Virus record (IMG/VR): IMGVR_UViG_3300023178_000149
Span: 1 to 34,609 of that record
Reading direction: 5' to 3' (one strand)
DNA: 34,609 nucleotides
Origin: a virus
Translations under genes and position numbers: made by a program
Notes under the pieces: model-generated
What the model saw: the letters and a program-made list of their open reading frames with translations, nothing else
Databases searched by the model: none
Told to the model about the DNA's origin: nothing
Shown here: in pieces, positions 1 to 34,609 of the stretch
Position numbering within the stretch: the stretch's first letter is position 1
How the letters are laid out: the number at the start of each line of letters is the position of its first letter

Positions 1-3000
1 TTGGATCACTTGCGACTGATTTTGGAGGTGCAGTAAATGCTGCACTTGGTTCAATTTCGTATGTTGACGAACTGTTAGGAGTTGCTAGTGTAAATCCTTT
101 TACAAAATGATCATATCCGTCTTCACATTTAGTTGCAACACCGTCTCCTGAACCTGCGCCTGTAGCAGTAAATATTTGACCTGCTGCAGGATTAGTTAAT
201 GAACTAATTGCTGTAAAGTCTGTTGTACCGACACTGTCAATTCTATAGATATCTCCAATTTGGAAGTTACCAGCTGTTACAACAGTTTCTGTTTCTCTAA
301 CAACTTCTGCAACTTTCGATCCTGAATTATAAGTTTTAATTAAACCGTGTTGTCCAACACCACTACCGCCTGTAATAATCAATCTCATACCTGGATATGC
401 ACTTGAAATATTACCGTCTGTTGCAGCAAGTGTTAAACTTGTAGTTGTACCAGACTGTGCTGTGTTTTGAACATTTAAATATCCACTACCACCTAGTTCG
501 CCACTTGAATCATCTAAATCAAGCACTCTAACTTGGAATGCAGAATCATCTCTAAATTCGTCGCCTTCAATAACTTCGCCGTCGCCTGGTCCAAATATAT
601 CATAAACAACTTCAGTATAGTTGTTACCAGCATGTGAATATTCAAAGCTAAACAGTTGATCGGCATCACTTTCAACATTAGCAATTGTAGCGTTGTACTG
701 TGATTTGTTGTCAACAATGCCTGTAATTGGTGTTTCAAAAGGATCAACGCCTTCTGCTACCGAACCAAAGTCACCGTATGAGTTGTTACCGTTTGTTGCA
801 CGAATACGTCCGCCTGCTTCTGCAAGATAACCAATGTGTGCATAGTAAGTAAACACAGATACAAGTTCTGCTCTACCGTTGTTAGTAATCCATGCACCAA
901 TACCGTCACTAATAACTTGTGTAAAGTCGTTTGAAACAATACTATCATTGCCACCGTTGTGTAATGCGCCGTCAATCTTTTGACCAACTGCTGCTGTACC
1001 AAATGTAGTACAGTTTTGTACGTAAGGTGATCTAGAAATAATCCAAACATCTTCGTCGTTTGGTCCCCAACCTGGATCTAGCGATGCATATGCACCTGCT
1101 GTTGGACGTTTTGTTCCGTATTCATTGTTTGGACTTAGATCGCCTGTTAGTCCTTGCATTGTTTGTAAACGCAAGCCTGTACCGTTGCGTAGGTAGTAGA
1201 AATCTTCTTCCTGTGATCCAATTACGCTGTTTACATAGTATCTTGCAGCTAGGCGTGATTTGTAAATGCCTGGATAGATGCATTGTATGCTATCTGTATA
1301 ATCTCTGCGATATTTTGCAGGGAATGTCATATCTTCTTTGATTGCATCAATGTATGTATCAATGTCACGTTTACATAGTACTCTGTTGTATTCATATACT
1401 GGTAGAACATTCATTGTACCTGTTGTACTAGGTGCAATAGTTAATTCACTACCGCCGTATGTTTCGCTTATTGTAAAGTGTGTTGCATCAACAATTTCTC
1501 TTACATAGTAAGTTGTACCTTCTACTAAAGCTGTAACACCGTCTAGTATGTCTGTAAACTTAACTTCCATACCTAGGTGTAACCAAGCTGTACTTGTAAC
1601 AGTAATTTGGTTAGATGCTATTTCAGAACTTGTATCTTTAAAGTAGTTGTCTACTGTGTTTACAAGTTCTTCTTTAATAAATTCTTTATTAAGTTCTAGC
1701 TGACGTCTTGCAGCATACAAGTTGAACTCGTCTGTTTGTACATTCGAACCTTCGTTTGAACTACCAAACAATACAGTATCAATCCATTCAAATGTTTCTT
1801 CAAGTCCAGCAATAGCAGTTGCGTTTCCGCCTACATTTGCTTTTGCTTGCTCTTTTGCATATTTAAATGAAGCTAGTGATGCTGCTTTTTGCTCATCTCT
1901 AACTGCTGCACTTGGGCGTCTTAGGTAGCTGTATGCAGCAACCTGTCCTGCAAAGTTAGAACCTAACATCCAATCATATCTTGCAGCGTCTAGAATCAAG
2001 CCAATGTCTCTCATACACTTAGCTTGGTTGTAATTAAAGTCGCTGTATGTTGTGTTAATATACTGGATTGTATCTAGTACAATTTGTGCTTGTGCGTCAT
2101 CAACTGCTGTTTTTTCAGTTTGCAGTGTACCACTTACACCTAAAGCAGCTAGATCTGGAAATACTGCTGCTGGAAGACTAGTTGTGTTTCCTGCTGTAAT
2201 TACGTCGATTGTTAATTGAAGATTATCTTCTACAATAGTAACTTCTGTTGCAGTACCTGCTGTGCCGCTTGTATCTTGTGATTCGACGTTACCAGATTGT
2301 GCTGTAACAGTATTTTCTAAAATAATGTCATCTAGTATACTCTTCATATGAGTATAAGCTGCTGCTGTTTCAGCTGTTTGGCCTGCTGGATAAGCAGTGC
2401 CATCGATGCCAAAGTATGATTGTGCAATTCTTGTTGAAGCACTTGTACCACCGTACAACAAGTCATATCTTAGAGCGTCTAGTATATAACCAACATCTCT
2501 TGCACACTTGTCTGCATCGTATGTAAGTGAAGGATATGTATTTGCTACATATGCGTTTACATCTGCTGCAATAAATGTTCTGTTTGCATTAAGTTGTGCT
2601 GCTGCGTTGATTGCATTTGCACTACTTAGGCTTGTATCAAAACTTAGTGCATCTGCTAGTCCGTCACCAGGTGTAGCACCTGTTGTGTAAATTGAACTGT
2701 TATCAAGTATGTCTAAAATTTCATCAAATGCTGCATTGCTACGTGTAATTGCTGTAGAATCTGTTAGAGCATCTTCTACTTCGCCTTTTGCAAAACGTAT
2801 TGCTCCTGAAGTTTCGGTACGCTGTTCTTGTAAATTGTAAGAGTTTGTAGGTCTTGTATAAGCAATACCGTTAAACACTGCATTATAGTTAGTGTTTAGT
2901 GCAATATCATAAGGAACATCTGTTAAAATGTTTCTTAAATCTCTACGACATGTTGCTGCATTATATCTAAAGCTACCAAAGTTTTTACTAATAAAGTCAA

Positions 3001-4036
3001 TAGCACCTTCTTTGATTGCTGTATATTCACCTTCTAGTGTGGTTGACGCTGTTGTTAAGCCAGATGCGACACCTGTTAGGTTTGGATATGTAATTGCTGG
3101 AGCATTGTCTGGTCCTAGATTAATAATTGTAATAATATCATCTACTAGGTTATCAATTTCTGTTGAAGCTGCGATTGTGCCGCCTACGCCTAAGAACTGC
3201 TCTGCAGGTCCTGTTGATAACTGCGGGCTAACTGCTGTGCCTCTACCAACAGCTTTCATTACGTCTTTTAGATATCCGTATGCTGCGATTGTTGCTGATT
3301 TTTCTTCGCTGTCAATTTGTAGGTTACCTGAACTACCATCATAATAAGCTAGGCCAGCTGTAACACTTTGCCAGTTACCTGTATAAACTAAGTCATATGC
3401 TACTGCATCAATAATAAATCCAACATCTTTTTTACAGCTTGTTCTGCTGTAGTCTAGACTTGCATAGTTTGTAGAAAGATATGCAACAATCTCTTGTTGG
3501 ATATATTCTTTGTTTGTAAGCAACAAATCAGATGTTTTTCTAAAATCTGCATCTGTAGAAGCACTGTCTGGCATATCAGTTTCTATTCTTGTCTGCAAGC
3601 TACTATCGATATTTCTTTTGATAACTTTTGCAAGTAATTCTGTTGCACTGCGTTCTGCTGGCTGACCTAAAGGAAACTGGGCTACTTGAGTTTCGTTATT
3701 GCCACTTGCTGCTGTTACAGTGGTACCGTCTACAACATCACCGATAATTTCACTTAGTCTGTTAAGAGCATGGTAACTAAATCTAAAGTCCTTTTTAGGA
3801 GTAAGTGTTGCGTTATCTGATTTTCTTGGTTGTACGTTTGTAGAACGTAGTTCGTCACCTATAATACAAGTTTCTGCAGGTACCCGTATTGGTAGCACTT
3901 CGGTATAAGTACCTGTTGCTACTTTTACCAAACTGTTTTTAATTTCTCTTGGTGGAACGTTAGTGTCCTCACCTGCTGTAACTGCATCGGTAATTATTGT
4001 ACCGAGATCTTGTATTCTTTCAAATACTGTAGCCAT
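1..4036 (-). CDS. giant virion appendage protein, repeat-rich (C-terminus beyond window)
   Basis: An uninterrupted minus-strand frame runs from an ATG at 4036 to the left edge: 1345 codons, checked codon by codon, with no stop. The ATG shares its A with the TAA of the upstream gene (TAATG), so translation is probably coupled. Residues about 25-75 look like the start of a pectate-lyase-type beta-helix (GTYTEVLPIRVP, then GDELRST). A cysteine-containing motif like CxRDxGxIxDAxxYDLxxGxN recurs at about residues 199, 361, 509, 672 and 888. After about residue 900 the protein is closely similar to the middle of the 1920-residue protein at 6092-11854 (WGPNDE, SRSPYVQ, LHNGGN, DGIGAW, GRAELVSVFTYY). 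Near the visible end is an inserted GTTDF...FTATGAGSGDG motif. A structural, adhesin-like role is inferred from the family and its neighbours. No enzyme active site is recognisable. Confidence 0.9.
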   Translation of the reverse strand, partial: MATVFERIQDLGTIITDAVTAGEDTNVPPREIKNSLVKVATGTYTEVLPIRVPAETCIIGDELRSTNVQPRKSDNATLTPKKDFRFSYHALNRLSEIIGDVVDGTTVTAASGNNETQVAQFPLGQPAERSATELLAKVIKRNIDSSLQTRIETDMPDSASTDADFRKTSDLLLTNKEYIQQEIVAYLSTNYASLDYSRTSCKKDVGFIIDAVAYDLVYTGNWQSVTAGLAYYDGSSGNLQIDSEEKSATIAAYGYLKDVMKAVGRGTAVSPQLSTGPAEQFLGVGGTIAASTEIDNLVDDIITIINLGPDNAPAITYPNLTGVASGLTTASTTLEGEYTAIKEGAIDFISKNFGSFRYNAATCRRDLRNILTDVPYDIALNTNYNAVFNGIAYTRPTNSYNLQEQRTETSGAIRFAKGEVEDALTDSTAITRSNAAFDEILDILDNSSIYTTGATPGDGLADALSFDTSLSSANAINAAAQLNANRTFIAADVNAYVANTYPSLTYDADKCARDVGYILDALRYDLLYGGTSASTRIAQSYFGIDGTAYPAGQTAETAAAYTHMKSILDDIILENTVTAQSGNVESQDTSGTAGTATEVTIVEDNLQLTIDVITAGNTTSLPAAVFPDLAALGVSGTLQTEKTAVDDAQAQIVLDTIQYINTTYSDFNYNQAKCMRDIGLILDAARYDWMLGSNFAGQVAAYSYLRRPSAAVRDEQKAASLASFKYAKEQAKANVGGNATAIAGLEETFEWIDTVLFGSSNEGSNVQTDEFNLYAARRQLELNKEFIKEELVNTVDNYFKDTSSEIASNQITVTSTAWLHLGMEVKFTDILDGVTALVEGTTYYVREIVDATHFTISETYGGSELTIAPSTTGTMNVLPVYEYNRVLCKRDIDTYIDAIKEDMTFPAKYRRDYTDSIQCIYPGIYKSRLAARYYVNSVIGSQEEDFYYLRNGTGLRLQTMQGLTGDLSPNNEYGTKRPTAGAYASLDPGWGPNDEDVWIISRSPYVQNCTTFGTAAVGQKIDGALHNGGNDSIVSNDFTQVISDGIGAWITNNGRAELVSVFTYYAHIGYLAEAGGRIRATNGNNSYGDFGSVAEGVDPFETPITGIVDNKSQYNATIANVESDADQLFSFEYSHAGNNYTEVVYDIFGPGDGEVIEGDEFRDDSAFQVRVLDLDDSSGELGGSGYLNVQNTAQSGTTTSLTLAATDGNISSAYPGMRLIITGGSGVGQHGLIKTYNSGSKVAEVVRETETVVTAGNFQIGDIYRIDSVGTTDFTAISSLTNPAAGQIFTATGAGSGDGVATKCEDGYDHFVKGFTLATPNSSSTYEIEPSAAFTAPPKSVASDP

Positions 4037-6039
4037 TAGTAGTATCCTCCGCCGTCATTGTCGCCGCCGCCGTAGCCACCACTTCCAGTTGCATCTGGAT
4101 CTTGGATACTTGCATTAACGCCCAATGCTGTTCCTGTGGAGCCGCCAGCTCCGTTATATTCTAGTGTATCAAGCCCTGTAAAGTTTACGTCAAAATACTG
4201 TGCTACTACTGCTGTTGAATTATCACCGTTAGTTGTTTGATAATTTACAGCAGGTGCCTCGCCTGCTAGTACTTTTTGTATTAGGCCAATACCGTAATTA
4301 ATAGATGCAACTGTTTCTGCTTCTTGACCTAGTGCATAAAATTTGCCTGGATCTCTTACATAACGTAGAGCTGCTTCTCTTGATTTTACATTTCCACCGT
4401 GTGTTAAGTCGTATATAAATGCATCAACAATATAACCCATGTCTCTTTCACATTTTTCTTGGTTATATGTAAATGCTGTTGTAAACGGTGCAATGTTATT
4501 TGTAACTTGATAGTCAGTCCATTCTACAATCTCTCTTGTAATAAACTGTCTATTCATTTCTAGCATACGTGCAACTGCTGGAACTCTTGTTCCTTTTTCA
4601 ATTTGCTCACATGCATATCTAATTGTTTTAAAAGGCTTATCAATTGTGCGTCCTGCGTCCGGTGAAGGCTTATCTACACCATGTGGAGCAACATAATAAA
4701 CATCATCTGTAGCACCTAAGTATGTCCACTCTGGAATGCTGTCTCCGCTTACACGTAAAACTTGTCCTTCACTACCAACGGGCAATCTTGTTGGACCCGC
4801 ACCACCGTAGTAAACCAAGTCACCTTTGGTTGTTAAAAATTCTGTTTCTGTTCCAACTGCTAAACTGTTCCAGTATGTACCAGTTGCGTCTTGATCTGGA
4901 CGAGAGTTTTCTGCGCCTATTGTTGAATAGTCATCACCTTCTGACAAGTGCGCTTGCACACAAACATAACTGCTGCTACCGTAACGTACAACATCGCCTA
5001 GAATATATTGTGTGTCATCTGTCCAGGCACCTTTCCAGTTAAGACCACTATTTAATCTTTCCCAGTAAGTAGGATTTGGTGGCTCATTGTTGTTGCTGTC
5101 TGCTATACACAAATATGTATAACCGCCGTGTCTTACAACTTCACCTGGTTTATAATCTTGGTTAGAACTATCTTCGCCCCATTCGCCTAAGAATCTAAAG
5201 TTCTCAGTAAACAACTGCCAGTTATTTGGATCATCTAATGTATCTGTTGGACGCGAGCCGCTGTGGTTTTCTAGTGCTACATACTGATTACCACCGTAGC
5301 GCACAATATCGCCTGGCTGATAAATTTTGTATGTATCCCAATCGTTTTCAAACTGGAAACCTTGTACAAACTGTGTCCAGTTACTTTCATCAGTTGCAAA
5401 GTTGTTAGTACTTGAGTGAGCGGTTGTGCAAATCCAAAGACTTGCACCGTACTTAACAACGTCATTTAGTTTATATCTAGTTGCAGAACCTTGCCATGCG
5501 CCTTTATATTCAATACCGGCATTTAAAGCAGTCCACTTGCTTTGATCTGCTTCAAGCCCTAGAGCGTCTGTTGCGGATGAAGTATGAGCAGTATTACAAA
5601 CATATGCATATCCACCATATCTAACTAAGTCATTAACTTTATATCTTGTTGTAGTTGACCAAGCACCTTTGAAATCTAATCCTTCACCGAATACATCCCA
5701 ACTTCCAATGTCTGCTTCAAGTCCAAGTGTTTCTGTTGCAGCTGATGTATGTATCGCTGTACAAACATAAAGTCTTGAACCGTACTTAACAATATCATTA
5801 AAAATGTATCTAGTGTCTACTGCCCAGTCACCTTTCCACTGGAAACCATCACTTACAATGTTCCATTTTGGAGGTGTAATATCAAAGTCTAGAAAAAAGT
5901 CTGATTGGCTTTCATGACCAATTACACAAATGTACATTTTACCGCCTACAAAGACTACATCGTCTTTGTAATACGTTGTACTAGCTGTCCAGTTACTTTT
6001 CCAGACAAACCTAATTCTACCTAGTTTAAATTCTGCCAT
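4036..6039 (-). CDS. appendage protein with seven CBM-like repeats
   Basis: This 667-residue protein starts at an ATG with GGAG six bases upstream and a late promoter just before it. Residues about 8-405 are seven tandem units of about 50-60 residues. Each has the pattern W-x-Y-x-DVV-x-YG-x-Y-x-C-x-H-S...W, which resembles type 5/12 carbohydrate-binding modules. Next come a KGDLVYYGG...LPVG...GQVL motif common in phage fibres and a YYVAPHGVD...DKPFKTIRYACE segment that begins a pectate-lyase-like fold. One copy of the CERDMGYIVDAFIYDL motif follows, then a glycine-rich tail ending GGGYY. The N-terminus (MAEFxLxR) and the seven repeats match the 1920-residue protein upstream, so the two are tandem paralogues. 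Here the beta-helix stops early and resumes in the next gene. The likely role is glycan binding by a tail fibre or appendage, inferred from the repeats. Confidence 0.9.
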   Translation of the reverse strand: MAEFKLGRIRFVWKSNWTASTTYYKDDVVFVGGKMYICVIGHESQSDFFLDFDITPPKWNIVSDGFQWKGDWAVDTRYIFNDIVKYGSRLYVCTAIHTSAATETLGLEADIGSWDVFGEGLDFKGAWSTTTRYKVNDLVRYGGYAYVCNTAHTSSATDALGLEADQSKWTALNAGIEYKGAWQGSATRYKLNDVVKYGASLWICTTAHSSTNNFATDESNWTQFVQGFQFENDWDTYKIYQPGDIVRYGGNQYVALENHSGSRPTDTLDDPNNWQLFTENFRFLGEWGEDSSNQDYKPGEVVRHGGYTYLCIADSNNNEPPNPTYWERLNSGLNWKGAWTDDTQYILGDVVRYGSSSYVCVQAHLSEGDDYSTIGAENSRPDQDATGTYWNSLAVGTETEFLTTKGDLVYYGGAGPTRLPVGSEGQVLRVSGDSIPEWTYLGATDDVYYVAPHGVDKPSPDAGRTIDKPFKTIRYACEQIEKGTRVPAVARMLEMNRQFITREIVEWTDYQVTNNIAPFTTAFTYNQEKCERDMGYIVDAFIYDLTHGGNVKSREAALRYVRDPGKFYALGQEAETVASINYGIGLIQKVLAGEAPAVNYQTTNGDNSTAVVAQYFDVNFTGLDTLEYNGAGGSTGTALGVNASIQDPDATGSGGYGGGDNDGGGYY

Positions 6040-6057
6040 TTTCTACTCCGCTCAAAG

Positions 6058-6065
6058 TATTTATC
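6058..6065 (-). promoter_or_regulatory. T4-type late promoter (GATAAATA)
   Basis: Minus-strand GATAAATA lies 18 bases before the ATG at 6039, in a 52-base gap between genes. It matches the T4/cyanophage late -10 element (TATAAATA and variants). The spacing leaves a short leader that includes the GGAG ribosome binding site. Confidence 0.7.
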
Positions 6066-6091
6066 ATAATATATATTTTGCTCATTTTTCC

Positions 6092-9000
6092 TTAAAAACT
6101 GCCGTCACTAAAGTCATTGTCTATACTAAAGTCACTTCCAGCTTCTCCTAAAATAATCATTTGCTTCACCATTGTTCCGCTTATTTCTGAACCTTTATCG
6201 ATAACCATTCTTCTTGGTAATTCAATTTGTATTCCTGTAGTTGTGTCAATATATTGATTCTCGGTACCTTTGTTACCAATCCTTGTAACACCTGCAACAA
6301 TTGTACCAGTTTCAAGAGCACTACCACCTTGGCTCAATCTGTTTTGTAAGAACGTTGCAATAGCTCTTTGAGTCGGAACAACGTTATTACTATCTTCAGT
6401 AAAGTTTGGATCTGTTGAAAATTCTCTAACAACAGCACCCGAACCACCTAGTCTAACACCGCCTAGTGCAAGTTCGCTTAGACCATCTAAGTCAAAGAAC
6501 TCAGCACTAATAGTAACAATACCAGTAGCCTGTTGTACGCTAAACAGCTCACCTGCTCTAAAGTTACCGTCTTGGTCAGTACTTGTATAGAATACCCTAC
6601 CACCGCTTTCTTCAATAACTTCATTTTCTGGTGCAGCAACAAAGTATGCACCGTCGGAATATACATCTGGATAGTTTGTAGTAACAAAGTTACCTGTTCC
6701 TACATCTAAGAAGTCGTGTCCAGAAATACGACACTGTGAGTATTTTTCACGAACTGTTATTGTAGTACCGTTTTCTAAGTTATCTGAATTTTCAATTGCG
6801 GGTGTTAGTTTAATACCAGCTTTTAATTTACCGTTGTCATCAGCCCCAAGTGGTGTAATCTGTTGTACAGTGTAAATCTTTAGATCGTCTTCTTGGTCGG
6901 TATCTAAATCAAATATTGTAGCAAACAAAAACTGTGCTCCAGGTCCTGGATAAACTTCTAAGTTGTCTACTACAATGTCTGCACCAATTGGATATTCGTC
7001 TGAAAAACCATCGCCCGATATAGTTCCTATTGTGCTAGATGTTCTATAACCAAAGCCTCTAAATACAAAGCTAGGCTGTGCAAGTACACCGTTGCCTATT
7101 CTATTTTGTAATAGTACTTCTACAGAGAACAAGTTGTCTACAATTGAAATCACAGGTGGATTTTCGTCTGAATAGCCGCTGCCTGGATCCCAAATCTTAA
7201 CTTCGCTGAACACACCAGTGTTGATGTTAGCTCTTACTTTTGCTCTACATCCTGTATAAACTTCAGCAGCACCGTCACCAATATCATTTTGTGATACAAG
7301 TATCCATCTACCTACACCGTTGTAAGATCCAAATCCACACGATCTATAATTTTGTCTAGGTTGTGGAATATCTCTACCTGTCCAAAGAATACCATCTTCT
7401 GATGTAGCACAGAATGTTGTTGGGCCATCTGTTGGATCTAGCCCAACATTTCTGTTGCCTGTATCACCTACAGCAAAGAATACACCTTGTGCATATCTTA
7501 GTTTTAACCAGTTATGATGTGAAGATCCATCTTGCTTTGGCATTGTTGCTGATACCCAAGTTTCGCCGTCGAAACTGTAGGCCGCTTCGCTGTTTTGCCT
7601 TGATATTGCAACATATCTGTTGTTACCGTAGGCAACACTTTGCCAATCTGTAATTGTTGGCAATGCATTTTCGTATACTGTCCAAGTTCCTGTGCCGCCT
7701 GTTGGTGAAGTAGCAATAACATTGTCTGCTTGAGACATTACTAAGAACTTGTTTTTACCGTATGTAATTGCCTTCCATTGGGTTGCTGTTGAGTCTCCAA
7801 CACCTGTAATGTCTGGAAAAACATTTTCAGTCCAATTAATACCATCTTCTGATACTGCATATTCTTCTGAATTAGATGCAATTGCTACGAATTTTCCTTT
7901 AGCATAAATTACATCTATCCAATCTCTATTTTGTGGCATAAAGCCTCTAGTCCAGTTAATACCGTCTAAACTATATGCCATTCTAGCAGATCCAGAACGT
8001 ATAGCAACAAATCTATTGTTTCCTGCTGCACACGCTGTCCATTCTCCAATATCAGGAAGTTCAACAGCATTCCAGTTTGTGCCGCCGTTGCTGCTATATG
8101 CTGCTTCGTTGCTAGTTTGCATAACAGTAATAAATCTACCATCTGTACCTACACCTGTGCTTGTAAATGCTACAATACTGTTTGTACTATCATTTGATAT
8201 TTCTGTAACTGTGATTGTAATGTCATTATCAGGACTCACACCGCCAACTGATGCACCGCTGATTTCAATAATATCACCTACTGCATAGCCTGCACCTTCT
8301 TGTCCGCTGCGAATCTGTACATCATACGTTTTACCAACTTTATCAACGTCGAAACGTGCTACACTTGGCGGAACATCTAGTGTTTCACCTGATCCAAACT
8401 CACCTGCTAAGTCTGTGTAACTTTCAGTTGTACCGCCAAAACATACATCTATCCAGTTACCGTTTCCTGGTAGGAATCTTTGTGTAGCAGTAAAACCTGG
8501 ATGACTTACAGTCATTCTTGGTTCAATTCTATAGGTTGTACTTGTAATCAAAAGTGCTGCAATATCTGAACCTGCAACAACATGATCCCATCCTGGTGTG
8601 TCGTCGCTTTCTTTGTATATTGTTGCAATCTTTGTAACAGGGTTATACGCTTGAATATAACCGTATTGTCCGGTACCAACACCTGAAGTGATAAGCAATC
8701 TTTGTCCAACATATTCTTCTGCTGTGCCGTCGTCTGCTGTTGCAAGTGTAATAGTTAGCGCATCACCTGTTTGGGCGTTATTACCTTCTAGAGTATAACC
8801 GCTGCCGCCTGCTTTACCAGAATCTGGTGGTGTTAGTAATCTTGATTCAAACAGACCACCATCTCTAAAGTCTTCAAACACAGCATTTGCTTGGGCTCCG
8901 GCGCCTGTAAATGCAACTGTAGCTTCTGTATATTCTTGACCAGCATTGTTGTATTCTAGATTTAGAATAAAGTCACTAACTTCGCCTGCAAACACAGAAC

Positions 9001-11854
9001 TAATAGATGCTTGTTGATTTCTGTTGAACACTTTAGCAGTTCTTGGTACTTCGTCTGGATCAATACCTTCAGCAACAGCACCGTAACTTCCGTATGAACA
9101 GTTACCGTTGGTTGCTCTAATTACGCCACCGTTAGTTGCTAGATATCCAACTTGGTTATAATATGTAAACACAGAAACAAGTTCTGCTCTACCGTTGTAG
9201 TCAATCCACGCACCGATACCATCACTTAGTACTTGTGTATAATCGTTTGCAACCATTGATCTGTTACCGCCGTTGTGCAGTCTTCCATCTACTTTCATAC
9301 CAATACACGATGTGCCAATTGTTGTTACACCTTGTATATAAGGAGAACGTGTCATAATCCATGTGCGTTCGTCTGCCGGTCCCCAACCTGGATCTAAAGA
9401 TGTATAGGCACCTGCTGTAGGTCTTTGGAAGAATTCAAAAACACCTGGAGGATTAAGAACTCCGCTTAGACCTGTTACTGTACATTGTCTTACACCTGTT
9501 GCATCTCTACAGTAGAACATGTCTTCTAGCTGGCTACCAATTACATCATTTGTATAGTGTCTCGCTGCAAGTTTTGTTTTGTAGTTTCCTGGATATAATA
9601 TATCATATCTCAAACCTTCTACAAGTTCAATCATATCTGCATTAACTTGTGAAGTTTTGTAATCATAGTATTGTTGTACAGTTTTAACTTCGCTTGTTAA
9701 GTTTACTGGATCGCCGCCAGCTGTTAAAGATACTTTAAATGTAATGTTATCAATAATATCTTGTACATAATATCTTTTGTTTGCTTCTAGTCCACCGATT
9801 GTATCAGTAAATTTAATAGGTAAACCAACTGTTAGGTTACCAGTTGCACCAATTAGCCAATTTTCTGCTCCGTTAGAACTACTTACATCTGCTCTGTAAA
9901 CAGTGTCTAAATATGCTCTTGCTTCTGCAATAATAAAAGGTCTGTTTACACGCAAAATATCTCTAGCGTATATAACTGCTGTGTCTGTAGAAGCTGCGTT
10001 ATCACCTTCTGTGTCTGCTACTGTACCTGTACCGTTAATATTAAAGTCAAGATAATCTGTGTAAGTATCTAACAAAACTTGTACATTATTGATAGTGTTT
10101 GCATCACTTGCAGGGAACGTTACATCTGCAGGAACTGTATTTCCTTCTGTTACTTCAAAAGGATTATTAGTTAATAAGTCTGACATTATAGTTCTTAGTC
10201 TAGCAATAACTGCCTTTCTGTATTCAACATCAACAGCAAGTTCTGGATCTGCAGGTTTTGCATTAATTGTAGTAGATCTTAATTCGTCTCCCATTACCGC
10301 AGTATTTTTTGGAATTGTAATCGGAAGTGTTTCGTCAAACTTACCTGTTGATACGAAAATTTTACATAAGTTACCATTAAAGTTTGTATCAGCGTATTCA
10401 CAAGCATATCTTACAGTTCTAAAAGGAAAATGTATAGAACCTCTTAGTGGATCTGAGTCATCATCTATACCGTTTAGTGAAACATATAGCTGACGTTCAC
10501 CTTTGGTGTATTCTTCGTAACCAATTGTTTCATTATCGTCAACCATAAGTATTTGTGTTGGTTCACCAATAGGAACATTTGTTACATCAAATGTTGATCC
10601 GTCACCTTGTAATCTACGAGATAAATTGTATGTCAACAAGTCACCTTTGTTGTTCATACCGATTGCATTTCCTGCTTCTATTAGGATATCCCAGTAGTCA
10701 AATCCGCTACCGTTATCTCCTGGAAAGTTATTATCAGTTGAATAGTGTTCTTGTGTACAGTAGTATGTGTTACCGAAGAAGTTGATAATATCTCCTCTTC
10801 CGTAAGTTTGTTCTTGGTCCCAAGGACCTTTCCAGTTTTGCGTAGGAACAACACGTTCCCAATCATTGTCATCAAGATAATCTAGTGTTGAACCATCGTT
10901 AAGCGTGTTTCTTACAGCTCTATATAATTCGCCGCCTCTACGAACAAGATCACCTGTTGAATATGTTGCTGTAGCTTCCCAGTCTCCTCTAAATGCATTT
11001 GAGTGTGACACTTTTAACCATATTGGATCAGAATCAACAAAATCAGGCTTTTGTCCTGTGTTTGATTGTAGTGCAAGATATAAGTTACCACCGCTTCTAA
11101 CTAAATCACCTTCTTGATAAGGATTATCTGCGTTCCAATTGCCTTCTGAATTTTGTCCAGGAAATTCTACATTAAAAAATCTTGTGTCTATTGGTGAAGT
11201 GCCTGAATGTCCAACTGTGCATCTCCAAATTGAGCTACCGTATTTTACTAAATCATTCTTTCTATAACGTGTACCGCCTGCATAATTTCCTACAAACTGT
11301 ACTCCATCTAAAAATACTTCCCACTTACCTGCAGAATCTTCGCCAAACTCATCCTCAATACCAATTAGATTTGATTGGCTTTGATGTCCTACTAAACACT
11401 TGTAAACTATACCGTTATATTTTACTAGTGCATTTGGACCGTAGTATGTATTTTGTGCCCATTCTCCAATAAACTTGTTTCCAATACCTAGCACACTCCA
11501 GTTTGTTATTTCGTCGCCAAACGCGGCAGATACGTGAGCGCCAACACAATAATAAAGTGTACCTTCGTATAATATTACATCACCAAGTCTATAAGCTATT
11601 CCTAGACCCCATTCGCCTACAAAAGTTGACTTACCGTCTGTCATTACTTTCCATTTTGGCTGAGGCACAGGTGGTTCCGAGCCTGGTAATATAAAGTCTA
11701 AGTCAACGTAAAAGTCTGAGTCAGCTGTATGTGTTACAATACAAACATATGACTTTGCACCGTGACGTACAACATCATCTCTTTTATAACTAACGAACGG
11801 TACCCAGTCGCCGGTCCAGTTGTACTTAAATCGTTCTAGATTAAACTCTGCCAT
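6092..11854 (-). CDS. giant appendage protein: CBM-like repeats, beta-helix, beta-propeller
   Basis: This 1920-residue protein has a modular architecture. Residues about 8-410 hold seven CBM-like repeats (W...Y..GDVV..G..Y.C..H); the fifth is shortened. A KGDLL fibre motif comes next, then LYVSLNGIDDDSD...PFRTVRYACEYAD and a GDELRST turn, typical of a pectate-lyase-like beta-helix. A module with WGPADE, SRSPYIQ, LHNGGNRSM, DGIGAW and GRAELVSVFTYY follows. Residues about 1230-1530 hold five S-x-DG/GG-x-x-W Asp-box-like motifs and one divergent copy, spaced like the blades of a sialidase/BNR-type propeller. No sialidase catalytic residues are evident. The C-terminus has the FYTSTDQDGNFRAGELF motif shared with the other fibres here. 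It is the unsplit paralogue of the two genes to its left. A host-glycan-binding or adhesin role is inferred, not shown. Confidence 0.9.
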   Translation of the reverse strand: MAEFNLERFKYNWTGDWVPFVSYKRDDVVRHGAKSYVCIVTHTADSDFYVDLDFILPGSEPPVPQPKWKVMTDGKSTFVGEWGLGIAYRLGDVILYEGTLYYCVGAHVSAAFGDEITNWSVLGIGNKFIGEWAQNTYYGPNALVKYNGIVYKCLVGHQSQSNLIGIEDEFGEDSAGKWEVFLDGVQFVGNYAGGTRYRKNDLVKYGSSIWRCTVGHSGTSPIDTRFFNVEFPGQNSEGNWNADNPYQEGDLVRSGGNLYLALQSNTGQKPDFVDSDPIWLKVSHSNAFRGDWEATATYSTGDLVRRGGELYRAVRNTLNDGSTLDYLDDNDWERVVPTQNWKGPWDQEQTYGRGDIINFFGNTYYCTQEHYSTDNNFPGDNGSGFDYWDILIEAGNAIGMNNKGDLLTYNLSRRLQGDGSTFDVTNVPIGEPTQILMVDDNETIGYEEYTKGERQLYVSLNGIDDDSDPLRGSIHFPFRTVRYACEYADTNFNGNLCKIFVSTGKFDETLPITIPKNTAVMGDELRSTTINAKPADPELAVDVEYRKAVIARLRTIMSDLLTNNPFEVTEGNTVPADVTFPASDANTINNVQVLLDTYTDYLDFNINGTGTVADTEGDNAASTDTAVIYARDILRVNRPFIIAEARAYLDTVYRADVSSSNGAENWLIGATGNLTVGLPIKFTDTIGGLEANKRYYVQDIIDNITFKVSLTAGGDPVNLTSEVKTVQQYYDYKTSQVNADMIELVEGLRYDILYPGNYKTKLAARHYTNDVIGSQLEDMFYCRDATGVRQCTVTGLSGVLNPPGVFEFFQRPTAGAYTSLDPGWGPADERTWIMTRSPYIQGVTTIGTSCIGMKVDGRLHNGGNRSMVANDYTQVLSDGIGAWIDYNGRAELVSVFTYYNQVGYLATNGGVIRATNGNCSYGSYGAVAEGIDPDEVPRTAKVFNRNQQASISSVFAGEVSDFILNLEYNNAGQEYTEATVAFTGAGAQANAVFEDFRDGGLFESRLLTPPDSGKAGGSGYTLEGNNAQTGDALTITLATADDGTAEEYVGQRLLITSGVGTGQYGYIQAYNPVTKIATIYKESDDTPGWDHVVAGSDIAALLITSTTYRIEPRMTVSHPGFTATQRFLPGNGNWIDVCFGGTTESYTDLAGEFGSGETLDVPPSVARFDVDKVGKTYDVQIRSGQEGAGYAVGDIIEISGASVGGVSPDNDITITVTEISNDSTNSIVAFTSTGVGTDGRFITVMQTSNEAAYSSNGGTNWNAVELPDIGEWTACAAGNNRFVAIRSGSARMAYSLDGINWTRGFMPQNRDWIDVIYAKGKFVAIASNSEEYAVSEDGINWTENVFPDITGVGDSTATQWKAITYGKNKFLVMSQADNVIATSPTGGTGTWTVYENALPTITDWQSVAYGNNRYVAISRQNSEAAYSFDGETWVSATMPKQDGSSHHNWLKLRYAQGVFFAVGDTGNRNVGLDPTDGPTTFCATSEDGILWTGRDIPQPRQNYRSCGFGSYNGVGRWILVSQNDIGDGAAEVYTGCRAKVRANINTGVFSEVKIWDPGSGYSDENPPVISIVDNLFSVEVLLQNRIGNGVLAQPSFVFRGFGYRTSSTIGTISGDGFSDEYPIGADIVVDNLEVYPGPGAQFLFATIFDLDTDQEDDLKIYTVQQITPLGADDNGKLKAGIKLTPAIENSDNLENGTTITVREKYSQCRISGHDFLDVGTGNFVTTNYPDVYSDGAYFVAAPENEVIEESGGRVFYTSTDQDGNFRAGELFSVQQATGIVTISAEFFDLDGLSELALGGVRLGGSGAVVREFSTDPNFTEDSNNVVPTQRAIATFLQNRLSQGGSALETGTIVAGVTRIGNKGTENQYIDTTTGIQIELPRRMVIDKGSEISGTMVKQMIILGEAGSDFSIDNDFSDGSF

Positions 11855-11865
11855 TTATAATCCCC

Positions 11866-12243
11866 TTAGTATCCTTCTGCTGATATATTTTCAGGATACT
11901 CATATCCTTCACTAATTCTTAAAATAAGTTGTCCATCTGTGTCAACATAATATAAAACTGATCTACCATCCCACTTAATTTGAGGATATCTCAAATTAGG
12001 GTATAGGAAATCATGATCTTCGTTGATGCCATCTAAAAAGTCAATACCTTCCTCAAAATCTGGAAAGTTTTCTGCTGCTGTACCCAAGTCGTTAATTGTA
12101 ACAGTTTGTTCTTCGCCACCTTGCAACTGGTCTGATCTAATCAAAAACAATTCGCCGTCATCATTTCTACGCATTCCGTAGAAGTAACGCTTAATAATTC
12201 CGTTTACAACATCTTGTGGACTATTACCTACATAATATGACAT
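11866..12243 (-). CDS. small structural protein, unrecognised
   Basis: This 125-residue protein starts MSYYVGNSPQDVV, 11 bases before the ATG of the giant adhesin gene, in an unbroken minus-strand operon. It is acidic, with a tyrosine-rich C-terminus (GYEYPENISAEGY). A stretch reading WDGRSVLYYVDTDGQLIL looks like a short beta meander. It has no signal peptide, membrane segment or catalytic motif. Position within the appendage operon suggests a small virion or fibre-attachment component. I cannot name the family. Confidence 0.8.
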   Translation of the reverse strand: MSYYVGNSPQDVVNGIIKRYFYGMRRNDDGELFLIRSDQLQGGEEQTVTINDLGTAAENFPDFEEGIDFLDGINEDHDFLYPNLRYPQIKWDGRSVLYYVDTDGQLILRISEGYEYPENISAEGY

Positions 12244-12253
12244 CTTATTTTCC

Positions 12254-12583
12254 TTATGTAATCTCTACGTAACTTAGTACAGCATCGATTGAATCGTTAA
12301 CACTTGCTTGTATAAGTAATTTATTTTCTGGTGCAACAATTAGTTTTTCACCTGTTGATACTACACGCAAACTTGTATTTGCTGGCAACAAAGTATCTTT
12401 CAGGTAGTAACCAGTTACACTTGTATCATCTTGAATTAAAACACTGCAATAAACAAAGGATGTAGTTAAGTTAGTTAAACTTAGTCCTATCACTGTTGCC
12501 CTGTTTGCTGGAGTTGTAGCAAGTATTTCAACTGGCTTTAACCCTATTTGTTTTATTACGTTATTTCTAAAAAATGTTGCCAT
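12254..12583 (-). CDS. small beta-rich structural protein, paralogue of the gene at 21147-21524
   Basis: This 109-residue protein begins MATFFRNNVIKQIG. It is almost all predicted beta-strand with no charged clusters. Its C-terminal third (LPANTSL..., GEKLIVAPENKLLIQ, AVLSYVEIT) aligns with the end of the 125-residue protein at 21147-21524 (LPAGETF..., SGDKIVIVGDSPTN, ATVSYLEV). The two are therefore distant paralogues flanking the pair of long fibre genes. It lies only four bases from the stop of the 1243-residue fibre gene. The likely role is a small fibre- or tail-associated virion protein. The molecular function is unknown. Confidence 0.8.
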   Translation of the reverse strand: MATFFRNNVIKQIGLKPVEILATTPANRATVIGLSLTNLTTSFVYCSVLIQDDTSVTGYYLKDTLLPANTSLRVVSTGEKLIVAPENKLLIQASVNDSIDAVLSYVEIT

Positions 12584-12587
12584 ATCG

Positions 12588-15500
12588 TTATCCTAGTATC
12601 AGTACTGTTTCTACAGCCAAGTATCCTGCGTCGATTGTTGTAATAGCACCTGTTTGTCCAGCAACTGAACTCCATTGAAGTCCATCATATGCTTCGACTC
12701 TTCCGTCTGCCGTGTTAAATCTTAACATACCTATTTCAGTAAATGCTGGATCTGGTCTGTTAAGGTTATCACCAACTGGTATTACAAAACCGTTTGTGCC
12801 ATCTATTTTAACATACCCTGTACCGTTGTTTCTAAATTCTGTTATACTATCAGTAACAGTGTTTGTTATTGTATTATTATCAAACGCAAAGTTTTCTAAT
12901 AAAACTGCACCCACGCCTTGTGCTCTAAGTTCTAAGTCTGTGTCTGTTGTAACAGTAGTTATCACATTTGTATCTATTTCAATGTCATCTACGGTTAGTC
13001 TAGGCACAGCCAGTCTAGTTGCATTTAAATCTGCAACTGTTGTGCCAGAAACATTAAATCTTATAATATTGTCGTTAGCACCTTGTGTAAGTTCTGCTGT
13101 AATTGATGTGTCGCCGTCTAAGTCAACAACACCGTTTAATTGTATCCAATCGCTTCCGTCATAACCTTCAAATCTATTAAGTTGACTATTGAATCTAACT
13201 ATACCCGGTGTTTCTGTTGGACGTTGTGACGTATCGCCTACAGGTAATTTTACAGCACCAGTTGTTGTAATTTTTACAAGTCCGCTTGATGCTGCTAAGT
13301 TAATATCTGTTGTGCTAGAAATTGTTACATCATCAATTGTAAGATTGTCAATGATTATGCTGCCTGTTCCACTGGCACGTAATTCTAAATCTGCGTTGGA
13401 TGCAGTTGTTGTAATATAGTTGTTTGTAATTCTTACATCATCTATGTCTATTTGATTTGCCCACAAGTTTTTCCAAATTCTTGAAGCATTTCCTAATGTG
13501 TAAGCAGTGTTTACAGCAGGAATAATGTCACTGTCTATACCTGCAATAAATTCAATTGCATCAGTATTTTCGTCACCAATTGTAATATCGCCGCCAATTG
13601 TTACATTACCTGTTACATCTAAGTTTCCTGTAATATTAACATTATCTAATAAATTAATTTCTTGGCTTGCTGCTGCAACATTAACTGTACCTGATAAACT
13701 TTCTAATGTGTTTCCGCTTAGTCTCAAGTTTCCTGTATCAACTTGATTACCGTCTATAAATGTAGTGTTTGCGCCGTCTGTAAATGTAATACCTTGGCCT
13801 GCTGCAACATTAAAATTAGAAGTTGTAAACGTTACTGTACCTGTCTCTTGGTTTACATAAAACAAGTCACCTACTCTAAAGTCGCCTTTGTGGTCTACAG
13901 AGTTATATCTTACTTTTGCACTATCTAATTCAATTACTTCGTTTGCTTGTATAACTGTTGTAGGGTCATTAGTTACATCTTTTCCGTTGCCAATATATGC
14001 AAGGTTTTGTCCAATAGCGTAAACAATTACACCCGGACCGTTACCCCAAATACCATAGTTACCATAAACACTAGCACTACCGATCATACGCACTTCGGCG
14101 CCAAAGTCTGTGTAGTCAGTAAGTGTAAATCGTGTTGCTGTTGCGCCGCCGCTAAATCTAATATCCTGTGCGTAAACTACTTCATCTTCAAAATCTGTTG
14201 ATGCATTAGTTCCGTTAAATCTTAACAACAATACTGTTTCAGGTGTTGCATATAAATTTACAGTAGGTGCAGTAAAGTTTGCTGTATATTCAGCTTCTCC
14301 TTTGATGACTCTAAAGTCATCTATATTACCTGCAAGTGCATCGTTGCCGTCATGCTTTGCACCTATAAACAAAGGTTTTGCAGAACCGTAGTCATTGCTA
14401 TCAGTATATGTACTACCTACTTGTGTACCGTCTACAAATAGTTTTGTATTTGTACCTTCTCTTGTAAGTGCAATATGATGCCATGTTGTTGCTGTTATTG
14501 CAGCAGCCCCTGTAATTCTGTTTGCACTATCTGTATAATAATAGATGCTTCCGTTATTTGTATATACTACTGGAGCAACGTCGGTGTCAACAGATGCTCT
14601 AAAATCAAATATGTTTTGATCTGTTGCAGGAATTGCATCTGCATATACCCATGCTTCTACAGTAAAATCTCCTGTACCGAACCCAAAATCATTTTGAGGT
14701 TGTACACTAGCATAATCTCCAGTGCCATCTAAACGTAAACTTGCAGTTCCGAATTTCTTTTCTGAAGTATCAAGTTGTGCATCACCGTTGGCTGCTATTT
14801 GTTTACCTAGTCTTTCTTCAGCTGTTTCAAAACCTGTAACTTTTCCTGAAACAAATATTTTACCGTCAGCATCAATGCTGTCAATTGTACTAGTTCCTAA
14901 TACAGTTACACCGTCATAATCATAATATGTAATTGTTTCGCCAGCAACAAATGCTCCAGTTACATCTGCAACACGTAATGCTGTTTTACCAACACTTGAC
15001 TTACCGCTTACACCGTCTAAGCAATACACACCTCTGTTAGCAAAGTATGTAAAACAGTTTAACCATTCGACTCTTACACCGTTTGTAAATGTTACTGCAT
15101 CAACACCTGGGGTAATAAACGTAACTGCGTGGAACAAAATGCTAACTTCGTTTGAGTTAGGAGTTGCAACAGAGCCATCAAAATAACCGCCCTTACCTGC
15201 GTCACCTGCATCAAATCCTCTCGGATCGTCTGCTGTTGTTACTGTTCCGCTTGTAATTACTGTTATGTTTCTTAGATAAGGTGAACGTGTAGTTACTTCA
15301 AAGCCAGGTGCATATTTAAATGCATACCCTGTATTGTTTCCGACATCAAAGTTAAATCCAGTGATAGTTACTTCTTCAATAGTTGTTTCACCGTTTAGTA
15401 AAAATGCATCTTGTGTAGATGTTCCTGCTGTAGGTTGAATAGTAACACTTCTTAAACTGTGTCCGTGTACAGTTACGCCTACTGGTATTGTAAGTGGAAA

Positions 15501-16319
15501 TATTTCTTCGTATACACCAGGAAACAAATAAACAGTGTCGCCTGCTGTAGCAAGTGTAAGTGCATGTTTAAGTGTAGCAACTGGATCTTGTGGATGTGTT
15601 CCTGTAAGTGTATCATCGCCGTTTTCTGCTACATAAATTGTGCTTCCTGGACGTAGTGCTAAATCAATTCCATCTACTGTAAGATCAGTTGTAGCAACAC
15701 TTGTTGCATTAAATTGATTTACATAAACAGCACTCCATTGTGCGCCGCCTGAGTCAGGGTCGCTACCTAAACTATAAGTATTATCTGCATCTGGTATAAT
15801 ATCACTTGTTACTTCTGCATTAAACTCAATATAATCTGTGTTTGCATCACCGATTGTAATTTCGCCATCAGCAGTAATACTACCAGTTGCATATATGTTA
15901 CCTTGTACAGATAAGTTAGAATGTATTTCTACTTTACCCGTTCCGTTTGGTCTAAATTCGATTGCTGCGTTTGAATTTTGTGTGCTGATTACATTGTTTT
16001 CTAATGTAATCTCATCAATATCTAATTTGTTTTGATAAACAACATTGTCACCGGTACCAATTGTTAGTGTACCGTTTGTTGTTGAAATTGTATCACCAGA
16101 GAATTGAACGCCGTTAAAGTCAGCGAAACTAGTAATTTCTACTGTTGGTGCTCTAACTATGCCGGTAACATCTAAGTCGTATTCAGGAGAGCTATTATTC
16201 ACACCTATACGGTTGTTATTGACATCTAGATAAAGTAAGTCTGTCTCAAAAGCGAGGTCTACTCCATCACGGAGCAAGTTTGCCTTTAAGAGCGGACCAG
16301 ATATTCGACCAACTGCCAT
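12588..16319 (-). CDS. long fibre protein with beta-helix and inserted LamG domain
   Basis: This 1243-residue protein begins MAVGRISGPLLKANL, with a good ribosome binding site (GAGGAG) upstream. Residues about 225-360 form a pectate-lyase-like beta-helix start (STIYVAENGDDTLTGTHPQDP, then VYLFPGVYEE). At about 515-705 lies a LamG/concanavalin-like jelly roll (FGTASLRLDGTGDY, GDFTVEAWVYAD, WHHIALTREG, NIDDFRVIKG). A repeated module follows: NLRLSGNTL, TGNLDVTGNV, YTLGNASRIWKNLW, NYITTTASNADLELR. The C-terminus carries GMLRFNT...VEAYDG..W and ends LILG. Most of the protein aligns with the 1379-residue neighbour (16464-20603), which lacks the LamG domain, so the lectin-like fold was gained or lost as a unit. 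The likely role is a tail or whisker fibre with a carbohydrate-binding module. Confidence 0.9.
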   Translation of the reverse strand: MAVGRISGPLLKANLLRDGVDLAFETDLLYLDVNNNRIGVNNSSPEYDLDVTGIVRAPTVEITSFADFNGVQFSGDTISTTNGTLTIGTGDNVVYQNKLDIDEITLENNVISTQNSNAAIEFRPNGTGKVEIHSNLSVQGNIYATGSITADGEITIGDANTDYIEFNAEVTSDIIPDADNTYSLGSDPDSGGAQWSAVYVNQFNATSVATTDLTVDGIDLALRPGSTIYVAENGDDTLTGTHPQDPVATLKHALTLATAGDTVYLFPGVYEEIFPLTIPVGVTVHGHSLRSVTIQPTAGTSTQDAFLLNGETTIEEVTITGFNFDVGNNTGYAFKYAPGFEVTTRSPYLRNITVITSGTVTTADDPRGFDAGDAGKGGYFDGSVATPNSNEVSILFHAVTFITPGVDAVTFTNGVRVEWLNCFTYFANRGVYCLDGVSGKSSVGKTALRVADVTGAFVAGETITYYDYDGVTVLGTSTIDSIDADGKIFVSGKVTGFETAEERLGKQIAANGDAQLDTSEKKFGTASLRLDGTGDYASVQPQNDFGFGTGDFTVEAWVYADAIPATDQNIFDFRASVDTDVAPVVYTNNGSIYYYTDSANRITGAAAITATTWHHIALTREGTNTKLFVDGTQVGSTYTDSNDYGSAKPLFIGAKHDGNDALAGNIDDFRVIKGEAEYTANFTAPTVNLYATPETVLLLRFNGTNASTDFEDEVVYAQDIRFSGGATATRFTLTDYTDFGAEVRMIGSASVYGNYGIWGNGPGVIVYAIGQNLAYIGNGKDVTNDPTTVIQANEVIELDSAKVRYNSVDHKGDFRVGDLFYVNQETGTVTFTTSNFNVAAGQGITFTDGANTTFIDGNQVDTGNLRLSGNTLESLSGTVNVAAASQEINLLDNVNITGNLDVTGNVTIGGDITIGDENTDAIEFIAGIDSDIIPAVNTAYTLGNASRIWKNLWANQIDIDDVRITNNYITTTASNADLELRASGTGSIIIDNLTIDDVTISSTTDINLAASSGLVKITTTGAVKLPVGDTSQRPTETPGIVRFNSQLNRFEGYDGSDWIQLNGVVDLDGDTSITAELTQGANDNIIRFNVSGTTVADLNATRLAVPRLTVDDIEIDTNVITTVTTDTDLELRAQGVGAVLLENFAFDNNTITNTVTDSITEFRNNGTGYVKIDGTNGFVIPVGDNLNRPDPAFTEIGMLRFNTADGRVEAYDGLQWSSVAGQTGAITTIDAGYLAVETVLILG

Positions 16320-16433
16320 CTCTTCTCCTCAATACGGGGATCCTGTCCCTCTAGCCTAGTTTTCATCCCTCGGGCTCTTTGCCGGCTAACCACAGTTTCG
16401 ACCTGCAAATATTGGTCTTACTTGCATTAATAA
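16320..16433 (-). promoter_or_regulatory. long structured 5' leader of the LamG fibre gene
   Basis: This stretch of about 114 bases lies between a late promoter and the fibre ATG, with no ORF that has a convincing ribosome binding site. In the RNA sense it has two interleaved complementary pairs: TGCAA/TTGCA (16422-16426 with 16404-16408) and GACC/GGTC (16414-16417 with 16400-16403). These would compete or interlock. A wider pairing of TAGCC with GGCTA lies nearer the gene. It ends in a GAGGAG ribosome binding site. I do not recognise it as a known riboswitch class. Confidence 0.4.
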
Positions 16434-16441
16434 TATTTATC
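16434..16441 (-). promoter_or_regulatory. T4-type late promoter (GATAAATA)
   Basis: Minus-strand GATAAATA lies in the 144-base gap between the two long fibre genes, about 115 bases before the start at 16319. It would give this fibre its own late transcript with a leader of about 108 bases. Confidence 0.65.
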
Positions 16442-16463
16442 TAATTTAAAGAAAAGGAGTGTG

Positions 16464-19400
16464 TTACCCTAGGATAAGAGACCAAACGTTAGAAAAGTCT
16501 TCCATAACTTCATTTGTAACTGGGTCTTCTTCTAAACCAGTACTTGCAATCCACTGTGTTCCGTTATACACTTCTTCTTGCTTTGTACCAATGTTAAATC
16601 TTATAGCACCTTCTACAGGAGCAATAGCATCTTCTACTGATATTCTTAGTGCAAGATCTGTCAATCCAAAATTGTCATTATCGTCTGATGTAAGAACTGT
16701 TTCGTGAACTCTAAACTTAACTGCACTAGTGTCAATAATAACTTCAGCACGTTCTGCATCAATATTAAATCGCAATTCCCACCAGTTACCGATTCCTACG
16801 CTATCAAACGATATTGCACTACTAGGAGACACTAATACATCAAATCCTGTTTTAAAATCTACTTCAGTTAGAGCTGCTGAAATATCTACATTTGTAAGAT
16901 TTGAACTAGGTATCCATTGATCTGTATCGCCGATATCTTCAGTTTCGCCTATTCTATAAGTAACTCCATTTATAGTGACATCTACGTATTCGTTGTTATC
17001 TCCAAAGTCGCCTCTAAATTCAACTGATGTAATTGTTGCACTATCTGGTTCAAAGCCTAAAAGGTCTTCAATATTAAGTCTAAAACTTTGATTTGGACTA
17101 TTATCACTGCTACCAAATTCTGATGACTGTATAGTTCCACTAGCTGCTGGAACATTCTCACCAAATGCGTCTAAACCTAGTAGTATTTCAAAGTCTGCCC
17201 AATCCTTTGAATCATCTCCAGATGCAATAGTTCCTAAAGTTGTCCAGTTTGTATTATCTGTTGTAAACTGTAATTCTAAAGTTTCTAATTGTTCCGGTCT
17301 CTCTCCGCCATTTGTTCCGCTACCTACAATAACTTTACCACTAAAGCCGCCGCCGCGCCAGTTGGATAAATCGTATGTTGTTGTTTCAATACTTGTATTT
17401 GATGATCCTGTAAACAAGTAGTGCGGATATGTAGCAAACCCATCATTATTTGTTGATCCAATGCCTGCAGATTGTACAGTTACACCTCCTGCAGAAGTTG
17501 CAAAAATATCTGAATTAGAAACTGTTCCTGCTACAATAGTAGCTGTACTTACATCGTCAATAGCAACAGAACCTGTAGTTGGTAGTGCTACACCGTCAGT
17601 TCCTGTAAATTTAACAAATCCTCTGTCGGTACTATAAATTGTCATTGCACCTGCGTTGTTATCGTTTGTGAATATGTTGTCTCTTACATATTCTTGACCG
17701 TTTAGCAATATAGATTCGTTTGTTGTCCTACGTAATTCTAAATCAGCATTACTATCAACAGTAGTAATCACGTTATCGTTAATAAGAATACTATCGCTTT
17801 GTAGTCCTACAACTTCTAAACCCATTGCGTTAACTTGTCCTACTGGATTGTTGTTAACTACAAAATTTAAAGTGTTATTAGTTTTATGTGCAGTTACATT
17901 TGTTCTTTGATTATCAGAGTATACACCTCTAAAGGTTATACGTGCATCGCCGTAACCTTCAAATAAACCAGTTTGTGTATTAAATCTAAGTCCACCTGAA
18001 AGGTCTTCATCATCGTTTGTTCTAAGTTGTTGTGCTGTAGTGCCGTTTGGTAATACAAATCCAGTAGCTTGAATGTCTAAAAAGTCTCCACCGATATCTA
18101 AGTTTAGATGAGAATCATCAAGTGTAGAATCAGCGCCAACAATTGGATATGTGCTTATTGTATTTTCTTTAAAAGTGATATTTTCTAGTGCTACAACACC
18201 TGCACTATTGCTTAACAGTTCTAAATTTGCATTGCTATCTTTTGTTGTAATTATATTATCAAATATTTGTATACCATCTATTTCTGCTTTGTCAAGATAT
18301 ACATCTTTCCATCTGTATGTAGAATTACCCAAAGTATAAGCAGTGTCATCATCTGGTACAAAATTTTGGTTAATGTCAACATTAAATGTTACAGTATCTT
18401 GGAACTGATTACCAAAAGTTATTAATTGACCATCAATTGTTACATCACCGGTGATATCTAAATTTTGTAATATGTTAACGTCATTTTGGAAATTGATATT
18501 TCCGTCAATTGAATCAACGTTTACATCGCCTGATAAAGAAAATAGTGTATTACCCGCTAAACGTAAATTTCCAACATCTATTTTTTCAGAAGAAAGTATA
18601 GTTCTGCTGTTTGTTCCTTCAAGGGTTAAACTGTTTAGCCCATCAAAGTTAATGTTTGAAGTGTCTACACTTGTATTTCCTGTTTGGAAGTTAACAAAGA
18701 AAGCTTCACCAACTCTAAAATTACCGTTTTGTTCTGTACTACTGTAATAAATTTTGCCGCTGTTTAATTGTTTTGCAATTTGCGTATAGTCTGTAAGTGT
18801 TTCGTCGTTTTCTACATTTTTTCCAGAACCTATATAAGCAAAATTATGATTGATTAGATACATTAAACAGTCTGCGCCGTCTGCTTCTGCACCAACATTG
18901 CCGTAAACGTTTGCACTGCCTATCGAACGTATTTCAGCACCGTAGTTAACTGTACTACCGTCTAAACCAACTCTACCAGTTACACCGTTAACAGCATACA
19001 ATCCTCTGTTTGCAAAATATGTAAAGGAATTTAACCATTCAACTCTACAGCCATTTGTCATTGTAACAGCATCTACACCAGGTGTAATAAATGTTGCTGC
19101 ATGAAACAGCATTGCAGCGTTTCTACTAATAGCTGTTAGTTCACTACCATCTATATATGCACCGCGACCTGCATCGCCTTCGTTAAAGCCTTTAGGATCA
19201 TCAACAGTAACAACACTTCCTCTAGTAATTACAGTTACGTTTCTTACATAAGGTGATCTACTTGTAACAGTCCCGCCGGATTTAAATCTAAAAGCATGTC
19301 CTTTATTCGCTACACTATCATAATAAAAGTTTTTAATAGTTACATTTTCTACTCCAGATTCTCCGTCTAGTAAAAATACATCTTCGTATTCGCTACCAGA

Positions 19401-20603
19401 TTCTGGAATAATAACAACATTTCTTAAATCGTCACCTCTAACAGTTACATTTGGTGGAAGAATAAGAGGTAAAACTTCTTGATATGTTCCTGCCATTATA
19501 GAAACTGTTACCGGGCCGGCGATACTTGCATCACATTTTGCAAGTGCTCCGGCTATTGTACGCATCGGAGCTCTTGGATGATCACCAGTATTATTATCAT
19601 CTCCGTTAGTATCAACATAAAACGTATTTCCCATACGTTTTGCCATGCTAATACCATTAATAATTAAATCACTTACAACAATTGCACTCTCTGTTTCAAT
19701 TGAATCTGACCAGATTTGATTCCATCGTCTGCCTTCTCTACCTAGTCTAAATGCATTATTAACATCAGGTAAAATATCACTACGAATTTCATCTCCAAAT
19801 GCAATAGTATCTTCAGTTATGTCATCACCAAATGTAAGATTTCCAGTAAATTGTATTTTGCCGCCAGCATCTATAGCATCTGGATATGTTCCTTGTAGTG
19901 TAAGTAAATCAGGTATAAAATGATCTTTCATATGAGTTAGGTTTTGATCACCTAAACTTCTCCAACGAGCAAATGCAGTTACATCACTTGCTGTTATAGA
20001 ACCGTCATTATTAATATCACCGTATTGAAATCCGTTGCCTGCAACACTTGTTAAGAACGGATATAAAAATCCCGATGTGTCTCCGCTTACAATTTTTTGA
20101 ACTTCTTCGATTATAATGTCAAAGTCGGGTTGTGTTACTGCCTCTGCACTAATGTCACCGTAAACATCTACGTTAGCATAACTTCTAACTCTTTCGTTTG
20201 TGCCAACTTGTATTATTATATCTTGATCTGTTTGACGAGACATAATTTTGTTGTCATCGATTTCTATTCCTGAAACTGCAATGCCACTTGAACGTATATT
20301 TCCCGCTGAACTTATTGTAGTTGTAGGACCTATATTATTTGTAATATTTCCATCAATTGTAAAATTAGGAAGTTCAGCTACATCACTATTCCAATGGGTT
20401 GATCTTATTTGTGTAGGAGCCTCAACATCTCTTGCTGGGTTCTCCATATTAACGCCAATACGACTTGTAAGCGGATCGATGTGCAATACTGCTGTATCCG
20501 CTCCGGTATTTTTAAAGTTTAAGAAATCTTTACCTGCGTTATTTTCATTGATTTCGATGTTGGCTTTTAAAACACCACCACCTATTCTACCAACTTGTGA
20601 CAT
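16464..20603 (-). CDS. long fibre protein with dockerin-like motif and beta-helix
   Basis: This 1379-residue protein begins MSQVGRIGGGVLKANIEIN, with an AAGGAAG ribosome binding site and a perfect TATAAATA promoter upstream. Around residues 193-218 is a dockerin/EF-hand-like calcium loop (GDINNDGSITASDVTAFARW). Residues about 323-520 form a pectate-lyase-like beta-helix (FYVDTNGDDNNTGDHPRAP, then VTVRGDDLRNV). A FANRGLYAVNG..GAEIRSIGSANVYGN segment and the NLRLAGNTL / LDITGDVTIDG / YTLGNSTYRWKDVYLD module are shared with the 1243-residue paralogue. Residues about 1040-1330 look like one or two beta-sandwich domains. The end carries GAIRFNIGTKQEEVYNGTQW and LILG. It is probably a long tail or whisker-like fibre. 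Which T4 fibre, if any, it replaces cannot be told from sequence. Confidence 0.9.
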   Translation of the reverse strand: MSQVGRIGGGVLKANIEINENNAGKDFLNFKNTGADTAVLHIDPLTSRIGVNMENPARDVEAPTQIRSTHWNSDVAELPNFTIDGNITNNIGPTTTISSAGNIRSSGIAVSGIEIDDNKIMSRQTDQDIIIQVGTNERVRSYANVDVYGDISAEAVTQPDFDIIIEEVQKIVSGDTSGFLYPFLTSVAGNGFQYGDINNDGSITASDVTAFARWRSLGDQNLTHMKDHFIPDLLTLQGTYPDAIDAGGKIQFTGNLTFGDDITEDTIAFGDEIRSDILPDVNNAFRLGREGRRWNQIWSDSIETESAIVVSDLIINGISMAKRMGNTFYVDTNGDDNNTGDHPRAPMRTIAGALAKCDASIAGPVTVSIMAGTYQEVLPLILPPNVTVRGDDLRNVVIIPESGSEYEDVFLLDGESGVENVTIKNFYYDSVANKGHAFRFKSGGTVTSRSPYVRNVTVITRGSVVTVDDPKGFNEGDAGRGAYIDGSELTAISRNAAMLFHAATFITPGVDAVTMTNGCRVEWLNSFTYFANRGLYAVNGVTGRVGLDGSTVNYGAEIRSIGSANVYGNVGAEADGADCLMYLINHNFAYIGSGKNVENDETLTDYTQIAKQLNSGKIYYSSTEQNGNFRVGEAFFVNFQTGNTSVDTSNINFDGLNSLTLEGTNSRTILSSEKIDVGNLRLAGNTLFSLSGDVNVDSIDGNINFQNDVNILQNLDITGDVTIDGQLITFGNQFQDTVTFNVDINQNFVPDDDTAYTLGNSTYRWKDVYLDKAEIDGIQIFDNIITTKDSNANLELLSNSAGVVALENITFKENTISTYPIVGADSTLDDSHLNLDIGGDFLDIQATGFVLPNGTTAQQLRTNDDEDLSGGLRFNTQTGLFEGYGDARITFRGVYSDNQRTNVTAHKTNNTLNFVVNNNPVGQVNAMGLEVVGLQSDSILINDNVITTVDSNADLELRRTTNESILLNGQEYVRDNIFTNDNNAGAMTIYSTDRGFVKFTGTDGVALPTTGSVAIDDVSTATIVAGTVSNSDIFATSAGGVTVQSAGIGSTNNDGFATYPHYLFTGSSNTSIETTTYDLSNWRGGGFSGKVIVGSGTNGGERPEQLETLELQFTTDNTNWTTLGTIASGDDSKDWADFEILLGLDAFGENVPAASGTIQSSEFGSSDNSPNQSFRLNIEDLLGFEPDSATITSVEFRGDFGDNNEYVDVTINGVTYRIGETEDIGDTDQWIPSSNLTNVDISAALTEVDFKTGFDVLVSPSSAISFDSVGIGNWWELRFNIDAERAEVIIDTSAVKFRVHETVLTSDDNDNFGLTDLALRISVEDAIAPVEGAIRFNIGTKQEEVYNGTQWIASTGLEEDPVTNEVMEDFSNVWSLILG

Positions 20604-20623
20604 GCTTCTTCCTTACTATATTG

Positions 20624-20631
20624 TATTTATA
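20624..20631 (-). promoter_or_regulatory. T4-type late promoter (perfect TATAAATA)
   Basis: An exact match on the minus strand to the T4 late -10 element, 21 bases before the ATG at 20603. It sits in the short gap after the 169-residue gene and leaves room for an AAGGAAG ribosome binding site. Confidence 0.8.
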
Positions 20632-20635
20632 GTAA

Positions 20636-21145
20636 TTACTTGTCAAAGTTATGTAGGACTGTGACAGGCTTACCAAAAGGTACAGCAGTACCAAATCTGA
20701 TATACCAGCCAGCAGTTTTGCCTACAGGATTTTGTACTAATGTGTAGTTTGTTATTGCAACTTGAAAAACATTTTCTACAAATACGAGAATGTTTTGTGC
20801 TGCTTCTGGTACTGGAAAATCAGGATCGCCACTGTATAACGGTCCAAAGTCGGTTTCTACTTCGTCTCCAACGCCTAAACTTTGTTGTACAATTCCAGGA
20901 TCTTGGTTAGGTTCCTTAAATCGTATTTCTCTCCACGCACCGTTTTGATATGCTTCAAGTTGATCGTCAGATATATTGTATCTTACATATCCGTTATCAG
21001 GATAAAAAGGTCTATCATTTTCTCGACCTTTAGGTACACGCAAACCCTTTTTGCTTTGCATAATAACTTGACCATTAGAGTCTTGCTTTACACCGCTACC
21101 TCTAATGCTTCTTAAGTTAGTAGTTTGCGCTTTCATTAATCTCAT
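20636..21145 (-). CDS. virion structural protein (fibre/neck-type small protein)
   Basis: This 169-residue protein begins MRLMKAQ. A second in-frame Met at residue 4 leaves the exact start slightly open. The middle has NGYVRYNISDDQLEAYQNGAWREI, the same 'RxN...EAYxGxW' motif that ends the long fibres. The C-terminal half (AAQNILVFVENVFQVAITNYTL... GKPVTVLHNFDK) is a compact beta domain that I associate with structural proteins of marine T4-like phages. It starts one base after the TAA of the gene at 21147, so the two are almost certainly co-translated. Function beyond virion structure is not known to me. Confidence 0.82.
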   Translation of the reverse strand: MRLMKAQTTNLRSIRGSGVKQDSNGQVIMQSKKGLRVPKGRENDRPFYPDNGYVRYNISDDQLEAYQNGAWREIRFKEPNQDPGIVQQSLGVGDEVETDFGPLYSGDPDFPVPEAAQNILVFVENVFQVAITNYTLVQNPVGKTAGWYIRFGTAVPFGKPVTVLHNFDK

Positions 21146-21146
21146 A

Positions 21147-21524
21147 TTATACTTCCAAATAACTTACTGTTGCACTTAAATTAGTTGGAGAATCTCCAAC
21201 AATTACAATTTTGTCACCTGATTCTAAAACAACTTTTTCCGAATCAAATGTAAATGTTTCCCCTGCTGGAAGTTCGAGAACATTAATTACTTTATTTGTA
21301 TCACTTTTTGGTTCATCTCTTTTAACAAGATGCATATCAAAAGTTGTAAGTCCGTCTTCTTCATGCACCGGATTAGGTACCCAAGTATTACAAACCATAA
21401 TTGTTGTAATTGCGTATCTAACAGGCGGTTGATCAGACGTTGCAGGATCCCATCCTACAAAAGGATCAGGCACAAGAATTAAATCTGTATCTGTGTTTGC
21501 TACTGCTACGCTACTTATTGCCAT
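21147..21524 (-). CDS. small beta-rich structural protein, paralogue of the gene at 12254-12583
   Basis: This 125-residue protein begins MAISSVAVANTDTDLILVPD. It is beta-rich, with a tryptophan/proline-rich first half (DPFVGWDPATSDQPPVRY) and a C-terminal third shared with the 109-residue protein at 12254-12583 (LPAGETF, SGDKIVIVGDSPTN, ATVSYLEV). It lies 12 bases from the stop of the upstream 333-residue gene and one base before the next start, in a tight structural operon. The likely role is a small fibre-associated virion component. The exact role is unknown. Confidence 0.82.
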   Translation of the reverse strand: MAISSVAVANTDTDLILVPDPFVGWDPATSDQPPVRYAITTIMVCNTWVPNPVHEEDGLTTFDMHLVKRDEPKSDTNKVINVLELPAGETFTFDSEKVVLESGDKIVIVGDSPTNLSATVSYLEV

Positions 21525-21536
21525 GTTTTCGTCCTT

Positions 21537-22538
21537 TTAAAATATCATACTGTAAACTATTGATCTATTATTACTTATTAGTTCACCTCTAGTTTGGTCT
21601 TGGTGTTTGAAAAATACACCAGTGCCGCCGTGATCTCTATCTTTAACATATAATCTAATACCATCGCCAGGATAATTAGGTTCATACTGCACTCCAAGTG
21701 CTGCTAAATCTTGATCAGGATCATCAATGCTAGGAGTTCCACTAATTTCTAAAACATCTTGAACTCTAACTACACCATCTCCTGGTGTAGATAAAATTAA
21801 ATCTTCGTTTGAGTTAATAGTTTCAATTTTTGTGCCTTCGATTCTTAGATCATTTAATTCAAGTCTGTTTCCATAAAATTCTGCTACAATATTATTATCG
21901 ATGCCAAATTCAATAACACTAGGAAGTGTTGTATCTTCATTATCTTTTACTTCAACAAAGGAAGGATCTACAACACCTTCGCCGATTCTTGCTTGGAAAA
22001 CTGTAGCAAACGCATTAATAATCTCGTCGTCTACATATTTTTTATTTGGTATGTGATCATCGTCTGTTACATTATTTTCGTAATTAGTTGTTCCGGTAAC
22101 ACTTATTACACCGTTGCTTCTATTAATAAGATACAAATCGCCGCCGCCAGTTGAGATACTTGTACATCTCAACCCAATTGCTCCGCCGTTTTGGTCCTTA
22201 AAAACAAACGCTCCAGTTTTCAATGTTGCTGTAGCTGGATCAGTCCATGTTAAATCTTCATCAAAAACCATAAAGGTATCTACAAGAGCACCTCTATCTA
22301 TTCTAAGACCAGACTCGTTTAAGGTGACACCGACTCCTGCTTCGCCTTCATTTAGTACGATTATATTATCTTTAACCGTCATATTTTCAGACTGAACAGT
22401 TGTAGTATCACCTTCTACAACGAGGTCTCCGGTAATACGAACTTGTCCAGTTTCAAACCCTGTATCTAAAATAATGTTGCCACTATTTTGGACTTGGATT
22501 TTATAATCACCGTTTGGTATTTTAAGAAACTTAGACAT
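21537..22538 (-). CDS. short fibre-like structural protein
   Basis: This 333-residue protein begins MSKFLKIPNGDYKIQVQNSG. Residues about 25-60 contain VRITGDLVVEGDTTTVQSENMTVKDN, the 'tail fibre head' type strand repeat also seen in the long fibres here (TGNLDVTGNV, LEVVGL..). The middle has DDDHIPNKKYVDDEI, and the later NRLELNDLRIEGTKIETINSNEDLIL repeats the long fibres' IxxNxITTxxSNADLEL unit. It therefore looks like a short member of the same family, without the beta-helix. It sits in one operon with the genes on both sides. The likely role is a small fibre or collar component. Confidence 0.85.
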   Translation of the reverse strand: MSKFLKIPNGDYKIQVQNSGNIILDTGFETGQVRITGDLVVEGDTTTVQSENMTVKDNIIVLNEGEAGVGVTLNESGLRIDRGALVDTFMVFDEDLTWTDPATATLKTGAFVFKDQNGGAIGLRCTSISTGGGDLYLINRSNGVISVTGTTNYENNVTDDDHIPNKKYVDDEIINAFATVFQARIGEGVVDPSFVEVKDNEDTTLPSVIEFGIDNNIVAEFYGNRLELNDLRIEGTKIETINSNEDLILSTPGDGVVRVQDVLEISGTPSIDDPDQDLAALGVQYEPNYPGDGIRLYVKDRDHGGTGVFFKHQDQTRGELISNNRSIVYSMIF

Positions 22539-22557
22539 ATATTATTACCTTATTATC

Positions 22558-22959
22558 TTATAGTGCTGTAAGAACAATTACAGTTTCAGTAGAGTCGTCT
22601 TGCACTTCCCATGTGTATCTGGTGTTATTATAATCGGTAGCTTTACGTGCTGTAATTTTTTTCAAAGGAATTCTACTTCCTGTTCCGTCAGTACCAAATA
22701 AAACCATTTCGCCTGCTGATAATGCAGCAGTTGCTTTATTTACTAGACGGCAAACAGTTTGTGAGTTTGCATCTCCAGCTTTATTTCTTAAAATAAATTT
22801 GTTTGAACCTTTTTGTGCAACAATAAATGCATCGTCTACAATACCTGTTGTAGTTAGGTTTGCTTCTGCACGAATATTTTCTTGAGTTTCTGTACCTGCT
22901 GCACGTTGGTCTGCTGTTGCAAGGCTACCGAAGTATCTTTTATTGAGTGGGCGTCCCAT
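22558..22959 (-). CDS. conserved small virion protein (MGRPLNKR family)
   Basis: This 133-residue protein begins MGRPLNKRYFGSL, with an AGGAG ribosome binding site eight bases upstream. The short basic N-terminus opening MGRPLNK is one I associate with small structural proteins of marine phages. The rest is beta-rich (AFIVAQKGSNKFILRN, VLFGTDGTGSRIPLKKI, YTWEVQDDSTETVIVL). It is the first gene of the appendage operon, behind a late promoter and a leader of about 95 bases. Expected in the virion; no enzymatic signature. Confidence 0.82.
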   Translation of the reverse strand: MGRPLNKRYFGSLATADQRAAGTETQENIRAEANLTTTGIVDDAFIVAQKGSNKFILRNKAGDANSQTVCRLVNKATAALSAGEMVLFGTDGTGSRIPLKKITARKATDYNNTRYTWEVQDDSTETVIVLTAL

Positions 22960-23054
22960 GTTATATCTCCTTTTGTTTTAACATTGCCGTTCTAGGGTCT
23001 ACGCGGTAGGATCCGCATAAGTCCTCGTTATAGAGGTTCGCTCTTTAACACAAG
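22960..23054 (-). promoter_or_regulatory. structured 5' leader of the appendage operon
   Basis: A 95-base leader with two clear hairpins in the RNA sense: CCTC/GAGG around a 6-base loop, then GCGG-ATCCTA-CCGC (23000-23013). An A-rich stretch and the AGGAG ribosome binding site follow. There is no ORF. The class is not recognised. Confidence 0.4.
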
Positions 23055-23062
23055 TATTTATC
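23055..23062 (-). promoter_or_regulatory. T4-type late promoter (GATAAATA)
   Basis: Minus-strand GATAAATA starts about ten bases after a terminator hairpin. It is well placed to begin the operon running from 22959 to the left. Confidence 0.7.
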
Positions 23063-23072
23063 ACAAAAGGAA

Positions 23073-23103
23073 AAAGCCCGACACAGTTAAGCATCGGGCT
23101 TTA
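23073..23103 (-). terminator. rho-independent terminator of the riboswitch/RNA unit
   Basis: A nine-base perfect stem AAAGCCCGA/TCGGGCTTT with a 12-base loop. In the minus sense it is followed by a short T run (TTTTTCC, including the stem's end). It closes the transcript carrying the small ORF and structured RNA. Confidence 0.8.
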
Positions 23104-23345
23104 TAATAAAGGTGGGTGAAGGACTTGGGTTTACCTCCAACTAAACGTCTAGATACCTTTCATCTGTTACGTCTAGCACCTTGCTCTGTCTAGTATGACA
23201 GTGAGCGCACTGCTTGTCTCCAAACTCTACGCCGGGCACTACCCCTAACAAGTGCGCTTATCCTCTCTAGAAACAGGATTATTAGCGCCAACCCTTGTAA
23301 CAACGTCTTGCTACAGTATTAATAATAACATCACTGCAACAAAAG
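23104..23345 (-). ncRNA. candidate structured noncoding RNA or long 3' UTR
   Basis: About 240 bases without a credible ORF, between the 32-codon ORF and the terminator. In the minus sense several helices are visible. These are TTGCAGT with ACTGTAGCAA (bulged), ATCCT/AGGAT around a 10-base loop, and a long arm AGCGCACTTGT pairing ACAAGCAGTGCGCT with a 3-base bulge (about 23199-23254). CTGTC/GACAG around a 6-base loop also forms, and an 8-base direct repeat CTAGACGT occurs twice near the 3' end. The orientation is inferred from the upstream riboswitch and the downstream terminator. It matches no RNA family I can name. Confidence 0.45.
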
Positions 23346-23444
23346 TCAACCACTTTTTTGCATTTTTTCTAAGAAAAAATTAACTTTTTTTTGATGATGC
23401 TGTTTGATGAGTTTTTGAAAGCACCAAAAAGTGAATCTATCCAT
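23346..23444 (-). CDS. 32-residue basic peptide under glutamine riboswitch control
   Basis: A small ORF with a strong ribosome binding site (GAGGAGA, about 7 bases from the ATG at 23444). It encodes MDRFTFWCFQKLIKQHHQKK followed by 12 more residues ending MQKSG, then TGA. It is basic and aromatic-rich near the start, without membrane or signal features. It lies directly downstream of a glutamine riboswitch, which is the arrangement that gave the 'downstream-peptide' RNA its name. In Synechocystis the glutamine riboswitch controls the small basic glutamine-synthetase inactivating factor gifB (IF17). A comparable role here is speculation, and I see no clear sequence match to that protein. Being this short, the ORF could also be a decoy leader. 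Confidence 0.55.
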   Translation of the reverse strand: MDRFTFWCFQKLIKQHHQKKVNFFLEKMQKSG

Positions 23445-23467
23445 AACACTTCTCCTCGTTAAAGGTT

Positions 23468-23516
23468 AAAGTGCGTTCCTTCGCTTTATGCTACTTCCGT
23501 CCCGTAGGATGAACGT
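23468..23516 (-). promoter_or_regulatory. glutamine riboswitch (glnA / downstream-peptide type)
   Basis: The RNA-sense sequence has the full conserved core. P1 is CGUUC (23511-23515) pairing GAACG (23474-23478). P2 is UCC/GGA closed by a UACG tetraloop (23500-23509). The invariant CGGAAGUAG (23491-23499) follows, then GCGAAGGAACGC. AAAGCG (23482-23487) could alternatively pair with CGCACUUU (23468-23475), which would disrupt P1 and offers a switching helix. It lies 24 bases before the GAGGAG-led short ORF, so translation control is plausible. This RNA class is known to bind L-glutamine and is found mainly in cyanobacteria and marine phage sequences. Confidence 0.85.
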
Positions 23517-23521
23517 AAAAA

Positions 23522-23529
23522 TATTTAGT
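23522..23529 (-). promoter_or_regulatory. possible late promoter (ACTAAATA) for the riboswitch unit
   Basis: Minus-strand ACTAAATA lies directly after the gp23 terminator and six bases before the riboswitch. CTAAATA-like elements are reported as late promoter variants in cyanophages. A TTGACT overlapping it resembles a host -35 box but has no clear -10 partner. Confidence 0.45.
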
Positions 23530-23530
23530 C

Positions 23531-23561
23531 AAAAAATAGGCCCCGCCGGGGCCTATTTTAA
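23531..23561 (-). terminator. strong terminator after the major capsid gene
   Basis: A perfect 12-base-pair stem AAAATAGGCCCC/GGGGCCTATTTT with a 3-base loop, flanked by A and T runs. It could therefore act on both strands. It begins about 17 bases after the gp23 stop codon. Confidence 0.9.
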
Positions 23562-23577
23562 TAGTTATCAACTAATC

Positions 23578-24750
23578 TTAGCTGAAGCTTACATTACCGT
23601 TTGTAATGCCAACTAGTGCTAAGTAGTCAGCTGCGTTACCTAGTGATGACGCAGTGTTGCTTAGTTCGACATATCCGTAGCGTGTCATGAATGAAACGAC
23701 TGGCTCGAATGTGCCTGGATCTAGTACAACACCTGAGCTCATTAGCGGGATGTATGGGCAGTAGAATGCCGCTGCATCTGATTCGCTTGAGCCTTTGTAA
23801 CCAACTAGTACGCCTGCACTATCTGCTGCATATGTGTTTACATATACTTTCATAGCGTTGTTTAGTGTACCAACCATTTTGGTGTTTGTTGGTGCTTCAA
23901 AAGTACCTTCAGTTGTACGAGCAAACGCTGAAGTTGTTGCTGACTGTAGGATTGTTAGCGCAAATGGGCTAACAACTGCCCAGTTACCAGCACCACGGCG
24001 TGTACGCTGTGCAATCAAGTTTGCTGCACGGTTGATTTGAACTGCAAGTGCTGCATGCTCGTCACCAACGAATGTAGCTGTACCTGAAACTGCTGCTTGA
24101 TCGTATGTTTCAACTGCTGATCCAGCTAGAGTTGTTAGAGATGAAATAATCTCTTGGTCGATTTCAGCAGTAATCTCTTGTGCTAGAGCAGCCATGATTT
24201 CTGCTTCAACGTCGATGCCGTGCTGTGACTGTGCGTCTTGAGCAGCCTCGAAAGTCCAGCGAGCTGATAGCTTACGAGTTTTAGCTTCGACTGTTTGCTT
24301 CAAGATCTGAATGCTTAGTCTGTTACCAGCTGAGCCTTCTAATGAAGCTGTTGGTGCTGGTGCATTTGTACCGTCACCTGAGTAGCTTTCAGCAATCTTG
24401 AATGGTGAAAGTGCTTCTTCACCTGCTACTGCACCGCTGGCACCTGAGCCAACTGTGTCTGAGTAGCGTACTCTTAGTGTGTGGATTTGACCCACAGGAC
24501 CGGTCATCGGCTGTACACCAACTAGTTCATTTGCAATCACTGTTGGCATTACACGTCTGATAACTGGTAGGATAACACGGTTAAGTGTTGCGACATTACC
24601 GGCAGAAGTAGCGCCTGCTGTTGCTGTCTCAGCCAAATACTTGCGAGTATTTTCAAGAGTAGCAGCCATTACAGATTTCTTTGTGCCTTGAAGGCCTTCA
24701 AGAAGTGCTGTCTTCGTATCCTGCCAGCGACTTTCTAGTAGTTCTGACAT
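23578..24750 (-). CDS. 23: major capsid protein gp23
   Basis: This 390-residue protein forms the T4-type capsid hexamers. It is recognised by the conserved core: VLPVIRRVMPTVIANELVGVQPMTGP written from residue 60 as ILPVIRRVMP..., then KQTVEAKTRKLSARWTFEAAQDA and HGIDVEAEIMAALAQEI. The FVGYKG-like VGYKGSSESDAAAFYCPYIPL and the MTRYGYVEL end also match. Residues 37-42 (KYLAE-T) fit the gp21 protease consensus (L/I-x-E), implying removal of about 41 residues. At 390 residues it is far shorter than T4 gp23 (521). The segment between GEEALSPF and LSIQILKQTVEAK is only about 40 residues, so the T4 insertion domain is mostly missing. AAGGAG lies eight bases upstream of the ATG, directly after gene 22, and a strong terminator follows the gene. 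Confidence 0.95.
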   Translation of the reverse strand: MSELLESRWQDTKTALLEGLQGTKKSVMAATLENTRKYLAETATAGATSAGNVATLNRVILPVIRRVMPTVIANELVGVQPMTGPVGQIHTLRVRYSDTVGSGASGAVAGEEALSPFKIAESYSGDGTNAPAPTASLEGSAGNRLSIQILKQTVEAKTRKLSARWTFEAAQDAQSQHGIDVEAEIMAALAQEITAEIDQEIISSLTTLAGSAVETYDQAAVSGTATFVGDEHAALAVQINRAANLIAQRTRRGAGNWAVVSPFALTILQSATTSAFARTTEGTFEAPTNTKMVGTLNNAMKVYVNTYAADSAGVLVGYKGSSESDAAAFYCPYIPLMSSGVVLDPGTFEPVVSFMTRYGYVELSNTASSLGNAADYLALVGITNGNVSFS

Positions 24751-24760
24751 TTGATTCTCC

Positions 24761-25858
24761 TTAATTTAAACCAGCAAGACGACGGATGTCATAAACATTG
24801 TCATCTGCTTTACTACTAACGTTAGATTGTGACATTTCGTCACGGTTGCCTGTTACTTCTTTGCCTTCTGTAAGTGTTGCCTTCTTTGCCGGTGTCTTAC
24901 CGTCGATAACGGCCGGTAGATACTTATCAAACGCAGAACGTAGTCTGTTTGTTTGAACCGATTCAAGTAAATCAATCATTATGTCCTTTTGTCCTTTGCT
25001 TAAAGGAGCAATAAGGTCATTGATAGTATTTTGACGCTCAGTAATTGCTTTCATTTTATTAATTTCAGCTTCTTTACTTTCTGCCAATTGTTTTATCTTA
25101 GCCGCTTTTGCTTCTGCTTCTGCTAGTTGTTTGTTCTTAAGATCAACAACTTTTAGAAGTTTTGCAGATTCTGATTTTTCATTTAAGTGGCTAGTTGCGT
25201 ATTCGTTAGCGAATGCTTCGAATAGTTTACGACCAAAGTCGTTTCTACGTGCTTCTTCAATATCTTCTTTAAGTTGACTAATTTCTCTTTTAAGATTTTT
25301 GCCAACAAGATCAGATACTTTTTCTGCACTAGACTCTACAAAAGTTTTCTTAATTTCAGCAAATTTTGTTTTTGCTTCTTTAACTAATTTTACTTTTGTT
25401 TCAGCAAGGTCTTTCTTGTCCTCGTGGAACTCAGCAATTTCTTTTGCAAGTGCATCAACAACAAAACTTTCAAGCATTTCAAACTTTCCAGCTATTGCTT
25501 TTTGATCTTCATGAAGTTCGGAAATTTCTTTGCCAAGCGTGTCTGTAACAAAACGCTGCATTAACTTTGCGTTTTCACGCATTTTCATAGTATAATGTGC
25601 TTTTGCTTCCGCCAATTGTTTACGATCTTCTGCAAACTCTGCAATTTCTTCAGCTAAACGCTCTGAAATCATTGCATCGATCGCTTCAACCATTACTGAC
25701 TTATCATGCTCGTATTTTTTAGCAAATTCTTCTCTGAGTTCAGCAGTCGCTGCCTGCTTGTTCTCTTTGATTTTTTTATTCCAAGCTTCTTCAATTTCAT
25801 GACGCACGTCTTCAGAAACTACATCGTTTTCGAAAAGTGTTTTTAGTGCATCTATCAT
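24761..25858 (-). CDS. 22: prohead core scaffolding protein gp22
   Basis: This 365-residue protein is charged and almost entirely alpha-helical/coiled-coil, rich in K, E and A (for example EIAEFAEDRKQLAEAKAHY and EIAEFHEDKKDLAETKVKL). Its internal heptad-like blocks recur about every 45 residues. It sits exactly between the protease (gp21) and the capsid gene (gp23), as in T4. Many L/I-A-E sites fit the gp21 cleavage consensus, consistent with the scaffold being digested during head maturation. AAGGAG precedes the ATG. The family call rests on position, composition and the N-terminus (MIDALKTLFENDVVSEDVRHEIEEAW). Confidence 0.9.
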   Translation of the reverse strand: MIDALKTLFENDVVSEDVRHEIEEAWNKKIKENKQAATAELREEFAKKYEHDKSVMVEAIDAMISERLAEEIAEFAEDRKQLAEAKAHYTMKMRENAKLMQRFVTDTLGKEISELHEDQKAIAGKFEMLESFVVDALAKEIAEFHEDKKDLAETKVKLVKEAKTKFAEIKKTFVESSAEKVSDLVGKNLKREISQLKEDIEEARRNDFGRKLFEAFANEYATSHLNEKSESAKLLKVVDLKNKQLAEAEAKAAKIKQLAESKEAEINKMKAITERQNTINDLIAPLSKGQKDIMIDLLESVQTNRLRSAFDKYLPAVIDGKTPAKKATLTEGKEVTGNRDEMSQSNVSSKADDNVYDIRRLAGLN

Positions 25859-25871
25859 TGCGTTCTCCTTG

Positions 25872-26495
25872 TTATTGGAGTCTGTTGATGATGTTCATCA
25901 ACGATTCCTTTAGATACTTTTGTGCCTTAGTGTCATGTTTTGTTGCCTGTGCTAGTTCATATGCCTTGTATCCTCCACGAGCATTCATTAAGTGTTCATA
26001 AATTGGTGTAGGATATGCACCAGGAGCGCTTGGCTGTGCCACAACGTCCACGGTGATTATTTCAAAATCAGAGACGGTATTGCTACCGTCTTCTGAAACA
26101 TTTCCGCTACCTCTTGATGAAACGCCTAGTTTAACGCCGCTTTCTAGCATTGTTTTAACTAGTTGTCCCATCGGAGTAGGTAAAATTTTAAGTTTACCAT
26201 AACCGTTTGCATCATCCATCCACATTTCTGTAATCATGTGTGATACACGGTCTAGGTTAATGTTAAGGCCTTCTGGATGATCTACTTCGCCGAGAACACT
26301 GTAACCTCCGCTAATTTGATCATTGAGAGTTTTGACAGCCCTGCCAATTTCATTTATAGGATACACACGCTGATTAGCATTGCGTACTCCGCCTTGTATA
26401 CAAATACCCTTCATATACAAGTCTTTTCCTTCGTTGGCATTCTCAACCACAATTTTAGCTTGGTCGAATGTCAAATGCTCTCGTAAGTTTTTCAT
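25872..26495 (-). CDS. 21: prohead maturation protease gp21
   Basis: This 207-residue serine protease cuts the core and capsid proteins during T4-type head maturation. It has the herpesvirus-like protease pattern: His73 in GEVDHPEG, Ser126/127 in GVSSRGSG, and a conserved Asp150 in ITVDVVAQPSAPGA. Its length matches T4 gp21 (212). It starts at the ATG giving MKNLREHL, with AAGGA upstream. An overlapping out-of-frame ATG lies four bases earlier. Its stop is 13 bases from gene 22. The cleavage sites predicted in gp22 and gp23 are its expected substrates. Confidence 0.95.
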   Translation of the reverse strand: MKNLREHLTFDQAKIVVENANEGKDLYMKGICIQGGVRNANQRVYPINEIGRAVKTLNDQISGGYSVLGEVDHPEGLNINLDRVSHMITEMWMDDANGYGKLKILPTPMGQLVKTMLESGVKLGVSSRGSGNVSEDGSNTVSDFEIITVDVVAQPSAPGAYPTPIYEHLMNARGGYKAYELAQATKHDTKAQKYLKESLMNIINRLQ

Positions 26496-26505
26496 TCATA
26501 CGTCC

Positions 26506-27456
26506 TTATTTTGCTCGAGATTTAACACCGTTAATTGGGCTATCTGCACCAGCTTTTTCTGGAGCTTTGCCTTTCTTTTCAGCACCGTGTCCCGGTTGGT
26601 TGCGCATGCTTGTTGCGCCTTTAGCGCCAGGAACATTTACGTTACCAGCGTTATCTTCTTTAGATGATGGATTTGCAAGACCGCCTGCTGTGCCGCCTGT
26701 GCCGCCATCACCACCTGCTGCGATATTTGCAGTTGTTCCGCCCATATCGTTTTTACCAGCTACTGGAGACTTAGTGTTTGCACCATTGTCGCCCATTTTA
26801 GCAGTTACTTTTTCAACATATTCTCTCATTGTTTCTGCTTCAGACTTTTGATCACTTGATTTTTCGTCAACTTTTTCGTCAGTTTCTTCTGTAGCTTCCA
26901 TTTCTTCGTCATCAGCACCATCGTCATCAGCACCTTCGTCGTCACCAGCGTCCATGTCCATATCCATGTCCATGTCATCGCCTTCGTCATCGCCGTCTTC
27001 GCCAGCCATCATTTTTTCAAATTCTGCTTTTAGCTCGTCTAGTGCGTCTTCTAGATCTTCAACACGGTCTTCCATGTCACCTTCGCCTTCGTCGCCCATG
27101 TCCATGTCCATGCCGTCGTCTGCGCCCATGTCACCCATCATATCGTCACCAGCGTCACCGCCCATTTCGATATCCATGTCCATTGGATCTGCTTCAACTT
27201 CAAATTCGTCTAGGTTAAAATCTTCGTCTAGATCGTCTTCATCAGAAGCTTCATCTACTTCTTCATCGTCTGACTCATCAACTTCTTCATCAGAAGCTTC
27301 ATCTACTTCTTCGTCTTCTAGATCTGCTTCTAATAGTGATTCGTATATATCGCGTGATTTTTCCACTACGATTTCATGAAATAACTCTTCTGCGCCTTCT
27401 CTATCTTCGTTGATGAGACGCTCAAGCATTTCTTCAAATTTATTGCGATTTGCCAT
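26506..27456 (-). CDS. large acidic prohead core protein, gp67-like
   Basis: This 316-residue protein sits directly upstream of gp21. The N-terminus (FEEMLERLINEDREGAEELF, then VVEKSRDIYESLL) resembles T4 gp67, a small prohead core protein with an 'AA..LF.E' helix and an acidic tail. Here residues about 45-205 are an extreme acidic tract of Asp, Glu and Met with repeats (DEEVDEASDE, DMDMDMDMD). A short helix (VEDLEDALDELKAEFEKMM) interrupts it. The tract is followed by a Gly/Asn/Lys-rich tail ending SRAK. The role is inferred as a core/scaffold filler digested by gp21. The length, about four times T4 gp67, is unusual. The homology is modest, so I leave the symbol blank. Confidence 0.85.
   Translation of the reverse strand: MANRNKFEEMLERLINEDREGAEELFHEIVVEKSRDIYESLLEADLEDEEVDEASDEEVDESDDEEVDEASDEDDLDEDFNLDEFEVEADPMDMDIEMGGDAGDDMMGDMGADDGMDMDMGDEGEGDMEDRVEDLEDALDELKAEFEKMMAGEDGDDEGDDMDMDMDMDAGDDEGADDDGADDEEMEATEETDEKVDEKSSDQKSEAETMREYVEKVTAKMGDNGANTKSPVAGKNDMGGTTANIAAGGDGGTGGTAGGLANPSSKEDNAGNVNVPGAKGATSMRNQPGHGAEKKGKAPEKAGADSPINGVKSRAK
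27237..27312. repeat. 28-base direct repeat, 48-base period, within the acidic core gene
   Basis: Two identical 28-base copies (27237-27264 and 27285-27312), each beginning CTTCATCAGAAGCTTCATCT, encode the repeated acidic EEVDEASDE block. An in-frame 16-codon period suggests expansion by slippage or unequal recombination. Confidence 0.85.
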
Positions 27457-27479
27457 TACTTTTCTCCTATAAATGTTTT

Positions 27480-27505
27480 ACCTATGGTAAGGCTGTCACT
27501 ATTAT
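27480..27505 (-). promoter_or_regulatory. small hairpin and possible weak late promoter before the acidic core gene
   Basis: TTACC-TAT-GGTAA (27479-27491) forms a small hairpin in the leader. Just upstream in the minus sense is GTTAAATAA (about 27496-27504), a poor match to the late -10 element. The preceding unit ends at a terminator, so some promoter is expected here. Which element acts is uncertain. Confidence 0.35.
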
Positions 27506-27541
27506 TTAACAAATAGAAGAAAATATGCGTAGAAATAGGCC

Positions 27542-27558
27542 AAAAACGGCCCGTTTTT
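27542..27558 (-). terminator. terminator hairpin after the Rossmann-like gene
   Basis: AAAAACG-GCC-CGTTTTT forms a seven-base-pair stem with its own A and T runs, so it could work on both strands. It lies 12 bases beyond the stop at 27570 and separates the portal unit from the core/capsid unit. Confidence 0.75.
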
Positions 27559-27569
27559 ATACAGATAAA

Positions 27570-28307
27570 CTATAAGTTATGGATTTTCTTAAACACATCC
27601 ACAGTTATAGTATTAAAATTGACAAAATTATTTAGTTCTTCGGGCTTGTAATTATCAGGATGTATAACTCTAACATAGTTAATTTTTGGATGATCTTTTA
27701 TTACAGACTTTGTTTGTCGTAACCAATTACCAAAAAAAGTAGCGCCGTCTATACTTTTTTTATAATTCATAGTGTCAGCATATAAGTTGTTAAAGCGTTT
27801 GCCTTGGTCTAAACCTCTATAATCAAAACCTAAAATATATATAGTATCATACCCATGTTGGCTTGCAAGCCACAATGCTGTTGGTCCACTGCTCCAACCT
27901 TTTGATGGACTAAAAAAATTAAATCCTTCCATCCTAGTATATGCTTTGTTTGGATTTGTCCAAACAGTATTCTTTTTTTGATAACCGGACTTGTTAATCT
28001 CTAAAATCATTTTTGTATCTACTGCTACAAGATAGTCGGGATTAAATGATCTATACAGAGCATTACAGCCATAAATAGGGCCAAATTTTTGTAGTTCGTT
28101 AACGTCAACTGGCTGTCTGCTTACACCGTTGCCTAACACAAAAGCAGTGTTACCTTTTACAGATATATGATTTTCTTCTTTAACAGAATTAGATATTATT
28201 TTTTGATTTTCTTTTTGGAACTGTGCAGCCTCTTTTTCAAGACGTCTGCGATCCCGAAGAATTTTCCATTCCTCTTTTGTAAGTTTAGACTTGTCAATTT
28301 TTGCCAT
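27570..28307 (-). CDS. Rossmann-like accessory protein (possible MptE/glycosyltransferase-like)
   Basis: This 245-residue protein starts with a basic helical N-terminus (MAKIDKSKLTKEEWKILRDR). From residue about 52 it reads NTAFVLGNGVSRQPVDVNEL, then GCNALYRSFNPDYLVAVDTKM and, near 138-160, GPTALWLASQHGYDTIYILG. The GNGxS loop, 'PDYLVAVD' strand and GxTALWLA helix resemble the DUF115/MptE-like or family-42-type sugar-transferase Rossmann folds. The assignment is tentative and no activity can be claimed. Its ATG overlaps the stop of the upstream gene by one base (TAATG). It is not part of the T4 head set, yet it sits between portal and core genes, so it looks like cargo in the head module. Confidence 0.82.
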   Translation of the reverse strand: MAKIDKSKLTKEEWKILRDRRRLEKEAAQFQKENQKIISNSVKEENHISVKGNTAFVLGNGVSRQPVDVNELQKFGPIYGCNALYRSFNPDYLVAVDTKMILEINKSGYQKKNTVWTNPNKAYTRMEGFNFFSPSKGWSSGPTALWLASQHGYDTIYILGFDYRGLDQGKRFNNLYADTMNYKKSIDGATFFGNWLRQTKSVIKDHPKINYVRVIHPDNYKPEELNNFVNFNTITVDVFKKIHNL

Positions 28308-28555
28308 TATACCCCGGCAGCGGCTGCTTGTGCTGCTATTCCATACATCTGTCTGATAAAGTCTAATTCTTTAGACTTCTCAACATTATGTAGCTCACTT
28401 GCTTTCCTTGCACGGTTAATTTGACGCAGTGTTAATCTTGTTTTACGTGTGTCGTCAAAGTTCAAGATACTATCATCATACGTAGGATCATAGCTGTTAT
28501 CCTCAGTAGGCTCTAAAGTTTCTTTATCAAAATAAAATAATTCTCGTAGTATCAT
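28307..28555 (-). CDS. conserved small protein between portal and core genes
   Basis: This 82-residue protein begins MILRELFYFDKETLEP. It has an acidic linker (DNSYDPTYDDSILNFDD), then a basic helical half (TRKTRLTLRQINRARKASEL) and a C-terminal AQAAAAGV. It lies directly after the portal gene, where T4 carries the small prohead-core genes 67/68. By position it may be a core or portal-binding component, although the sequence does not resemble gp67. No ribosome binding site is obvious within ten bases. A TATAAATA ends five bases before the ATG, so the message may start at or near the start codon. Confidence 0.8.
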   Translation of the reverse strand: MILRELFYFDKETLEPTEDNSYDPTYDDSILNFDDTRKTRLTLRQINRARKASELHNVEKSKELDFIRQMYGIAAQAAAAGV

Positions 28556-28560
28556 GTTAG

Positions 28561-28568
28561 TATTTATA
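28561..28568 (-). promoter_or_regulatory. possible late promoter overlapping the portal stop codon
   Basis: An exact minus-strand TATAAATA that contains the TAA stop of the portal gene and ends five bases before the ATG at 28555. If used, it would give an almost or fully leaderless mRNA. It may also be chance in an AT-rich stop region. Confidence 0.5.
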
Positions 28569-30318
28569 TCGTTTGCTCAGTTGGAGCGCCTGCTGGCGTA
28601 CCTCCTAAGTCAGTACCTGTTGATGTTTCTGGCGGTGCAGTGTCGCCGCCAACTTCTGGTTCTTCATCGCCTGTTAGTAAATCTTCACCGCCATCTAAAT
28701 CTGCACTAATGCCTGCACTACTAATACCTACACTGCGCATTTCTCCCGCAGGATCTGCTGCTGTCTGTCCCAACATTTCATCATTTTCTTCACGCCACAA
28801 TCTTTCGTTTTCTGCAATCTCTTCTGCGGTTAATCCTAAGAACCGACTAAGAGCAAAACGATTTGAAATATAAGGTATAGCACTCATTTGGGTATATGTA
28901 GGTACACGACTGTTATCTAGTTCTGCTTGTCTGTAACTTGCAAAATTTTGTGGAGGCACAAACTTAAGGTCAAACATGTTAGTATCAATGTTTACACCTT
29001 TTTCAAGCAAGAAGCGTTTAAATTCTTGATTAAATTCTTCTACAATTAGGCCTTGCAATCTTTCACAGTAAGTATTAAATCTTAGTTCCTGTATGTATGC
29101 AGTACCAACTCGTCCGTCATTGTAGGATGTTGCTCCATCATCTGCACCTGTAGGAAGATAAGAGGAAGGAATTCGCAAGCCGCGTACGAGCTTATTAGTA
29201 AAGTAGCGTAAATCATCAATCTCTCCTAAGTTAGTTCCGCCAGGTAATGTTTCAACTTTTGATCCTCTACCCTCAGCAGTTTGTGGAAAGAAGTAGTCTT
29301 CGTTGATTGACAGAGGATTGTAAGAACTGTCTATAACATTTGTACCTCCGCCTGTCTGCGATGGGATACGTCTTTGATGTATTTCCGTTTTAACACGCTC
29401 CACAAACTGCATAGCAAGGTGTGATGGCATGTTGCCCACATCAACGTAGAATACTCTGCGCTCTGGCGCACGTTGGACACGATAGATAATAATCGCATCC
29501 TCAAGCAGTTCTTTCTGCTTGTAAACCTTAAAAATAGTTTCTAATAAACTGTTACCAAAAGGATAATTGTTGTCTAATCCTTCTGATAAACTTAAATGTA
29601 CTACATGTTCTGCATCAATAGCAACTTCTGTTTCTTCTATACTAAATCTAGAACCAGATTGTTGAGGCGAATTGCCAACCATTCCTTGGCCACTTCCTCT
29701 AAAATATCCTGTGCTTCCTGGTGCTCCTGCACCTGTAATGTTTCCGTTTGTAATGTGTGGAGTTGTAGCAACCATTTCTTTAAAGTTTAAATTTACATCT
29801 TTTATAATGTATTGTTCTGGTTGTTTACCTTCGCTTTCATTTACAATAATACGAGTAACCTTTGCCGGATCAACATGAAACAACTTTTTTGTTTCTGGAT
29901 CTCTTAAAAAGAATTCATCACCATATTTAAAAACATTTCTAAATATTCTAAACATTCTAGTTTCAAAATTATTAATTTTGCACCATTGTTTTAAATATTG
30001 ACCAAGAATTTTTATTTCGCTATTTGTTGCATTTTTGTTGTATTGAAAATCAAAGCTGGTGTTGTTTTTTCCTTTTTGAGTGCAAAACTCAGCAAGTATA
30101 TCTAGTGCAGCATTAACTTCAGAATCTAAATCCATAGTATTATACTGCCCATAACGTTCTACACGATTAGGAGAACCTACATATACATCTGGCAAATAAG
30201 AGGAATAATTAGTTCTAGCAGGTCCTGCATTTTGTGTATTTCTGTAACTCAAAGGAGAGTATGCTCCATTGGGATTATCACCTGTTGGTACTGGTGTGAA
30301 ATATTTTTTCCAACTCAT
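28564..30318 (-). CDS. 20: portal vertex protein gp20
   Basis: This 584-residue protein forms the dodecameric portal for DNA entry and for head-tail joining. It is recognised from MSWKKYFTPV, NTMDLDSEVNAALDILAEFC, FRNVFKYGDEFFLRDP, then HVVHLSLSEGLDNNYPFGNS and RAPERRVFYVDVGNMPSHLA. The LRIPSSYLPTGADDG region and NQEFKRFLLEKGVNID also match the T4 family. It is somewhat longer than T4 gp20 (524), mostly through an acidic Gly/Thr-rich C-terminal tail. Its ATG overlaps the TGA of the tape-measure-like gene (ATGA), with GGAG six bases upstream, so translation is coupled. Confidence 0.95.
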   Translation of the reverse strand: MSWKKYFTPVPTGDNPNGAYSPLSYRNTQNAGPARTNYSSYLPDVYVGSPNRVERYGQYNTMDLDSEVNAALDILAEFCTQKGKNNTSFDFQYNKNATNSEIKILGQYLKQWCKINNFETRMFRIFRNVFKYGDEFFLRDPETKKLFHVDPAKVTRIIVNESEGKQPEQYIIKDVNLNFKEMVATTPHITNGNITGAGAPGSTGYFRGSGQGMVGNSPQQSGSRFSIEETEVAIDAEHVVHLSLSEGLDNNYPFGNSLLETIFKVYKQKELLEDAIIIYRVQRAPERRVFYVDVGNMPSHLAMQFVERVKTEIHQRRIPSQTGGGTNVIDSSYNPLSINEDYFFPQTAEGRGSKVETLPGGTNLGEIDDLRYFTNKLVRGLRIPSSYLPTGADDGATSYNDGRVGTAYIQELRFNTYCERLQGLIVEEFNQEFKRFLLEKGVNIDTNMFDLKFVPPQNFASYRQAELDNSRVPTYTQMSAIPYISNRFALSRFLGLTAEEIAENERLWREENDEMLGQTAADPAGEMRSVGISSAGISADLDGGEDLLTGDEEPEVGGDTAPPETSTGTDLGGTPAGAPTEQTI

Positions 30319-32492
30319 GCTCTACTCCGTACTCCGGCCATTAAATTGCCTGCTCCTCTAACAGCACTAATTTGATCTTTACCTATTCTAGTCTGTTGTG
30401 TATTTATTCTTACTAATTGTAACATCAATTGGTTAAGATTGTCAAGTAATTCTTCCATTCTTTGATTAGGTTTTAACATCGATTGACTTTGTTGTTGATT
30501 AGAATTATTTGTTGTATTGTTCATTTGTGCAAGCATATCATTGATCATAGGAGTTATTTCATTTCCAACTGATCCAAGATCAGATGAACTTATTTTTTTC
30601 ATCATGTTAGGAATAGTTGCCATTAGATTTTTTGCAGCATCAGTCATGGGCATACCTGTCCCTGCTAATTGATTTGCAATATCATCTATAGGAAAGTTTG
30701 CAAATTGACTAAAAATTTCATTTGACAAAACATTTCCATCTAGTCCAGGAGCAAATAATTCTGGTCCTTCTTCGCCAATTGCGTAAAACTTTTTAGCATC
30801 AATTGGTCCACCATCTGCTCTAAATCCTCCAAAATTTTCTCTTAAAGCATCTCCAAGTTCTCCTAGATTACCTACTCGAGTTAATAATCCAGCGGAGGTT
30901 GTAATTGGTTCGAACAATTCTCTAAACTGATTTGTTTCTAATTGTGCTTTGTCTCCTGGGGTCATCGCTTGATCGATGATGCCTGCTGATGTGCCACCAA
31001 TAACAGATGCTCCAGTTTGTATTCCGCCAAGTGCTGTTGAAACAGTATCTGCTAATCTTGTATTTGCACTTAGATTAGCACCAATTCTTTCCATTGCAGT
31101 TGCGGAAGCATTTGCTAATGCAATAGTAGTACGGTTTAGCTCTCTGCTAATAGTTTGACCGTCGGCATCTCCACTTGATCTAGCGTTTGCTTCTTCTACA
31201 GCTCTTGCCCTTCTTACTTCAGCTGCTTCTGATCTAGATATTATTCTAGCTCTTCTACCTTCTCTAGCAGCAGCTTCATTTTCTTCTCTTTGTAATTCTG
31301 ATTGAAAACTTTCTACACTACGCTGAAAACTTTCTGTAGATGATAATAAATCAGCTTGGAATTGTCCTGCTGTTGAACCTGCTCCAGCCATTCTTGCTGC
31401 TGCAAGGTTAGTACTGCTAACAAATTCTCTTGAGGCATTACCTGAGGCTGTAGCTAATAGTTGTTGTATCCGTGCTCTTTTTTCTGCATCGCTCATTTGA
31501 GCAGACGTAGTATTAGCAATCATTCTAATTTGTCGGGCAGTAGCAGGGTTCATAGCTTCAAAGTTTTTAGTTAAATCACTTACTGGACCGCCTACTTGAA
31601 GTATGTCTTGATAAAATGCTTGTGCTGCTGGACCTAATTCGGATAATCCTGTCATAGACTGATTAAATGCTTCTTGAGCATTTGTGATACCTTGTGCTTC
31701 AAGTTGTCTTAAAGCAGCAATATTTTTACCATCTCTTTGAGCATCTAAAAGTGATTGTCTCTGTTCTTCTGCACTTTTGCCTGTTAAATCTGCTACAACT
31801 GCCATGTCTTTGGCCATTTGTAATGTTGCTTGTGCAACTTGCTGATCGCTCATGCCTTGGAGCATTCTTTGACGACCTAGTAACTCTGCATTATCTATAA
31901 GGGCAGCATTAGCCTCTTCTAATGTATAACCTAGGTTCATCATCCCTTCTATTGTTTGCCCATCTTCAAACATTGCTCTTGAAAGTTCTGTAAATCGTCT
32001 AGCACCTTGGTTTACACTGCTTCCTAATCCTGCTAATGCTTGTGCATTTCTTCCTACTAAGTTAGCAAATTGATCTAGAGGAAGCCTTGTTTGTGCGGCG
32101 CCTGCACGTAATGCACCTAAATCACCATTAAACCCGGCACCTACTTTAGATAAATTTTGAAATGTTGCATTGGTTTCTTCTAAAAACCCTACGCCAACTC
32201 CTGCTAATCCTGCTAAACCCTCTATAGAATCGCCTAAAAATCCAGGAAGCCTGCCGCCTAAACTTCCTATATCACCAAAAAGTTGGCCTACAGTTCCGCC
32301 ACCTCTAGTTATAAAACCAGCAGCATCACCAAATGCTCCTGCTAATCCTTTAGCACCATCTGATGCTTGTTGCAAACCAAATCCGCCAGAATTTTGCCTA
32401 CTCGGAGAAGGAGTAGAACTACCTCTATTAGCTGCTCGCAACAATTGTTGAAATTGTGCGTCTGTTAATTGTATAGGATCGCCGTCTGCCAT
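30315..32492 (-). CDS. putative tail tape measure protein
   Basis: This 725-residue protein is mostly helical and rich in Ala, Gln and Gly. It has a hydrophobic Gly-rich section at about 40-115 and coiled-coil stretches (EFVSSTNLAAARMAG..., SFQRSVESFQSELQREENEA). At about residues 553-582 it has RADGGPIDAKKFYAIGEEGP followed by ELFAPG. That 'GG-x-YxxGExGPElfxP' element is characteristic of tape measure C-termini. Such proteins set tail length and occupy the tube lumen. At about 1.5 angstroms per residue, 725 residues would suit a tail of roughly 100 nm, similar to T4. The likely T4 counterpart is gp29 (590 residues), but I see no clear full-length similarity. It starts 50 bases from its promoter and its stop overlaps the portal start. 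Confidence 0.85.
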   Translation of the reverse strand: MADGDPIQLTDAQFQQLLRAANRGSSTPSPSRQNSGGFGLQQASDGAKGLAGAFGDAAGFITRGGGTVGQLFGDIGSLGGRLPGFLGDSIEGLAGLAGVGVGFLEETNATFQNLSKVGAGFNGDLGALRAGAAQTRLPLDQFANLVGRNAQALAGLGSSVNQGARRFTELSRAMFEDGQTIEGMMNLGYTLEEANAALIDNAELLGRQRMLQGMSDQQVAQATLQMAKDMAVVADLTGKSAEEQRQSLLDAQRDGKNIAALRQLEAQGITNAQEAFNQSMTGLSELGPAAQAFYQDILQVGGPVSDLTKNFEAMNPATARQIRMIANTTSAQMSDAEKRARIQQLLATASGNASREFVSSTNLAAARMAGAGSTAGQFQADLLSSTESFQRSVESFQSELQREENEAAAREGRRARIISRSEAAEVRRARAVEEANARSSGDADGQTISRELNRTTIALANASATAMERIGANLSANTRLADTVSTALGGIQTGASVIGGTSAGIIDQAMTPGDKAQLETNQFRELFEPITTSAGLLTRVGNLGELGDALRENFGGFRADGGPIDAKKFYAIGEEGPELFAPGLDGNVLSNEIFSQFANFPIDDIANQLAGTGMPMTDAAKNLMATIPNMMKKISSSDLGSVGNEITPMINDMLAQMNNTTNNSNQQQSQSMLKPNQRMEELLDNLNQLMLQLVRINTQQTRIGKDQISAVRGAGNLMAGVRSRA
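30401..30408 (-). promoter_or_regulatory. possible internal late promoter (AATAAATA) for the portal gene
   Basis: Minus-strand AATAAATA lies inside the 3' end of the tape-measure-like gene, 83 bases before the portal ATG. It could provide portal transcription independent of the tail gene. Confidence 0.4.
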
Positions 32493-32529
32493 TCAATATT
32501 CCAAATAATAAAGTGCGCATTTAATTTTT

Positions 32530-32556
32530 AATAAATACATGTACAAAGTATTTATC
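32530..32556. promoter_or_regulatory. two overlapping, opposed late promoters (inverted repeat)
   Basis: AATAAATA on the plus strand (32530-32537) and GATAAATA on the minus strand (32549-32556) form a near-perfect inverted repeat (ATAAATAC / GTATTTAT) with a 9-base centre. With T4-like spacing both would start near 32543, firing rightward into gp26 and leftward into the tape-measure-like gene. Each -10 box lies inside the other's initial transcribed region. Confidence 0.65.
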
Positions 32557-32567
32557 GGAAAAAATAT

Positions 32568-33431
32568 ATGAGCAGTTTTCTTCAAAGTCGTCAGCGACAA
32601 CCAAAGTTATTTATTGACCTACCTAGCGGTGGAAAATATTATGACGATACAGTAATAAAAGATCAGCAATACACTCAGATACCAGTTTATGGTATGAATG
32701 CAATGGACGAAATAATGTTTAAAACTCCAGATGCATTGTTTACAGGAGAAGCAACTGTTAGGGTTGTACAAAGTTGTGTACCTGCAATACTTGATCCATG
32801 GAAAATAGTTGGTTTTGATATTGATTATATTTTAATTGCTATTCGTATTGCTACATATGGTGACGAATTACCTATACAGTCAAGTTGTCCGCATTGTAAT
32901 GAAGAAAATGAAAGTGTGCTAAGTTTAACAAATATGTTAGATGGATATTCGCAGTATCAAACAGACTATCAATTTGAAATTGAAGATTATACATTTAATT
33001 TAAAACCCATTACATATAGGCAGTTAACAGATTTTGCAATGCAAAACTATCAATTTGAAAGAACTTTAGTACAAATTGCAGCAAACAAAGACTTAGATCC
33101 AAAGAAAAAAACAGATATGCAAAACGATGTTTACATTAAGTCTAACGAACTAAACATTAGATTAGCAATTAGTTATATTGCAAACGTTATGTCCAATGGA
33201 GAAGTCGAAGAAGACACACAGGAAATAACTGATTTTATTGTAAACAACGAAGCAGTATTTTACAATAGACTCAAAGAAGGAATTTTTGATCTTAGTGCAA
33301 GATGGAATGTTCCTAATATACAACTTAAATGTGCAGCAGAAGAGTGCGAAAAAGATTATGAAACAAAAATCGATATGGATTACGCAAATTTTTTCGGTTT
33401 AAAATTCTTACGCTCTCGGACTCTGATATAA
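32568..33431 (+). CDS. 26: baseplate hub / tail-assembly protein, gp26 family
   Basis: This 287-residue protein is recognised from MSSFLQSRQRQPKLFIDLPS with GGKYY, a KTPDALFTGEA segment, VGFDIDYILIAIRIATYGDE and a CPHC pair (107-110) later matched by C255/C260, a possible metal site. This is the T4 baseplate (gp26/gp51-like) family, with roles in assembly of the baseplate hub and tail. It starts at ATG 32568 with a GGA-containing weak ribosome binding site. It is the only plus-strand unit in the window. Its last 23 codons overlap a longer -1-frame ORF and contain three slippery heptamers, so a C-terminally extended form is likely. Confidence 0.85.
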   Translation: MSSFLQSRQRQPKLFIDLPSGGKYYDDTVIKDQQYTQIPVYGMNAMDEIMFKTPDALFTGEATVRVVQSCVPAILDPWKIVGFDIDYILIAIRIATYGDELPIQSSCPHCNEENESVLSLTNMLDGYSQYQTDYQFEIEDYTFNLKPITYRQLTDFAMQNYQFERTLVQIAANKDLDPKKKTDMQNDVYIKSNELNIRLAISYIANVMSNGEVEEDTQEITDFIVNNEAVFYNRLKEGIFDLSARWNVPNIQLKCAAEECEKDYETKIDMDYANFFGLKFLRSRTLI

Positions 33432-33628
33432 TTGAATATTCTAAACAACTTGACAATGACGTTAAACGCATCAAAGATCAACGCTATAGAATAGGTTGGT
33501 ACATGCGAGGTAGTGTAACGTATGAAGATTTAATGTTTAATATAAGTCATGAAGACATCGAAATCTTTAACAACATAATCAAAGAAAATATCGAAATGAC
33601 CGAAAAAGCTAGGATGCCCTTGCTTTAA
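33362..33628 (+). CDS. -1-frame extension of gp26 (probable frameshift product)
   Basis: This frame opens just after a TGA at 33359 and runs 88 codons to a TAA at 33626. It has no ATG until 33503, which alone would give only 41 residues (MRGSVTYEDLMF...ARMPLL) with a weak ribosome binding site. The frame upstream of that ATG is rich in coding-like residues (SDSDIIEYSKQLDNDVKRIK, then DQRYRIGWYMRG), so the functional reading probably enters from gp26 by a -1 shift. The full gp26-extension would be 353 residues. It overlaps the opposite-strand gene's end by 20 bases. An alternative is an indel in a homopolymer during sequencing or assembly. Confidence 0.7.
   Translation, partial: NKNRYGLRKFFRFKILTLSDSDIIEYSKQLDNDVKRIKDQRYRIGWYMRGSVTYEDLMFNISHEDIEIFNNIIKENIEMTEKARMPLL
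33386..33404 (+). other. candidate -1 ribosomal slippery site cluster
   Basis: In the gp26 frame three heptamers of the X-XXY-YYZ form occur: A-AAT-TTT (33386-33392), T-TTT-TTC (33389-33395) and T-TTA-AAA (33398-33404). The gp26 stop is 24 bases after the last one. Slipping back one base at T-TTA-AAA continues after Lys279 as ILTLSDSD in the extension frame. Confidence 0.65.
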
Positions 33629-34609
33629 GTTTTTCCTTGCCTTTGCGGAACATTTGCATAAGATCTTCGTCTGATTTGATTAATTCTTTTAGATTATCTT
33701 CTACATCTTGTTTTGTAATAGTTGCCTCACTAATAGATTCTTGTTCTACACCACTGTCTGCGCCGAGTGTAGTTGGGTCATCGCCCGGAATGATATTAAA
33801 GTGATCTTGAAATTCGTTTACTTCCATCATTAGATTTGCAAACATTGGTACACCTTGTGCGTTCTGTTCCGGAAATGCATACCTTATACCGTTAGTAACA
33901 ACTTCTACTGCGCCTACTCTTTTTAGCGCCCATTCTAAACCTTCTGTGCCGTAAAAAGCAAGTAATCCCCCGCCTACAAGTGCTGCTAGCCAGCCAAGAA
34001 AGTTACTACCAAAAAGAAAAATAATTGCAGCACTTGCAGCAGCGCCTATTGCTCTGCCTCCTGCGTAACCTAAAACTCCAGCTGTAATTGTTTTAAGTGC
34101 CGCAGTGGCCATAAGTTCTGTTACTAACTCATACTGTTCTGTCATTTTAGGTGTAATTTGGAGATCATCGGGCTGCACACCTGCTGCAAGCTGACGGTCA
34201 ATTTCTAAAGAAGCAACACGCAAATAATTATCCATTTGTTCTTCTGCTTCTAATATAGTTAATCCTGTAGATACTAATACGCCTATTGGTCCTACTTTGC
34301 TGCCAAGCCAGCCAGCTAAACCAGTTTTCATCCAAGCAGCAAGTTTACGTCCACCCGGTGATGGTACAGGATTTCTGTTTTGAGATGAAGGTCTTGTTCT
34401 AGTTTGGCCAACAAATCCAGGTCTATCTGAAGGATCTACGGTTATGTCATCGATACCTCTTCTTAAAGTTGGTTCGCGTCTACCGCCACTAGATGGTCTT
34501 GTTTCGCCCCTCAGTCTAGGTCTACCATCTCGATCTAAAACAGGTCTTCCGTTATCAAATTCCAATGGAGGTAAACCTTTTTGTTTACGAGCTCTATTAG
34601 TAAGTGATT
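33609..34609 (-). CDS. glycine-rich structural protein, unrecognised (N-terminus beyond window)
   Basis: The minus-strand frame is open from the right edge to the TAG at 33609, at least 332 residues. A TTG at 34565 could be read as a start, but the open frame continues upstream (RARKQKGLPPLEFDNGRP), so the true start is probably outside the window. The N-terminal part is Arg/Pro/Ser-rich and disordered (RPRLRGETRPSS...). The middle has two hydrophobic Gly/Ala-rich segments (GWLGSKVGPIGVLVSTGLT; AIIFLFGSNFLGWLAALVGG) that could insert in a membrane or line a tail lumen. The end is charged and helical. Its 3' end overlaps the gp26 extension by 20 bases, tail to tail. The gp26 and tape-measure neighbours suggest a tail protein; the role is unknown. 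Confidence 0.75.
   Translation of the reverse strand, partial: SLTNRARKQKGLPPLEFDNGRPVLDRDGRPRLRGETRPSSGGRREPTLRRGIDDITVDPSDRPGFVGQTRTRPSSQNRNPVPSPGGRKLAAWMKTGLAGWLGSKVGPIGVLVSTGLTILEAEEQMDNYLRVASLEIDRQLAAGVQPDDLQITPKMTEQYELVTELMATAALKTITAGVLGYAGGRAIGAAASAAIIFLFGSNFLGWLAALVGGGLLAFYGTEGLEWALKRVGAVEVVTNGIRYAFPEQNAQGVPMFANLMMEVNEFQDHFNIIPGDDPTTLGADSGVEQESISEATITKQDVEDNLKELIKSDEDLMQMFRKGKEKLKARAS

What the first reader, a model, noticed from the sequence alone, without database searches (positions are those of the whole stretch)
1..6039. Giant adhesin split into two translationally coupled genes
The 1920-residue protein runs without interruption from seven CBM-like repeats through PFRTVRYACE to GDELRST. 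In its tandem paralogue the first half of this beta-helix ends one gene, after an added CxRDxGYIxDA unit and a Gly-rich tail. The second half (GTYTEVLPI...GDELRST) begins the next gene, with a TAATG junction. A once-single chain has become two, possibly to allow a swappable tip or a two-chain complex.
Basis: partly seen in the sequence, partly recalled or inferred. Interest (0 to 1): 0.6.

Follow-up and report, generated by a model that had tools for sequence, protein, structure and literature searches.

The report
Phage tail fibre split into two
A giant tail-fibre protein of a marine virus of bacteria is made as two separate chains cut inside a folded domain, so the two must rejoin, and that domain unexpectedly resembles the light-harvesting pigment proteins of cyanobacteria.

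Summary
The split is real. P0002 (4036-6039) and P0003 (from 4036; cut by the window edge, 2089 aa in a near-identical contig) meet at GGAGGATACTACTAATG. The same junction recurs in about 36 IMG/VR contigs, down to ~55% identity, so it is not a sequencing error. More relatives carry one fused gene (39 against 21 in a non-redundant tree), and the split state nests inside the fused state.

P0001 is a paralogue. Fused orthologues already contain the CxRDxGYIxDA unit at this site, so that unit was not added with the split. The break falls inside this helical unit, before its last helix, which is now the P0003 N-terminus; the first cap of the beta-helix stays on P0002. The two chains should therefore stay together as one domain. 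A swappable tip is not supported.

Unexpectedly, the CxRD unit matches phycobiliproteins: by fold (Z 13-14), by profile (all 20 PDB sequence hits are phycocyanin alpha) and by the bilin-attachment CxRD motif. Six copies lie in P0002/P0003, and others in cyanophage fibres. Bilin binding is untested, and no bilin genes were found in 20 relatives.

The parts
4036..6039 (-). P0002, upstream chain, 667 aa: CBM5/12 beads, beta-helix cap, CxRD unit without its last helix, Gly-rich tail
4855..6039 (-). seven CBM5/12-like beads (residues 1-395)
   Evidence: Pfam PF02839 1.6e-35, 7 stretches; Foldseek hits to Agrobacterium phage 7-7-1 tail fibres and chitin deacetylase CBMs
4597..4698 (-). N-cap of the beta-helix (YYVAPHGVDKP..PFKTIRYACEQ), residues 448-481
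   Evidence: alignment with P0001 and fused orthologues; low pLDDT in P0002 alone
4189..4587 (-). CxRD unit, helices equivalent to phycobiliprotein A/B-G (residues 485-617)
4441..4452 (-). C530-E-R-D533, equivalent to the bilin-attachment CxRD motif
4039..4188 (-). new C-terminal tail, EYNG...GGGDNDGGGYY, absent from fused orthologues
4045..4050 (-). GGAGGA, Shine-Dalgarno of P0003 written in the Gly codons of the P0002 tail
4034..4038 (-). TAATG stop/start overlap
2..4036 (-). P0003, downstream chain (first 1345 of 2089 aa; runs off the window)
3971..4030 (-). last helix of the CxRD unit (TVFERIQDLGTIITDAVTAG), now at the N-terminus of P0003
3839..3928 (-). first beta-helix rungs KVATGTYTEVLPI..GDELRST
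3077..3544 (-). CxRD unit 2 (C201KKD)
2627..3058 (-). CxRD unit 3 (C363RRD)
2177..2614 (-). CxRD unit 4 (C511ARDVGYILDALRYDLLYGG)
   Evidence: PF00502 5.4e-5, above gathering score
1712..2131 (-). CxRD unit 5 (C674MRD)
1232..1396 (-). degenerate unit 6 (C888KRD)
707..1279 (-). beta-helix body, the part most alike in P0001 and P0003
6092..11854 (-). P0001, unsplit paralogue, 1920 aa, without the CxRD unit at the split site
10274..10486 (-). uninterrupted N-cap to GDELRST stretch of P0001 (residues 457-527)

Best explanation
P0002 and P0003 are the two halves of one tail-fibre protein of a T4-like marine myovirus, separated by gene fission. SHOWN: fused and split orthologues exist, the split is the derived state, and the break is at one place, between the last two helices of a helical CxRD unit that sits between the cap and first rung of a beta-helix. 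SHOWN: stop and start overlap or lie within a few bases, with a strong Shine-Dalgarno in the last Gly codons of P0002. INFERRED: ribosomes that finish P0002 reinitiate on P0003, so the chains are made side by side in similar amounts. INFERRED: P0003 returns the missing last helix and the beta-helix rungs to P0002, giving one non-covalent domain with CBM beads at one end and the P0003 beta-helix and long C-terminal part at the other. PREDICTED from structure and profiles: the divided unit has a phycobiliprotein (globin-like) fold, cut between helices G and H; it acts at least as a structural spacer. Whether it binds a bilin is open.
For: Same junction in independent contigs of three identity levels and about 36 contigs in all. 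Split nested among fused; 19 split rows form one starred clade, and a single origin of all 21 is not rejected, p-AU 0.22. Fused chains read ..NGDNSTAVVEQYTDVNLDVESVLTEIQGLTKIITDAITAG..KVATGKYYEVLPI; split ones read ..NGDNSTAVVEQYF..tail* / MATIFETITELSGIVTDAITAG..KVSTGKYYEVLPI. Purifying selection on both sides of the junction: dN/dS about 0.06 for P0002 440-618 and about 0.2 for P0003 1-50. Cap, unit and last helix are as conserved in split as in fused pairs. In a fused homologue the cap helix, unit, last helix and first rungs are predicted together at pLDDT about 72-94, and the unit including its last helix matches phycobiliprotein residues 31-177 at Z 13-14. P0002 alone has a poorly predicted cap (pLDDT under 50 at 441-485) and matches mostly up to about residue 162-168, Z 9-10. 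GGAGG precedes 25 of 26 genuine junctions.
Against: No virion protein data and no complex model (only single chains could be folded). The pLDDT contrast compares different proteins with different alignments. Reinitiation is inferred from layout. Whole-alignment trees place the window's own pair apart from the 19 other split rows, so two origins, or recombination, are possible. Similarity to phycobiliproteins outside CxRDxGY is weak in sequence: masking the motif removes the profile score.
Confidence: 0.72

Rival explanations
1. Sequencing or assembly error, or a recent nonsense change, has broken one ORF.
For: Such breaks do occur in the sample: L085 has an N-bearing frameshift and L109 a TGA at another position, next to intact near-copies.
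Against: The 4036 junction is the same in independent metagenomes at ~100%, 81% and ~55% identity, with a conserved Shine-Dalgarno and a new conserved tail.
Confidence: 0.01
2. A programmed frameshift or readthrough makes a fused chain as well.
For: The one-base overlap would allow a slip within the last ~18 bases; in L033 and L041 start and stop are in frame.
Against: The frame relation between the two genes takes all three values across split relatives (TAATG, TAAAATG, TAAAGATG, TAATCAATG, TAAAAGATG), and no conserved slippery heptamer was seen at the junctions.
Confidence: 0.05
3. The two chains work apart: P0002 as a separate carbohydrate-binding fibre, P0003 as its own fibre with a substitute cap, giving independent or exchangeable parts.
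For: Each chain has its own conserved end; the new Gly-rich tail (up to 11 Gly in relatives) looks like a free C-terminus.
Against: The cut leaves incomplete folds on both sides, and the orphan pieces (cap on P0002, last helix on P0003) remain as conserved as in fused relatives.
Confidence: 0.2
4. The split was made by a mobile element (homing endonuclease or intron) that inserted and was later lost, as in genes-in-pieces enzymes of T4-like phages. This concerns origin and is compatible with the best explanation of how the pair works.
For: Known route in T4-like phages: Aeh1 nrdA, T4 gene 60, phage 25 gene 43 (PMC2988022). It would explain the extra tail and the new start.
Against: No gene or intron lies between the halves in any split contig examined.
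Confidence: 0.2

Closest known systems
PHROG 9851 tail fibre proteins of marine T4-like myoviruses (e.g. P-SSM2, S-CAM1, Pelagibacter phage Mosig)
   Same: CBM5/12 beads, YVxxxGxD..PF(K/R)TIRYACE cap, beta-helix body; P0001-P0003 all match
   Different: Annotated isolates carry a single chain; the 71-aa P0003 N-terminus matched only five isolate records, and only from residue 37, so no isolate split at this site was found
Genes-in-pieces of T4-like phages: Aeh1 nrdA, phage 25 gene 43A/43B, T4 topoisomerase gene 60 (PMC2988022)
   Same: One protein made as two chains that must reassemble
   Different: Those are enzymes split by an endonuclease gene or an untranslated spacer; this is a structural fibre, with no inserted gene and with overlapping stop and start
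T4 long tail fibre gp34-gp35-gp36-gp37 (PMC5537660)
   Same: A fibre built from several gene products in series
   Different: T4 parts join at domain borders (own knowledge); here the cut is inside one fold
Phycobiliproteins (PF00502) and bilin biosynthesis-associated globins (PMC10151467)
   Same: Predicted fold of the CxRD unit and the CxRD motif at the equivalent place
   Different: Embedded repeats in a phage fibre, extra conserved Asp at +9 and +14, little similarity outside the motif, bilin binding untested

Membership tests
PHROG 9851 tail fibre | significant match of all three proteins | tested here: met
   E 7e-145, 4e-116, 3e-37
PHROG 9851 tail fibre | presence in the virion | not testable with these tools
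   no proteome of this phage
Genes-in-pieces (gene fission) | orthologues exist as one continuous gene | tested here: met
   39 fused rows against 21 split
Genes-in-pieces (gene fission) | split state derived | tested here: met
   split nested in fused; two changes on the tree, one origin not rejected, p-AU 0.22; the root is a midpoint
Genes-in-pieces by homing endonuclease | endonuclease or intron between the halves | tested here: not met
   halves adjacent in every split contig examined
Genes-in-pieces (gene fission) | chains assemble into one functional unit | not testable with these tools
   inferred from the position of the cut and conservation
Phycobiliprotein family PF00502 | Pfam model reaches its gathering score | tested here: inconclusive
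   met once in P0003 (23.6 against 22.2 bits); single units fall below it (best 17.2 bits; 7 of 44 match at E up to 1)
Phycobiliprotein family PF00502 | globin-like phycobiliprotein fold | tested here: met
   predicted models only: Z 13-14 over residues 90-250, and Z 9-10 for P0002
Phycobiliprotein family PF00502 | CxRD motif at the start of helix E | tested here: met
   aligned by HMM and hhalign; Cys kept in 420 of 513 units found with a Cys-masked profile
Phycobiliprotein family PF00502 | covalently bound bilin | not testable with these tools
   needs protein; heme oxygenase, bilin reductase and CpeT families absent from 20 related records, many of them fragments

The most novel reading that the evidence does not exclude
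Tail fibres of marine T4-like phages carry arrays of true phycobiliprotein-family domains that bind bilins at the CxRD cysteine; in cyanophages the phage CpeT lyase, whose gene lies just upstream of the CxRD-bearing fibre gene, would load them. In the window's lineage one such domain is assembled from two chains.
Probability: 0.1. Interest if true: 0.92.

Novelty: new variant of a known kind. Interest (0 to 1): 0.6.

Why it matters
It is a clean case of fibre gene fission with fused and split relatives side by side, so how a divided fold assembles can be tested in a structural protein rather than an enzyme. The divided unit links a widespread but unexplained repeat of marine phage fibres to the phycobiliprotein fold and its bilin-attachment motif. 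Phages carry bilin genes whose purpose is debated, so whether phage fibres are themselves bilin carriers becomes a direct experiment.

Tried and rejected
Sequencing error: rejected. Frameshift or readthrough: frame not conserved. P0001 as the unsplit ancestor: rejected, it lacks the unit present in fused orthologues. Mobile element between the halves: none seen. Bilin machinery in the window's relatives: no heme oxygenase, bilin reductase or CpeT in 20 records. CpeT next to the fibre as proof of a shared function: weakened by P-HM2, where cpeT sits at the same genome position beside a YadA-domain gene and not beside the CxRD-bearing gp7. Literature: 3 papers hold phage + tail fiber + phycobilisome + phycobiliprotein; of the one looked into (PMC10665884), the passages concern a lyase gene for the host's phycobilisome. 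None hold phage + tail fiber + globin + bilin. Only open-licence papers are held. Other Pfam hits to single units look like chance.
Full report
WHAT THE WINDOW IS. The 34.6-kb record is a virus fragment from IMG/VR with a T4-like structural cluster read on the minus strand: portal-, protease-, scaffold- and major-capsid-like genes, the capsid protein at 66-71% identity to its best phage relatives, then a series of long beta-helix proteins. P0001-P0003 match tail-fibre families, above all PHROG 9851.

THE OBSERVATION. P0001 (1920 aa), P0002 (667 aa) and P0003 (1345 aa in the window) are as described. P0002 1-478 aligns with P0001 1-486, and P0003 aligns with P0001 from residue 499 on. The genes meet at GGAGGATACTACTAATGGCTACA, where the last A of TAA is the first A of ATG. 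P0003 is complete (2089 aa) in a near-identical contig.

THE SPLIT IS REAL AND OLD. The same junction occurs in L005-L007 (~100%), L008-L011 (about 81%) and L012 (about 55%), from different metagenomes, and in about 36 contigs in all. Of 26 genuine junctions listed, 21 are TAATG; the others are TAAAATG, TAAAGATG (two), TAATCAATG and TAAAAGATG. All three frame relations occur, so neither frameshift nor readthrough is a conserved mechanism. GGAGG lies in the last Gly codons in 25 of 26. Two other broken copies (L085, L109) are breaks of another kind at other positions.

FUSED RELATIVES. Most relatives found through P0002 carry one long chain (about 1900-3100 aa) covering P0002 and P0003. In these the order is: cap (YYVA..PFKTIRYACEQ), CxRD unit, last helix (TEIxxLxKIITDAITAG), first rung (KVATGxYYEVLPI), GDELRST. 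Thus the unit was there before the split. In split forms P0002 ends after NGDNSTAVVxQYF with a new tail (in most, a (V/L)xYE/D-type stretch followed by Gly), and P0003 starts with MATxFExIxxLxxIxTDAxTAG. In a tree of 60 rows the split state sits inside the fused state. The 19 other split rows form one starred clade, and the window's pair (L005, L008) lies apart. One clade for all split rows is not rejected (p-AU 0.22), and the tree of the region just after the cut puts all split rows in one starred set with a single fused row. I take one origin, perhaps with later recombination, as most likely.

HOW IT WORKS. No direct data exist, so this is inference from anatomy. In the model of a fused homologue (L089) the cap helix, the unit, the last helix and the first rungs are predicted together with pLDDT of about 72-94. 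The unit, with its last helix, spans one domain (model 90-250). The split therefore leaves an incomplete domain on P0002 and an orphan helix on P0003. Both pieces remain as conserved as in fused pairs of like divergence and are under purifying selection. In the P0002 model the cap falls below pLDDT 50, though this compares different alignments. The simplest reading is an obligate two-chain domain, with coupled translation placing both chains together. A swappable tip would need a cleaner border.

THE CxRD UNIT. Foldseek against the PDB gives mostly phycobiliproteins at the top for the fused model, but at weak E-values (best 0.04), and phycobiliproteins also appear for P0002 below its CBM hits. 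VIA-align gives Z 13-14 over about 137 residues for the fused homologue and Z 9-10 for P0002, with all 50 listed rows of the latter being phycobiliproteins or bilin-type fluorescent proteins. By the tool's own note, helical models can reach such Z by chance (best 14, rank 50 about 6, up to 13); here rank 50 is still 12.8 and 8.8. By sequence, a profile of 57 units finds 20 PDB sequences at E up to 1, all phycocyanin alpha chains, best E 0.0011 (a smaller profile gave 16 of 17). hhalign of units against CpcA/CpcB scores 38.9; 40 column-shuffled controls, run with the larger profile (true score 37.6), reached at most 18.2, and the reversed profile 14.1. Masking CxRDxGY drops the score to 10.8, in the same register. 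A CpcA/CpcB profile finds these units in phage ORFs (full-sequence E to 1e-7). With the Cys masked in the profile, 420 of 513 units still have Cys there. Published work treats CXRD as a motif of phycobiliproteins and related bilin-binding globins, absent from the BBAG-2 group (PMC10151467). The cut thus lies between helices G and H of a phycobiliprotein-like fold. The helix letters are from my own knowledge.

BILIN OR NOT. Units with CxRD also occur in cyanophage giant fibres (S-PM2, Syn1, S-CAM1, S-RIM32, S-H9-2, ACG-2014j). In these six genomes a CpeT-family gene lies within about 0.3-1.8 kb upstream of that fibre gene. P-HM2 is a counter-example: cpeT is at the same genome position but its CxRD protein (gp7) is elsewhere. 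In 20 records of the window's relatives no heme oxygenase, bilin reductase or CpeT was found, although these are fragments. Bilin binding is therefore a hypothesis, weaker for the window's lineage than for cyanophages.

VERDICT. The split is a conserved, derived fission of a fibre gene inside a domain. The kind (a phage protein made in two pieces) is known; a structural fibre cut between two helices of a phycobiliprotein-like unit, with a Shine-Dalgarno written in its Gly tail, is a new variant.

Noticed in passing
window 2-4036 and 4189-4587; L283, L285-L290: CxRD repeats of marine phage fibres resemble phycobiliprotein domains and keep the bilin-attachment motif.
   Followed up: partly
L283 5489-6013 and 6304-18495; L285 6821-7348 and 8797-20136; L287 6904-7443 and 8149-20202: In six cyanophage isolates a CpeT-like bilin lyase gene lies just upstream of the giant fibre gene that bears CxRD units; P-HM2 keeps cpeT at that position beside other genes.
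   Followed up: partly
P0001 about residues 1230-1500; P0003 full length (L005) about 1450-1700: Repeats of the type W(T/S)..YGN.(R/K)F(V/I)A(V/I)....A(Y/M)S.DG..W, BNR/propeller-like, also in Stenotrophomonas and Xanthomonas giant phages.
   Followed up: no
window 16464-20603, residues 194-210: Dockerin-like stretch DINNDGSITASDVTAFARW, weak Pfam hit E 0.07.
   Followed up: no
window 12588-16319, residues 531-673: Laminin-G/concanavalin-like domain (PF13385 2e-23) inside a baseplate-wedge-like beta-helix protein.
   Followed up: no
window 28307: A second one-base stop/start overlap TAATG between two other genes, so this layout is not special to the split.
   Followed up: no
L005 15425-18336; L012 15808-19165: Downstream of P0003 lies a set of similar 300-400 aa proteins ending in GHLVG/GYLIG or VIVRY, differing between the two lineages; perhaps variable fibre tips.
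   Followed up: no
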